In this document: positions 1 to 64,000 of the stretch, piece by piece
Layout of the letters: the number at the start of each line of letters is the position of its first letter
Position numbering within the stretch: position 1 is the stretch's first letter
Assembly (NCBI GenBank): GCA_010119145.1
Contig: JAACSU010000007.1
Location: forward strand, 639,869 to 703,868
DNA length: 64,000 nt
Origin: Candidatus Gracilibacteria bacterium
GTDB lineage: Bacteria > Patescibacteriota > Gracilibacteria > BD1-5 > UBA6164
Direction of reading: 5' to 3'
The notes under the pieces: model-generated
What the model was told of the DNA's origin: nothing
Seen by the model: only the letters and a program-made list of their open reading frames with translations
The model's database searches: none
Made by a program: the position numbers and the translations under genes

Positions 1-603
1 TGTGAAAGAACAGGATTTGCATGAAATATTTCTGTATGAGCTAATATAGAATCCTGAGCTACCTTTGTAAATGGTTCAAATTATATTGAAATAGCGTATC
101 AAAGTTCTACTCCTATCACTCAAATAGATGTGTTTTTATGAGAGAAGAAAATTAAACAAATAGATTTAGACTCAAAAAAAGAATGAGTTTATAAGTGAGA
201 TGTTACAATACCCAGTGGAACACTTTGAATAGAATCTCTTATAGTAAAAGCTACAGACACAGAATACTATTCACAATCTAAATCATATAGTATAGACGTA
301 ATAAAACGAGATAATGCAGCTCCTGAAATAACTGTTTCAAACCCATCTAATGGCAAAATATCACTCTATGCGTGAGACTTCTTTAACTTACGAGGTTCTG
401 TAAGTGATATAAGTGTTATTCGTTCTGTAAATATTTATATAGATGATAAACCCTATAAAATAGGGATCCAATGACGAGACTTTGCACAAGAGATTGATAG
501 TTCTGAAATAGAGATTTGAGAACACGTCATTAAAGTTGAAGCTGTCGATATGGATTTCAATATTTGATCTCAATCAATACAGTTAGATGTATTAGAACGA
601 TAG
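1..603 (+). CDS. C-terminal part of a secreted Ig-like domain protein (5' end outside window)
   Basis: Open from the first base to TAG at 601-603 when TGA is glycine, about 200 residues. The sequence is a run of short beta strands with two similar units, each carrying a VxIxxxxLxxGxHxIxVxAxD-like pattern (for example ESLIVKATD, then EHVIKVEAVD), typical of bacterial Ig-like or Big-type beta sandwiches that end surface enzymes such as penicillin-binding proteins. No catalytic motif lies inside the window, so the function of the whole protein cannot be named. The likely location, outside the membrane, is inference from the fold. Confidence 0.7.
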
Positions 604-621
604 TTTTCATGTATAATTTTA

Positions 622-649
622 TTGACCTGATGCAAGATTTTTATAGACT
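622..649 (+). promoter_or_regulatory. possible sigma70-type promoter for ahpC
   Basis: TTGACC at 622-627, 16-base spacer, TAGACT at 644-649, about 33 bases before the ahpC start. The -35 is good and the -10 weak. Confidence 0.35.
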
Positions 650-681
650 ACAACAGCTTAATAAATTTAAATTAAAAATAC

Positions 682-1296
682 ATGTACGAAAATATGCAAG
701 ATTACTCTATTGTAAAAATAGATACTCCAGCTCCTGGTTTCCATCTCCCTTACTATTGTCCTATAAAAGATGATGAAGGAATGATGGATTTGGCTGATTT
801 AAAATGAAAATGGGTGGTTCTATTTTTCTATCCAGCAGATTTCACATTTGTATGTCCTACAGAACTCAAAGATATGGCTGATAACTTTGATGAGTTCAAA
901 AATATGTGAGTAGAAGTGCTAGCTGCGAGTACTGATACAGTCTACTCTCACAAAGCCTGGGTACAACATGAATTGCTTATGAAGAACTTCCCTTTCAAAA
1001 TGCTTGCTGATCATAATTTAGGAACAGCAGATGCATATAATATTCTCGATGAAGAAACAGGAATTGCTGGAAGAGGTACCTTTATCATAGATCCAGAAGG
1101 AACATGTAGAGGAATAGAAGTTACTTCAGGACCTTTAGGTCGAAATTCTGAAGAACTCCTACGAAAAATAGAAGCTCTTCAATTTATGGGAGCGAATCCA
1201 TGAGTTGCTTGTCCAGCTCGTTGGAAATCAGGTTCTAAAACTCTCACTCCATCCATTAAAATATCTGGTCAAGTTGGAGAACAACTTCAAGATTAA
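682..1296 (+). CDS. ahpC: 2-Cys peroxiredoxin (AhpC/Prx1 type)
   Basis: 204 residues, normal for typical 2-Cys peroxiredoxins, which reduce hydrogen peroxide and alkyl hydroperoxides in the cytoplasm. The peroxidatic motif FTFVCPTEL places the reactive cysteine at about residue 58. The C-terminal resolving cysteine is in GVACPARW near residue 177, matching the VCPxxW motif of the family. A second in-frame ATG at 694 could be the start. Only three glycines use TGA (one in the resolving-Cys segment) and the rest are GGN, unlike most neighbours, which suggests high expression. The gene stands alone and ends at a strong terminator. Its electron donor is not in the window. Confidence 0.95.
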
Positions 1297-1310
1297 AATA
1301 TATTACAATA

Positions 1311-1340
1311 AAAAAGCTCAGAATAAATTCTGAGCTTTTT
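1311..1340. terminator. bidirectional terminator, ahpC and 1360-1830 gene
   Basis: AAAAAGCTCAGAAT pairs with ATTCTGAGCTTTTT. An A-tract on one side and a T-tract on the other let it serve the convergent genes on both strands. Confidence 0.85.
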
Positions 1341-1359
1341 ATATTTAATAATTTTAAAA

Positions 1360-1830
1360 TTACATTTTTTTAAAATTTCTTTTAGTTTCTTTTTTAAGTT
1401 CTTTTACCTCTGAATCAGCTTTTGCAAGTTTTCTTTCAGCTGAATCTAGAGAGTCATCTGCAGAAGATATAAGGTCCCTAACTGAGCTTAGAAAACTAGA
1501 AAATAATCCTTGTGCTTTTTCTTTTCCGACTTCTTTATTTTTTTGTAATTCTTCAATAAGTTGTTGCCCTTGTTTTTGATATTTTTCAGCGTATTGTTTA
1601 AAATCAGCCTTTTTAGCAGCTATTTTTTCTCTATTTTCATCTGAAACATATTTTTGTTCAACATCTGAAATAAAGCTTTTTTGAGTCGCAAGAAAATTAT
1701 CGACCATAAGTTTTACGTCTTCTTTAGATTGTACTTTTTTTATAGTATTTTTGTTCTTCCCATACATAGAAGCCACGACATTTCAAGCTATATACCCGCT
1801 TGCTAGGAATAAAAGTTTTCTTCAAAACAT
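1360..1830 (-). CDS. small membrane-anchored helical protein (YtxH-like)
   Basis: 156 residues. The N-terminus, MFGRKLLFLASGYIAGNVV, is one transmembrane segment with two glycines written as TGA. The rest is charged, Lys/Glu-rich and helical (residues about 30-156), with KEL/KKE repeats that suggest a coiled coil or amphipathic helix. The start at 1830 is chosen over the later codon at 1776 because it includes the membrane segment. The layout resembles YtxH/DUF948-type envelope stress proteins, but no diagnostic motif is visible. It converges on ahpC and is divergent from clpC, so a stress role is plausible but inferred. Confidence 0.75.
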
Positions 1831-1954
1831 AAATTTAATAATGAGAAAAATAAATTGTACAGCTATATTACTTCCTTGCTGTAAGAAAATAGTATATAAT
1901 TGATTATATTATTTAAGCAACGAGATGCAATTGTATTTTTTAACATAAAAGCAC

Positions 1955-1983
1955 TTGTATTGCTTTACAACACTTAGTATATG
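1955..1983 (+). promoter_or_regulatory. possible promoter for clpC
   Basis: TTGTAT (1955-1960), 17-base spacer, TATATG (1978-1983), 42 bases before the clpC ATG. No CIRCE- or CtsR-like inverted repeat was recognised nearby. Confidence 0.35.
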
Positions 1984-2025
1984 ACTACACTATCACAGCT
2001 TAATTTCAAATAAAAAACGATACAA

Positions 2026-4599
2026 ATGGTTTACAACAACTTTTCAGATGGATACAAAAAAACTCTTATTAATGCTGAAAACAAAGCAAGAGAAATAGGA
2101 CTTAAAAACCTACAACCAGAAGATATATTTTTAGAGCTTTTAGAAACAGCAGATGGTTGAATTCTCGAAATACTTACGCTCTATGGTATAGATAAAAAAC
2201 TCACTTTAGAAATCATTAACAAATGACTATTTAATGTTGCTCCGTTAAAAAGAAAATGAGTATATAGTGGGATGCACCAAAAATGTAAAGATATTATACT
2301 TTGAAGTGTAAAAATAGCAGCACAAAACACAAAAGCGAGAGCGAGTTTAGAGGACTTACTCTTATCACTTCTTATAAACGATATTTGGCTCGCTAACTTC
2401 TTAGAATATATAGGAATTAATCCAAGTGACGTTGAGACAAACATGAATGACCTTATTAAAGTAGGAACTATTGACTGACTCAATGGACAAATCCTTGATG
2501 AAGACACCTCAGATTCTTCTATAGAAAAACTATTTTGAAACCTTGCTGATAATATTTTTTCAAGCTTACAAGGTGGGAAAGATGAATCTGAGTGAGATCT
2601 CCCATTTGATGCAAATCCAGTTATGGAAGATAAAAAAGATGAATCCAGTACTCCAGCTCTTGATTTCTTTTCAACTGATCTCACAGCAGAAGCTCGAGAT
2701 GGTAAAATAGATGTCATAATTGGGAGAGAAACAGAAATAGAACGACTTATAGCTATACTTAACAGAAAAACAAAAAATAATCCGTGTTTGGTATGAGATG
2801 CCTGAGTCGGAAAAACAGCAATTGTTGAGTGACTTGCCCTCAAAATAGCAAAATGAGAAGTTCCATTTTCTATGAAAGATAAACGAATCCTTTCTCTTGA
2901 TATGTCATCTCTCGTAGCTGGTACAAAATTTAGAGGTGAGTTTGAAACGAGAATCAAACAAGTAATAGACGAAGCGAGTAAAGCTGAGAATGAAGTTCTC
3001 CTCTTTATAGATGAAATACATACCATAATAGGAGCTTGAAGTGGTGAATGAAGTTTAGATGCTTCTAACATACTTAAACCAGCTATGGGACGTGGAAAAA
3101 TACGAGTTATTTGAGCTACAACGCTATGAGAATACCAAAAATATATAGAAAAAGATCCAGCTTTAGAGAGAAGATTTCAAAAAATTAACGCATCTGAACC
3201 AGATCGAAAAACAGCAACTGAAATAATTATTGGACTCAAAGAAGTCTATGAAGAATATCATAATCTCAATATTTCTAACGAAGCAATAACGGAAGCAGTA
3301 GATCTCTCTATGAGATATATTACAGACAGACAACTCCCTGATAAAGCTATAGATTTAGTTGATGAAGCCTGTTCGCTTAAATCAATGAAATACAATTTCG
3401 ATGAAGCTGAAATCAAAAAAATAAAAGAAAAAATAGCAAAAAATCAGAAAAAAATAGAAGATTCAGTTATTTCTCAACAATATAAGAGAGCAGTTACACT
3501 CAAAGAAACTCAAAAAAAACTCGAAAAAGAAATACAAAGCCTGAAAAAGAAATTTTCTATTCCAAAAGACAAAAGATTTTGGGTGACACCAGAAGACATT
3601 CACAGAGTCCTCTCAATTACCACTGGAATCCCTATTGCAAATCTCTCTAAAAATGAAATAGACAGACTCAAAAAACTCCCAGGGATAATGAAAAAGAGTA
3701 TTATCTCTCAGGATGACGCCATTGATGCTATTTCAAAATCAATTATCAGAAATAAAACAGGAATTGGTGAACCACATAGACCCCTTGGTAGTTTCCTCTT
3801 CCTATGACCAACTGGTGTTTGAAAAACTGAAATAGTAAAAGTATTAGCTCGTGAATATTATGGAGACGAAGAAGCACTTATAAAAATAGATATGAGTGAA
3901 TACTCTGATAAAACAGCAACTAATAAGCTTATAGGTGCCTCTGCTTGATATGTTTGATACGAAGAAGGTGGGCTCCTTACTGAAAAAGTCAGAAAAAAAC
4001 CATATTCTATTATCCTCTTTGATGAAATAGAGAAATGAGATGTAGAAGTATACAATCTGCTCCTTCAAATACTTGAAGAATGAATATTAACTGATAATAA
4101 ATGAAGAAAAATTAACTTCAAAAACACTATTATCATTATGACTTCTAATATCTGACAAGAAGAGTTTTCAGAAAAAGCAGCTCAAATCTGATTTAATATT
4201 TCAGAAACAGCCGAAGAGAAAATCATAACAGATTATGAAAAAGCAAAACAAAAGATCAAAGACTCTCTCACTGATTATTTCTCCCCTGAGTTTATAAACA
4301 GAATAGACAAAGTAATTGTATTCAACCCCTTGGATACCGCAGCAATTAAAAAGATAGTGAAGTTACTTCTTTCAAAGTTTAATACTCGACTTGAAATGAA
4401 AGGGCTCAAACTCAATTTTGATGCAAAAGCAATTACAACTATTACAAAAGAGGTGTACAATCCAGAATTTGGAGCGAGAGAAATACGCAGATATATCACA
4501 GACACAATTGAGGATTCGATTGCAGAAAGTATTCTTCAAAATCCTGAGAAAAAATCGTTTACACTCAAATCTATTAAAAATAAAATTGAAGTACAATAA
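2026..4599 (+). CDS. clpC: ClpC/ClpB-type AAA+ unfoldase
   Basis: 857 residues. An N-terminal Clp-N-like helical region (about 1-150) is followed by D1 with Walker A GDAGVGKT at 257-264 (three glycines encoded by TGA) and Walker B FIDE at 327-330. A short charged coiled coil near 470-510 replaces the long ClpB middle domain. D2 has Walker A GPTGVGKT at 594-601, Walker B LFDE near 664-667 and the pore loop GYVGY. The short middle domain favours ClpC over ClpB. ClpC unfolds proteins for ClpP, and no clpP lies in the window. This gene is the clearest demonstration of TGA=Gly here. It is monocistronic, with a terminator right after the stop. Confidence 0.93.
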
Positions 4600-4629
4600 A
4601 AAAAGAAGCCTTATTGGCTTCTTTTTTTT
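4600..4629 (+). terminator. clpC terminator
   Basis: AAGAAGCC-ttatt-GGCTTCTT hairpin followed by a T-run, immediately after the clpC stop. Confidence 0.85.
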
Positions 4630-4689
4630 ATTATATAAAATTATTAATACATTTAGTCAATACTCTTTTATCTAAAATAGTGAAAAACA

Positions 4690-4698
4690 TGCTATAAT
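4690..4698 (+). promoter_or_regulatory. extended -10 promoter element for the 4742/6382 gene pair
   Basis: TGCTATAAT is a perfect extended -10. No good -35 is present, as is common for extended -10 promoters. It lies 43 bases before the ATG at 4742. Confidence 0.5.
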
Positions 4699-4741
4699 CG
4701 GTATTATAGAAGCTACAACTTGATATAGAAAATAGAACTTT

Positions 4742-6379
4742 ATGAAGAGGAAAACCACTCCATTCCCAGTTTATAAAAATACGAAGATTTTTTTTATATA
4801 TGTCTGTATTTTAATCAGTCACTTTTTTCTTCCTCAAGGGTACTCATTTTTGTGAGAAGACTTGTGACTCGATTTATACGAAAATATTGATAAAGGTCTA
4901 AAAGAACTTGAGCAAAAACAGTATGAATACGAATTAACTGGTCAATGAGAAGCTCCAATTGGAGATGTGATAAGACCAATTCTTGCAGCAGAATGAATAG
5001 AGTGTGACATCAGGTCAAGTGATGAGATGGAAACTATTTTGTGAAACAATGCAGATTCGAGTATCGAGTTTATAGTAGATAGATGTAACTCTACTCAAGC
5101 TGGTGGAACTCCGAATCTCATGATAGAAAAAGTACAAAACGCTATTGCATATACGAAAAGTAGCTATCTTATACGAGCTCAAGAAAAGACAGAAGCCACC
5201 TATGAAATTGCACGAGTTGGCCTATACAGTGATGGAAATATAGAAAATTCTCCATTTGATCTCATATTTGATATTCAAGAAATCGATAGAGTTATTTTTA
5301 GCGAAGAGATTGAATATGAAGGTGAGGAAAGTAATGGGTCAGATGACAAAAAATATGATAATTTTTTTAAGGAAGATAAAAAATATCTCTACGACAGTGA
5401 TGCTCTATTACCTAAAGATATTACTAGTCCTGATATTGTAGATAAGGATGGAATAGCAGAAGATGCTCCTGTAGTTTTACTTGACTCGATAGATGATCAC
5501 AGATATATGTGTCCTGTGAATAACAGCTGACTCGTGAGTTTGGATTTTGAAGAGCTTTATAACTCTATACAGTGAGTAAATTGAGGTACATATGTACCAT
5601 CAACAAATACTTGGGTATATCCAGATGGTACTGCCTCAAATGGAGCAAGTTGGGGTTGACCATATCCAGCGATTTGACCTGAATGACAATATGCAAGTGT
5701 ACAAGATGACTGGAAATGTGATGTAGGAGACGTATTTTGTATAATAATAGAGTTTCAAAAATCACAATACTGACTTGCTTGATGAACAACAAGTTCTATT
5801 GAAAAAGTGCTCTCTAAAGTTGCAAAGCATCTTGAAAAACCTGCTAATGCCTCATTGACTCAGAGAAAAATGACAACAAATAACTTTGAACTTGGTAGTA
5901 TTATAAAAGACCTCCCAGGAATGCTTCGAGGTTTTTGAATAGAAGTATCTACCAAACCTCTTCCTATTTTGGATTTAGAATCATGAAATGAAAATTTACT
6001 GAGTTCTGAAGCTGAAAAAGTAGAAAATAAAGTGTGTGAATTTTATAAAAATGCTGGTCTAGATTGTATGAGAAAAAATGATATAGAAGTATTTAATGGG
6101 ACTGAGCTGAGGCAAAAAATAATTTTAGCTTCCGGGTGACTTCCTATAACTACATCAGAAAACAGAAATAATCAACTAGATATTTTTAGAGCAGCACTTA
6201 TGGAAAATAATAGACAAGTATCAAGCCAAAGTAATAAAGAGACTTTAAGCGCTGAGATGAATAGATTTGAAAAACAATTTGCAGAGCTTGAAATATTCTT
6301 AAAATGAATCGAGGATTTTACGGCCTCTCTTGCTTGAATGGTCAGTGAAATGAAAAAAATTCCTACAAGAAGTAGCTAA
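4742..6379 (+). CDS. large secreted protein of unknown function
   Basis: 545 residues, not recognised. An N-terminal signal peptide (basic MKRKTTPFPVYK, hydrophobic core IFFIYVCILISHFFL) is followed by an acidic extracytoplasmic region. Cysteines are scattered and probably form disulfides (near GIECDI, VDRCNS, YMCPV, WKCDV, VFCII, NKVCEF, LDCMRK). Residues about 240-290 are aromatic/Gly/Pro-rich. The last 100 residues are helical and may form a coiled coil. Two bases separate it from the next gene, which also encodes a secreted Cys protein, so the two are probably co-transcribed and act together outside the membrane. Length and frame are sure; function is open. Confidence 0.8.
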
Positions 6380-6381
6380 AT

Positions 6382-7656
6382 ATGAATACAAAAATACTTA
6401 CATACTCTTTTATCTTGTTTAGCTGTTTTATTTGAATTCAAACAGAGCTTTTTGCTGATGAATGCAGCCAAAGTTGTAAAATTCAGGATGGTCCAGCTCC
6501 AGCGCTGACACAATATATGGCAGATGTTGAAGTTATTATGTGAAATATTCTTTCAGGTCTCACATCATCTGAAAAAACTGCAGAAGAAAATACTGAGAAT
6601 AAAAATAAAATATCTACAAGTATGAATAGAATATTTTCAGTTTGAAAGTATTATACGAGTTTTGATTACAAAATCTCGCTTCCAATGACGCAGGAAATAC
6701 CTGACCAGATAAAAAGAGATGTCACAAAACTTGAGTCTTACAGCGAAAAACTCACTCAAGTTCTATTACAATCCAGTAAGAGATGATCTGCTGATTCTGT
6801 TCTCAACAAATTGTGTGAATGAGTTTCAAACTGTACTTTCACGCAATCAAGTGCTAGAAATGCGATAGTAAGTCTTATAAATAATAATGATACAATTGTA
6901 GATTTTATGAGAAGTTCACTGTTATGAAAGAGTTTTATAGCAACAGATTCTATATTTATATTAACTCCAAATGATTTCAGTACTCAAATTCTTGAGTACT
7001 ATAACCCGGATACACTTTCTGGCTGTTCCGCGTGTGATGGGTGATTTAAAGATACAAGTCTCAAACAAATACTTACTATTAGTAATTTTACGTGAGAAAC
7101 AAAAAAATGAATCCAACAATGGAAAGATGCGTGGACTTTGGCACGTGGTTGAAGTGCACAAGGCTCTTATAAAGAACAAGAAGCTGTTGTACTAGCAAGA
7201 TATCTCGAGGAACAGGGAATCTCAACAGATCAAGCATGAATCATTATGTGAAATTTAAATAGGTATAACGGTGGTTGACTCTCTACCAGTAATCCCCTCT
7301 CAAATACAGCAAATAACTCTCTGACTCAAGTTACAAATGTAGCTCAGAGTTTTGATGAATCACTTGCTCAAAAACTTCAAAGTGGTCAAGATTCTATTCC
7401 TTATTTAGAACTCACACGGGTCGATACAATAGCTAAAAATTCTGCAGAAATATCTCAGAGTATAGCAACTATGTATGAAGAGCAGATTCCTTTTTCTCTC
7501 AGTCAGGACGTATCAACTCAAAAACTCCAATGAAGAATTATAGAAATACATTATTCACTCATGAGAAGTATAAATATACTCTCTAAACAAGTCCCACAAG
7601 CAGAAAAACTCTGTAATAAACAATGAGTTTGAGATGGAAACTGTAGCTATAGATAA
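6382..7656 (+). CDS. secreted cysteine-containing protein, partner of the upstream gene
   Basis: 424 residues. The signal peptide is MNTKILTYSFILFSCFIGIQ with probable cleavage after ELFA, just before ECSQSCK. The mature part is mostly helical with Ser/Asn/Gln-rich stretches and paired cysteines (CSQSC, CEGVSNC, CSAC, CNKQ...CSY). No catalytic motif was recognised. It begins two bases after the stop of the 545-residue gene and ends the transcription unit. Such gene pairs often encode subunits of one envelope structure, but that is inference; no homologue could be named by eye. Confidence 0.8.
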
Positions 7657-7721
7657 ACTTATTTTGTAAATAATTAAATTTTCTCTATACTTTTACGAAT
7701 TATACTCGTTAACATGTGTAC

Positions 7722-8465
7722 ATGCTCAGTGAAAAAGAACTTCAAATTATGCGCGAAAACGCAAAAGTTCATAAAAGAGTTTTTGATAAAATTAAACAAG
7801 TAACTGTTGCTGGCACAAAAGCTGCTGACATAGATAAACTTGCTTTAGAAATATGTAAATCTGCTTGAGTCCTCTCAGCATTCACAGGAGTGTATGGCTA
7901 TAAATTCACACTCCAAACGAGTGTGAATGATGTAGTAGTGCATGGTCGTCCCCTTGAAAGTATCGAATTTCAAGATTGAGATGTTGTGACGTTTGATTTT
8001 TGAGTAAAAGACAAACAGTTTTGAATATGTACGGATGCAGCCTTTACTATGATAGTTTGAAATCCTGATGATTATCCAGAAAAAAAGAAATTTTTAGAAG
8101 TTGGTGAAAAAGCTCTAAAAAAATGACTCGAACAAGCAAGAGTTTGAAAAACTGTTTGAGATATATGAGCAGCTATAGATTCCTATGTTTCAAAGAAGTG
8201 ATATCATATTATACGAGATCTTACTGGTCATTGAGTTGGTAAATCTCTTCACGAACAACCGTATATTTACAATTATGGAACTCCTTGAACAGGTATGAAA
8301 CTCAAAGCTGGAATGACCCTTGCAATTGAGCCAATTATTTGATATTCTTCTGGAAATATCGTAGATCATTGAGATTGGGAAATCTATGTAGAAGATGGTA
8401 GTATCGGCTGCCAATTTGAACATACCATTCTTATCACCGATGGAGATCCAGAAATTATCGTGTAA
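7722..8465 (+). CDS. map: methionine aminopeptidase type I
   Basis: 247 residues, usual for type Ia enzymes. All expected residues are present: substrate His74 (VVVHGRP), metal ligands Asp92 (TFDFGV), Asp105 (CTDAAF), His170 (LTGHGVGKSLHE), Glu203 (AIEPI) and Glu233 (FEHTI). The enzyme removes the initiator methionine from new proteins in the cytoplasm. It heads a six-gene run in one direction (Nudix, Xer, kinase-like, pth, murC). The ATG at 7722 is used because an ATG at 7714 is in another frame. Confidence 0.95.
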
Positions 8466-8476
8466 ATATTTCTAAT

Positions 8477-8908
8477 ATGGAAAAAATAATAAGGGTATGA
8501 ATTTGATCCTTTGCAGTCAAAGATTGAAAAATACTGTACGGACTAAGAAAGTCTAAACACTGAGAATGAAAATACTCTCCTCCCGGTTGACACTTAGAAT
8601 ATTGAGAAACAATTGAAGAATGTGCAGTAAGAGAATTATATGAAGAAACTTGACTTATAGCTCAAGAAAAAAATGTAATAGTATACGGAACACTCAATGA
8701 AATATATCCAAACAATGAAAAACATTATATAAATATATCCACATTTATCACAGAATTCACATGAGAACTTAAAAATATGGAACCAGATAAATTGGAAAAG
8801 TGGGAATGGCTTTCTTGGGAAGAGATAATAAAATTATGAGATAAAAATTTTCTTCCTGTACAAAATTTTATTGAAAAATATCCCGACTTTGATCCAACTA
8901 AAATATAA
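8477..8908 (+). CDS. Nudix hydrolase
   Basis: 143 residues. The Nudix box is complete: [24 protein letters not shown] spans the GX5EX7REUXEEXGU pattern (written here as positions about 38-61, with REL and EET as metal-binding core). The protein opens with an IIRVGIGSFAVKDGKILYGLRKS strand pair, as in small NTP-pyrophosphohydrolases of the MutT/NUDT15 group. The likely role is to clean damaged or excess nucleoside triphosphates in the cytoplasm; the exact substrate cannot be told from sequence. It sits 11 bases after map and 2 before the recombinase. Confidence 0.9.
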
Positions 8909-8910
8909 TT

Positions 8911-9831
8911 ATGAAATTCCAAGAAGCACGAGATGATTTTAATAACTGGCTAGAAGTTATTAAAGATAAATCTCCAAAAACGGTTGAGCAATACAATCGA
9001 CATTTGGAGAAATTTTCAGAATATTTAGAAGATAAAAATATAGATAGTTTCACTTTCACGGTAGAGGAAATAACTCACAAACTTGCTGAATGATTTCGAA
9101 GCTATTTATATAAGTGAACAAAAAAAATTTCTATCAAGACTGCAAATGCATATATGATAACGCTTCGTAGTTTTTTAAAATATCTTGAAAAACAAGGCAT
9201 TAAAACACTTTCTGCTACAAGTATTGATCTTATTAAAGCAGAATCTCGCCAGGTTGAGTTTTTGAGCCCTGAAGAACTAGAAAAACTTTTTGATAACCCA
9301 AATACAAAAACTCTTATTGGGAAACGTGACAAAGCTATTATGGAGTGTATTTACTCAACATGACTGCGTATTTCAGAACTCACTGCACTCAATAAAACAG
9401 ATATCAATCTAGAAACACGAGAATTTGCAATACGTTGAAAATGAAGAAAACTTAGAATAGTGTATCTGACCGAACATGCTGCTGAACTAATTGAGCAATA
9501 TTTACAATCGAGAAATGATCATGTCAGTCCCCTCTTTATTCGCCATAATATTAAAATTGATTCAATTGATGCACTTGAGGATGAGACGATAAGACTTTCA
9601 AGATTTTTTATAACCGGAATGATTAAATCTCGAGCTGTAAAAGCTTGAATACTCAAAGATATTTCAGCTCATACTCTTAGGCATAGTTTTGCAACGAGTT
9701 TACTTTGAGCTGGAGCTGACCTGCGAAGTATCCAAGAAATGCTCTGACACTCAAGTATAACTACTACTCAAGTCTATACTCACGTTACAAATCCACAACT
9801 CAAGAAAATACATTCTAAATATATGAAATAA
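8911..9831 (+). CDS. xerC: tyrosine recombinase of the XerC/XerD family
   Basis: 306 residues. The N-terminal SAM-like core-binding domain (about 1-95, starting FNNWLEVIKDKSPKTVEQY) precedes the catalytic domain with Arg153 (GLRISEL), His254-x-x-Arg257 (HTLRH), His280 (LGHSS) and the nucleophile Tyr289 (QVYTHV). Length and the tight housekeeping context favour a chromosome-dimer resolvase rather than a phage integrase; no attachment site or phage gene was seen. Only one Xer gene is in the window, so whether the organism uses one or two recombinases is unknown. Confidence 0.92.
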
Positions 9832-10406
9832 TGGATAAAAAAGCTGAAGAAATTCAAGAAATGAGAAAATGAAAATTTTCATGGAGACTGCTTTGAGAAA
9901 ATTTTGTCTTTGAAGAAGACTGACATTTTTATAAAATGCCAACGTATTTAGCAAAAAATACGATGTATAGAGATTGTAGCTCGTATGAAAAAGTAAACAC
10001 ATCACTTGAAACAATACGAAAATATTTCTGACCTATAGCATTTATTCCAGAAACTAAGATTTATGAGGATTCTGAAGGCCACTTTGTCATTGACCAAGTA
10101 AAAGTAGAATGAGGAAAAGAGCTAACCCGAGATATGATGGATAATAATCCTGAACTGTTATCACGTTTTAAAAGGCTCGTCATAGCAAATGAAGTAATGT
10201 GGCAAAATGAATGAGTATTTTTAGATCTTTTAGGAAGTGATATTGTAACGCATCCTCAAACAATACATAATCTCATTACTGACGGCAAAGACCTCTATGT
10301 ATTTGATTTTTGATTACTTGAAAAAAAACCTAAAAATATACTATTTCGTGTCATTTCTCATAGCATCAAACTGTTCCAATCAGCTTTTGTTAAAATATTT
10401 TACTAA
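9831..10406 (+). CDS. protein with a kinase-like HxxxxN...DFG signature, function unknown
   Basis: 191 residues. The start codon shares one base with the Xer stop (TAATG). No full family match was recognised, but the segment HPQTIHNLITDGKDLYVFDFG (about residues 143-163) resembles the catalytic and metal-binding loops of protein, RIO or aminoglycoside-type kinases: an Asn four or five residues after a His, then DFG. An N-terminal glycine-rich loop is not obvious and the usual catalytic HxD is not clear, so it may be a divergent or inactive kinase fold. It is translationally coupled to its neighbours. Confidence 0.7.
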
Positions 10407-10471
10407 AAGCTCTTTTGCTCAGCAGAGACTTTTTCATATAATTATTAATAAATATTCTTCAGAACAAACAC

Positions 10472-10996
10472 ATGAAAATAATAGTATGACTATGAAATCC
10501 TTGAGAAAAATATAGTACTACAAGACATAATATTGGGTTTATATTTTTAAACATTTTTAGAGAAAAAAATAATTTTTCTGATTGGAAGTATGAATCAAAA
10601 TTTACAGCTGATATATCTCACTGAGATATAAGTTGAGAAAAAGTTATATTGGTAAAACCTCAAACATTCATGAATCTTTCTGGAGAGTCACTTCAAAAAA
10701 TATCTCAATTTTATAAGCTTGATACTTCACAGTTTATAATAATTTTTGATGATATATCCCTTGAGTTCTGAAAGGTGAGGTTTCGTGATAAGTGATCGGC
10801 TGGATGACATAATGGAGCTAAAAGTATTATACAATACTTCTCAGACTCTTGGAAAAGAATCAAAGTATGAGTGGGTTTAGATGATAGGTATGATGTCAGT
10901 GACTGGGTGCTTTGAAAGATGAGTGAAGAAGAACTCATAGATTTAGAAAACGAGGTCTATGACAATATTGATGATACATTAAAAAAAAACATTTAA
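10472..10996 (+). CDS. pth: peptidyl-tRNA hydrolase
   Basis: 174 residues. Hallmarks are visible: GLGNPGEKY with the catalytic-site Asn, TTRHNIGF with the catalytic His near residue 20, [12 protein letters not shown], the Asp in FDDISL, and GSAGGHNGAKS. The enzyme frees tRNA from prematurely released peptidyl-tRNA. TGA gives several of the invariant glycines, including two in GLGNPG. It lies 65 bases after the kinase-like gene and six before murC. Confidence 0.95.
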
Positions 10997-11001
10997 AAAT
11001 A

Positions 11002-12345
11002 ATGAACCAGAAAAAAATATACTGTATAGGAATAGGATGAATTGGAGTCTCTGCACTAGCTAGATATTATCTGTCACAGTGATATGAAGTATTTTGAAGT
11101 GATTCAAATAATTCAAAACTCATTGAGGCTCTCATTTGAGAGTGATGTGATATTATCATATGAGCTAGTAGTTCTCGTATAGATAACAGTTTTGAAACTA
11201 TTATTTATTCAGAAGCTGTTCCAACGACTCAAGGAGAACTCTTACGCGCAAGAGAGTTACAACTATTATGTTTGAAGTACTCAGAAGCACTTTGAAGAGT
11301 AGTCAATGAGTATAAACTCATCACAGTTTCTTGAACACACGGGAAATCAACTACGAGTAGTATGATTGCTCAAGTACTGAAACATAGTTGAGAGAGCTTC
11401 TCAGCAGTCATAGGCACGATACTGAAAGAGTTTGGAGGGAAAAATTTTTACACACAATGAGATAATAACTTTTTTGTAATAGAAGCCTGTGAATATAAAG
11501 AGCATTTTCATGCCTACAAACCCCTCGTTGCAGTGATTACAAACATTGAGTATGATCATGCTGATTATTTTAAAACTCCTGAGAGTTATGTACAAGCCTA
11601 CGAAAATTTTATACATAATATACTTCCTTGAGGATTTTGTATCCTCGATGCTAATGAAAAAAACAGCTCTAAACTTATTTGAAAAAGAAGTGATATAAAC
11701 TACATTGCTGTGTCTAAAAATAGTTTTGAATTGAGAGGAGTAGATGGAAGTAGCGAAATTTTTGATTTTCCTGAGATAGTTCTTCACGTACCTGGAAGTC
11801 ATATCCTCTATGACGCAAAACTCAGTTACGTCGTTACTCATATGATTGGAATATCAGATAAAGTGATACTCGAAAGTTTAGAAAACTATAGCGGAGTTTG
11901 GAGACGTATGGAAAAAATAGGAACAACAGAAAACTGAAATATGCTCATAAGTGACTATGGTCATCATCCAACTGAGATTCAAGTAACACTTCAAGCGCTC
12001 AGAGATACTTATCCCGAACATACAATACTCTGTGTATTTCAACCACATCAATATTCTCGTACTATTGAACTTATTGAGTGATTTAAAGAGAGTTTTGATG
12101 CAGCTGATACCCTTATCGTTCCAAATATTTATGAATCCAGAGATAGTGAAGCAGATAAAATAAACATGAATACGGAGATATTTTTGGAAGCAGTGAATCA
12201 TAAAAATAGTAAAAATGGCAAATGACTCATTCATACTGCTGAATTAATACAGAAATTTGATATTGATAATCCAAATAATGCCATCCTATTACTTCTTTGA
12301 GCCTGAGATATAGATTCACTTCGTGACAAAATAAAAACGAGCTAG
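11002..12345 (+). CDS. murC: UDP-N-acetylmuramate--L-alanine ligase
   Basis: 447 residues, normal for MurC. The N-terminal Rossmann motif GIGGIGVSALA (near residues 9-19), the ATP loop TVSGTHGKSTTSSM (about 107-120), the central-domain ITNIEYDHADYF, and the C-terminal DYGHHPTEI and VFQPHQYSRT motifs are all characteristic of MurC. It adds L-Ala to UDP-MurNAc in the cytoplasm and shows that the cell makes peptidoglycan. It is the last gene of the map operon; the terminator hairpin overlaps its final codons. Confidence 0.95.
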
Positions 12346-12356
12346 GCTCGTTTTTA
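12333..12356. terminator. murC terminator, possibly shared with bcp
   Basis: AAAAACGAGC-ta-GGCTCGTTTTT hairpin whose left arm is the last murC codons. The convergent bcp gene ends just to the right. Confidence 0.8.
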
Positions 12357-12358
12357 TT

Positions 12359-12829
12359 TTATTCTGGGAGGTGTATTTCTCTGAGGACTTTTTCAGCATG
12401 TCCTTTTGCTCGTACATTTCTCCATTCTTGTATTATTTCTCAATTTTTATTGAGCAGAAAAGTAGAACGAATAACTCAGGTAACTATTTTTCAATAATTA
12501 TTCTTTTCTCCATAGGCTCAGAGCTCTTTATGAAGAATAAGTTCAGGATCAGAAATGAGATCTATTTGTAAATCATGATTTTCTATGAAGTCTTTATGAC
12601 TCGCAATACTGTTTTTTGAGACTCAAACCAACACAATTCATAAGTCTTGAAAATCATTTTTAAGTGATGAAAAACTTTTATTTTCAAGCGTACATCCTGG
12701 AGTATTATCTGCTGGATAAAAATACAATAAAGTGTAATCTCAGTAAGATATTATATCTTTAAAACTCAGTTCAGCTGTTTCTCATGATGAAGTAATAGCT
12801 TGGAATCTATTTTCTAAATTAATTTTCAT
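12359..12829 (-). CDS. bcp: PrxQ/Bcp-type peroxiredoxin
   Basis: 156 residues, usual for the family. The motif YPADNTPGCTLENKSF carries the peroxidatic cysteine. The second cysteine that many PrxQ proteins have five residues later (GCTxEAC) is absent here, so it is probably a 1-Cys form that needs an external thiol. Pro, Thr and the later Arg (VIRSTFLL) of the active site are conserved. It reduces peroxides in the cytoplasm and is the second peroxiredoxin in the window. It lies ten bases downstream of secD on the same strand. Confidence 0.92.
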
Positions 12830-12839
12830 ATATATTAGA

Positions 12840-14459
12840 TTATTTTCAAATAAATACTTTTTGAGAAATATCTGATCGAGCTATGAGTCGGATAAAGAGT
12901 CGACTCACAAAGAATACTGAAAATAAACTGACAATAATACCAAGTCCCAAAATGAATCCAAATCCTTTTATAAGATTAATCCCGAATACAAAAAGTATCA
13001 GCGCTACGATGAGACCTGTAATATTCGCGTCCCAAATAGCTGAAAATGACTTTTCAAATCAAATTTTTACTGATTCACGAATAGTGCTTCCTTGTCTGAG
13101 TTCATCCTTTACCCTTTCAAATATAAGAATATTAGCATCAATAGCAATACCGATAGAGAGCACCAAACCAGCAATAGAAGCAAGAGTGAGCACTACACCA
13201 AATTGTTTCAGTATAGCGAGTGTTATAACTATGTATATAAATAGTGCAATTGCTGATACAAATCATGCAAGTCTATAAGTGAATATAAGAAATAATAAAA
13301 TAACTAGAAAACCAAACATACCAGCATAGATTATTTTTTCAAGTGAGTTTTGACCTAAACGAGCATCGATAGTTCGTTCACTTGTAAGATAAATTGGGGC
13401 AGGAACCACTCATGTATTTATATCAGTCGCGAGTTTTTGAGCAGATTCTGGAGTATAATTTCCTGTGATAACTGCTTGCCCTGTAAGTATAGCATCATTG
13501 ACCGTAGGAGAAGTGAGGAGTTCTCATCATACAAATATAGCAATAGGTTGTCCAACAAGTCTTTTTGTAAGTTCACCAAATATATCCGCTCCATCGTTAT
13601 TGAATGTAAGCTCTACCATTGGTTGAAATGCCTGATTATATTGAACCGAAGCTTTCGTAAAATAAGTATCGTTGAGCACTCTCCCTTGAGAATCTTCAGC
13701 AGATATCCATATTGATGGTTCAGCGTCTACTACGATATAATCAAAACTATCCTCATTTTTTTTATACACAAGATATCAGTTTTCACCATCAGTGTTTTCT
13801 ATTTCAGAAAGTGAAGTAGATATATTTTGCTTATTGAGATTAATAGTTGCTCAACTTTCTGTTAATAATGAAGTTATATCGGAAACCGTTCCAACTTCAA
13901 TTCATTCATTATTATTTTGAAATCTTTGTGTTTCAGTGATAAATTCATCTGGACTCTTTTGTAAATCAGTGAGTATTTGACCAGCAAGTTCTTTTCTAGC
14001 TGTTCTGTCAGCTTCTGTAATATTTTCCCTGAGTTCTTTAAACTCTATTCTAACTACTTTTCCAATCGCATCTTTCGCTCGCTCTATATTCGCTGAACTT
14101 TGAAGTGCATCATTTCATTTAAGTGGTATTTGAACTATGATATGTTGTTCATCACCGTAACTCGCACTCGTAATAATAGAATCATTGATATTAAGTGTAG
14201 CAATTCGTTTATCAATTACAGATTTTAACCCTTCTACGATTGAATCCTCACGCTGTTGATTGTAATCTTCTTCAGTTCTTGCTTCTTCTAAATCAACTTT
14301 ATAATCAAGCTCTATTCCTCACTGAAGGTCAAGTCCTAGCTTATAATCTGGTCCAGAAAATGGAACAACTAAACCAAAATAATTCCAAGGAACAGCAAAC
14401 AGAAGTATGAACAGTCCACCTAGAACTGTTAAGAACAATTTAAAAATAAGAGATTTCAT
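12840..14459 (-). CDS. secD: SecD, protein-export membrane subunit
   Basis: 539 residues. An N-terminal membrane helix (KLFLTVLGGLFILLFAV) is followed by the SecD motif DYKLGLDLQGGIEL, a large periplasmic-type P1 region, and five C-terminal membrane helices including the conserved SIGIAIDANILIFER stretch. SecD works with SecF and SecYEG, using the proton gradient to pull secreted proteins outward. No secF gene follows, and the protein ends after the sixth helix, so SecF must be elsewhere. The gene precedes bcp on the same strand. Confidence 0.95.
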
Positions 14460-14532
14460 AGAGTTTAGTAAAAATTATTACGCACATTGTATCCACAAAC
14501 AGCAAATTAAGAAAAATAGCTTATAATTATAT

Positions 14533-14562
14533 TTGACAAAAATAGTATTTAGTTAGTATATA
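14533..14562 (+). promoter_or_regulatory. near-consensus promoter before the interrupted small gene
   Basis: TTGACA at 14533-14538, 18-base spacer, TATATA at 14557-14562 (or TATAAT two bases on). It is the best -35 in the window and lies about 30 bases before the ATG at 14593. Confidence 0.6.
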
Positions 14563-14592
14563 ATTAATATATTATTAATAATAAGAGATTTT

Positions 14593-14895
14593 ATGCATAA
14601 ATGAATTTGAGTTTTATCTTTATTAGCTTCAGTTTGAGTAAGTGAATTAGATGCCCAAACTTACCAAGAAGATGATAGAATGAAGGTTACGACATAATGA
14701 TTTGAGTGTGATGGAGTTTGAGTTTGAGAAATAACTAAACAAAGAGTACTTGATTTAATAAATACTGTGGACTTAAACAATGACGATTTAACTGATAGAA
14801 CACACATATGACCAAAAGGAGAAAAAAGACTTTCTTTTAAGTCTGAAGATATAATGATTTCTGTTGTTTGCGAAAAACGTTGAACACTCATATAA
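14593..14895 (+). pseudogene. small secreted protein gene with an in-frame TAA
   Basis: One frame holds 34 codons (MHKGIGVLSLLASVG..., a weak signal-peptide-like start), then TAA at 14695-14697 (codon 35), then 65 more codons to TAA at 14893-14895. The second part has cysteines near both ends (GFECDG, SVVCEK) and ordinary codon use with several TGA glycines, so the two halves look like one protein of about 100 residues. No good start codon exists just after the TAA. Explanations: a real nonsense mutation, a sequencing error, or readthrough. The protein is not recognised. A strong promoter lies in front and a terminator behind. Confidence 0.5.
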
Positions 14896-14900
14896 AAAAT

Positions 14901-14930
14901 AAAAAACTCAGGATTAATCCTGAGTTTTTT
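14901..14930. terminator. bidirectional terminator between the small gene and rlmN
   Basis: AAAAAACTCAGGAT-TA-ATCCTGAGTTTTTT is almost a perfect palindrome. The rlmN stop codon lies in its centre. Confidence 0.85.
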
Positions 14931-15981
14931 CTTCTGTATCTTTTTTCTTTCTCGCAAGTTGCCCACAGGCAGCAGCAATATCATCTCCCATCGTTGCTCG
15001 AATCGTTGAAACCACTCCGTATTTTTCAAGGGTTCTTTGAAATTTTTCAATAATGAATCGTGGAGTCGTAGTATATCAGTCTGATGCAGTTCCCTCTCAC
15101 GCATTATACGGGATGAAGTTTACATGAGCAAGCCTTCCCTGTAAGAGTTTCCCGAGTTCATCAGCGAGCTTGAGATGATCATTTACTCAATTAATCATGA
15201 TATATTCATAAAAAATTCTTTTATTCGTTTTTTCTACGTATCTATCCAATGAAGTCATAAGCTTTTCTAAATCATAGGTATGATCTACTGGCATGATACT
15301 CCTTCTAATTTCATCATTAGGAGCATGGAGACTTACTGCGAGCGATGTTTGAGGGAAATCCTCAGTAAATTTTTGTATACCAGGAACAATTCCACAAGTA
15401 GAGACCGTCACTCTTCTATTAGCTAAATCAAACTTCTTTTGATTCGTAAATACGTGAATTGATTCTTTCATCACGTCATAATTGAGCATAGGTTCTCACA
15501 TACCCATAAATACTACATTTCTGAGTTTTTCTCACTCAGAATTTAACATTCGAGCAGCATACATCACTTGTTCTACAACTTCATAGAGTGGTAGATTTTT
15601 TTGTAAACCGAGTTTTCCAGTTGCACAAAATGTACACGCCATCGGACAACCTGCCTGACAACTGATACACAGAGTATTTCTTCCAGAGAGATGACGCATC
15701 AAAACTGCTTCTATAAAAAGTCCGTCTTGGGTTTCAAAGAGAAATTTTGTTGTTTGTCCGTTCGCTGAAGTAGCTTGATTATCTACTTTTAGTGTCTCAT
15801 AAAAACAATTCTCCTTGAGTAATTCTCGAAGTTCTTTCGGAATTGTTTGAATTTCATCAAAATTTGTGATGAAGTTTTTGTAAATAGCGTTCTCAATTTG
15901 ACCATAACGAAATGCAGGAAATTTATATTGCGCAAACAGTTCCTTTAATTTTAACTCGTCATGTATTGAAAATTTTTCCAC
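14914..15981 (-). CDS. rlmN: 23S rRNA/tRNA adenine-C2 methyltransferase
   Basis: 355 residues. The radical-SAM motif is CPMACTFC (Cx3Cx2C) in [25 protein letters not shown], the conserved catalytic cysteine region [19 protein letters not shown] and the C-terminal [15 protein letters not shown] with the methyl-carrying cysteine are all present. It methylates A2503 of 23S rRNA and A37 of some tRNAs. One TGA (about residue 150) and several others are glycines that would split the gene under the standard code. It has its own transcription unit. Confidence 0.95.
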
Positions 15982-16054
15982 TATCTTTGGGTTAAGGTTC
16001 GCAGATTGTATAAATAAAATAAAAAATGTAAAGGCAAAATTGTATTTATATTTC

Positions 16055-16082
16055 TTGTGATTTTTCTATTTATTTTTATACT
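16055..16082 (+). promoter_or_regulatory. promoter for the 16114 pilin-like gene
   Basis: TTGTGA (16055-16060), 16-base spacer, TATACT (16077-16082), 31 bases before the ATG. Confidence 0.5.
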
Positions 16083-16113
16083 GAAAACAATACAAATATT
16101 TCTCAATTATTCA

Positions 16114-16749
16114 ATGAAATACGATCTCAAAGCAACATCAATCATCGAAGCAATGGTCGTACTCTTGATTGTTGTAACAGGAATCATTTGAGTATATTGA
16201 TTACTAAACTCCTCTCAACGATTAGCAAACAGTACTTGAAACCGTATAGAAGCAATTTCTATTGCAAGAGATGGACTCGAATCATTTTCAAATATACGAG
16301 ATACAAACTGGATTAGATTCTCTGCAGACACGCGAAACTGTTGGAATGTACTAAATTATAATATTAATTGTTTAGGTAACTCTACTACAACTTACGATAT
16401 AAGATCACTTGCAAATCAGTCTTATAGCATTTATAGAAATGCTCAAAATCAATTTGAGTTAAGTTTGAAAAGTAATCTTTGAGATTTTGATACACCAAGC
16501 TATAGAAATGATTTCAAAGTGCAAAAAGATGCGAGATGATTTTATACTCAAAGTGGATGAGTTGATATCAATCCTCTCTACACTCGAGAGATAATTGTTG
16601 AATATATTGAAGATACGAATAGTGATGCGAGCATCAATTCAAATGATGCTAAAATGAGGGTGAGTTCTCTCGTACAATGGAGAGATGTGTGAAATGAAAA
16701 CATTAAGACTCTCACATTGCAAACCGTTCTCACGAATTGGTACAAATAG
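16114..16749 (+). CDS. type IV pilin-like (minor pseudopilin) protein
   Basis: 211 residues. The short basic leader MKYDLKA is followed by TSIIEAMVVLLIVVTGIIGVY, a hydrophobic helix with Glu at position +5, as in PilV/GspI-type prepilins. Residue -1 is Ala, not the usual Gly. Residues 30-211 form the globular head with two cysteines (RNCWN...NCLG) that probably make one disulfide. Expected processing is by a prepilin peptidase, not seen in this window. Other pilin-like genes lie at 61.5-63.8 kb. It has its own promoter and terminator. Confidence 0.8.
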
Positions 16750-16787
16750 ATTAAAAAACACTTATCAAATTGATAAGTGTTTTTTAA
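16750..16787. terminator. bidirectional terminator, pilin-like gene and 1360-residue gene
   Basis: TTAAAAAACACTTATCAA pairs with TTGATAAGTGTTTTTTAA; a long perfect stem with A- and T-tracts on the two sides. Confidence 0.9.
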
Positions 16788-16791
16788 TCTA

Positions 16792-19700
16792 TTAATATTC
16801 ATCTGAATAATCATCATCTTTTCTTTGTGGAGCTACTCGAGGAGTAATAGCCCTGTTTACATCTCATTTCACCACATCAGAAAAGCTTGGAAAGTCATCT
16901 GATGGCACTTCTCATTCATTTAAAAATTCATATCAGCCTCGTGAATCTACTACAGTTGCTCTTTCATAACTTCTTCATCCATTTTCATGATCTATAATTT
17001 GGTTTACAAATCTATCAATAATTCACGTATTTTCTCAGGCATCAATACTTTCTGAGTTTGCTCACGCATTCACGAGTTGATCAAAATACACTCACCAATC
17101 ATTGAGTTTAGAAAATTTTCAAGTGGGAGAATTAAATGCTGCAAGAGTTCTAATTTCAGCATGCATCCCCATTATAGCAGTAAGAAAATCTCTGAGGTTC
17201 TTTTCGAGAATTTTTTTCTGAATTTCTTTATTTTTCATTGGATCAGAATCATACTTTCTTTTTGTTACAGCAACCATTTCTGGAACTATTTCATCAGTCC
17301 ACATCATATTTGAAGCATCTCAGTGAGATAAAACTCACCCGGTTCTCATATTAAAGAGTCCTGAGGCTTTTTTTATACTAAGACCCGAAGTTCCCTTTGC
17401 AGCCATAGGATCTTCGTATAACTTATTCTCAGTAAAACTTGGATCTTGTCACATAAATCCTTCAAGTTTGTTATAATATTTTTTGAATATAGGATCGTCA
17501 TCCTTTTCAAGAAAAATCATTTTGTTGTGTATATCTTCAGTCTCTCACGTATTAAGCATATATAAAATATCTGTAATATCTCATCCCCATTTTTTATAAA
17601 ATGCAATTGTTTCATCTTGTTTCTCTCATTCTGGTTTAAGATTGTTTTTTTGATTCTTAAATATACTTTGAGCTTGAGCAGATATTCAAGCATACTTTTG
17701 AGGATTCTTTTCTTCGAGTCTTTCAGATATTCTTTTTATAGTTTGATTCACTATATCTATATCTCATGAATACGACATAAATCTCATCATCATAAGCATT
17801 CGAGACTGGCTTGGAAAATTCTTCGCTTTATCAAGAATATCTTTCTCAAAATTATATGCCATACCCGAGTACATCATAACAAACGGAATCATATTCATTT
17901 CTTTCATGCTCCCTCATTTGTTCGTGACAGACTCAAGCCATCAAAAAGAGTTTGGATAATTTCAACTGCTCATTTCTGAAAGTCATCCATCAATTCGTTC
18001 GACTACATCTCTTTCATTAGAACCATCTTTTAAACCTACAGCCCATTCTTCCTCTTTTCATTGACCTCTAAATTTCTTAAGTTCTTTTGCGAGTTTAGAT
18101 CTTCTTTTTACTCCATTATACCCTCATTCTTTTACTTGTTCAGACATGAGGTTATAAACGAGTTCTTCTTCCGTGGTATTGAGTCAAAGTTTATCATTTT
18201 TTTCATGGACTCTCATCCACACAGAATCTCCAATAATACCTCACATTTTTTGATACCAATAACTTTGACCTTGGTATTCATACATCTCTTTCGCATTGAG
18301 CGCTCCATATTTTTCAAGCATATAAAACATACCAGCTTCTTTTTTATATTCTGGAGTTCTTGGGTCTTTGAGCCAATTTTTTATTAATTGTGTAGCTGGT
18401 TTAGAATTAATATCCTTAAGTCTTCAGATAAATTCTTCCATACTTTTCTTTTGAGTTTGTTCTACCCGAGACATCATATCAGTCTTCCCATCTTTTCATA
18501 AAAGTGGTCCAAAAAACTTGAGGGCAAATTGGTTTGCTTTATCATCATCACCTTCATTGAGAATATTAGTGATCTGCTCTATAGCTGTTTTTGATCATTT
18601 CACAACTGAAGCAAGCGACATTCCTTGAAACATAAAATTAAAGAGTCCAAATTTGCTTTCTGGAATTGGAACATTATCCATTTTCTCCTGTTTCACCTTT
18701 CACTCTTCTAAACTTCTAAGTTCAAGTTTATTATCAACAATATATCTATCTAAAACTCATACACTCATAGTATATTTCTGACTCTCAACCTTGAAAATTT
18801 CACCTACTTTTTTATCCTTCGTTTCTCAATTTTTTTGTTTTTCAGATTTCTTTTTATCAGCAACTTCTCAAAAACTTACTGTGACCATCTCTCCATCAAT
18901 AGAATGGATTTTAAAAAGTTGTTTTGATCATCATGAAATAGGAACCAAAAAATCATAATTAACATTCGTTTTAGATTTTCTGTGTTGTATTTTACCAGAT
19001 TTTAATTCAAATTCTGACCATTTTGTATACATTTGGTCAGTTTGAGTAAATAGCTCCTGAAAGTCAGTAATTTTAGAGACTCTCACTGCTTTTTGACTTT
19101 TAAAAGCTTCAATAAATTGTTGATAGGTCAGGGATTCTTCTCCTTTAAGTCATTTAACAACTATTGTTTGATTATCATCAAATACTCTAAGAACACTGAA
19201 AGTTTCTCATTTTTTTCCATTGGTCGTAAATGTAGTCCCTTTTTCGATTCAAAATGCCTTTCACTCAGTATCCAGCTCATCAAGTTGCGCGTGCAAAGTT
19301 TTTGTATTTTGACTTGAAACGTTCAGATACACTTGTTCCTTTTCGTCTTGTAAGAGGAGTAATTCATTGAGCTTTGAATCATCATTCCATTGTGACTTTG
19401 GAGTTCATTGTTTTCTTAACTCATCTTTTCTCGCTTGAATTTGTTCTGCAATTTGAGTTTTTTCTCTTTCAATTTGTATTTTATCCTGATAGTTGTCAGC
19501 TCAATGTTTATCAGTTATTTTTCATGTTTGGATTCTATGATTGAGTGTTTGCTTCGAAATAAACTCAATTTTAGGAACTCAATGTTCTTGATTTTGAGCC
19601 TTGCTTGCAAAGTCTATAAATTGAGAGTACGTTTGTCTCGAAACATCACTACTTGCTCTCGCGTCATAGGATTCAGATCATCTATCAACGAGTGAAAATG

Positions 19701-20874
19701 TCCCAACTTTTCAAGTATTTATTATTTCAGCGTAGAGATTTACTTCTTGCAGAACTTTCGTTTCAGGATGTTGAAGTTTTTGAGTTAAAACAATAATTGC
19801 TCCAGCATGGAAGTTTTCAACTCACTCAACATTTGCTAAACTTCATAATATACTTTTTGCTTCATCCAGTGATTGAACACTCTCTGACGCAAGTCTCGTC
19901 TCAATATCAGCTATAAGAGTATTATAATCACTTGCAAAGAGATCATAGAAAAAATTCTTTTCAAAGAGTTGCTCTTGAGAACTCGCATGTGATAAAAGTC
20001 ACTGCGTAGACATAAGGAGTTCTTCATCACTAATTTGAGATATATAGCTCTCAACATCAATCCCCGTAGTTCCAAAAAGTCCTGTTTCAACTGAAGTTTC
20101 TAAAGCGCTTTTTTTTATAGATTTTGCAGCTTGATTATCAATAATTCAAAGTTCTATTGCTTGTGCAACGGTCATACTTGGCATATATGACTCAATAATT
20201 TTTTGTTTTTCATCTACAGTAAATATAGATGATTCAAAAAGAGTCATGACATCAGCTGTATCTAATTTTTGTCGAGATTTGATTTTGTTATTAACAATAC
20301 TTATTGCTCGTTGTTCGTGATCTGGAAGACGTGAAAATCTTTTTTCAATCTGCATGTCCTGTAAGACTCATGAAAATAACTTTACATTTGGAGTATGAGT
20401 GGATCCATAGACCGTATTAATAAATTTTTTACGCTCTTTTTCTGATTTTAGTAAAAGCTCAAGTTCCGATTCTCTCTCAATACTTTCAACTTTTGGAGCA
20501 ATTTTTGATGAATATTTTTTGGTATCTATATCAAATTCTTGCAAGAAACTATCTTGGATAGCTATTTTTTTTGAACGAATTCAAGCCAGAAAATGAGCAA
20601 TTTCTTTTTTAAAACTACTTACTTGAAGCGTGTCATTAGATATTTCAAGTCCTGAGAACCTAGAGTCAGTTCCAGAAAAGTTTTTTATGTCTTGAATTTG
20701 ATCAGGAGTAAAATCATTGACTCAGTCGATTGATTTTGCAAATGTGAGTCTATCTTCTTTTTTATTAAGTCTGTTTTTTACATACGAGGAAACAAGTTCA
20801 GCATATGAATTATTTTTATTTATTGGTTTATTTACCTTATCTTCTCCAGATTCACCAAGTGTAGGTCCAGTCAT
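16792..20874 (-). CDS. 1360-residue protein of unknown function
   Basis: Open through 1361 codons with TGA=Gly. No signal peptide or membrane helix is obvious: it begins MTGPTLGESGEDKVNKPINK. The N-terminal third is rich in helices with charged faces. The middle (around residues 520-680) has beta-type segments such as GTTFTTNGKKGETFSVLRVFDD and a matching later unit, perhaps two related small barrels. The C-terminal third is helical, Met- and Lys-rich (for example MLMMMRFMSY), and ends in an Arg/Asp tail. No Walker, protease or nuclease motif was recognised. It is transcribed alone from a good promoter, divergent from rseP. Confidence 0.8.
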
Positions 20875-20901
20875 ATTTCTCTATTTAAGAATATTTTAAA
20901 T

Positions 20902-20930
20902 ATTATACAATAATATGCTATAAAAATCAA
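20902..20930 (-). promoter_or_regulatory. promoter for the 1360-residue gene
   Basis: On the minus strand: TTGATT (20930-20925), 17-base spacer, TATAAT (20907-20902), 27 bases before the ATG at 20874. Confidence 0.6.
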
Positions 20931-20954
20931 AAATAAAGACTTGAAGAAATAATA

Positions 20955-20982
20955 TTGCACTTGGCTTAAAATACGATACTAT
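20955..20982 (+). promoter_or_regulatory. promoter for rseP
   Basis: TTGCAC (20955-20960), 16-base spacer, TACTAT (20977-20982), 29 bases before the rseP ATG. Confidence 0.5.
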
Positions 20983-21011
20983 GAGTCTATTAATTTTTGA
21001 TTCTATAGGCT

Positions 21012-22373
21012 ATGATATTCCTCTGAATTCTCGTGAGTATTGTTATTTTTAGTATCATTGTACTTTTCCATGAGTATTGACATTATCAAACAGCTAGATT
21101 TTTTGGTATACACGTTGAAGAATTTGGTCTATGAATACCTCCGAGAGCAAAAAAACTCTGGAAAAATAAATATTGAACTTTATTTTCACTCAACTGGATT
21201 CCATTGTGAGGATTTGTTAAAATAGCGTGAGAATCTGAAATAGAGTTTCGGTATTATTCATGAAAATGAAAACATCTTACACTAGAACAAATACAAAAGA
21301 GACTGCATAAACACGAAGATATTTATGACGTGAATGGAAAAGAAATTAAAAAAATTGAGAGAAAATTTCTAGAATCACATATTCAAAATCATAATGCTTG
21401 AGCTAACTTTTATGAAAAAAATATCTTCCAAAAAACTTCTGTTCTTTTAGCGTGAGTTATTATGAACTTTTTACTTGCAGGATTCATTTTTACGGGATTA
21501 TTTTTTATGTGAGTACAACCTATTGGGATAAACTCCGTTATACCTACAGAGCTTCCATCTAAGATTATTCCAACAATTGACCAAGCGATTGAATCTGGAC
21601 TGATTACCAAAAACCCTGGAATACTTCTCTATCCAATTGAAGATTCGGTTTCACAAGCTGCATGAATACAAGAATGAGATATATTATTACGGATGAATAA
21701 TATTATATTTTCAGATATATCTGAACTTCAATCATATATCAAGGAAAATCCCTTGAATTCTCCACTCAGTTTATATATTCAAAGAATAATAGAATGTTCT
21801 CCAGGAGAAACAGAGTGAGAAACTTGTCCCATAATAGAATTTCTAGAAGTACAACTCTCTCCAAACAGCGAAAATATGATAGGTTCCTATTTAGCTCCAA
21901 ACTTGCAACTTGAGGAATGATTTGAGTATAAATTTGGAATTATAGATTCTTTAAAATTTGGTTTTTTAGAGACATACTACCAAAGTAGACTCACGTTATC
22001 AGGACTTTGAATTTTGGTGAAAAACATATTTGCTCCAGAAACACCTGTCCAAAGACAAGAAGCCCTTGATCAAGTAGCATGACCTATTGGAATAGTTAGT
22101 ATCATAACACAATCTCTTGCATGAGGATTTACACTCTTAATAATCTTAGCTGCAGTGATATCTGTGAATCTTTGAGTATTTAATCTTTTACCAATTCCGG
22201 CTCTAGATGGAGGAAGAATTGCACTTTTATGGATTCGTAGTTTCCTTGAATCTATCTTTTGAAAAAATGCTTCTCTTCAAAAAATTGAAAATCTTACTCA
22301 TATATTTTTCTTCATTCTTCTCATTGCACTTTCATTTCTAATAGCATATAATGATATAGTAAAACTATTTTAG
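21012..22373 (+). CDS. rseP: M50 site-2 intramembrane protease (RseP type)
   Basis: 453 residues. The zinc motif HEYGH (His20, Glu21, His24) lies in the first membrane helix, with its glycine written TGA. The partner motif LLPIPALDGGR has the third ligand at Asp399. Between them are a second helix (FLLAGFIFTGLFFMG), a PDZ-like region (about residues 215-275, with AAGIQEGDILLRMN) and a long insert. Members cut membrane-anchored anti-sigma factors and leftover signal peptides. The start at 21012 follows a TAG in the same frame, so it cannot be longer. An ATG at 20981 opens another short frame that overlaps the promoter and is not used here. Confidence 0.93.
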
Positions 22374-22386
22374 TATCAGATTATCG

Positions 22387-22974
22387 ATGAATAAAAATCT
22401 CATTATTGACGTCAAAAACTACGTAAATTATCTCATGCTTCCTCTTGATGAACTCTATTATCATCATTATGAACATGCATTGAGTGTAATGGAACGAGCT
22501 ATGTATCTCGCCACTATGGAATGATGTGAGAGTAGTGATATCGAGCTTCTTTGTATTGCTTCCCTCTTTCACGATACATGATTTGTGATACAGTACGATA
22601 ATAATGAAAATATAGGAGCAAAAATAGCTCAAAATTTTCTTAAAACAATTCTATATCCAGAAGACAAAATTAAAATCATAGAACATCTTATACTTGCAAC
22701 AGCTCCAGAAAAAGAACCCAAAACTCTCTTAGAAAAGATTATAAAAGATGCAGATATGGATAATCTGTGAAGAGAAGATTTTTTTGACATAGCCTCTAAG
22801 CTGAAACATGAAAGGGAGACGATCAAAAAAATAAAAATAAGAGATCCCGATTGGCACCATGCAGCACTTGATATTATTCAAGGTCATAGTTTTTATACCC
22901 CAACTCAAATAAAAGAAAGAAATCAAAAATTAATTGAAAACACAGAAGAATTACGAAAACAACTTGGAGAATAA
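22387..22974 (+). CDS. HD-domain phosphohydrolase
   Basis: 195 residues, a single HD domain. The metal ligands are His30 (YEHALSV), His62-Asp63 (SLFHDTGF) and an Asp in DADMDNLGR. It looks like the small soluble HD proteins that hydrolyse nucleotides or phosphates; the substrate cannot be read from sequence. It starts 13 bases after rseP, so the two may be co-transcribed, and a hairpin follows it before tgt. Confidence 0.88.
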
Positions 22975-23006
22975 TTTTTTTCTTTATATAATACATTTAA
23001 AATACG

Positions 23007-23032
23007 AAGATACATTTATTTGTATCTTTTTT
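23007..23032 (+). terminator. terminator after the HD hydrolase gene
   Basis: AGATACA (23008-23014), 6-base loop, TGTATCT (23021-23027), then TTTTT. Confidence 0.65.
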
Positions 23033-23052
23033 ATATATATTTAATTCATAGT

Positions 23053-24201
<1,149 letters not shown>

Positions 24202-24229
24202 TATATAATATAAGAAAATGCTTATATAT

Positions 24230-24257
24230 TTGATATATTAGTAGTTTGATATACAAT
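24230..24257 (+). promoter_or_regulatory. promoter for the RelA/SpoT-type HD gene
   Basis: TTGATA (24230-24235), 16-base spacer, TACAAT (24252-24257), 30 bases before the ATG. Confidence 0.5.
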
Positions 24258-24286
24258 ATGTATATCACTCATTTATAATACAGCTC

Positions 24287-25159
24287 ATGCAAGATAATTG
24301 AGAAATATACTGAATGAACTCATTATCAATCTATTGAGATGCCTTCTTAGATTTTTTAAGAGATTGTATACAGAATAATATTAGTTTTAAAAAGCTCCAA
24401 TCAGATGATGATTTGGAGTTTTATTTTTTTGAAAAAATTTTTCAAGTCTGTCAAAAAACTGAAGAAAACTTTCAATGACTTACAAGACTTACGGGTGAAT
24501 ATAGAGAATATCATAGTCATCTCTATGAAGTAGCGAAGCTTTATATTCTCTATGCTTGAAAATATGCAACAATTTCCTGATTAATAATAGCACTCAGACA
24601 TGATGATATAGAAGATTTACATAAAGATACTAAATCAATGAAGAAAGTGAATTTTTTAGATATTTTACGTGAGGACTGATATGAAGTTGCACTTTGAGTA
24701 AATTTTCTCACAAAACAAAAAGTTCCGCATATTGATGAATCAAGAAAAAAATCAAAAATAAATGATATAAAATCCGTAAGACTCGAGCAAAAATTTTCAA
24801 GAGATGAGATGTATTACAAAGATTTTTATGATATAAAAACACTAATTGAAAAATTAACCCAGCAATCAAATAAAAATTTGTGAGAAATGCTAAGTTCAGA
24901 ACAATTAACACAATTAGCCCGAGATATAGCTATTGTTAGAATTGTAGATCGAATTCATAATCTGAGAACTATGCCGGAATATAGATATGATAATGAAAAA
25001 AGACTGAGAAAATTAAAAAATACTGACGAGTTTTTACTGAGATTAGCTCAATCATTAAATATTCCAGAATTATACTGAGATCTCGTTTGAGTCCTTATAA
25101 AAGGATATGAGACATATTATAGAGTAAAAAATAATGCAAATTCTCAATTTTTGCTATAA
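24287..25159 (+). CDS. stand-alone RelA/SpoT-type HD domain protein (possible alarmone hydrolase)
   Basis: 290 residues. The pattern of (p)ppGpp hydrolase HD domains is visible: GEYREYHSHLYEVAKL (first His), ALRHDDIED (HD plus the ED pair) and IVRIVDRIHNLRTM (last Asp), as in RSH DRLHNxRTL. The synthetase, TGS and ACT domains of long RelA/SpoT proteins are missing; the protein is one domain with a larger helical insert between the motifs. It resembles small alarmone hydrolases such as MESH1, or an HD domain used on another nucleotide. It precedes cutA by 27 bases on the same strand. Confidence 0.8.
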
Positions 25160-25186
25160 TTAGATTAATAGAATTAAAAAAAAGTA

Positions 25187-25495
25187 ATGCTTCTTATAAA
25201 AACTACATATCCAAACACCCCAAGAGAATGTAAAAAATTTATTCAGTGAATAATTGGTGGAAGACTTGCTTGATGCGTCAATAGAATCAATAACGTTAAG
25301 TCTTTCTATATGTGGGAGGGAAAAATCACAAGTTCTAGTGAATTAATCTTACTCATAAAAACACTTCCAGAAAAAAAAGAAAAACTACTCAGTTATATCA
25401 AAAAAAATCATCCCTATGATACTCCAGAAATTTCCATACTAGAGATGGAAAGCGACGAGAAATACAATGAATGGATGAACAGTATTATTAATTAA
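25187..25495 (+). CDS. cutA: CutA1 family protein
   Basis: 102 residues, the size of CutA1, a small trimeric ferredoxin-like fold linked to divalent-metal tolerance. Typical features: IIGGRLAGCVNRINNVKSFYMWEGKI across the start (conserved Cys and the W-x-G-K-I turn) and the HPYDTPEI motif. It starts 27 bases after the HD gene and shares its terminator with the convergent iron permease, so both metal-related genes end at one hairpin. Confidence 0.93.
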
Positions 25496-25503
25496 TTAAT
25501 AAA

Positions 25504-25528
25504 ATGAGAGATATTATCTCTCTTTTTT
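25504..25528. terminator. bidirectional terminator, cutA and FTR1 gene
   Basis: GAGAGAT-att-ATCTCTC hairpin with T-tract on the cutA side; it overlaps the FTR1 stop. Confidence 0.75.
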
Positions 25529-26314
25529 ATTTTTAAAAAATAAGGTAAATACTATTCACATATAACTTATATATGCTAAGAAAGACAGAAGTGATGGATT
25601 AGCATCATAATGAATAGCTGCTTTAAGAATACTACCTAGTCATTGCTTTTCAGAAAGAATTCCAGAAATGTCATACAAAGGATTTATAAAATTTGGTAAT
25701 ACTCATGCTTGCTGAAACTCTATAATCCCGTGTGACAAAAGACCTCAAGCAATAAATATAAAAAATATATTAGTGAAAACGAGTAATTTTTGAATCTCTA
25801 CTTTCTTTAAGCTTATATACAAAATGACGGAAATAATTAAAGCTCAAATAATTCCTAAAATCGCTAATACTATATCTCATTTTTCTGAACTAAAACTCAA
25901 TGCATTGAGAAAAATCACTGTTTCAACTCATTCTCTTAGGACACTCAAGGCTACTAATAAAGAGAGATACCATAACTGATCACTCTGCTTGAATTGATCT
26001 GAGATTTTTTTTACATTTGTTCAAATATTATGAAAATGATGTTGAGTCCATATTACAAAACGAGTAATAAATAAACTTCAAAGTATCATGAGTACTCATT
26101 CATAAATTTTTTCAGAGTTTCATTCAAAAGCTCAAAACAGATATTGAAATGAAAATGCAAAAATAACACTTCATAAAATTCAAGCTGCAATTCAAACACC
26201 TATATATCTTTTTCTTTTAAAAGAAACTCAAAATACTTGTAACAGTGAAAATATAAGTCCTACAATGATGGAAGCTTCTAATGTTTCACGAAAGGTAACT
26301 AAAAATATTGCCAA
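25514..26314 (-). CDS. FTR1/EfeU-type iron permease
   Basis: 266 residues from a TTG start. The two REXXE iron-binding motifs are present: FRETLEASIIVG in the first helix and LREGVETVIFL in the fourth. Seven hydrophobic helices fit the family. There is no ATG before the first motif: the frame opens at a stop near 26377 and offers only TTG (26314), CTG or ATT. TTG at 26314 gives the usual ten residues ahead of the first motif (LAIFLVTFRE). It imports ferric or ferrous iron across the membrane. No EfeO or EfeB partner is nearby. Confidence 0.85.
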
Positions 26315-26399
26315 AATAATTCATATAATCCAATAATATATCGACAGGATAGTAAATATAAAAAGTATGTCAATTTTTTATTACCTATAGCTAATCTTA

Positions 26400-29300
26400 T
26401 TAATCTAAGACTTCATATAATGCCTTGTAACTCATTTGCATATATGGAGTAAGAGTCTTTTTTACTTCATCAAAATTATTAACATCAGTTTCTGATTGTA
26501 TTACAACATTTTTATAAGGAAGTAGATATTCATATTTATTTTCTGTAACCATATTTTTTGAAATTACCCTTGAAATAGATTCCAAACAGCTCTCTACTTT
26601 TTGAGTCCTCATTTCTACTGACCCATAATTTACTCCCGCAAGTTCAATATAGGATTTTAGGTTTTTATTATCTTTAAATACATCATTGGCTAGCTTCAAG
26701 CAAACGCTATCGCTGCTTATGAGTTCAACTTTAGGATGTGTAAGGAAAGCAAGGAGATGTTCATATCTTTGAGTTAATCTTTTTTCAGGATCTTGATCTA
26801 TGGTCGCTGCATTGAGATCTAATAAAATATATCTCAGTCAGAGTTTTCTAAATCGTTCATGGCTCACATCTAAGTTTTCATCATATATATACTCATCAAA
26901 AGCAGTGAGAAGAGAATCTTCCATTATTCTTGAACTATTTTCCGTTATAAAATATTTTAAGAATGTCCCAACTCTATATATAACCTGTGTGTTTCTTTGT
27001 TCTTGTTTGGGGTAAAGAATAGTTACATACATCTCTTGAAGAAGGCTCTCTATGTCTTCATTGAGTCCTCATTCAATGTTGTAACGAGTTAATTGTTGTA
27101 AAACCTGAAATAGTCTTTCAATGTCCTTTATATCACGAACCATTTCAACTACGTCGATGTTATTTGGATCGTCATCAATAATTTCTAGTAATTTATTTCT
27201 ACTTGAAACAAAAAAATCATTTTGTTCACCTTTTCCTAAATTAAGATTATACAAAATATTAAAATAATCTGGATGAAACTCAAAGACTGCAGCTTCTTCA
27301 GTTTGAAGTCATATTTTATAATCTGAATATCACGCAGTTTTTAGGTTAGTAATTCAGTGAGGTATTGCTGAAGATAATAAATATACAGCAATGATTCAAG
27401 CCACTATGTAGCTCAGTGATCATGAATATTTTTTGATACCTTGATTTTGAGATTCTAGGGAGTGCTCAAAAGTATTCACTAAAAGTAAAATGAGCACTAT
27501 AAATACAAAATACATTACTATTCCGTACCAAACAATTCAAAATGCGGAAACAGCCCAAAGTAATAAATAAATACTTAAAAAACTTAAGACTGAAAGAATA
27601 TTGTTATTATGATTATTTTTTTCCAATGTATAGTATAAATACATTAGTGGAAATACATAAAATAAAACAATGAGTATATATCATCCAGGAAGTCAGAAAT
27701 TTGAGAATGCTTGTGTAATAACTGCAGATACAGAACTAGGAATATAATACACAAATACCAATGCAATTATACCAGCGAAAATATACATATACTGAATCCT
27801 TTTGAAAACCAAGAATAAAAATAATATGGGAAGAAGTGCGAAAAATATAAAACTAATATCTGTAAATTCTCATTTTTGATTAAGTTGAAAACTTAAATTA
27901 AATGGAAGCTTTAGATAATTATTTATACCTTCTTCATACCCAAAATAGCGTCCAAAATCTTCATTATTTGTAGTTCATTCATTATTCATCCTGGCATCTC
28001 CATTAGACTGTATCTGAGCAAGTTCATTAGGTGTATAAAGATTTGAATAATCTGCTAAAAAATCCTGAGAGTATCATCAAAGTATATATCAAATACTTAC
28101 AGGTAAATCCGCTTCCCTTTCAGAGATATTTTTAATAAACCAAGGACTGAGTATGAGAAAAAAACCTAGGATAAGAAAACCTATCTCAATAGTTATTTTA
28201 ATATAATCACTGAGAATATTTTTATTTTTCAGATACGAATATCAAAATATCACTCATGCAAGAACTAAGAATATCAAGGAAATAATAATTCGAGTTTGGG
28301 AGCTAACATCTATTGCAACATTCATTATCTTCCAGAGATTTCAGAATGTAAAAATACTGAGAAACAACAAGAAATAAACAAAAAAACCAGAAAGCTGAAA
28401 TCTTTTATAAAATATCATTCAAAAACCAGCTAATAGAACAAGAAGTGAAGTGACTTTTATAGTAAAAATAAATCAAATAAGTATTCAGATAATAAATAAA
28501 TATATGTATCTCGTTTTACTTCTCGTTATATGAGCTTCTGAAATATAAGAATATAAAAGTGTAAATGGAATGATAGAAAATGTAAGTAAACCATAATCTA
28601 ACTTCATATCTTTTGCGAGTTGAAATACACTCATAGGAAGCATAAGAAGGACTATGATTCCGAGTAATGGAAGAGAAAAATATTTTTTATGCTCTCAAAT
28701 GATATACTTCAATGCAACATACGCGATAACTACAACAGTTACTCACGAGAAAGAATTGAGTAGAAACGCATAGGTTTGACTTCCAAATAAAAATCAGATT
28801 CCACTAAAGAGCTCCCAGCCATACATTTTCCCAAGTGGGAGTAACTCTCAAGCTTGAGAAAGAAGTTTTGGATAGTTCATATATACTCCTAAATCATCCC
28901 AACCAATTGGAAATGGTCTGTATACATTTATAAAATTGATTCAGAGAAAAAAACTGATTATTCAAACTTGCACTTCATTAATTATTCTCTCAACACTTAA
29001 AGAACCATCTATTTTATTTCAAATGGTAACTCGAGATAATTTTGATAGCTCAGGGATACATTCTTTATATCAGATACCAGCACAAATTAAAATCCAAATA
29101 GCAATCGCTAGGCCTAAATACAATCACGTTGCTGCAATAATAAATACTCATAGCATAAATATAACAAATCATATTCCAAAGGACATCAGAAATACTATCA
29201 ATGAATCAAATTTAGAAACATCTAATATTTTTTTTATGACACTGAGTCACAAAGTATAAATCAAAAACCAAAATAATGAGAGTATGAGTAATAATCCAGT

Positions 29301-29603
29301 AAGTTTGAGGAACAGAAACACTCAAAGTCCTATACTAAGACCCGTAAGTCAAAAATACAAAAGACAGAGTAAAAATAACTGAGAGAAAAATATTCAAACA
29401 ATTTTATAAATGGTAAATCAACTTTGCTGTTCAATAAATCATATTTCAAATAGTTTATAAGACCCATATAAAACAGCAACAAGAAGTATATAGAGTCAGA
29501 AAAAATCTTTAGATTCTCAATGAAATGGAAATACTATATAATAAAGATAAAAACTTACACAGGCTGTCAGAATCAAAAATACAAAACGTGAAATATAATG
29601 CAT
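26400..29603 (-). CDS. large multi-spanning GT-C type membrane glycosyltransferase
   Basis: 1067 residues. About the first 840 residues hold many hydrophobic helices, with the first beginning HYISRFVFLILTACVSFYLYY. The loop PIGWDDLGVYMNYPKLL carries an acidic D-D-x-x-x-Y motif after a membrane helix, as in lipid-phosphate-sugar dependent GT-C enzymes (PMT, ArnT, STT3). The last 230 residues are soluble and helical. It probably moves a sugar from a lipid carrier to a protein or glycan on the outer side. It stands alone, just before the polysaccharide locus and divergent from malic enzyme. The exact family could not be fixed by eye. Confidence 0.75.
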
Positions 29604-29625
29604 GAATACATATTATAAAGTAGAG

Positions 29626-29640
29626 CTATTGTGACAATAG
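29626..29640. promoter_or_regulatory. 15-base perfect inverted repeat, candidate operator
   Basis: CTATTGT-g-ACAATAG between the divergent GT-C and malic-enzyme genes, 23 bases upstream of the GT-C start. No T-run follows, so it is not a terminator. Confidence 0.4.
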
Positions 29641-29752
29641 TATGATTTTTGTATAGATTGTAAAAGTTTTATATGTCGAGAGTCTTTACATTTCTCTATC
29701 TTTTCATACATTATATTTTCATGAAAAAATAATTCTTAAAATATTGTACTGT

Positions 29753-30916
29753 ATGTCAGACTATTCACAAAAATCACTTGAGCTCCATAAAAAGCTGCGA
29801 TGAAAAATTTGAACCTATTTAAAAGCAGAAATTAATACGAAAGATGATCTCTCAACAGTATACTCTCCTGGAGTAGCAGAGCCATGTCTTCAAATTGCAA
29901 AAAATAAGGACAGCGTGTATGACTATACTATGAAAGGAAATACAGTGGCCGTTATTTCTGATGGTTCAGCAGTTCTAGGTCTTTGAAATATAGGCCCAGA
30001 AGCAGCCCTTCCTGTTATGGAATGAAAATGTGCACTCTTTAAAAATTTTGCTGGTTTAAATGCATTTCCTATCGTTCTAGATACACAAGACACAGAAGAA
30101 ATTATAAAAACTATAAAAAACATAGCCCCAGTTTTTGGAGGTATCAATTTAGAAGATATTTCTGCTCCGAGATGTTTTGAAATAGAAGAAAGACTGAAGG
30201 CTGAACTTGATATCCCAGTTTTTCATGATGATCAACATGGAACTGCAATTGTGTGTCTCGCGTGACTTATAAATGCACTTGAAATAGTTTGAAAGAAAAA
30301 AGAAGACATAAAAGTAGTTATAAACTGAGTATGAGCTGCTTGAGTTGCAATTACAAAACTTCTTCTTAAGTATTGAGTAAAAAATATAGTGGTAGTTGAT
30401 AGCAGTTGAACTATTTATAAAGGGAGAGAGTGACTTAATCCAGTGAAAGAAATGCTCACTGATTTGACTAATACCATGTGTATTCTCAATCCGGATGGAG
30501 AATGATGTATAAAATGATGACTCGAAAGCGCTGTTATATGAACTGATGTATTTATATGAGTTTCTGTTCCTTGAGTTCTCACAAAAGAAATGGTTCAAAC
30601 TATGAATTCAGATGCTATTATTTTTGCTATGGCTAATCCTATTCCAGAAATTATGCCTGAAGATGCGTATGAAGCATGAGCAAAAATAGTTGCTACCGGA
30701 AGAAGTGACTACCCAAATCAAATAAATAATGTATTAGTTTTTCCTGGAATATTTAAATGAGCACTAGAAAAAAGAGTTAATAATATTACAGATGAAATGA
30801 AAATTTCAGCAGCGAAGGCACTTGCAAGCGCTGTAGAAAATCCAAGTCCTGAAAAAATAATACCATGACCATTTGAAAAATGAATTGCAGATTTAATAGC
30901 TGCTTCAATTAAATAA
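29753..30916 (+). CDS. NAD(P)-dependent malic enzyme
   Basis: 387 residues, the size of the short bacterial malic enzymes. Typical motifs are [35 protein letters not shown] (split here into two runs), [25 protein letters not shown] and the nucleotide-binding NGVGAAGVAI. It converts malate to pyruvate with release of CO2 and reduction of NAD(P). It is the only central-metabolism enzyme in the window and suggests that the cell can use or make a C4 acid. It is monocistronic with a terminator. Confidence 0.93.
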
Positions 30917-30925
30917 TTTTAATAT

Positions 30926-30960
30926 AAAAATATCTTCCAAATTTGGAAGATATTTTTTTT
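30926..30960 (+). terminator. malic enzyme terminator
   Basis: AAAAATATCTTCCAAA-TTTGGAAGATATTTTTTTT, long perfect stem and T-run. Confidence 0.9.
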
Positions 30961-31000
30961 GAGTATACTGAACTGTAATATTTAAATACTTGTATCATTC

Positions 31001-32521
31001 ATGATTGACCAACATTGATCACTCGCTGAGAAATTCATAAAAAAATGAGTGTGGCTCTATATTTTTAGTTTTATTATAGCTCCGATGGGCTATATTATAA
31101 AAATAATAGTTTCTTGAGAACTCAGTGTAAGTGAACTATGAATACTCTATGGAATTATTAGTCTCATCACTATGATTTCTGCATATAATGATTTTTGAAT
31201 GACGGAAAGCATCAACCATTTTGTTCCAAAATTTGTTACTGAAAAACGATTTGATAAAGTAAAAAGTATTTTGTTATATGCCTTGATTGCTCAGATGAGT
31301 ACAGGAATATCAATTGCTTTATTTTTCTATTTTTGAGCTGATTATATATCAGAACATTATTTTAAATCTATTGCTGCAGCTTGATCACTCAAAGTATTTG
31401 CATTTTATTTTCTTGGAATAAATGTCTTACAAATTTTGACAGTTTTTCTACAATCTATCCAAAATACTTTTCTTCAAAAATCAATCGAGCTGATTAGAAT
31501 GATTTGTACACTCCTTCTTACTGTATGAGTATTTATGATGGATTACGGTTCACTCGTAAATTATAGTTATACATGGGTATTAGGGATATATATTTGAATT
31601 ATATTTGCAGTAACATTATTTTATTTTAAATATTTCAAACTATATTTTCAAAATGAGAGAATACTCTGGGATAAAGATTTATTCATAACTATTTTTAAAT
31701 ATTGAGGATTAGTATTTTTATGAAGTCAGGCTTGAGTTATACTCAGTCAAATAGATATGCAAATGATAATTTTCATGCTTGGAACGACTGACGCTTGATA
31801 TTATACCAACTACCTCTCCATAATATCAATTCCATTTATGATTATAGGTCCAATTTTTGGATTGTTATTCCCTGTTTTCTCAGAGTTACATAGTAAGTGA
31901 GAAAATGATAAAATCACACTCGTAAAAAGTATATTTACAAACAATTTTTTAATTATTGGACTAGCATTTAATATATTTTTATTTACTTTCTCTCTTCCAA
32001 TAGCGTATGTCCTATTTTGAATAAAGTATTTAACTTCTGGAGTTATACTACAATATTCTGTCCTATTTCTTGTTTTTAATTTTTTACTACAAATTAATTT
32101 TAGTATTCTTGCTTGAGTGTGAAAAGTTAAAGAAAGACTTAAAATTGTTCTCGCTGCTGTATGAATAAATTTTGTCACTAACATTATATTCATATATTTA
32201 TTTTGAGTGATTTGAGCCGCAATAGCTACCTGAATTGGTTGGATATACATGTGGGGAGCAACTGAATATTTTACGAGAGACGATTATCCTCTTAAGTTAG
32301 ATAAAATAAATATAATAAAAAATGTATTATTTTTATGAGTATTATCTTTTATAATACTTTATATATTTTGAAATTTTACATATTTTACTTTCAATATATC
32401 TAGGATATTTTGATTTTTTATATTACTATGAACTTCACTTATTTATTTTTGTATATTTTTTATAATAAACTATAGTATGTTTCAGAATTTTTATAGCGAA
32501 ATAAAAAAACTACGGAAATAA
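31001..32521 (+). CDS. polysaccharide flippase (Wzx/MATE-like)
   Basis: 506 residues with about 12-14 hydrophobic helices starting WLYIFSFIIAPMGYIIKIIV. The N-terminal stretch with SELGILYGIISLITMISAYNDFGMTESI matches the Wzx/oligosaccharide flippase family (GxxxYG...NDFGL). It should move lipid-linked sugar repeat units across the membrane. It opens the surface-polysaccharide operon and ends one base before wecB. Confidence 0.88.
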
Positions 32522-32522
32522 T

Positions 32523-33566
32523 ATGAAAAAAATACTTACAATAGTCGGAACTAGGCCAGAACTCATACGAATGAGTGAAATTATTAAATTGCTGGATAAA
32601 CATACTCAACATATTTTTGTTCACACCTGACAAAACTTTACGAAAGAGTTACATGATAATTTTTTTACTGATTTAAATATTCGTCTTCCAGATTACCAAT
32701 TTAATCAAATCTGAAAAAATGGTTTAGCATTTATAGGTCAAATGTATCTTGATGTAGAAAAAGTCATCATTAAGGAAAAACCAGATGCTATTTTAATACT
32801 TTGAGATACTCACTCTGCACTTTCTGCCTATGTAGGAAAAATGTACTGAGTGCCTATTTTTCATATGGAGGCAGGAAATAGATGTTTTGATGAAACAGTT
32901 CCAGAAGAAAATAACCGTAAAATTATTGATTCTCTCTCAACTTATTTATTGCCTTATACCCAGAGAAGTCGTGAAAATCTCCTCTTAGAATGATATCATC
33001 CAAGTAAAATTATAGTGACTTGAAATCCAATTTCTGAGGTTATATCAAAATATACTATTATAGAAAATATATCTAAAGAGAAATATGTATTGGTAACACT
33101 CCATAGACATGAAAATCTGATTGATAAAAATAAATTAGAAGAAATATTTTCAGCATTAAGAAAAATTTCAGAAAAACAAAAAGTTGTTCTCTCGCTGCAT
33201 CCGAAATTAAAAAATATGCTTGAAAAATATGATATTAAGTTGTGAGATTACATAGAATGACATCTTCCATTTACTTTTTCAGAATTTATAAGCCTAGAGA
33301 AATTTGCTACTTGTGTTTTATCTGATAGTGGAACGGTGCCGGAAGAATGCTCTATATTTAAAACTCCTTGTATATTACTCAGAACTTCGACAGAACGACC
33401 AGAGCTCTTAGAAAATAATTCTATGGTACTTAGTGGCACTAGATATGAAGAGATTGTTCAAGCATTCGAAGTTGCAATCAATACAAGCATATGAGAGATT
33501 CCATCTGATTATAAGGACTTGAATGTTTCTGAAAAAATTTTAAAAAATATATTACGTCATATTTAA
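32523..33566 (+). CDS. wecB: UDP-N-acetylglucosamine 2-epimerase
   Basis: 347 residues. Family landmarks: IVGTRPELIRMSEII at the start, HTGQNF, ILILGDTHSALSA, FHMEAGNRCFDETVPEENNRKI, VTLHRHEN, and LSDSGTVPEECSIF. It interconverts UDP-GlcNAc and UDP-ManNAc, or, beside a CapE-like dehydratase, serves in making UDP-FucNAc or a similar sugar. It starts two bases after the flippase stop. Confidence 0.93.
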
Positions 33567-33576
33567 CATACATATT

Positions 33577-34572
33577 ATGCATCTAGATTTCAATAATAAA
33601 AGAATTCTCATAACTGGTGGGACAGGTTCATGGGGTAATGAACTCACAAAACAACTTCTTGAAAAGTATAATCCTAAACAAATAATAATTTATTCAAGAT
33701 GAGAGCTAGCTCAAGTTATGATGTCTCGAAAATTTTCTGACTATAAAAATATAAAATATGCAATTGGTGATGTAAGAGATCTTACCAGACTAATGGAATG
33801 TATGAAAAATGTAGATTATGTATTTCATCTTGCTGCTTTAAAACACGTACCTGTTTGTGAAGATTACCCAGAAGAAAGTGTGAAAACAAATGTTACAGGA
33901 ACTGAAAATGTAGTGAAAGCAGCTAAACTCAATAATGTTTCAGTTGTAATAGATGTATCGACAGACAAAGCATGTAATCCAATAAATGTTTATGGGAGTT
34001 GCAAGTCTCTTTGAGAAAAACTTATGATTCAAGCCAACGATGAACATTCTACTACTAAGTTTGTTTGTATAAGAGCATGAAATGTAATGTGAACTAATGG
34101 CTCAATTATCCCATTTTTTAAGGATTTACTTAAAAATACAGATAAAAAACTACCAATTACTGATATCTGAATGACCCGATATTTTATGACTTTAGAACAA
34201 GCAATTTGACTTGTTTTTAAAGCAACAGAACAATGTTTTTGATGAGAGATATTTGTAACTAAAATGCCTGCTTGTAATATTCTTGATATTGCTCAAGTGC
34301 TGGCTGATTATTATAAAAAAGAATTAGATTATGAGGTTATATGAATTCGACCTTGAGAAAAACTTCACGAAGAACTTGTATCTGAGTATGAATCAATAAA
34401 CACAGTAGAGAGTGATAATTTTAGAATTATTCTTCCTATGACTCATAGTTTGGAAAAGCAGTATGACAAATATCCTAAGATGGTTGAACACAAATACACT
34501 TCCAATGATGAACTTATGAATAAAATCGAAATAAAACAGATGCTTCAAGACTGATGATTTCTGAGTAATTAA
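33577..34572 (+). CDS. UDP-sugar 4,6-dehydratase of the CapD/CapE/PseB group
   Basis: 331 residues. The extended-SDR nucleotide motif ITGGTGSWGNEL (near residue 12), YSRGELAQVMMSRKF, GDVRDLTRLM, FHLAALKHVP, and the catalytic STDKA with YGSCK (Y-x-x-x-K) fit inverting or retaining UDP-GlcNAc 4,6-dehydratases. It prepares deoxyamino sugars for surface polysaccharide. Its place right after the 2-epimerase recalls the CapE-CapF-CapG order for UDP-L-FucNAc, but the CapF-like reductase is not certain here. Confidence 0.9.
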
Positions 34573-34596
34573 AGAGCTTTAAAGCTCTTTAATTAC
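34567..34596. terminator. bidirectional terminator after the dehydratase gene
   Basis: TAATTAAAGAGCTTTAAAGCTCTTTAATTA is a perfect palindrome. It also ends the opposite-strand gene. Confidence 0.85.
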
Positions 34597-35426
34597 TATA
34601 TTCTATCTTTCATTATTTCAGGACCATATCAATTATCACAAAACATAGGATGAGAGAGTATGATTGATAAGCCTGCTCAACCAGGATTATCTTGACTCAT
34701 ATATTGCTCAACTTGAGATAATGGTATTTCTGATACATTCTTGAAATTTAATTGCTCTGAAATTCAAGGTTCTAAAACAGCAAGATAAACAAGGTTTTGA
34801 AATCCTCTTTTTTGAAATTTTTGAACTCACATAAATTGTAATGTATCGGGCGTAATATCTATTCCTCACTTAGAACTGAGTCGAGAAGCTGTATAAAATG
34901 CAGGGTCTATTTTCCCTTCTTCAGTTATTCAATCTTTAGTATTCATACACCCTCAGATTATATCAATTTGTCCAGCTGCTTCTTGAGAATTGTCAGGTCT
35001 TTTATACAAATAAAATGATTCTTTTTCAGGATCATAAAATATACCTCAAGCTGATAAAACTTCATATTTATAAGATTGTAAATTAAGACTTTTAATTCCA
35101 TTTTTATTACCAGATCTCAAATTGTTAAATGCATGATAGGTCTCATATTTCCCTATCTGAGCTTCTAATATGTTAACTATTCAATTTTTAACTTCAATTT
35201 TAGGATTTATAATAATATTTCCATTCGTTGTCTGAATAAAATCTTCATATCCATCAACTCACCTATTAGTTCCTGCTCGTTTCACTTTTCATTGTTCCGA
35301 GAGGATTTTATTTACATCATCATTAAAAGCATCACGTATTCATAAAAGCTTTGGATTAATATCAAAGTTAATTTCTTTTATTCATACCTGTGTTATTTGC
35401 TGCCAATCTCTCTCTAAAGTTTTCAT
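34596..35426 (-). CDS. unknown protein, possible degenerate Nudix fold
   Basis: 276 residues, not recognised with confidence. Residues about 130-200 look like a Nudix beta-grasp: GGIFYDPEKESFYLYKRPD, then GQIDIIGGCMN where a Nudix PGG turn would lie, and later NLVYLAVLE. The Nudix box REXXEEXGU itself is missing, so catalysis by that route is unlikely. It is on the opposite strand inside the polysaccharide locus and interrupts it with its own unit. It might act on a nucleotide sugar, but that is inference only. Confidence 0.65.
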
Positions 35427-35567
35427 ATTTAATATGATTAAGCATTTTTAATATATTATAGATTATAATATATTGATAGCAAGAGCAAACAAGTGCTATT
35501 AAAAATATTAACTGTGAATTATAGTCATTTTTGTTATACTTTTTATAATTACTTGTTTCATATATTT

Positions 35568-36329
35568 ATGACTGACACTAATATAATTCTTATAACATGA
35601 GGTACTTGAAGACTTGGAAAAGCATTTAAAAAAATATTGCCTCAAGCACTGTTTCCTAGTAGAAAAGAGATGGATATTTTAGACAGTAAAGATATTGAAC
35701 AATATATAGTTACATTTAAACCAGATACAATTATTCATCTTGCAGCTCTTGCATCCATTCCAAAATGTGAAGAGAATAAAGATCTTGCATGGAACACAAA
35801 TGTCCTTGCAGCGAGAAATTTAGTTGAAATATCAAAAAAACATTGAGTTAAGAAATTTATTTATCTACAATCTGCATGTATTTTTAGCTGAGAGGAAGAC
35901 TTTATGTATGACGAGGATAGTATTCCTGCTCCGAAACATTATTATGGTCTCACAAAACTTATAGCAGAAGAAATAATTAAATCTTATAATTCAGATATTT
36001 TTCAAACTATTATAGCTAGAACAAATTTTACAACAATGCCTTGGGAATATCCTAAAGCCTTCACAGATCGTTTCGGAACATATTTATTTGCACAGTGAGT
36101 TGCAAAAGGAATATTGGAAATAATAGAGACTAAAACAAATTTACCAATAATTCATATTTGTTGAGATAGAGAAATATCTATGTTTGAATACGCAAAGCTA
36201 GGAGGAAGTATAGTTGAACCTATGACATTGGATGATTACAATTGACCTGCACTTACTAAAAGAATGTCACTTACAACTAAATATTGGCACACATATAAAA
36301 TAGAGGATAGTAATTTTAACGATAACTAA
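35568..36329 (+). CDS. RmlD-like sugar-nucleotide reductase (extended SDR)
   Basis: 253 residues. ITGGTGRLGKAF (NAD(P)-binding), FKPDTIIHLAALASIPKCE, NTNVLAARNLVEIS, LQSACIFSGE and the catalytic YYGLTK (Y-x-x-x-K) are as in dTDP-4-dehydrorhamnose reductase and related enzymes. The C-terminal substrate part is short. It should finish a deoxy-sugar nucleotide for the surface glycan. It starts the second stretch of the polysaccharide locus and abuts a methyltransferase. Confidence 0.88.
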
Positions 36330-36330
36330 A

Positions 36331-36897
36331 ATGCAAAAAATGTTTCAAAAATTTAAAAAATTATTAATAAAAAGTTCAAATGATAATTGGCACGAAGATT
36401 TTATTGTTCATTTAGCAAAGGTACTAAAACCAAATGTATATGTAGAACTATGATTATATAAATGTGAATTATTTAATAGAATTATTCCTCATTCTAAGAA
36501 ATTAATTTGAGTTGATTTATCAACTGATGCTTGAAAATATATGAAAAAAACTGATAAAACTACATTTTATAACATGACCACAGATGAATGTTATTTAAAA
36601 TTAAAAGAACAAAACTTGAAAATAGATTTATTATTCATTGATGCAAACCATTCAAAAGAATCTGTGAAATTAGATTTTGATAACTATTTCAATTTGGTTT
36701 CGGATCAATGAGTCATTCTGCTTCATGATTGATTTCCAAGAAATAAAAAATTTACAGAAAGTGGTTATTGTTGAGATTGATACCTAGCAATAAAAGAATT
36801 AACACAAGAAAAAGATAGATACGAAATGATGACAATACCTATGCATCCATGAGTAACAATTTGTAGAAAAAGAAAAAATCATTTAGATTGGAAATAA
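36331..36897 (+). CDS. SAM-dependent methyltransferase, class I
   Basis: 188 residues. VYVELGLYKCELFNRI has the E-x-G-x-x-x-G-like SAM loop in degenerate form, LIGVDLS is the acidic strand 2 end, and LLFIDANHSKESVKLD with VILLHDGFP match the Methyltransf_24 group often found in glycan clusters. It probably methylates a sugar or glycosyl residue. A second ATG lies three codons in. One base separates it from the reductase gene. Confidence 0.8.
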
Positions 36898-36902
36898 AAA
36901 AT

Positions 36903-38819
36903 ATGGAAAATAAATTCTTAGATTTCAAGCCAAAAATTTCTATTATATGTCTTATTTATAAAAGCAATGAATGGTTAGATTTCATATATAATCAAGTATT
37001 AAAACATACTGATATGTGAAATGTAGAGTTCTTTTTTATTGCTAATAATGCATCACTTGAAGTAAAAAATTATTTGGTTCATAATTATATCCCACATCAC
37101 ATATTTGAATCTAACGAAGTTCAAAAAGAAGAGTGGTATATTAATAATGTTTATAGATGATATAACTATTGAGTAGAAAAAGCAAAGTGAGAATATGTTG
37201 TTTTTATTAACTCTGATATGGCTTTTTCAAACGATTGGCTACCAAATCTTACAAATAAATACAACTGAACTAATTGCATCGCATCAAGGCTTATTGAATC
37301 AGGTAAATATTTATCTTGAAAATACTGACTAGAAAAAAACTTTGGTACAGAATTTTTTAATTATCAAGAATCTAAATTTCTCGAGTTTACAAATCATTAT
37401 AAACAAGAGAATATATTAAAAAACGGTGGATTATATATGCCTTTATTTATTAAGAAATCTGATTTTCTTAAAGTATGATGATATCCGGAATGAAACATAT
37501 TAGATTGATCGGATTTATATAAACCGATTATTGCAAAAAAATGAGAAAAAATTTCTTATACCTGAGATGAGGCACTGATTGAGAAATTAAAATTGCATTG
37601 AATCAATCATACTACTTCTTTTGACTCTATAGTATATCATTTTCAAGCTGGAGAATTATCTTATAATCTTAAAAATGAAATTGAAAACAAGTTAAATATT
37701 TGTATATACAATGACATAGTTTGATGAACTATGTGAGAAAAGGTATTATGGAATTATTTAATAGAAAAACTCCCTTGAAATGTGTTTTGAATAGATAAAA
37801 GGATTGTTTGAAAAGAAGGTAATTTAGGTAAAAAAGTAAATTCACTTATCCAAGAGAAATATAGAAATACAGGTTTGATAATTCAAAATGCTACTTTTAT
37901 AGAAAAAATGGATAACGAGATTCCAACAATTATGTATCTACAAGATGACATAAGAAAAATGTGATATAGTACTATATTACAAGAAGATAACTTAAAAAAA
38001 TCAGACTTAATAATCAGTAATTCACTTTATACTAAAGAGTCTTATTCAGATTATGATTCTGAAGTTTTAGCTATTTGAGTAGATGAAAATATATTTAAAC
38101 CACAAAATAAGTCTGAATTAAGAAATAAATATTGAATCCCAAACTGAGATGTTTGAATATTTGTATGAAGTTTAAATGAGGCAAAATGATGGGATGAGAT
38201 TAAAAACATAATAATTTCAGACACATCAATATCTCATTGGATTATTGTGAGTAAATATAAAGAAGAATTTAAAAGTGAAAAAATTAGTTTTTTTTCTCAA
38301 GTATCTCAAGAAATTCTTTCTGAGCTTATTAATTGTGCTAATTTCTTTATATTAGGATCTAAAGTTGAAACTCAGTGCTTAGCTGCAATAGAGGCAGCAC
38401 TTTGTGATGTTCCAATCATTATGAGAGACATTTGAATATTCCAAGAATTCACTCAATGAGAAAAAAATAAATTATGAATATTTTGAAATGATTTAGAACA
38501 ATCAATATTTATTTTTTTGAAGCATAAAAATTTCTATACACCAAGAGAAGTAATAATGAATAAAGAAATAAATATTAACAAGATGATTGAAAAATGGATT
38601 GAGCTTATTTCTAGGTTTTTAATCATTCAAAAATCAAAATCTAGTTTGAATTGAGTCACATATAGTAAACCCAATGTGTTTTATAGAATTGAGATATATA
38701 TTAGAAGGAATATACTATCTATTGCCTGAATAGAAAATTTCAACATAAATAATATTTGGAATGCAAATTTCTATAAAAAAGTAGTCTATAATATATATAT
38801 AAAAATCGTATGAAAATAG
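36903..38819 (+). CDS. fused GT2-GT4 glycosyltransferase
   Basis: 638 residues. The first half (about 1-260) is GT2-like: KISIICLIYKSNEWL, FIANNAS, NYGVEKAKGEYVVFINSDM (DxD-like NSD), and a later GGYPEGN. The second half (about 265-560) is GT4-like: LWNYLIEKLPGNVFGIDKR, ISNSLYTKESY, IGVDENIF, GIFVGSLNEAKGWDEI, and the C-terminal LGSKVETQCLAAIEAALCDVPII, with the E-x7-E-type nucleotide-sugar site. One polypeptide therefore may add two sugars in turn. It overlaps the next gene by 10 bases. Confidence 0.85.
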
Positions 38820-39895
38820 TTACTTTACTCCCATTATATAATCATATTGATCGGAAATTTTATTGAAAAGACATAATTCAAATTTGAGAGACTTTTAAAA
38901 AAGTAAAGTGATTTAATTTCTCTTTTTGGTCATTAAATAAACAAGCGAAGAGATTATCAGTTGAGGGTACACAATATGAATGAAGTAAAAATATTATTTC
39001 TCTTTTATGGAAGTTAATAACAAAATCTAAGGAGATTGATATTTTACACTTGTACTGAATTAAAAGAGATACACTATTCATCTCTATAATTTATAAATTT
39101 TTTAATAAAACATGATTTATCTATGTAAAATCTGATTCGTCTTTATTAAGAAATTGAATAGATACAAGGACTAGTTTAAATATAATACCAAACATAATTT
39201 TAAGAATTTTCTTAAAAAATATAAATGTATTAGGACTAGAAGATAAAACTTTACTTAAATATTTTAAAAATCGATTTCCTAAATTTCAGAATAAATTTAT
39301 GTTCCTTCCTTGTTGAGCTGTTGAACTAGAAAATGATGAATTAATTTTAAAAAAAGAAAATATTATTACTCTTTGCTGAAGATTTGGAGCTAAGGAGAAA
39401 AATTTTGAGATTATTATTGACATGCTATTAGAAGAAAATAATGATTTTTTAAAAAATTGGAATATTCAATTTATTTGAGAAATTCATACAAACTTTCAAG
39501 ATAAAATCAATCATCTTTTAAAGCTGAAACCAGAATTAAAAAATAAAATAATATTACATTGATTTATATATGACAAAAAAGATTTATATAAACTTCTGAA
39601 CAAATCTAAAATATTCATTATCACTTCCCTCTCAGAGTGAGAACCAAATGTTCAGTTTGATGCAATGTATTGTTGAAATGTAATGTTGAGCAGAGATGTA
39701 TGAACTATAAGACAGAATTATCCTGAAAAATTTACAATTTTCTTTGATGATCTATGAAATTTAAAGTCTAAACTAACAAATATAATAGAGAAAACTAACG
39801 AAATGAATATATCAGATTATCAGTGAATTAAAGATATTTGTATTAAAGAATTTACATGGGAAAAGTCACTCAAGCCACTTTTAGATAAATTTTAA
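38810..39895 (+). CDS. glycosyltransferase family 4
   Basis: 361 residues. The C-terminal GT-B domain is clear: ITLCGRFGAKEKNFEIIIDML, WNIQFIGEIH, IILHGFIYDKKDLYKLLNKSKIFIITSLSEGEPNVQFDAMYCGNVMLSRDVGTI (given here in part). The N-terminal domain has LPLYNHIDRKFYW. The start codon lies 10 bases inside the end of the fused GT2-GT4 gene, so translation is probably coupled. The sugar donor is not known. Confidence 0.85.
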
Positions 39896-39903
39896 TCTAC
39901 TTT

Positions 39904-40776
39904 ATGAAAGTATCAATCATTATTCCAGTTTACAACTGAGCTAATTTTTTAGAACTGGCTATAAATAGTGCACTCAATCAAAGCTATAAAGATATAGAGA
40001 TTATAGTAGTAAATGATGGTTCTAATGACAATTGAGAAACTGAAAAAGTAGCACTTTCTTTTAATGACAAAATAAAATATTTCTACAAAGATAATTGATG
40101 AGTTTCAAGTTCACTAAACTACTGAATACAAAAATCAAATGGAGCATATATATCTTGGTTATCTCATGACGATATCTATCACGAAGATAAAATTAAAAAA
40201 AGTATTGAGCATCTAAAAAGCATTGATAGTTGAAAAAATATAATATTTACAGATTATAAACTTATATCAGAGACGTGAGAGTTCTTGAAAAACATAAATA
40301 GTCCAAATAAAATAGAGGATGTATTTTTTGGACTGATTTCAAATACTTTCGCTCTCAATGGTTGCACTCTTCTCATTCCTAAGGAAGTATTTACAAATAT
40401 ATGATATTTCAATACAAAGTTAAAAACAACTCAAGATTATGATATGTGGTTAAGATGCTTAAAGTGATGATATAAGTTTATAAATCTTTCAGAAAATCTT
40501 GTAGACTATAGAATACACGGAAATCAAGATAGTATAAAAAAGAAGTCACTCTTCCATAAAGAAATAAAGGATGCTCAAAAAAAAGTACTCTTAAGTTTTT
40601 CTATTGATGATATAAATATATGAAGTTGAAAAAAAATAAATAAACACCTCACTTATATATATTTACGATATTTATTTATAAAAAATAATATTCTCCTTTC
40701 TCTCACTTCTTTAAGTCAAAAACTTTGATTTTATGACTTTTTAGCTCCTATTTATAGAAAACTATTTATAAAATAA
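39904..40776 (+). CDS. glycosyltransferase family 2
   Basis: 290 residues. SIIIPVYNGANFLELAINSALNQSY, IIVVNDGSNDN, LNYGIQKSNGAYISWLSHDD (the DxD-type metal site is HDD) and TQDYDMWLRCLKGGYKF are standard GT-A/GT2 features. It adds one sugar to the growing surface glycan from the cytoplasmic side. It ends one base before the stop of the convergent GT4 gene. Confidence 0.92.
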
Positions 40777-40777
40777 T

Positions 40778-41761
40778 CTAAAAATTATTTATAATTACTT
40801 TTTTATACCATTGGGGAACAATATTCGTAGATGAGTATGTATTACATGTTATTAAGGATTGTTTAATAGAATGTTCATAAAAATCAGAATTATTTATGAG
40901 ATTATTTAGAACATTTATAAAATCTTCTGAATCATCTACTCTTAGAATATTAGGAAAAATTTCATTAAATAAAATATAGTTATTTAAAATTACTGGCAGA
41001 CAAAAACTCATAGCTTCAATAATTGATATTCAAAAAGTGTCTTGGAAAGTTGAGTAAATAAAAATATCTGAACTGATATACAAGTTATAAACCTCAGATT
41101 TATTTAGCATTCAAGTAAATAATATGTTGATATTTTTATCTAATTCAAGACTTGAAACTTGTTTTTTTATATATTTTAGATATTTCCCTCCTCAAACCAC
41201 TGTAAAAGTAATATTTTTATCACAATCTATAATTTGTAATTTTTTAATTATATCAATAACTCCTTTGGCTTTATCTAAAAACGAAAAACTTGTGACTGTG
41301 AGCATGTTAATTTCCTTTTTTTCTTTTAGAAAATTATTTTTCTTATGATTATGATTTTCTTTTATTACAAATGGATAAATAACATCAGATTTAATTTTTC
41401 AGTAACCTATCTTTTTTCTCAAAAAATCAGATGAATAAATAATCTTATCAGCAAATAATGAATTATAGGGATACAATAATGCAATAATTCATCAGAGGGA
41501 AAAACTTAGTTCTTTCCAAAAAATACCATTAATATTTAAGATAAATTTTGATCATATAGGTTTCCATAAAAAAGGAATTGATGAAATAATAATCTCATAT
41601 TTATCTCTATTTATATGTAATTGTAGCCAAGGTTTTACTCAAGAAACAAAATTACAATCAATATCCTCATAGTTATCATTCAACTCTTTAACTAGATTTT
41701 TATATAACTCATATGGTCATCATCATCTAACTGGTGCTACAAATGCTATCTTTTTTTTCAT
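40778..41761 (-). CDS. glycosyltransferase family 4
   Basis: 327 residues. Start KKKIAFVAPVRGGGPYELYKNLV, then LTVTSFSFLDKAKGVIDIIKKL, TVVGGGKYLKYI, ILFTGMLNKSEVYNLYISSDIFIYSTFQDTFGISIIEAMSFCLPVI show the GT-B fold with the E-x7-E region (FGISIIEAM). Third gene of the rsmA-led unit on the minus strand, three bases after the preceding glycosyltransferase gene. Confidence 0.87.
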
Positions 41762-41764
41762 TAT

Positions 41765-42964
41765 TTATATTAATTTAAATAACTTTTTTATATTTTTATC
41801 CATATCAAATTGATCTTGAAGAATTTCTGTATTTCTTTGAGCATATGTATTTCTATATTTAAAACCACTTAAAGCTTCTAATAATCATCTTTTGAGTTCT
41901 TCAACAGAATCATTTGATAACAATATACCATTTTCTCAGCTTCTAATGACTTCTTTTGCTCATTCATAGGGTGTTGCTACAATTAAACATCAAAGCTTCA
42001 TAGCTTGTAAAAGAGTGGTAGCTAATCATCATCCAGGAGAACTAGGATGAACATGAATATCAAACTCCGATTGGTAACTTAAACTATCCTTATAATCAAC
42101 TCCTCAACTAAAGTAAATTCATGAATCTTTATAGTTATAAGTTAATGACTTAAAATCTTCTCAAGTTCATACAATAACCAATTGAGTACTATTTAATATT
42201 TCTTCTGGTAGAGATAAGTATGCTTCACATAATCATCAAACATTTTTCCAGGTATAAAGTCTTCAAACATATCAAATAATTTTTTTATTTGGAAACATAT
42301 TTTTCAAAATATTTTTTGAAAAATATTCTGGAAACTCTGTCCCTCTATACCAAACTGTAACATCTTTTCTTCAAAACTCTTGAAGTATAAATTTTTTAGA
42401 AGCTTCGCTTATTGCAAGGACTGTATCAGCATTTTTTAAAATCCATTTTCAAATAAGTCTATCGTAGATGTAAGCTATTTTATTTTTAAGGGAAGAAGAG
42501 AGTAATACATAATCTGATCAATGTTCTATATGCACCCATTTAATCTTATTTCTTCGAGCTATGTATCATCATAATAAGCTAGAGACAAAAAATCTCGTAT
42601 GAGTGATTATGATGACTTCTTCATCTTTTTGATTTTTTATTTTTTTTATGATAGAATTTATATATCACAGAGAGCTCCAAAAATCTTTTGTCCAAAATAA
42701 AGGTATCGGAAAGTTGTCTATAATCTCATAACTTGGAAAAAATATCTTGTTGTCATTGTCTATAATAGTTTTAAATCAATCATTATAGACAGGTTTTTTA
42801 CTCTTTGTATTTTTTAATTCTTGACACATATTTCAGCTATATATATAGCTTTGTCAGTATGTCCACTTTAAAAAAATATCCTCTCATACTTTTTCAAGTC
42901 CTCAAATATGAGGTGGAAAATATGGAAGAATTTGAATAATATGTTTTTTAATTTTGGATTCCAT
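41765..42964 (-). CDS. glycosyltransferase family 4
   Basis: 399 residues. IIQILPYFPPHIGGLEKV is the typical N-terminal donor/acceptor loop; IITHTRFFVSSLLG, HIEHGSDYVLL, then KIIGYVGRLYTGKNVGGL, LVIVGTGEDFKSL and the C-terminal HPSSPGGGLATTLLQAMKLGCLIVATPYEGAKEVI form a GT4 site. The ATG directly abuts the rsmA stop codon. It belongs functionally to the polysaccharide locus on the other strand. Confidence 0.9.
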
Positions 42965-43774
42965 TTATATAGTTTTTATAAGATCACACCACTGTCTAAT
43001 ATCAAGTTCTTCTGCTCTCGTATTTTCTGAAAAATTGTTTTGACTATAAAACTCTAAAATTTTGTCCTTCTCAATACCTCACTTTACTAAGTTCTTGATG
43101 AGTTTTTTTCGAGCTTCTGAAAATCCAATTTTAATAATCCTCAAAAAATTATCATCATCAATTTCACTATAATCAGTATGAGTTTCAAAACGTAGTACAC
43201 TTGATTCTACTTTTGGTTGAGGGATAAATGATTCTTTGGGAACTAATATATTCTCACTAACTCTACATTTTTTTTCTACAATAAGACTCAAAACTGATGA
43301 CTTTCATTTGTTTTTTCGAAGTATCTTATCTCCAACATCTTTTTGCATAAGGATTAACATAATATTTGGCTTGATTGATACTTCGTATAAAAAATGTCTC
43401 AGTATTGGTGAAGTAATATAATATGGAATATTCGCAATAACTTTGTAGTTTTCTAAACTTGGTTCATATTGTAAAATATCTTGATTCACTATCTCATATT
43501 TTGTATCTCAAAAATCCAACTCCGAAAATGATATTCTTTCCTCCAAAACTGAAATCATATCTTTATCAAGCTCAATTAGAGTGAGTGACTTAGGACTTTT
43601 ATCAATAAGTTTTTCGGTAAGTGCTCAGTAGCCTGGTCAGACTTCTATAATATCGTCCCCTTCAATATTTCATGCGAGAGATATTTGGTCTAATAGATTT
43701 GTATCAACTAAAAAATTTTGACCAAGTGATTTTTTGGCTCTGATATGGTATTTATCCAGGATTTCTTGAGACAT
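42965..43774 (-). CDS. rsmA: 16S rRNA dimethyladenosine transferase
   Basis: 269 residues, normal size. RAKKSLGQNFLVD, IIEVGPGYGALTEKLI (SAM motif I, glycines partly TGA), TLIELDKDMI, and the catalytic NIPYYITSPIL are diagnostic for RsmA/KsgA, which dimethylates A1518 and A1519 of 16S rRNA. C-terminal helical domain complete. It leads a minus-strand operon with two glycosyltransferases that follow without gap. Confidence 0.95.
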
Positions 43775-43957
43775 TATTTGAAATTTAAAAGACTTAATTT
43801 ACTGTAGTATAAAAGTTTTCATATTTTTTGAAAGAAAGATTTATAAGCTCTAAACATAAGAAAATCTAAAAGTTAATATTTTTAGATATTTATGCAGTTT
43901 TGTAAAGCTAATATTTGTTTATTTATCTTACAACTGTCGTTTTTTACCGAGTGAATA

Positions 43958-43966
43958 TGCTAAAAT
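43958..43966 (+). promoter_or_regulatory. extended -10 element before the large surface-protein gene
   Basis: TGCTAAAAT in the 224-base gap between rsmA and the 43999 gene. No convincing -35. The rest of this gap shows nothing else that I recognise. Confidence 0.4.
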
Positions 43967-43998
43967 AATTAAGTTATATATAGTAGATAAAGACTCTC

Positions 43999-46900
43999 GT
44001 GAAAAAATTTACAGCATACATCCTCCTATTTCTTCATTTGTTTTTTGCTGGAAACTCAAGTATGTTTTTATCACACTATTTTTCTATTGAAAACGCAAAT
44101 GCTGCATCTACTACTCTCTCCTATGTTGGAACTGCAACGAACTTAGCACTTCAATGAAATCCTTTCTTGACTCCAACAAATGCTCAATGAAATCAAACAC
44201 TAACATCAGCCATGAGTGCTTTCAATTGAAACGCTAAGACTACTGATACTCTTGCCCTTACAAATTTTAATCTCGCAGCTGCTGGCTTACCAGCTACAGC
44301 AACTATAAACTGAATAAGAGCTGAAGTAGAGTTTAACACAGATAATGCTACTATTACAAATCAAGTTCAATTAACAAAAAATGGGACCGTTGCTGTAGGT
44401 TTGAACCGCGCCGTATGAGTGACGCAAACTGCAAAAGCATTCAGAACATACGGAGGTGCTGCAGATTTATGGGGTACTACTTGGACCGCAACAGAACTCA
44501 GATCAGCTAATTTTTGAGTGTTACTCAATTATATTTCTACAGCTTGAGCTCAACATATGGTAAACGTGTATAGAGTACGAGTCACTATAGATTATACACC
44601 TGCTCCTAATAACCCTCCAACAAATATACTCCTCTCTAATAATACAATCAACGAATGACAACCTGCAGGAACTACTGTAGGTCTGTTAAGTACTGTTGAT
44701 CCAGATGTAGGAAATACACATACTTATAGCTTTGCTTGTACTGTACCGTGAGCCGATAGTGCAAGCTTTTCCATTGCTGGAAACAACCTTAATTCCAATG
44801 CAGTTTTTAATTTTGCAACGAAATCTACTTATAACATATGTGTACGAACAAATGATGGACTTGGCTGAACCTTTGATAAAAACTTTGTAATTACTGTTAA
44901 TCAAGTCATCGTTCCAAAACCTGGTTGAGTATCAACGTGACTTAATTTATGGCTTAAATCAAATGCTGGTACCAGTACAACAACCAATAACACAAATCTT
45001 GCGACTTGGAATGATCAATCGGGAAATGGGAAAAATGCAAACTCTGTAGTTGCCCCGTTATATAGAAATAACACCACTGATAACCTTAATTTTTATCCAG
45101 TTGTTAAATTTAATGGAGTAGATCAATACATGAGAAATTCAAATGGTTGAATTAGTTCAAAAAACTATTTTGCAGTAGTAGTCCCTACAAATCAAGTAGA
45201 TGGGACCTTAAGTTGATGAGTCCCATTTAGTACGGAGTGTACTGACGCAACAGTTAATACTTGAGTCTGTAATCTCGCATTTGGGTGACTTGTTCTTGGA
45301 TCGTTTACTCTCGCAATACCAGATGAAGTTGTAACACACGCCTTGTGATCTTCACAAAACTATCGTTCATCGCAAACATGAAACTTTTCATATGAAGCAA
45401 AAAAACCAATGCTCGTAACAGTAAATGAAAATGCTGCATGAGACATATCTGAAGTCTTTGAAAAATGAGTACAAATCAATAATTTTTCTACAGGTAATAA
45501 AATATTTGCTACCAACACAAACTATAGTCTCTGAGCTTCGCTTGAACCTGCTTTTCCATTTTATTATGATGGTGACGTCGTTGAAATAATAAATTATAAT
45601 GAGAGGTTAAGTAATACTGATAAAGCTAAAATAGAATCATATCTGTCTCTCAAATATGGTGTAACTCTTAATAATTGAAATCAAAATTATATAGCATCTG
45701 ATGGAACTACACTTATGTGGAGCACAGCAACTGCTGGATCATTTAATAGTAATGTCTTTGGTATCGGGCGAGATAATCTCCAAGCTCTCACCAACGTGAA
45801 ATCTAAATCAGTAAATAAAGACTCAGTAATTACCCTAGAAGCCGTGGGAGAATGATCCAATACTGCACCAAGCTTTGTTGATATGACTGATAAAGAATTT
45901 TTCACTATATCTAACAATAATCTTTGAAACTACTGGAGTTCGACATGATCTCCATCTGGATTTGATACTCTCACTCGAGTTTGGAAAGCACAGGAAGTAT
46001 GAGATGTTGGAACTGTGACTCTTGAATTTGATGTTGCAAATCCTAACTTTGATATTCCAAATCTTAATGCAGGTACTGTGTATAATTTTGTGTACGATTC
46101 AAATAATAATGGGTCACTTACAGATGAGACACCGAGCGTTATGACTAATACCTCTGGAAACCTGTGGAAAACAAATGCTATCAATATGTCTAATGGGCAA
46201 ATATTCACCATAGCAACTCAAAAATGAGCAAATAATATACCAACCAATATTACCCTTTCGAACAATACAGTAAATGAAAATATTGCTGCAAATTCTACTA
46301 TTTGAACACTTACAACGACAGACGCAGATGCAGCTAATACTCATACCTATTCTCTCGTTCCAGGTTTATGAGACACCGATAATCAGTATTTTACAACTAA
46401 CACTAATGTACTAAGAATCATACACTCCCCTGACTTTGAAATAAAAAATACCTACTCGATTAGAATTCAAACCAACGATTGAAATGCATGAGTGTATCAA
46501 AAAACATTTACTATAACTATAAACGATGTTTGAGAATGAATAACAAGTATTATAAATTTTGAACAAGCTGAACAAAGTTATAAATATAGTGTAACTTCAT
46601 GAAGTTGGATTAGAAATAATGGAAATGTAAATGAAGGCTTATTCTCTTTTGAAAGTGATATTGTATGAATCGATGCTACACAGGCTTGTTTTGAAATCGA
46701 ACATACTGATACTGGCACATGAACGGTAAGTTTTGATTATAATACTTCCTCAGAAGTAGATGCAGATTTCCTGAGATACTATGTTGATAATGTTGAGCAA
46801 CAGGCATGGAGTGGTGAAACTCCTTGGTCACGTTATAATTCTCCTGAGATGACTGCTTGAACTCATATGTATAAATGGTGTTATATTAAAAATGTAAGTT

Positions 46901-47682
46901 GAGCAGCATGAGCTGATAAAGTATACATTGATAACATTCAGTATTCTAACAATGTTGCAGATACAACTCCACCTACTATTACAAACTTCAATTTTGCAAG
47001 TGGTTCACTCCTTCCAGGTTGAAATCACACTCTTATCATAAATTACAGTGATAATGATAGTGGAATAGATATAAACTCAACTATTCGTGAACTCTATAAA
47101 TGGAATGGAACAGACTGGTGAGCAGATATATCTGGAACAGGAATAACTAATGGTGCCAAAAATACAACTACGGCCAATTACGCAACCAATAGTCTCTGAT
47201 TTGGAAAATATATGTTTGTGTTTAGAGTGAGCGACAATGCGTGAAATAATAGTGCAATATTTAATTCAGTATTTTATGTTGATGAACCAATCTTTATTAT
47301 TTGAAATGAACAAATAGATATAGGGAATCTAAATGCAAATATCCAGAAATTTTCTACTGGTACTACACTGACAGTAAGAACGGTTTGAGCACCATTTAAA
47401 TTATTTTTAAATAGAAATGGAGAACTTACAGACGGAAACACAAATATAATTCAAAACTGGAACGGAAGCAAAGGATACTGATATGATGTGACTCCCCTCT
47501 CGTGAACCATCAAAGCTATTGCAAGCAATGAGTTAATAAAAACTCAATCTAAAAATATTAATACTAATGGGAATCTTAATACCTACACATATAATATTCA
47601 AATTTGAGCAGATATAGATGAACAACAAGCAGCTTGAGATTACTTATGAAAACTAGATTTCAAGATTCAACTTGATTATTAG
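43999..47682 (+). CDS. large surface protein with cadherin-like and LamG-like domains
   Basis: 1227 residues from a GTG start; an N-terminal signal peptide (KKFTAYILLFLHLFFAGNSS, cleavage probably after NANA). Then an N-terminal beta domain, two cadherin-like repeats (NNPPTNILLSNNTINEGQPAGT near 195 and IPTNITLSNNTVNENIAANST near 750), a LamG/DUF8202-like block with LWLKSNAGTSTT...ATWNDQSGNGKNAN (about 313-630), another carbohydrate-type domain with paired cysteines, and a last 140-residue beta domain ending AAGDYLGKLDFKIQLDY, which resembles the end of WxL-type domains. Probably a cell-surface adhesin. The next two genes belong with it. Confidence 0.88.
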
Positions 47683-47705
47683 TAATCTTATTATCATATA
47701 TATAT

Positions 47706-47734
47706 TAAACACTGATGAAAATCGGTGTTTTTTT
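47706..47734 (+). terminator. terminator after the large surface-protein gene
   Basis: AAACACTGAT-gaaa-ATCGGTGTTT with one G-T pair, then TTTT. It abuts the next promoter. Confidence 0.75.
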
Positions 47735-47762
47735 GACTTTATTATAAAATGTATGTTACAAT
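47733..47762 (+). promoter_or_regulatory. strong promoter for the 47812 gene
   Basis: TTGACT (47733-47738), 18-base spacer, TACAAT (47757-47762) with an upstream TG. It lies 49 bases before the ATG and fits high expression. Confidence 0.6.
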
Positions 47763-47811
47763 GTAGTTGCTTTTGCTAGCAAACACTTTTATTCTTTATA
47801 ACACCTACGTT

Positions 47812-48483
47812 ATGATACAAACAAAAACAAAAAAGATTCTCGCAATCTTAGCGCTTGTTGCAGTAAGTGCAACTAACTTCTCTGCAGTATCTGCAGCAGT
47901 ACAAATTGGTACTGGATCTATTACTGGTTCTGGAGGATCTGCGTCTCCTATTATATAGGATGAAGCATTCCCAGGTTTCGCAACTGGATCTGTTTCTAAT
48001 ATTAAAATTAAGGCAAGAGTAAATCCTACTCTTAATATGACAATTTCTGCAGAAGAAATTGATCTAGGTATTCTCGCTGCTGGAGTAACTTCAAGTGGGT
48101 CATTATTTCTAGAAATAGGAACAAATGCACGATCTGGAGTATCTATCACAGCCAGATCTCAATCTGGAGGTCTTACAAATACTGCTGAAAATGGTACACA
48201 AATCAATGACCTTACAACTGATGGTCTTGCTGAAAGTTATACATACAAATCAACACCTAATGCTACTGATGACTCTAGCTCTACAGCATTTGCAGCTACT
48301 GGACTTACAGAAGTTGAGGTAAACAATAATACTGCTGAAAATGTAGTGTATACTACTAATAAAGGAGAAGCTACTAATCTAGAAGATGATGTAGAATTCG
48401 TTGTATCTGCTATTGCAGAACAAGAAACTCCTGCTGGTGATTATGAAGATAGAGTAACATTTACTGTTGTTTGAAACTTCTAA
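47812..48483 (+). CDS. small secreted WxL-like surface protein, interrupted by an in-frame TAG
   Basis: 224 codons in one frame, split by TAG at 47956-47958 (codon 49). Before it: a clear signal peptide (KKILAILALVAVSATNFSAVSA) and GTGSITGSGGSASPII. After it, without change of frame: DEAFPGFATGSVSNIKIKA..., then a beta-rich domain with IDLGILAAG and the C-terminal ETPAGDYEDRVTFTVVGNF, like the ends of WxL and related Ig-type surface domains. One base (TGG to TAG) would restore Trp. Of about 20 glycines only the last but two residues uses TGA; the rest are GGT/GGA, so the gene looks highly expressed. It is flanked by its own promoter and terminator. Confidence 0.75.
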
Positions 48484-48519
48484 TACCAAAGCAAAACTCT
48501 TATACACTGCAAAAGCATC

Positions 48520-48550
48520 AAAAGTCTCGCTACAATGCGAGACTTTTTTT
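48520..48550 (+). terminator. terminator after the small surface-protein gene
   Basis: AAAGTCTCGC-tacaat-GCGAGACTTT followed by a T-run. Confidence 0.9.
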
Positions 48551-48603
48551 GATTTTTAGACTTTATAGTTAATATTCTGATATATTATTTCTAGATTTTA
48601 TGT

Positions 48604-50178
48604 ATGAAAATAGTAATTTCAGTCGTTTGTATGTTTTTTATATTTTTTGTATCAGTTGTTGAGTATTCATATGCTGCTATAAATTATACCCTCACTCCAA
48701 TCAAGTATGAGCTTGAAATGCAACCAGGGGAATCTAAAAATTTTCCTGCAAGTATTCAGAATAATTCTGATAAAACAGTCACTCTTCCTATAACTACTTC
48801 CGATTTTCAATCAAACGGAACTGCGTGAGTTCCCAGTCTCGTGCGTAAGTCAGAACTCGTTTTTCCAGATCAAGAGCTCTCTACTTGGATTACATTACAA
48901 AATAACAGCGTGAGTCTAGCTCCATGAGAAGAATGAACTATTAATTTTAATATTACTGTTCCTGAAACAGCCACTCCAGGATGACATTACTGAGCTGTCA
49001 TATTTAATAATGCAGGTTCAGAAACAAGTACTTGAGGTAATATCTGAATAAACGTAGATTATGGAATAATAATTTTAGTAAATGTTGCTTGAGAAGTTAT
49101 CGTCGATGCTGAAATATGAAATCCTATAATTAATGTTGGATGATCTACATATACATGAAGTTGATCAGCATCAAGTCTGAAAGATTTGGATAATATATCA
49201 ACAAAACCTGATGATAACTCTTGGTATCTTTGAAATGTTGGTGGAGTAAAAATATATCAAATCCCAGATCATTGCCCCCTGTGAGACTTTACGAGTAGTA
49301 GATTTGATAACTTGTGTTTCTCGGTAAATCAAAGCTGAAATAATCCTAGGTCAAACATTTTCAATAATCCTGATTTATTTACTGGTGACTTTAATGTATC
49401 ATTTTGAGTCCCTATTAAAAATAATTGAAACACACATATAAAACCAAATTGAAAAATAGTTCTTAAAGATGAAGATGGAAATGTGATTAAATGAATTGGA
49501 AAAGAATCAATAACCAACGAACAATGAGCAGTAATTGGAGAAAAAATTGTAGACTATATTCCATTTAACGATCAAGGATGAAATGTTCTTCCTAAAACTA
49601 AAAGGCTTTTTGAATCAGAATGGAAATGATTTCCATATAAATCATATGATGATAGTTGAAATCAAATTATCAACTATTGGACTCCAAGTGAATACTATAC
49701 CCAAAAAAATAAAGATGATGCATGATTTTTAATGTTTTGGGAACGAGTATCTGAAAAAAGACAAAACAAAATTATAGATGCCGATATAGAAATAATATAT
49801 TATGATGAAAATGGAGAAGAAATAGTTTTTGAATCTGCTCAAGAGTTTGAGGTTCAGTATATTGAACAACAAATCACTAATAATCCTTATGTAATACTGT
49901 GACTCTTATTATTTGGTTTTGCCTGAGTATTCACTCTCCTATGAATAAGATGGTGGCTTGCAGCTGGAAGAAAAAGAAAATGTTGGAACTGTAAAGAGGA
50001 AATTAAATCAACATGGGAAACGTGTCCATACTGTAAAACAATTCAAAATAAAAAAGAACATCGAAAATTTGAGCAACAATCTCAAGTTCAAGTTGAAAAT
50101 AAAAAAGTTCAAAGCGTTAAAAAAAGTCCTGTAAAAAATCCAACTCCAAAGACAAGAGTTTCAAAAACTAAAAAGTAA
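48604..50178 (+). CDS. membrane-anchored DUF916-like surface protein with cytoplasmic zinc ribbon
   Basis: 524 residues. Signal peptide KIVISVVCMFFIFFVSVVEYSYA, then an Ig-like domain AINYTLTPIKYELEMQPGESKNF that matches the beginning of the WxL-partner family DUF916 (PxxxxxxxxPG, then N-N-S). More beta strands follow to about residue 400, one membrane helix (about 427-452, NPYVILGLLLFGFAGVFTLLG), and a cytoplasmic tail with CWNCKEEI...CPYCKTI, a four-Cys zinc ribbon, and a basic, Lys/Val/Pro-rich end. It may anchor or sense the two surface proteins encoded just upstream. Most glycines are TGA, in contrast to the gene before it. Confidence 0.82.
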
Positions 50179-50183
50179 TATAC

Positions 50184-50214
50184 AAAAAACTCTCACAATA
50201 GTGAGAGTTTTTTT
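50184..50214 (+). terminator. terminator after the DUF916-like gene
   Basis: AAAAAACTCTCAC-aata-GTGAGAGTTTTTTT hairpin. Confidence 0.9.
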
Positions 50215-50222
50215 GTACTGTT

Positions 50223-50927
50223 TTATAATGGATCTGGAGTCCAATGAGTTACTCCTCTTGCAAGTCTCCCAATATGACCTACAATTGTTTGCATCATACT
50301 CAGTAAACCATCATACTTTGTTCGTTGTTCTTGCGTATATTTCTTATGACTATCAGCTTGAACTTGTACTTTATTTTCAATCAAGGTACTCATAGCTACT
50401 TTTTTATAAACATCCATCTTAAAATTAACAAGGCTCATACAAGATGATGCATCAAAATCTTGGTCTAGAAGAGGAGCTGCAGCAAGATTAGGAATAGATC
50501 AACTACATTTAATTCTTTCAGCAAGTATTCCACCATTACAAAGTGTCTTGTACTTCTTATAATATACTCCCTCTACAGAAAGATTTTTTGTGACATCATC
50601 TATAGCTCGAGAAACATCATCTTGTTTATTAGGACCGAAATATGCATCCTTTTGACTTGCAAGTTGACCGAGGTATTGATTAATTTCATCATCTATTTCT
50701 CGAAACGTACTATCCAAAATTATTTGATCTAAGATAGCTTCATTTGAAGGTTTTGAAGTACATATTGGATTTTTTATACTCCTAGAACTTCCATTTTGTT
50801 GTGCGATTTTACAAGTTTGGAAGGCAGAAGCATATTCACACTCTAGCTCAGCTGCAAAAGCATTTCAAGAATATATACTCATTGAAATGAGACAGGAAAT
50901 CGGAATATAGAAATATTTTCTATTCAT
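50223..50927 (-). CDS. secreted cysteine-containing protein of unknown function
   Basis: 234 residues. Signal peptide MNRKYFYIPISCLISMSIYSGNAFA, mature start AELECEYASAFQTCK. The mature part is helical with cysteines in pairs (CEY...TCK, NPICTS, TLCNG, IKCSG, SSCMS). Its style resembles the secreted protein at 6382. The ATG directly follows the stop of the 79-residue gene, and both lie downstream of hsp20 on the same strand. No motif for function was seen. Confidence 0.78.
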
Positions 50928-51167
50928 TTATTTTTTCTTTGAAAATATATTTAAAACTCCAACTGTAAATTTTCAAAAAGTAGTAACTCCTTTTTGAAAG
51001 ATATTTTTACTCGATGTACTGACTTTTTGACTGACTTGTTTTCATTTTTCTGTCCTACTGAGTCAAAAAATAGATGCAGCGGCACCTGTTATCACTATTC
51101 CGGTAATAAATTTATCAACTTTTCAAACATTTTTTGAAACGGTTTTTCTGCTTTTTCTGAAAATCAT
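50928..51167 (-). CDS. 79-residue single-pass membrane protein
   Basis: 79 residues: a basic start MIFRKSRKTVSKNVGKVDKF, one hydrophobic stretch ITGIVITGAAASIFGL, then a Lys/Ser/Gln-rich helical tail ending FSKKK. Not recognised; the layout is like the YtxH-type protein at 1360-1830. It lies nine bases after hsp20 and directly before the secreted 234-residue protein, so the three are probably one operon. Confidence 0.7.
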
Positions 51168-51176
51168 TGGAGTATA

Positions 51177-51638
51177 TTAAGATTGTATTCTATTAATTTT
51201 GATATTTTTGCTATCAAAACGTATTTTTGGAATATGGATGACTAAAAGGTTATTTTCCATAACTGCTTGAATCTGAGAAAAATCCATATTTTCTCAAAGT
51301 ATTATTTTTCTAGTAAAGTTCCCCCAGAAACATTCTTCGTTTTTTATTTCCATAGAGTTTTCATAAAACTCTTTCGGTTTGTTTCTCACTCAAGAAATAG
51401 TCAGTGTAGTCTCATGAACTGAAATATCTATATCTGAGAGTTCTACACCTGCTACAGGAGCCAATATATATATACTCTGATGATTTTCAAGCACATCAAG
51501 TGATATCTGTCCTAATTCTGACTCACTTGCCTCTCATGACTCACTATGCTCATCGCTACCATCAAAATCATCTTCTGAACGTACGTGTATTTTTTTTTCG
51601 TGATTATCTTCATCTCAGAGACCAAAGAGCTTAAACAT
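51177..51638 (-). CDS. small heat-shock protein (Hsp20/alpha-crystallin)
   Basis: 153 residues. The alpha-crystallin domain (about 60-153) shows IYILAPVAGVELSDIDISVHETTLTISGVR, then the CFWGNFTRKIILGENMDF segment corresponding to the family's F-x-R-x-x-x-L-P, and NLLVIHIPKI. The acidic N-terminal arm is short (many Glu/Asp/Ser). It is an ATP-independent chaperone that holds unfolded proteins. The family's A-x-x-x-N-G-V-L motif is AVMENNLL here. It leads the three-gene minus-strand unit. Confidence 0.85.
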
Positions 51639-51685
51639 ATCTCATTTTCTAAAATATAATACATAATATTGTAGGAAAAAGCATC

Positions 51686-51718
51686 AAAAAAACAATCTTT
51701 TAAAAGATTGTTTTTTTT
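51686..51718 (-). terminator. rluD terminator
   Basis: On the minus strand AAAACAATCTTTTAAAAGATTGTTTTTTT; it overlaps the rluD stop. Confidence 0.85.
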
Positions 51719-52655
51719 AAATATTTTCAAGGTCTAATTCTCAGATCATACTTTGCATATCATGCTTTAGTGGAGCAATAAATGAAACAGCTTTTGAGTA
51801 CAGTTCAAAATCAAGTCTATACGCATGTAGTGCTTGTCTATGAATCTGGTGCTTTGTTGCTATTCTTTTGTTTACCTTTGGATTTCAGTACACACTATCC
51901 CCTAAAATTGGGTACCCAATACTCGCTAAATGAACTCTGATTTGGTGTGTTCGCCCAGTTTCAAGATCTATTTTGATAATACTATATTCTTCATCAACGT
52001 ATCAAATAACCTTTCAATGCGTAATTGCATGTTTTGGATTGAGAGGATTTTGAATTGTCATCCTAATCTTGTTGTAGGGATCTCGTCCTATATCAGAGGT
52101 AATAGTGAAATCTGTTTGTGTAAGCACTCCAGCAACTATAGCGATATAATATTTCTTTATGTCTCTATTTTTAATGATATCAGAAATATAATGCATCATC
52201 ATATCATTTTTTACAGTTATGAGAGCTCAACTCGTATCTTTATCTAATCTATGAACAATTCAAGGTCTTTGTTCTCCTGAAATAACTGGGAGTTTTTCTT
52301 TACAGTGGTATAATAATGCATTTACAAGGGTCCCTGACTTGCCTTCTATTCCGGGAGTTGGATGGACATTTATACCGGCTTGCTTATTGATTATACATAG
52401 ATTTTCATCTTCAAATATGATATCAAGAGGAATATTTTCAGCAAGAATCTCATAACTCGTTATTATTTCTTGAATTGTAATAGCATCTCTTGGCTGAAGC
52501 TTAAGATTCTTTTTTACCGTTTCACCATTTACTCTCACACATCCTGTATCAATGAGTTTTTGTATATATGAACGTGAAAGTTCTCAAAAAAGAGCTGATA
52601 GATAGATATCAACTCTCGTAGCTTTGTTAATGTGTATGCAGAAATTGTAGTTCAT
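51717..52655 (-). CDS. rluD: 23S rRNA pseudouridine synthase (RluD family)
   Basis: 312 residues. An N-terminal S4 domain ([22 protein letters not shown], about 11-60) precedes the catalytic domain with [21 protein letters not shown], the catalytic HRLDKDTSG (Asp in HRLDKDT) and [13 protein letters not shown]. RluD family enzymes make pseudouridine in 23S rRNA; RluC or RluA cannot be excluded. It is two bases after the 132-residue gene and probably coupled to it. Confidence 0.94.
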
Positions 52656-52657
52656 TA

Positions 52658-53056
52658 TTATAGTCAAAGGGATTTTTTTATTTCGTCTTGTTTTACTTTG
52701 TCTTCAGATTCCTTTTCTTTATTTTCAAGTTCTGATTTATAAAGATCTCCAAGGTGAATCCATTCGTTTTGTTGCTTTGTGAGCAATTTTTTAATATCTT
52801 CAGGATGATCCTTTGCAAGATCTCTAAATTTATCTCTTTCTTCAGTGAAAACTTTTGTAAGCTCATCAAATTGAAATTGAGAAAGAGTTGGGACTGCGTC
52901 AACTACCCTCTTCTTTTCCATAGTATTAAGTGAGAGAGAATGTTTGAGTAAATCTTGAAAATCTCAAGTATTTATATCTACATTATCAGAGTGAAGTCAT
53001 AGAAGCTCATGAATAATACTATCTACTTGTTGTTCTGTGATTTGATTATCGGACAT
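52658..53056 (-). CDS. small acidic helical protein of unknown function
   Basis: 132 residues, not recognised. It is all-helical by eye, with DLLKHSLSLNTMEKKRVVDAVPTLSQF in the middle, and a Lys/Glu-rich C-terminal half likely to form a coiled coil (ELENKEKESEDKVKQDE). No membrane segment. A TGA near the end is Gly and gives two more codons before TAA. It is the first gene of the unit with rluD and may be a binding or assembly factor; that is only inference. Confidence 0.72.
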
Positions 53057-53131
53057 GAGATATATTTGCTAAAATCTAAAATTCACTAAAATTATAACTA
53101 AATTTTAACAAATTCAATTTTTTTTTGATTT

Positions 53132-53686
53132 ATGGGTATATTCAAGACTGAGTGAGTCGTATTTCAGGTTTTTAAAGCAACGGAAAAAGAGATACAATAT
53201 ACAGTATTTTTCAAAGATTATGGAGTACTTCGAGTAAGCAGAAAAAAGAAAAACAAGGAAAAATCTATAGATATATGACAACATATAAGCTGTGAGGTTC
53301 TCACTTCTCACTCAAAGAGCCTAGCAACTCTCTCTCAAATTAGTATCATTTCGTCATTTCAAAGTGTAGAAAGGACTTATAGTGAATTAGAAAAATTTTT
53401 AAAAATATTAGCACTCATTTACAAAGAACTCCCCTATTGAAGTCCACATTATGAAATATTTAATCTACTGACTGTAATGATTGCGTACTGAGACAAAATA
53501 AATGTTCAACAACTCATCATTACCTCCCTTAAAATAGTTTGAATTGTATGAAATCTTCCAGATAAAAATTCTGACCCATTAGTTCAGAAAATTTTAAAAT
53601 TCATACATACTCATTCATATTCTGATATTCTTAGACTGGGGAAAATACCTGAAGAAACACAAAAAAAATTAGAGCAATTGCTCTAA
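53132..53686 (+). CDS. recO: RecO-like DNA repair protein
   Basis: 184 residues, somewhat short for RecO (usually about 200-250). The N-terminal part (GIFKTEGVVFQVFKATEKEIQYTVFFKDYGVLRVSRKK) fits the RecO OB fold, with the later LATLSQISIISSFQSVERTY. The C-terminal helical domain is present, but the zinc-finger cysteines of many RecO proteins are absent. RecO loads RecA with RecR. The call rests on overall pattern, not a unique motif. Confidence 0.6.
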
Positions 53687-53692
53687 TTTTTT
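53661..53692. terminator. bidirectional terminator between recO and dnaJ
   Basis: AAAAAAAATTAGAGCAATTGCTCTAATTTTTT; the recO stop lies inside the stem and dnaJ ends just beyond. Confidence 0.85.
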
Positions 53693-54413
53693 AGTATCCA
53701 ATATTTTCTCTGATTCTTTCTAACATATGTTTATCAACTTCAGAAATATTTTTTGGCATAAGAGCCTCAGCTTTGACAATGAGATTTCATTTTTTATTTC
53801 CCTCAGATTTTCAAAACTCTTTAACTCTAAACTTTGTCCCAGGTTTCGTTCAAGCAGGTATAGTGAGCTTAGCTTTTTGGCCATAAACTCCAGTTACTTC
53901 TATTTTACACCCTAAAATCATATCAAAAACTGGGATTTGATATACCTTTTCAAAATCAAGTGTCTCAGGTTTCTTTGCTTCCTCTTGGGTTTGTCTACTT
54001 CCAGAAGATCCTCTTCACATCCCACCTCAAAATAAATCTCAAAAATCAAATTCCACATTTTGACCTCGAGATCGACTATTTCATGCGCCTCAAAATTGTG
54101 AAAAAATATCCTCAAATCCAGATGCTCACCCAGAGCTATAACTTCAAGAACTTGCTCAACCAAAAGGATTTCATGAAGCACCTCAAAAGGGATTTCATTT
54201 TGAACTTCAAAAAGTATCATATTGCTTCCTTTTACTTGAATCTGAAAGTGTTTGATACGCTTCGTTGACGTCTTTAAACTTTTTTTCAGCTCAGGTATCA
54301 TCTTTATTTTTGTCTGGATGATATTTCATTGCCTGTTTCCTGTAAGCTTTTTTGATTTCATCAGCACTTGCAGTTTTAGAAACTCATAGGATATCGTAGT
54401 AGTTTTGTGCCAT
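53691..54413 (-). CDS. dnaJ: short DnaJ-family co-chaperone without zinc fingers
   Basis: 240 residues. J domain at 1-65 with the HPD motif (YHPDKNKDD) and [22 protein letters not shown] Gly/Phe/Ser-rich linker (about 70-145; its glycines are mostly TGA) is followed by one C-terminal substrate-binding domain ([19 protein letters not shown], then TIPAGTKPGTKF). The CxxCxGxG zinc fingers and the second C-terminal domain are missing, so it is nearer to CbpA-type or a shortened DnaJ. It activates DnaK, which is not in this window. Confidence 0.88.
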
Positions 54414-54476
54414 ATTTATTTGACTTTTATTAATTTTATAATATAAATTATTTATATTTTTTAATTCTTTTTTTGT

Positions 54477-54926
54477 ATGAATAAAACTATTCACCTCACT
54501 ATTATATGTCTATTATGTTTCTTTTCAAGCATATTTGTGAGTCACGCACAAGAGGGATATATGAGCCAACTGTTACAACTTGAAACTGGGACAGAAATTT
54601 ATAAATTTCAAAACCTCCCAACACTCAACCCAAGAACTTTTAAGAACCCAAATGTTCAATTTACATTTAACAGATTCAGGCATGTGGACGCTGTACTGAG
54701 AAATGAAATCATATCTCAATATGCTCAATGAAACATCACTACATATCAGCTTCAAGATCTCATTAGAACATACTGACTATTTATTTATCATACCTGAAAA
54801 ACATTTGGCTACATAGATAGAAGTGAGAGATGACTCAGAGGTAAAGAAATAGAAACAGCCATAGTAAACGGCTACTCTCAAATGAGAATGAGTTACTGAA
54901 AAGTTCAAGGTATTTTAAGGAATTAA
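54477..54926 (+). CDS. small secreted protein of unknown function
   Basis: 149 residues. Signal peptide MNKTIHLTIICLLCFFSSIFVSHA, mature start QEGYMSQLLQLETG. The rest is mixed alpha/beta with many Tyr, Phe and Arg residues and no cysteine. Not recognised. It stands alone before a methyltransferase gene. Confidence 0.7.
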
Positions 54927-54971
54927 AGAATATGTTGGAATTATTAAATTACTTTAATTAAAAGTTGAAAA

Positions 54972-55538
54972 ATGAATAGAAATGATGAATTTAGTGATTA
55001 TTATTGGGAAAACTGCACAAAGGAAAATTATGCTCCCAAGATTGTTCAATGAATATGAGTAAGATTAGAAAGATATGGGCTTGATTCGTTAGTATGAAAG
55101 TTCAATGATAGATCATTAAGAATTTTAGAAGTTGGAAGCTGAAATTGAGAATTATTAAATGCTTTTTTAAGTGCTTGATTTCATGATGTGAGATGATTAG
55201 ATATGAATCCTCGTCACATGCGTAAATATCCAGAACTTAGTAGTATTGTCGATATAAATGCTATTCAAATGAAAAGTAGAGAACCTGATGAAAAATTATT
55301 TGATGTAGTATACACAAATTTAGTCTTTGATGAAGATTATTACAGGGAACAACAAAATGACTGATTTAGGAGTAATATGTTACAATGAATTCATTCTCAT
55401 TTACAACCAGACGGATTGTATTATTGAGAAGAATACCATCAACTTAGTGAAATTATGAAAGAGATTGATTTAATACGGCCTAGAGCAAATAGCCTCGTAT
55501 GAATTTTTGATAAAATAATAATTCCTTCAAAAATGTAA
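54972..55538 (+). CDS. SAM-dependent methyltransferase (Methyltransf_11/23 type)
   Basis: 188 residues. ILEVGSGNGELLNAF is motif I, GLDMNPRHM the acidic strand-2 end, VVYTNLVFDED motif IV-like, and HSHLQPDGLYYGEEY motif V-like. Several TGA glycines sit in motif I. Target unknown; it may act on a small molecule, lipid or sugar. It is 46 bases after the small secreted protein and ends at a terminator. Confidence 0.85.
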
Positions 55539-55542
55539 AAAT

Positions 55543-55565
55543 AAGAGCTAATTGCTCTTTTTTTT
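55543..55565. terminator. terminator after the methyltransferase gene
   Basis: AAGAGC-taatt-GCTCTT then a T-run; the convergent ftsE-like gene ends at its far side. Confidence 0.75.
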
Positions 55566-56250
55566 AAAACTCTAAATTATATTCTCAACCTATATGGTCA
55601 GCAACTATAGATTTATCTTTAAATACTATGACTCTTTTGTGCATAGAGTTCACTATATTTTTATCATGAGTCGCGAGGATAACTGTTTTACCATCTTTAT
55701 TAAGATCTAAAAATATTTTCATAATCTCAGCTGCAGTAACAGGGTCTAGATTCCCAGTTGGTTCATCTCCAATAATGATAGCTGGATCATGCACCAGTGC
55801 TCTGGCAATTGAAACTCTTTGTTTTTCTCACCCTGAAAGTTCTTGTACTGATGTATCTTTTTTAGTAAGAAGTCATACCTGCTCCAAAGTTTGAGGGACT
55901 TTTTTTTGTATTTGATGATCCTTATACCCACATACTTCCATTGCAAAAGCAACGTTTTCATACACTGATTTTGACTCCATAAGCTTATAATCTTGAAATA
56001 TTACTCCAATACTTCTTCTATAATCGAGTAATAATTTTTCAGTGAGATTTCTGTATAAGAATCAACCATTATCCAGTACGATATCTCATCTTTCAGGTTT
56101 AAAATCTCATATTATAGAGCGAATAAGTGTGGTTTTACCTGAACCTGAGTATCCAATGAAAAATACAAATTCTCAAGGTTTTATGCTGAGATTTATATTC
56201 CTAAGAACTATTTTATTTTTAAAACTAAGAGTGAGATTGTCTATTTTCAT
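55564..56250 (-). CDS. ftsE: ABC transporter ATP-binding protein (FtsE/LolD type)
   Basis: 228 residues. Walker A IGYSGSGKTTLI, Q-loop VIFQDYKLM, signature LSGGEKQR (second Gly is TGA), Walker B ALVHDPAIIIGDEPTGNLDP, and the switch His in LATHDKNIV. The DEPTGNLDP and short length fit FtsE or LolD. FtsE works with FtsX in cell-wall hydrolase control; no FtsX-like permease is adjacent, so LolD or MacB-type remains possible. Confidence 0.85.
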
Positions 56251-56322
56251 ACTATATTTTTAATTATTTCTCATTGAGAATATATAAGAAGCTGAGAATT
56301 GCAAGCTTGTTGCAAGTATTCA

Positions 56323-58800
56323 TTATTGTTTTTCGGTATTTCTAGCCCTTTGTTTATCACGTTTTTCTTGTTCTTTTTTTTCTTTGTATTCTTCTTTTCG
56401 TTGTTCCCATTCTTCTTCAGATTTTTCTATATCTGCCATTGATTGATTTATTTTTCACTCTACTACAGATCGCTTTTTACAGTACCTTTCTCTTGAAACT
56501 TGAAGTATTTTTTGATATCTCTCTTGAAATTCTTCTTCATCTTTAGGGTGTGGAGGAAAGGTCACGGCAGAGAATATTGGAGATGGCATTCCATCTATGA
56601 GTTCTTTGATATAAATTGTATATTTTTTTTGATTCATCAGGTCATCTGCTTCAATATTTCAAGCAAATGCTTCTGCAAGCATTTTTGAGTCGTTGTATCA
56701 CACTTGAAATGAAATCAGGCTTCAGACATTCCCAAACACAGCTCCTCGAACCGTTTCAGTCATTTGATCAATATACTGATTTGCCATTACAAGGTTCAAC
56801 TTATATTTTCGAGCTTCGGATAAGATAGTAGAAAAACTATCAGTTGCAAAGTTTTGAAACTCATCTACATAGAGATAAAAATCTATTCTTTTACTCTCAG
56901 GTATATCAGCCCGACTCATGGCATCTAACTGAAATTTTGTGACAATCATCGCTCATAGCAAACTTGAAGCATCTTCTCAAATCTTTCACTTTGAGAGATT
57001 AACTATAATAATTTTTTTATGATCCATAGCCCATCGCAGTGAAAATGAATTCTTTGGTTGCCCAAGAACATTTCTTAGAATTGTACTAGAGAGAAATTGT
57101 CCAACTTTATTGAGTATTGGTCCTGCAGTTTCATTTCGTTGTTGAGGAGTCAGTTTTCCGTACTCATGAGTCCAAAACTTTTTCACAACTGGATCAGTTA
57201 TTTTCTTCACTACCTTAGCCCGAAATACTTCACTGGTTAACATCAGTGGAATAGAAATAAGAGTCGTGTTTGGATATTCCATAAGTGCTAAAATTGTATT
57301 TCTGAGCGTATGCTCAAGTCTAGGTCCCCACGACTCACCAAAAATACGCTTAAATATTCAAACAAGTCATGAAGCTACAAAAGAACGTTGATCATCAGAG
57401 ATATTTTCAAGCATATTAAATGCTATTGGCCAATCTGTATCAGATGGATCAAAAATAATCGTTTGGTTCGTTCTACTCTTTGGTATAAGCCCTATAATTC
57501 ATTCAGCCAAATCTCCGTGTGGGTCTATAACAGCCACTCAACGACCTTTATGAATATCATCCATAATCATGTTTTCAAGCAAGACAGATTTTCACATTCA
57601 CGTCTTCCCTATGATATACATATGACGACGTCTATCATCTGGACTAATACCAAAACTCATATCTGTACCCCTAAAATTAGTTTTTCAAACAGGAGTAAGA
57701 ATTGATTGAGGATGAATATCATCGTCTAAATCAGGATCAATAATCGGGAGATTTGATGGTGGCTCAAAGGCTCTACTGGAAACCCAGTTTATATATGGAG
57801 TTGTAACATAACTGGTTGGTAAATGTACAAGTCATGATAGCTCAGCACTAGAAACAATATTTCATCTCGTTATTTTTCTTTGTTTTGCAGATTCAATATC
57901 AATAACTTCATGAGAAATGTAATCAAGTTTAAAACTATTTTGTCCAAAATTTGAATACACCGAAAGCGTCGAAGCTATCTCTTTAATAGAGGCTTCTACT
58001 TCAAATTGATCCTCTCAGGCACATATAAGATTTACATCTATTTCAAATCATTCACTTCTGAGTTTTGGTAAAAACTTTGGATCAATTGAATCTGGATTAT
58101 CCTGTAAATCAGATCGTAGATCCTGAGATTCTCTTTCAAGTACTTGTGTGTTATCAGCTTCCTGAGAAGCTCAAATTCACAAAATGAGTCTTAAAAATTT
58201 TGCCAATAATATAAATGGAGAAAAAATTAATTTTAAATATGGAAAACCTGGATGTAAAAGAAGGTCTTTTATAAATTGAGGAGAATCTGAGCTAAGAATT
58301 TGTATTTTTTTCTTGGCATCTTTTTTCCAATTTTTGGAATTAACAGGTCTAAAATTAACTTGAAATGTATTGAGAGTATACTTTCAAGTCTTAGAAAGCG
58401 CTCAAGTAAGAGAACTAAATGGATCTATCACTCCTAATTTTCAAACACTGACACTTGGGTCCTCAAAGGTCTTGAGGCTATACAAATAATGTTTAGAAAC
58501 TCCAATTTTTCAAACAGAGATTTTATCATTCGGGATGGCTTCAAGGTAGTCAGATATTTCATATATCTCAACATTATTAAAATGAGCGTATATTTGATTC
58601 TTAAGAAATCAAGAGTATTTCTCAGAACATATTATAAAAAACCTAATTCTATTTCAGAGTTTTGTAACTTCAAAAGTGAAAGAATCTCAATTATTTTTTC
58701 CTGAATACGCCTTATGTAAAATAACCAGAATTTCGTGGAAAATATCTGGTCCTTTTTCATTTTGCCTATCTACAAGTATTTCTAAGTATTTTTTTTGCAT
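56323..58800 (-). CDS. VirD4/TraD-like ATPase (type IV secretion coupling-protein family)
   Basis: 825 residues. An N-terminal region of about 290 residues has one hydrophobic segment (LKLIFSPFILLAKFLRLILGIG, about 185-206) that may be a membrane anchor. Walker A is YIIGKTGMGKS (398-405, Gly by TGA), then GVAVIDPHGDLAEGI (Walker B) and the sensor region with LYVDEFQNFATDSFSTILSEARKYKLNLVMANQY. This DEFQNF-NQY pattern is typical of VirD4/TraG/HerA-like DNA-pumping ATPases. The C-terminal tail is charged and coiled. No VirB, relaxase or other transfer gene is visible. Confidence 0.87.
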
Positions 58801-58809
58801 ATATAAAGA

Positions 58810-58841
58810 AAAAATATGCTTGTAGTATAGCATATTTTTTT
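58810..58841 (-). terminator. terminator after the superoxide reductase gene
   Basis: AAAAATATGCT-tgtagt-ATAGCATATTTTTT hairpin between the SOR gene (ending 58865) and the start of the VirD4-like gene. Confidence 0.7.
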
Positions 58842-58864
58842 AAAATAGTGAATTTTTTTATGTG

Positions 58865-59335
58865 TTATTCTACCTCTAAGAGTCCAGTTGACCAAAGTCA
58901 GTGACGAGAACAACTTGCTCGTATTTCATATGAGTCCAATCATGATATATCAAACTCAGCCACTGGATCTTCTTCCTCCATTATAAATATCTCCTCAACA
59001 ATATGACCTTCTTCATCAACTAGATAGATAGATGTGATTCTATTATCATCTCAAACAGGATGCATCTCTTCTCAGATTTGCACCTCCACTCTTTCCGAAT
59101 CTTGGTATACAATTGATGGGATATGCTCTTTTTCTATTTGATTTAAATATTTAGGATTTTCAGCATACAAAACTTCATCTTCTATAGGTGAAAAATCTTC
59201 GAAACTTCAGTCACATGAGGGACAATGTACTTCCTCGCTAATTTCATCAATGCCCGTCCCAGCATCAATTCCATCAGACTCCTCTCCAAGGGACTCGTCG
59301 TATATGTAACTACAATTCACACAAAGAAATCTCAT
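58865..59335 (-). CDS. rubredoxin-superoxide reductase fusion (desulfoferrodoxin-like)
   Basis: 156 residues. Residues about 1-50 are a rubredoxin-type iron site: CVNCSYIYDES with GIDAGTGID and later CPSCDGSF. Residues about 75-156 are a superoxide reductase domain: KEHIPSIVY (His ligand), EEMHPVGDDN (His ligand, then the position of the next His), EEGHIVEEI and the final SCSRHGLWS (Cys and His ligands). It turns superoxide into peroxide in the cytoplasm without making oxygen, which suits an anaerobe. One of the four expected His ligands, six residues after HP, is Asn here. Confidence 0.8.
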
Positions 59336-59414
59336 AAGAAGAAAGTAAAAAAATTTAAAACATTAGGTATTATTCATATACTATGACAAAGTCTCTCAAT
59401 AATCAAATTTTTTT

Positions 59415-60125
59415 ATGCAAAATATCTCAACCACTCATATTCAAAAGCTTAAAAATCATTTATGAGTAAAAAGTGAAAAAAATGAACATGAAAAGAGCTT
59501 ATGGAAAAAGGTAGAAAAATTTTTAAAATTATTTAACTCATTGCCTTGAATACAGTGTATATGTGTCTGCAATTCACTTGCTATGAACGCAACAAATAAA
59601 GATTCTGATATAGATCTTTTTATTATTTCAAAAACTAACAGACTCTGGACTGCCAGAATAATGATGACACTAAGTATGATACTTACCTGACAAAGAAAAA
59701 ATAAGTACAATCATGCTTGAAAATTTTGTCTTTCATTTTTTATATCTGAGCAGAACTTAGATATCAGTGAAATTGCTCTTGAAAATGATGTATATTTAGC
59801 TTATTGGATACAAACGCTTGTTCCAATCATAAATAAGAATGAAACATTTGAAAAATTTCAAAAAGCTAACTCCTATCAAAATATTATTACTCCCGAAAAG
59901 AGTGATAATTCTAGAATAACTCATCTACAAAGTGAACTAAAGTGAGTTCGAGTTTGAAATTTTATTGAAAAGATTTTCAAAAGTATATTTCTCCCACGGA
60001 CAAAAAAAAGATTCTCACAATTGTGAAAACCTTATTGAGTTATAATAACTGATACGATGCTAAAATTTCACAATGAGGATAAGCGAATTATCATTCGAGA
60101 TCAGATTTTACAAGATTCAGTGTAA
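59415..60125 (+). CDS. nucleotidyltransferase-fold protein
   Basis: 236 residues. The core motif NSLAMNATNKDSDIDLFII (about 52-70) follows the GSxAxG...DSDIDL pattern of DNA polymerase beta-type (MNT/minimal) nucleotidyltransferases; the first Gly is replaced by Asn (NS). A helical C-terminal part follows. It may modify a protein, an antibiotic or an RNA; the substrate cannot be known. Its last 38 bases overlap the 3' end of the convergent CNNM gene. Confidence 0.75.
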
Positions 60126-61410
60126 CTTCTATTTTTCCTATCATAGCATCCTCTACTTCTAAAATAGTAAAACAAAGCGTATTTCAACTTGCTTCTTCTT
60201 TATCATCTAGGACATTGAAACATATAGTTTCATTTTTTTCTGGAAATCTTTCAAGTTCATGAGTCAAAATATAACTTACCGTCTCAGAACCAAACTCTTT
60301 TTCATCAAAACCGATATCTGAAAATTCAAGTTCAAACTCCTCAAGTATATCATCCATAGAAATTGATGAGTCTATAGTGTAACTATTGTTTCCATTTTCA
60401 ATTATTTCATCAGTCTCATAGTCTGTCTCATCATGAATTTCACCAAAAACTTCCTCAATAATATCCTCCAGAGTTACTATTCCGGCTACTCAACCATACT
60501 CATCAATAACAATAGACATATGTTGCCTACTCTCTTTGAATATCTCAAGTAATACATCTATAGGTTGACTGAGCGGAGCCTTGATAAGCTTTTTAAAATG
60601 AAGTTCTGAGAGTTTACGAGATTCGTGCCCTTGTGACTTTTCTCTGAGTAGATCACGAATTGTGATAATACCAACTATATCATCAATTGTTTCATGAAAA
60701 ACTGGGATTCTACTATGCGTATGTTTCATATAAAATTCAAGAGCTTCTGATACGGTTTTTTCATCTGAAAGTGCTTCAAGTTTCACTCTTGGAATCATAA
60801 TCTCCTCTATAAGTGTATCTGAAAACTCAAGCGTATTTTTGAGTCTCGTATGATCATCATCCTCAAGCGTTCATGAAGATCTTCACATATCTAAAAATGT
60901 CTCTATTTCCTCATCAGATATACTAATTGGTTTAGCTGTTCCTGTAAATAACTTGATAATTTTTTCTATAATCCAAATAATTGGAAACAAAAGAATCATG
61001 AGAAATCTATATACTGGAGATACGAGAAGTGATATTGATTCAGCATTTTTACTCGCAAAACTCTTAGGGATTATTTCTCAAAACATAAGGAGTAGAAAAG
61101 TGATGGCTCAGGTAGCAATCGCGACTGCTACTGCCTCCTCCATTCAAGAATTTTGAGCAAATGTGAGTGAAATTTGAGTTGCAAGAGCAGCTGTATAAAC
61201 ATTTACAAGATTATTTCCCACCAAAATGGTAATAAGGAGTCTATCAGTATTTGATTTAATTATAGCTAAGGATTTTGCCCCAAACAGCTTTTGTTTCACA
61301 ATACTTTCGATTTTATGACTTGGAAGACTCATTAGTGCAATCTCAGTTCAAGAAAAAAATCCAGACAACACAAACAATAAAATAAATATAAAGTATATCG
61401 AGGGGTCCAT
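60088..61410 (-). CDS. CNNM/CorC-type transporter (DUF21, CBS pair, CorC domain)
   Basis: 440 residues. Order: DUF21 membrane domain (about 1-190, with SGTEIALMSLPSHKIE and IPKSFASKNAES), a pair of CBS domains (about 210-330, with MIPRVKLEALSDEKTVSEALE and the GGVAGIVTLEDIIEEVFGEI end) and the C-terminal CorC_HlyC/transporter-associated domain. The family exports Mg2+ or other cations or is linked to haemolysin. The stop shares a region with the end of the convergent nucleotidyltransferase. Confidence 0.92.
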
Positions 61411-61487
61411 AAATTTTTAACAATAAAGAATTAGCTCTCAAAAAGAGATTTCGGAAGAATTATAAAGAAAAATCTATAATTTGAAAA

Positions 61488-62648
61488 TTATTTTAAAGTG
61501 AAGTTCTCAAGCTGTTCTCAAATAAGTCTCCCCTCTGCATCTATGAGTATATGAGATCCTAAATATCAGAGTATTCCTGTTTGAGAATCATCTAATGGAT
61601 TCATATATACTCATGATCCTGTGAGTGCATCCTCGAGTTGTACCTTGTACAAGAGAGCCCCAGATCCTGAGGTATTTTCTATAAATAATGCGTAATCAAA
61701 ACTAGTAAAATCAAATTGAAAGGCAGATCAGGTCCCAGAGGCTATACTCATGTCATTTTGTAAGTATCAGATAGTAGCAAGCTCGCCTGTTCAAACTAAT
61801 GTATTTTGAATTATTAATTCATTTGTTTCATCATAACTCGATTTATTTATGATGTATAAAACTGCTTTAAAAGTCTTGTTAATATCAAGTTTGAGATATC
61901 AATTTGATAGTCATTGTATTTTCTTATAGATAGTATCAGTATTGTTCGAATTATTTTCAATATATTGTTTCATTTTAGTATTTGACCAAAATATATTGTA
62001 GAGTCACGAATTATCAAGTACATATCAATAGGATAAGAGTCTGGCACCAGCGTCATCATCTACATATCAATTTGGATACATTTGAGATCACGTTGAGCTT
62101 ATAGTATAGTTATCACTGTTAAAATTGTCATCTATACCGTCTGGAACAAGTGGGAACGATAGACTCAGGTCAATAAATGTATTTTCTGCATCTGGAAAAT
62201 TTCAACTCGTACTTCAAGAGTTTGTTATAAGCTGTGATCAAAGATACTGTGCAAATTGTAGATCTGAATATCCGGAATTAAAATAAAAACTAACAGGATT
62301 TCCATTAAATGATCATTCACATGAAATTATTCATCAAGTATATGTAAGTTGACTGCTTAAATTTGTTTGTCTGAGAGTTGCTCCACTCATAGTATAGTTT
62401 GTAGGACACCCTACAATATCAACAAATCAGCTTCCATTTGCATTGAGATCCTTTGCGTACTTATAAGTTAAATCTGACTTAGATTTTATTATACTGTTCA
62501 GTGAGAGATCTATATTTCGTAAATCATACTCTGTAGAGAGCTGTACAGCAACATTGAGAATAACCGTTGCCATGATAACTCCTAATATTACAAGCACGAG
62601 TGTATAGACTAAAACAGTTCAACGAAGTATATTATTTATTTTTTTCAT
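61488..62648 (-). CDS. PilX-like pilus-associated secreted protein
   Basis: 386 residues. N-terminus RGTVLVYTLVLVILGVIMATVIL: Gly before a long hydrophobic helix, as in PilX-type minor pilins that lack Glu5. Then a big extracytoplasmic part, beta-rich, with two cysteines (VGCP and ISCEG) and GSGA-type strands. The pilin gene at 62650 ends one base before its start, so the two are probably co-translated. It may cap or initiate a type IV pilus or a related secretion machine. Confidence 0.72.
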
Positions 62649-62649
62649 A

Positions 62650-63249
62650 TTAAAATGTCAATGTATATTCAAATATATCCTCTCTATTTATTTCAGTCCA
62701 ATCAACTCATATGCGTGCCTCATTAAACACTGGGAATAGTTTTAAATTAATATCAAGAATATCTCAAGAATTATAAAAGTTCATTTGAAAATCTTTCACA
62801 TAAAAATCAGGAAATGTAGCATCTCAATTGAATTTCAAAGTCTCAATAATTGTGGGGTCTCAAACAATTTGACTGATTTCAGATTCAGATAATACTCTGT
62901 ATCAGAGTATGTTGGGATAATATATGTCAAAATCAGAGTCAACTGCAAGGGTAAGCGTGTCTCTATTTACAACTCCTACCAATACGCCTGAATCTCACTG
63001 GGTATTGAGAAGATATCCTGCGTCAAAACCAGAGTTTTCTGCTACATCTTTCACTATAACCATATTTCAAGAATTGAATATAGTTGCAAAATTGTTAAAA
63101 TCCATTAAAAAATCAGCATTTCTGGTTGTAGTAGAAATGCCGAGAATCGTGTCACTAATAAGATAAAAGATCCCTCAAAGTAAAAGTGTGGAAATAATTA
63201 TAGAAACTAAAAGTTCTACGAGCGTGAATGCATTTTTGTTATTGTCCAT
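62650..63249 (-). CDS. type IV pilin-like protein with class III leader (PilW/GspJ-like)
   Basis: 199 residues. MDNNKNAFTLVELLVSIIISTLLLG: short leader, then the classic FTLVELL with Glu at +5. The -1 residue is Ala, not Gly. The globular head is beta-rich and ends in EYTLTF. It should be processed by a prepilin peptidase and inserted into a type IV pilus. Genes for the pilus ATPase, PilC or PilD are not in the window. It is next to PilX-like 61488 on the same strand. Confidence 0.88.
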
Positions 63250-63333
63250 AGTTTAAACACGAGTAGTTTTGCAATATAGTAAAAAAAATCTATATTTAAT
63301 ATAAAGTATTATAATTAAAAAAATATATTATCA

Positions 63334-63774
63334 ATGCGAGTAAATACGAAAGCAGAGTCATTTGTTTGAATTGTTGTATGAGTATTCATCCTCTCTTTTG
63401 TAATGTTGTGAATTATAAACATACTCATTTTCAGTACTGACTTAACTGTTAAGTATAATGATAACAATAGAACTCAAGTACTTAAACAGAACATATCAAA
63501 CGCAGTAAAGAATACTGATACTTCCCTCCTTCAAGAAAAAGAAGTCTTTTATGTTTACAAAAATATTGCTACAAAAGAATACGAGATCTTTACCTGAGCT
63601 ACAAACGAGAGATACAAGTATATCAATGAGCAAGGAGAATTTATTGCTGATATTAATAGCTATGATGGGGACATATATTCTCAAACACTTTGGGTTGATA
63701 CGGAAGATATCACATTTCTTGAAGAAAATCAGATTATAAGAGCAAGTATTAAAAAATTAGTAAAAGTGAATTAG
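63334..63774 (+). CDS. small pseudopilin-like membrane protein
   Basis: 146 residues. Start MRVNTKAESFVGIVVGVFILSFVMLGI has the KA-x-S pattern also seen in the 16114 pilin, then a hydrophobic helix, but no Glu at +5. The remaining 115 residues are a soluble head with many Lys/Asn/Thr and no cysteine. It is divergent from the 62650-61488 pair and may be a third minor pilin. A TATAAT lies at 63310-63315, in the 84-base gap before the gene. Confidence 0.7.
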
Positions 63775-63800
63775 TTAACATACACTAGTAAAAATTACAT

Positions 63801-63832
63801 TAAAAAAAACAGTCTCGAGACTGTTTTTTTTA
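63801..63832. terminator. bidirectional terminator between the 63334 gene and the partial 63844 gene
   Basis: TTAAAAAAAACAGTCTCGAGACTGTTTTTTTTAA is nearly a perfect palindrome. Confidence 0.9.
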
Positions 63833-63843
63833 ATGTATTATGA

Positions 63844-64000
63844 TTATTGAGTGGCCTCTTGTTGAAGAGTATCAATTTGTGTTGGAGCAGCTTGTTGTGA
63901 AGATGCTTGTTGAATACAAGCAGCATTTATAACTTGAACAGTAGCAACATTATCAAGAGTGACTTCAACTGGATCACACTTATCTTTTACTTGTTCGATG
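63844..64000 (-). CDS. C-terminal end of a Gln-rich protein (5' end outside window)
   Basis: 52 codons to TAA, in the same direction as the pilin pair. Only the end is visible: two cysteines (KDKCDPVEV, NAACIQQA) and a Gln/Ala/Thr-rich tail IQQASSQQAAPTQIDTLQQE. Probably extracytoplasmic, judging from the composition and the cysteines, but not identified. Confidence 0.65.
   Translation of the reverse strand, partial: IEQVKDKCDPVEVTLDNVATVQVINAACIQQASSQQAAPTQIDTLQQEATQ

Follow-up and report, generated by a model that had tools for sequence, protein, structure and literature searches.

Three consecutive plus-strand genes, each with a signal-peptide-like start, lie in the stretch of DNA analysed here (the window, 64,000 nucleotides), which belongs to a genome of 1.28 Mb with a completeness of 97%. 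The relatives of this genome that carry names are mostly MAGs of Candidatus Gracilibacteria. The organism is an ultrasmall, uncultured bacterium that is probably host-dependent. Reading its genome requires code 25, in which TGA specifies glycine, as an earlier note on this DNA had recognized. The genes encode a large secreted protein, a small secreted protein and a WxLIP-like membrane protein (Table 1). Their order and signal-peptide-like starts are as described in that note, but the small gene is broken by an in-frame TAG codon. Terminator-like hairpins follow both the large and the small genes and, because these separate the genes, a single operon for all three is not supported. The stems of the hairpins found 3' of the small gene differ between loci. 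Promoter-like hexamers also precede the small gene, but sites of this type are no commoner here than in shuffled sequences.

Table 1. Features of the three-gene cassette, with positions counted from the first nucleotide of the window.
Feature	Position	Strand	Evidence or remark
Large secreted protein, 1227 aa, proposed tip adhesin	43999-47682	+	Cadherin, E 3.4e-8; relatives exchange the N-terminal modules
C-terminal pilin-like domain of the large protein	47227-47679	+	Alignment; 92.9% Pam pilin profile match
Terminator-like hairpin between large and small genes	47707-47730	+	Similar hairpins at 8/19 loci
Promoter-like hexamers 5' of the small gene	47733-47762	+	Weak
Gene of the small secreted protein, proposed as major pilin	47812-48483	+	Pam-pilin-like domain in second part; profile match, fold
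In-frame TAG stop within the small gene	47956-47958	+	Nearly invariant Trp in relatives
Terminator-like hairpin 3' of the small gene	48520-48547	+	Hairpin at 20/30 loci
WxLIP-like membrane protein of 524 aa, proposed to act as chaperone and to anchor the fibre	48604-50178	+	PF06030; PDB 9i25
WxLIP_PGBD (DUF916) domain, residues 35-135	48706-49008	+	Pfam
Second Ig-like domain, residues ~264-426	49393-49881	+	Best conserved part of the WxLIP-like family
Predicted transmembrane helix, residues 428-454	49885-49965	+	
Cys4 zinc-ribbon-like motif, residues 457-477, then Lys-rich tail	49972-50034	+	Zn_ribbon_3, 20.5 bits (below cut-off)

The small protein resembles the pilins of the Pam system of CPR bacteria, a pilus type that has lately been catalogued across the phylum and that we cite from its NCBIfam entries; a literature search found no publication describing Pam, and more may be known of it. 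The NCBIfam model NF058581 (CPR_Pam_pilin_C) matches the small protein of the window with an E-value of 2.1e-4 and 21.4 bits, and it matches 20 of the 22 members of the small family at E-values up to 0.1 (best 3.8e-7). Those small proteins that were scored individually remain below the curated cut-off of 55 bits. Profile-profile comparison of the small family with the Pam pilins gives 98.1% over 151 columns. PamT (NF058579) is matched by a single member of the 22, with an E-value of only 0.032.

A model of the small protein, predicted from an intact orthologue (pLDDT 89.8), is structurally similar to donor-strand pilins in the PDB, including the pilin domain of CfaE (Z 9.2), CsuA/B, PapG and FimG. 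Fibres of the TasA and cannula types are also among its matches, and the pilins are matched at Z 6-9, a range into which common β-sandwich likeness also falls. Sequence searches against PDB chains returned nothing significant, and hence no significant similarity to solved pilins. Most of the structural matches begin near residue 42 of the model. The residues before this point form an N-terminal extension, which is absent from the C-terminal domain of the large protein.

The codon usage of the small gene bears out its earlier description as abundant-looking. TGA accounts for 1 of its 20 glycine codons, compared to 51 of 108 (47%) in the large gene and 27 of 44 (61%) in the membrane-protein gene, and for 12% of glycine codons in the ribosomal proteins of the genome. 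The relatives behave likewise, with TGA at 14% of glycine codons in the small gene versus 57-59% in its neighbours. A glycine codon usage like that of ribosomal proteins, combined with a terminator-like hairpin of its own, is as expected of a major pilin gene, and the hairpin 3' of the gene fits the production of the major subunit in excess.

The large protein had been described as cadherin/LamG-like. Pfam identifies the cadherin part with significance; LamG is not significant in the protein of the window, and a LamG_3 match is found in a relative only. Profile-profile comparison of the large C-terminus with the Pam pilins extends over 122 columns (score in Table 1). NCBIfam returns no match for the isolated domain, and a search of the genome gives it as a single match, the only copy of its domain type found. 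The direct profile comparison between the small family and the large C-terminus is weak (64.8% over 25 columns), so the kinship of the two rests on their common match to Pam pilins and on the alignment. Through the Pam profiles, the similar C-termini reported for the first two proteins can be assigned to one family. The large proteins of the relatives keep this domain, and cadherin, LVIVD-propeller, LamG-like or cellulose-binding modules are swapped in front of it, a pattern like that of tip adhesins. Because its pilin domain lacks the N-terminal extension and its N-terminal modules are exchangeable, we propose that the large protein is located at the tip of a fibre.

The third protein was correctly recognized as a DUF916 partner. 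PF06030 (WxLIP_PGBD, DUF916) matches it with 39.0 bits (cut-off 27.3), and the domain is matched in 34 of the 36 members of the WxLIP-like family. The best PDB match of an AlphaFold2 model of the protein (mean pLDDT 83) is 9i25, the WxLIP of Enterococcus faecium bound to a long WxL protein (Foldseek E 4.9e-10). Over residues 25-417, the model superposes on both domains of this WxLIP with a Z of 15.1 and an rmsd of 8.0; as this rmsd reflects differing domain angles, the similarity is claimed for the fold and the domain order and not for structural detail. Pfam finds no DUF3324 (WxLIP_HBD) in the protein, even though the model covers both domains. Lower-ranked matches are Ig-like/PapD-like proteins, among them the pilus chaperones CsuC, CfaA and Caf1M, with Z of 10-11.

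The co-occurrence of these genes in relatives, as the earlier note expected, is widespread. The small gene is located directly upstream of the WxLIP-like gene at 29 of the 36 relatives' loci with upstream DNA. Within the window's own family such adjacency proves little, since the flanking genes are conserved too, and the GTDB set that was also used for gene contexts overlaps the same species as the other relatives. The small and WxLIP-like genes also stay paired in other families, where the flanks differ, and this persistence amid different flanks and across the phylum constitutes stronger evidence of linkage. In 287 sampled genomes of the phylum, the pilin domain is present in 72 and a WxLIP-like protein in 121; among the matches listed, a WxLIP-like gene lies within 10 kb of at least 54 of the 67 best pilin loci. 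Tandem pilin-domain proteins of very unequal lengths are encoded beside WxLIP-like proteins at most of 12 such loci, with the NCBIfam PamR nearby at two (in other classes) and a PamT-like pilin at one. None of 60 relatives contains PamR (NF058578) over its cut-off. Gracilibacteria give weak PamR matches, which we discounted as noise since genomes of unrelated controls give them as well.

The genes and their predicted folds make it probable, in our view, that the cassette specifies a minimal adhesive pilus of the donor-strand type in Gracilibacteria, a relative of the Pam pilus. The small protein would serve as the abundant major pilin, a β-sandwich preceded by an extension of ~40 residues which, by analogy, would complete the fold of the next subunit as the subunits polymerize. 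The large protein would join the tip of this fibre through its C-terminal pilin-type domain and present its exchangeable modules at the N-terminal end. The WxLIP-like protein would stay in the membrane of the producing cell by means of its transmembrane helix, with the Cys4/Lys-rich tail in the cytoplasm, and its Ig-like domains may receive the secreted pilins and anchor the base of the fibre. The domain families, predicted folds, gene linkage, codon bias, terminator-like hairpins and module swapping all speak for such a pilus. Against it stand the pilin and PamR matches below their cut-offs, the modest Z of 6-9 to known pilins, the interrupted small gene and the weak similarity between the small and large proteins. 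A role of the cassette in attachment to a host is plausible. Publications on how ultrasmall CPR bacteria attach to their hosts deal mainly with type IV pili and a T4SS (PMC12206443, PMC10633639). The cassette offers a concrete candidate for an adhesive organelle of Gracilibacteria, for which it would supply the major pilin, a tip of variable make-up and the anchor.

The TAG codon separates the signal peptide and ~19 mature residues from the remainder of the small protein, at a site where the relatives, among which intact copies of the gene occur, almost always carry tryptophan. Decoding of this TAG as an amino acid is not favoured, because no tRNA with a CUA anticodon is present among the tRNA genes examined. 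Expression of the pilin from a gene with this stop codon is doubtful in this genome, barring an artefact of assembly or strain. If the stop is real, the cassette could be decaying and the system on its way to being lost in this particular genome. The nearly invariant position that is hit, the lack of a CUA-anticodon tRNA among the tRNA genes examined and a genome search that found no second pilin copy would agree with such a loss. However, both neighbouring genes are intact, and the codons downstream of the stop are still constrained (dN/dS of 0.13 relative to the closest relative) and retain a strong codon bias, so the stop either arose very recently or reflects an artefact of strain or of the assembly of the metagenome. 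We therefore regard the loss of the system as a serious possibility, albeit a doubtful one.

The surface proteins had previously been interpreted as WxL-like. The Pfam WxL domain (PF13731) is found in none of the 22 small proteins and nowhere in the genome, and comparison with a profile of six Firmicutes WxL sequences gives 0.6% for the small family and 4.2% for the large C-terminus. Thus, neither Pfam nor profile comparison supports WxL as the common C-terminal domain. The 50 structural matches listed for the small-protein model do not include the WxL chain of 9i25, a result that is silent on kinship of the folds. The cassette might still form a compact WxL-type complex, in which the WxLIP-like protein keeps the small and large proteins at the wall or the membrane and these do not polymerize. 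Firmicutes WxL clusters indeed combine a large, a small and a WxLIP gene more often than any other set (PMC10599100), the partner is WxLIP-like by both sequence and fold, and the WxL domains of Enterococcus likewise end in an AGDYTGK-type strand. With the domain itself absent from both Pfam searches, profile values of only 0.6-4% and a common domain that matches pilins instead, we judge a complex of this kind unlikely. It is close to the model put forward in the earlier note.

Compared to known systems, the proposed pilus is most readily set beside the Pam pilus (NF058581, PamT NF058579 and PamR NF058578), which also has a pilin-type C-terminal domain on both small and very large proteins and a WxLIP-like gene in its cluster. 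We do not class the cassette as a Pam pilus because its pilin-domain matches are below the curated cut-off and PamR over cut-off is missing from the 60 relatives; in addition, it comprises only three genes and its partner carries the Cys4 tail. With the Firmicutes WxL clusters (PMC10599100; PDB 9i25 and 9i1y) it has in common the gene arrangement and a partner built from a DUF916 domain, a second Ig-like domain and a transmembrane helix. It differs from them in the lack of a sequence match to DUF3324, in the additional Cys4 tail and in the WxL domain, whose absence from our searches is the reason why we do not class the cassette as a WxL system. We conclude that it is a divergent variant between the Pam pilus and the WxL system, whose Cys4 tail is specific to the lineage.

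As proposed here, the cassette would function in the manner of a chaperone-pilin-adhesin system. The chaperone-usher pili of the archaic type and of class 5 (Csu, CFA/I) appear similar in the predicted folds of the pilin (Z 6-9) and of the chaperone (Z 10-11), and in the combination of a major pilin with an adhesin that ends in a pilin domain. In contrast to these systems, the chaperone-like protein of the cassette is predicted to be membrane-anchored, the pilin shows no significant similarity in sequence to pilins of solved structure, and an usher is not expected in a monoderm, the organism being assumed to have no outer membrane. Regarding sortase pili, the protein ends (...KIQLDY and ...TVVGNF) contain no LPxTG-like motif, hydrophobic stretch or basic tail.

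The membrane helix and zinc ribbon of the earlier note correspond to the predicted transmembrane helix and to a Cys4 motif (CWNC...CPYC) that follows it, ahead of the Lys-rich tail; the score of Zn_ribbon_3 is under the Pfam cut-off of 27 bits. A strict pattern detects the motif in 21 of 37 homologues, in none of 15 homologues from Pam loci and in none of four from other phyla. The charge is more positive after the helix than before it in 36 of the 37 homologues, which, by the positive-inside rule, argues for a cytoplasmic location of the predicted tail. The WxLIP helix has been proposed to insert into the host membrane (PMC10599100). In the homologues studied here, this charge difference and the Cys4 motif that follows the helix in many of them argue that it sits in the membrane of the producer itself.

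A contact sensor, in which host binding by the surface proteins would be signalled inward by the WxLIP-like protein through its Cys4 tail, as the earlier note had suggested, is conceivable from the motif and its positively charged tail, but we consider it highly improbable, since the protein has no kinase, response or DNA-binding domain, the motif is missing from related families and Pam-locus homologues, and it could equally be a structural anchor. Returning to the pilus, it is tempting to unite the Firmicutes WxL clusters, the Pam pili and the cassette in one superfamily of usher-less donor-strand fibres, with the membrane-tethered WxLIP as chaperone and anchor and a Cys4 ribbon that, in Gracilibacteria, would fix the topology and perhaps report contact with a host, although we hold this unification to be rather unlikely. 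The membrane helix, which had been taken as a difference from the Firmicutes partners, is also present in canonical WxLIPs (PMC10599100). The lineage-specific Cys4 tail is thus the sole trait that distinguishes the build of the protein from theirs.

The WxLIP-like gene is adjoined in most genomes of the window's family by two genes, one for a secreted 234-aa protein and one for a 79-aa protein, as seen from the gene contexts of relatives; in the window, both are convergent with it (see the table). Downstream of the small gene and the WxLIP-like gene, order-level relatives (L058, L061 and L062) encode secreted proteins, ~145 and ~340 aa long, as well as a large S-layer-like protein. These proteins are possible extra components of the cassette system.

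Genes and long ORFs of the window, with the outcome of Pfam searches
Feature	Position	Strand	Pfam
Secreted 234-aa protein gene, convergent with WxLIP-like gene	50223-50927	-	no match
79-aa protein gene, convergent with WxLIP-like gene	50928-51167	-	no match
Long ORF, 1360 aa	16792-20874	-	no match at E 0.001
Long ORF, 1067 aa	26400-29603	-	no match at E 0.001

Among the tRNA loci of the window's own genome (L156-L193), ARAGORN reported none with the UCA anticodon that would read TGA as Gly; such a tRNA may have been overlooked by the program or may be situated in a gap.

Among relatives (loci L042, L043 and L044), the small gene is doubled in tandem in some, and in others an additional large protein ends in a C-terminus of the same type. 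In the WxLIP-like protein (window 48604-50178), the two Ig-like domains are joined by a linker with a conserved DxCPxGD...D..C motif (residues ~223-238); this motif is limited to a clade in which the Cys4 tail, the zinc-ribbon-like motif following the TM helix, is mostly present too.

Follow-up and report, generated by a model that had tools for sequence, protein, structure and literature searches.

In the Firmicutes, WxL gene clusters join small WxL, large WxL and WxLIP proteins, and a dual Trp-x-Leu motif defines the WxL proteins, as one account of these clusters presents them (PMC10599100). CPR bacteria have a pilin of their own, that of the Pam pilus, which is represented by the profile NF058581 (CPR_Pam_pilin_C); our literature search on the Pam pilus found no paper. 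In donor-strand pilins, an N-terminal extension fills the next subunit. Here we describe a locus that can be compared with all of these systems: a conserved gene for a secreted pilin-like protein, which in one assembled genome is interrupted by an in-frame TAG. The interruption itself most resembles the ordinary nonsense alleles and pseudogenes of draft genomes, with one substitution at a Trp codon and the remainder of the gene intact. Our analysis leads us to the view that this is most likely a real yet ordinary nonsense allele, and that no new decoding is involved.

The window, by which we mean the whole stretch of 64,000 nucleotides that was analysed, belongs to a draft genome of Candidatus Gracilibacteria (G000) of 1,283,144 bases in 37 contigs, estimated to be 97.1% complete and 1.8% contaminated. 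The TAG lies deep inside a contig of 739,812 bases. The nearest relative of this genome is that of a sister species, G004. Gracilibacteria are described as a group that reads TGA as glycine (PMC6851277, PMC11452946), and this genome indeed uses code 25 (TGA = Gly): the genes neighbouring the TAG are open only if TGA is taken as an amino acid. This point was absent from the initial reading of the DNA, made from its letters and open reading frames, that we followed up (the original prediction). Under the bacterial code the pilin-like frame apparently ends at 48474, whereas under code 25 the TGA at 48472 is read as Gly and keeps the frame open to the TAA at 48481-48483. The features of the locus are collected in Table 1.

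Table 1. Features at and around the interrupted pilin-like gene (positions in the window)
Feature	Position	Strand	Basis
Gene for pilin-like secreted protein, code 25, interrupted	47812..48483	+	Homologues in 49/98 other genomes; both halves match the family profile
Pre-stop part, 48 codons: signal peptide and beginning of N-terminal extension	47812..47955	+	
In-frame TAG, codon 49 from ATG 47812, Trp column	47956..47958	+	
Post-stop part, 174 codons: beta domain, followed by TAA	47959..48483	+	Fold of the intact G004 homologue
Promoter TTGACT, 18 nt, TACAAT, with TG before the second hexamer	47733..47762	+	Consensus scan, 10/12
Terminator-like hairpin 3' of the pilin-like gene, 11 pairs and T tail	48520..48547	+	
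Partner gene: WxLIP-like protein (WxLIP_PGBD domain), 524 aa	48604..50178	+	PF06030
Upstream gene: large surface protein with cadherin-like domains, 1227 aa	43999..47682	+	PF00028, 34.2 bits
Perfect inverted repeat, 6-base arms and 3-base loop, middle TAG base in one arm	47946..47960	.	

The likeness to the WxL clusters lies in the company that the gene keeps: as there, a small beta protein is accompanied by a large surface protein and by one that carries the peptidoglycan-binding domain of WxLIP (PMC10599100). WxLIP_PGBD (PF06030) matches the downstream protein with 39 bits, against a Pfam cut-off of 27.3, and this match is the only one in the genome. WxLIP proteins have DUF3324 as a second domain and a C-terminal transmembrane helix; in the downstream protein PGBD is the only domain above its Pfam cut-off, zinc-ribbon matches at 457-477 falling below theirs. 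The arrangement is conserved: of 29 homologous loci, 27 have a WxLIP homologue, and a counterpart of the cadherin-like large protein lies upstream at six of the seven loci with long flanks. At one of these loci, that of genome G006 (L028), the WxLIP gene is apparently split into two frames of 240 and 301 residues. The difference from the WxL clusters is that the small protein here has no dual Trp-x-Leu; the only Trp of its G004 homologue precedes Asp-Asp. We therefore do not call it a WxL protein. None of the 47 family members gave a match to the Pfam WxL family, and no copy of the small protein's domain was found in the large protein.

For the small protein itself, the closest described relative by profile is the Pam pilin, with which it shares the span of the C-terminal domain and an origin in CPR bacteria. 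NF058581 matches 40 of the 47 family members at E values up to 1 (best 3.8e-07), and the part of our protein after the stop matches profile positions 3-148 of 148 with 22.2 bits (E 0.00012). The comparison is by this profile, and all the scores listed fall well short of its curated threshold of 55 bits (18.2 bits in the genome search). No Pfam family covers the window protein, and none is convincing for its 47 relatives; a PDB sequence-profile search likewise gave no convincing match. The structure predicted for the intact G004 protein consists of a disordered signal region and a beta domain that follows it (mean pLDDT 85.0). Foldseek and VIA-align both rank chaperone-usher pilins first and also list TasA and CanA. 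The best Foldseek match, at 4.7e-04, is a type 1 pilus subunit chain, and the VIA Z scores are 9.0 over 119 residues for CfaE, 7.5 for CsuA/B and 6.0 for TasA, with residues 69-223 matched. The model thus appears to share a beta-sandwich with chaperone-usher pilins (CfaB/CfaE, CsuA/B, FimA/FimG), TasA and CanA, but sequence identity is 8-19% in most rows and Z is mostly below 8, so that a common arrangement alone may explain the likeness. A monoderm-type cell is expected here. By analogy with donor-strand pilins, the N-terminal extension with its Trp may act as a donor strand.

The original prediction had placed a TAG at codon 49, in frame, with a signal peptide before it and a beta domain after it. 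This architecture held up. The TAG is at that codon; the protein starts like a signal peptide, being Lys-rich, hydrophobic and Ala-rich; and beyond the TAG the same frame is open for 174 codons, with no further disruption, through the region of the predicted beta fold. The TAG at 47956 came first, by coding score on both sides, among 3602 in-frame stops flanked by 40 open codons either way, so the frame is no accident of sequence; it kept that place once stops that precede a start codon or fall within another long frame had been filtered out. A profile of the family, built from the 47 relatives and run against the genome's ORFs, matched both halves of the gene (E 2.2e-79 and 3.8e-10) and nothing else up to E = 10, implying that the gene is one unit. 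Neither a single-sequence search nor the profile search found a second copy in the genome, which rules out gene conversion from another copy.

Homologues of the post-stop part are present in 50 of 99 genomes, our own included. The genus contributes six of seven genomes, the family beyond the genus 29 of 40, the order beyond the family 14 of 29, and the remaining 22 genomes of the class none. From the 59 matches we removed the window's own and seven fragments (G002, G038, G045, contig C24 of G047, two of G064 and one of G065), leaving 51 aligned homologues, of which four distant ones were excluded from the 47-row alignment used for the fold. At the TAG column these 51 sequences have Trp in 47 cases, Phe in three and Gly in one, in agreement with the original remark that one base change, to TGG, would give Trp here. 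We also looked for homologues that end naturally at this position, and there is a stop in none of the 51. The Trp column falls within the conserved N-terminal extension, ahead of the fold-matched part. A scan of named genomes returned seven loci, the nearest 86% identical, and no second strain of the source species.

If the stop were old, the sequence downstream of it should have decayed. Over the 174 post-stop codons, our gene and that of G004 differ by 22 amino acids and 46 silent changes, and at 45 of 113 fourfold sites. With six outgroup sequences to place the post-stop changes, eight fall on our own branch, ten on that of G004, and four are unassignable. Had the gene been dead for long, an excess of changes would be expected on its own branch; these figures therefore speak against an old stop, and in the aligned codons there is no sign of long relaxed constraint. 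The lack of excess change implies that the stop is recent, or absent from living cells, or that the protein is still made. As far as the assembled sequence goes, we would regard the stop as recent, or as an artefact of strain mixture or consensus; equal change on the two branches would also fit a full-length protein made by readthrough.

To place the stop against its background, we compared the two sister genomes in both directions. In the stretches of G004 compared, 589 of 724 genes had a match in G000 at 50% identity or more, and in the reverse direction 582 of 1161 G000 genes had a match in G004. Candidate interruptions were judged by eye, and three of eight in G000 and four of eight in G004 were taken as genuine, the others lying before a start codon or being antisense shadows, with one (C7_513286) undecided. 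Genuine stops thus affect 3 of the 589 genes in G000 and 4 of the 582 in G004, or about one gene per 150 to 200 in either draft. The window TAG belongs to this normal background. It is unlike the typical background case in that the affected gene is single-copy, well conserved and apparently well expressed.

The contig of G004 that matches the window gives the same picture on a local scale: 80 of its 86 genes were matched, with two real internal stops in G000, our TAG and a TAA at 14695, and the reverse comparison found no internal stop in G004 on this contig. Relative to G004, both window stops are changes of the C:G to T:A kind, which is the commonest kind of change. The TAA, at 14695-14697, interrupts a small secreted protein (14593-14895, + strand) that is intact in G004, where the codon is Gln; it ranks second in the filtered genome-wide list of stops, and homologues of the protein occur in 2 of 60 genomes, our own included. 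The third interrupted gene of G000, at 360343 on contig C7, carries a TAA in place of the Glu codon of G004, with the next stop 37 codons further on, and its protein is 94% identical to the G004 counterpart. In G004 the interrupted genes are L230 (contig C23), L210, L220 and L214; L230 has a TAG where G000 has Trp.

The original prediction had also ascribed to the gene GGN-rich codon use and a strong promoter. The codon use was confirmed: 19 of the 20 Gly codons are GGN and one is TGA. By comparison, about 45% of glycines are encoded by TGA in the genome's ORFs of at least 300 codons. The near-exclusive use of GGN is consistent with high expression and suggests, from codon counts, that strongly expressed genes avoid the reassigned TGA codon. 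A homologue in genome G009 with 11 TGA codons is a counterexample to strict avoidance. The promoter claim was borne out in part: TTGAC and an extended -10 element stand at the same place in all six aligned upstream regions, but the local count of promoters is no better than in shuffled sequence (four found, 5.1 expected). A conserved promoter and a strong codon bias would fit a gene that is still in use.

The reading that we consider probable is that the consensus sequence records a nonsense substitution of one base, recent in origin, in the conserved Trp codon of the genome's only pilin-like gene copy. A recent nonsense mutation was among the options originally listed, and it is the one best supported, by the Trp column, the intact remainder of the gene and its evolution, which is as slow as in the sister species. 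If so, the change would strike the sole copy of a secreted pilin-like protein that would act alongside the large adhesin-like protein and the WxLIP-like partner. A single-base change at the conserved Trp codon would stop translation after 48 codons. The product would be reduced to a signal peptide plus about 20 residues, and with such a remnant the assembled cell should lack the pilin-like surface protein. The truncated peptide would presumably be inactive, the stop would be present in most cells of the population, and the intact protein would be expected to form a fibre.

The stop itself would mean little beyond annotation, where it warns how a single base may conceal a conserved gene: automatic gene calling would begin the gene at 48037, past the TAG, and lose the signal peptide. 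The interest lies in the gene, as a single-copy, conserved and apparently well-expressed pilin-like protein that travels with a WxLIP gene. The Gracilibacteria lineage is thought to live on other bacteria, and the pairing of pilin-like and WxLIP proteins is a testable lead on how these cells build surface fibres. Should both alleles be found in the reads, they would represent a natural loss-of-fibre variant that could be compared with the intact form in the same community.

The main competitor to a recent nonsense substitution, possible though a good deal less probable, is that the gene is intact in the living population and that the assembly took a minority base or a wrong one. The draft state of the genome, with its 37 contigs and 1.8% estimated contamination, is compatible with this, as are the restriction of the damage to a single position and the same type of interruption in the sister genome. 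Moreover, of 58 matches outside this genome, 7 are fragments, mostly at contig ends, which may mean that mixed populations make the gene difficult to assemble. (The fragmented matches may also be compatible with tandem copies.) Against an assembly error, the TAG stands deep in its long contig, in a gene that is otherwise undisrupted, and the small number of genuine interruptions in the genome gives no indication of a generally poor consensus.

A more far-reaching proposal, which we regard as quite unlikely, is that the locus represents a separate CPR branch of surface fibres, with the WxLIP protein dedicated to a donor-strand-like pilin and the amber allele maintained, under phage or host pressure, as a "bald" state in a subpopulation. 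A literature search combining nonsense, pilin and phase variation found no paper. The simpler form of this idea, a reversible or maintained on/off amber allele that leaves part of the population without the surface protein, for example under pressure from phage or host, is very unlikely. An exposed, conserved pilin-like protein is the usual target of such loss, and a second secreted protein in the window is stopped as well (14695). Yet point nonsense changes are no known fast switch, and at the TAG we saw no homopolymer or repeat tract and no invertible element, and in the genome no donor copy of this single-copy gene. The on/off switching of a surface antigen suggested by the original prediction thus finds no mechanism here.

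Amber suppression, another of the original options, or programmed readthrough would insert an amino acid, perhaps Trp, at UAG and so give the complete protein; we judge this highly improbable. The post-stop protein is under normal constraint, and one G004 gene has a TAG at a Trp position of G000, but the TAG and Trp codons are a single transition apart, so that two such cases carry little weight. The decoding apparatus argues the other way. None of the 39 tRNAs that ARAGORN found in the readable genome (an Rfam search found 38) has a CUA anticodon, which rules out a suppressor tRNA for the readable genome. The set includes a tRNA with a UCA anticodon, expected for TGA = Gly, which the program labels SeC. 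One odd tRNA-like gene, at C7:441193-441283 (L086), has a hairpin insert in its anticodon loop. The loop holds no CUA, and the gene is not conserved as a whole, with no full-length match in 20 other genomes; it is therefore probably degenerate.

The evidence from termination agrees. The genome contains one protein with a PCRF domain, a full-length frame of 368 aa that has the GGQ motif and a Pro-Glu-Thr at what we take to be the place where RF1 carries its stop-recognising tripeptide, so that the RF1-type factor is single and intact. A search of the genome found no second release factor with a PCRF domain, as expected because TGA is a sense codon. Of 566 stop-terminated ORFs with at least 300 codons, 105 end in TAG and 461 in TAA, and only one genuine in-frame TAG was found in G000 among the 589 G004 genes compared. 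Together, the RF1-type factor, the frequency of TAG as a terminator and the single in-frame case rule out a genome-wide recoding of TAG. A recoding signal driven by a hairpin was also rejected, the 61 bases around the TAG folding at z -1.61, which is not unusual.

Least credible of all is a re-start at the ATG at 48037 to give a shorter protein, cytoplasmic or differently used, for although this is the first in-frame ATG, GTG or TTG after the TAG, the product would have neither the signal peptide nor the conserved N-terminal extension, and by eye no ribosome-binding-like sequence is apparent before it.

Three minor observations concern the TAG and the RNA genes. The inverted repeat around the TAG might mean that the change arose by template switching, but a like change would produce an arm of this length at 39 of 1896 Trp codons, and because these are equally suitable and the test was post hoc, the repeat is weak evidence. 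ARAGORN reported no tmRNA in the readable genome. A second tRNA-Trp(CCA), tRNA-Arg(GCG) and tRNA-Gly(UCC) lie on the short contigs C6 and C15 (L059, L068), which may be foreign contigs in the bin.
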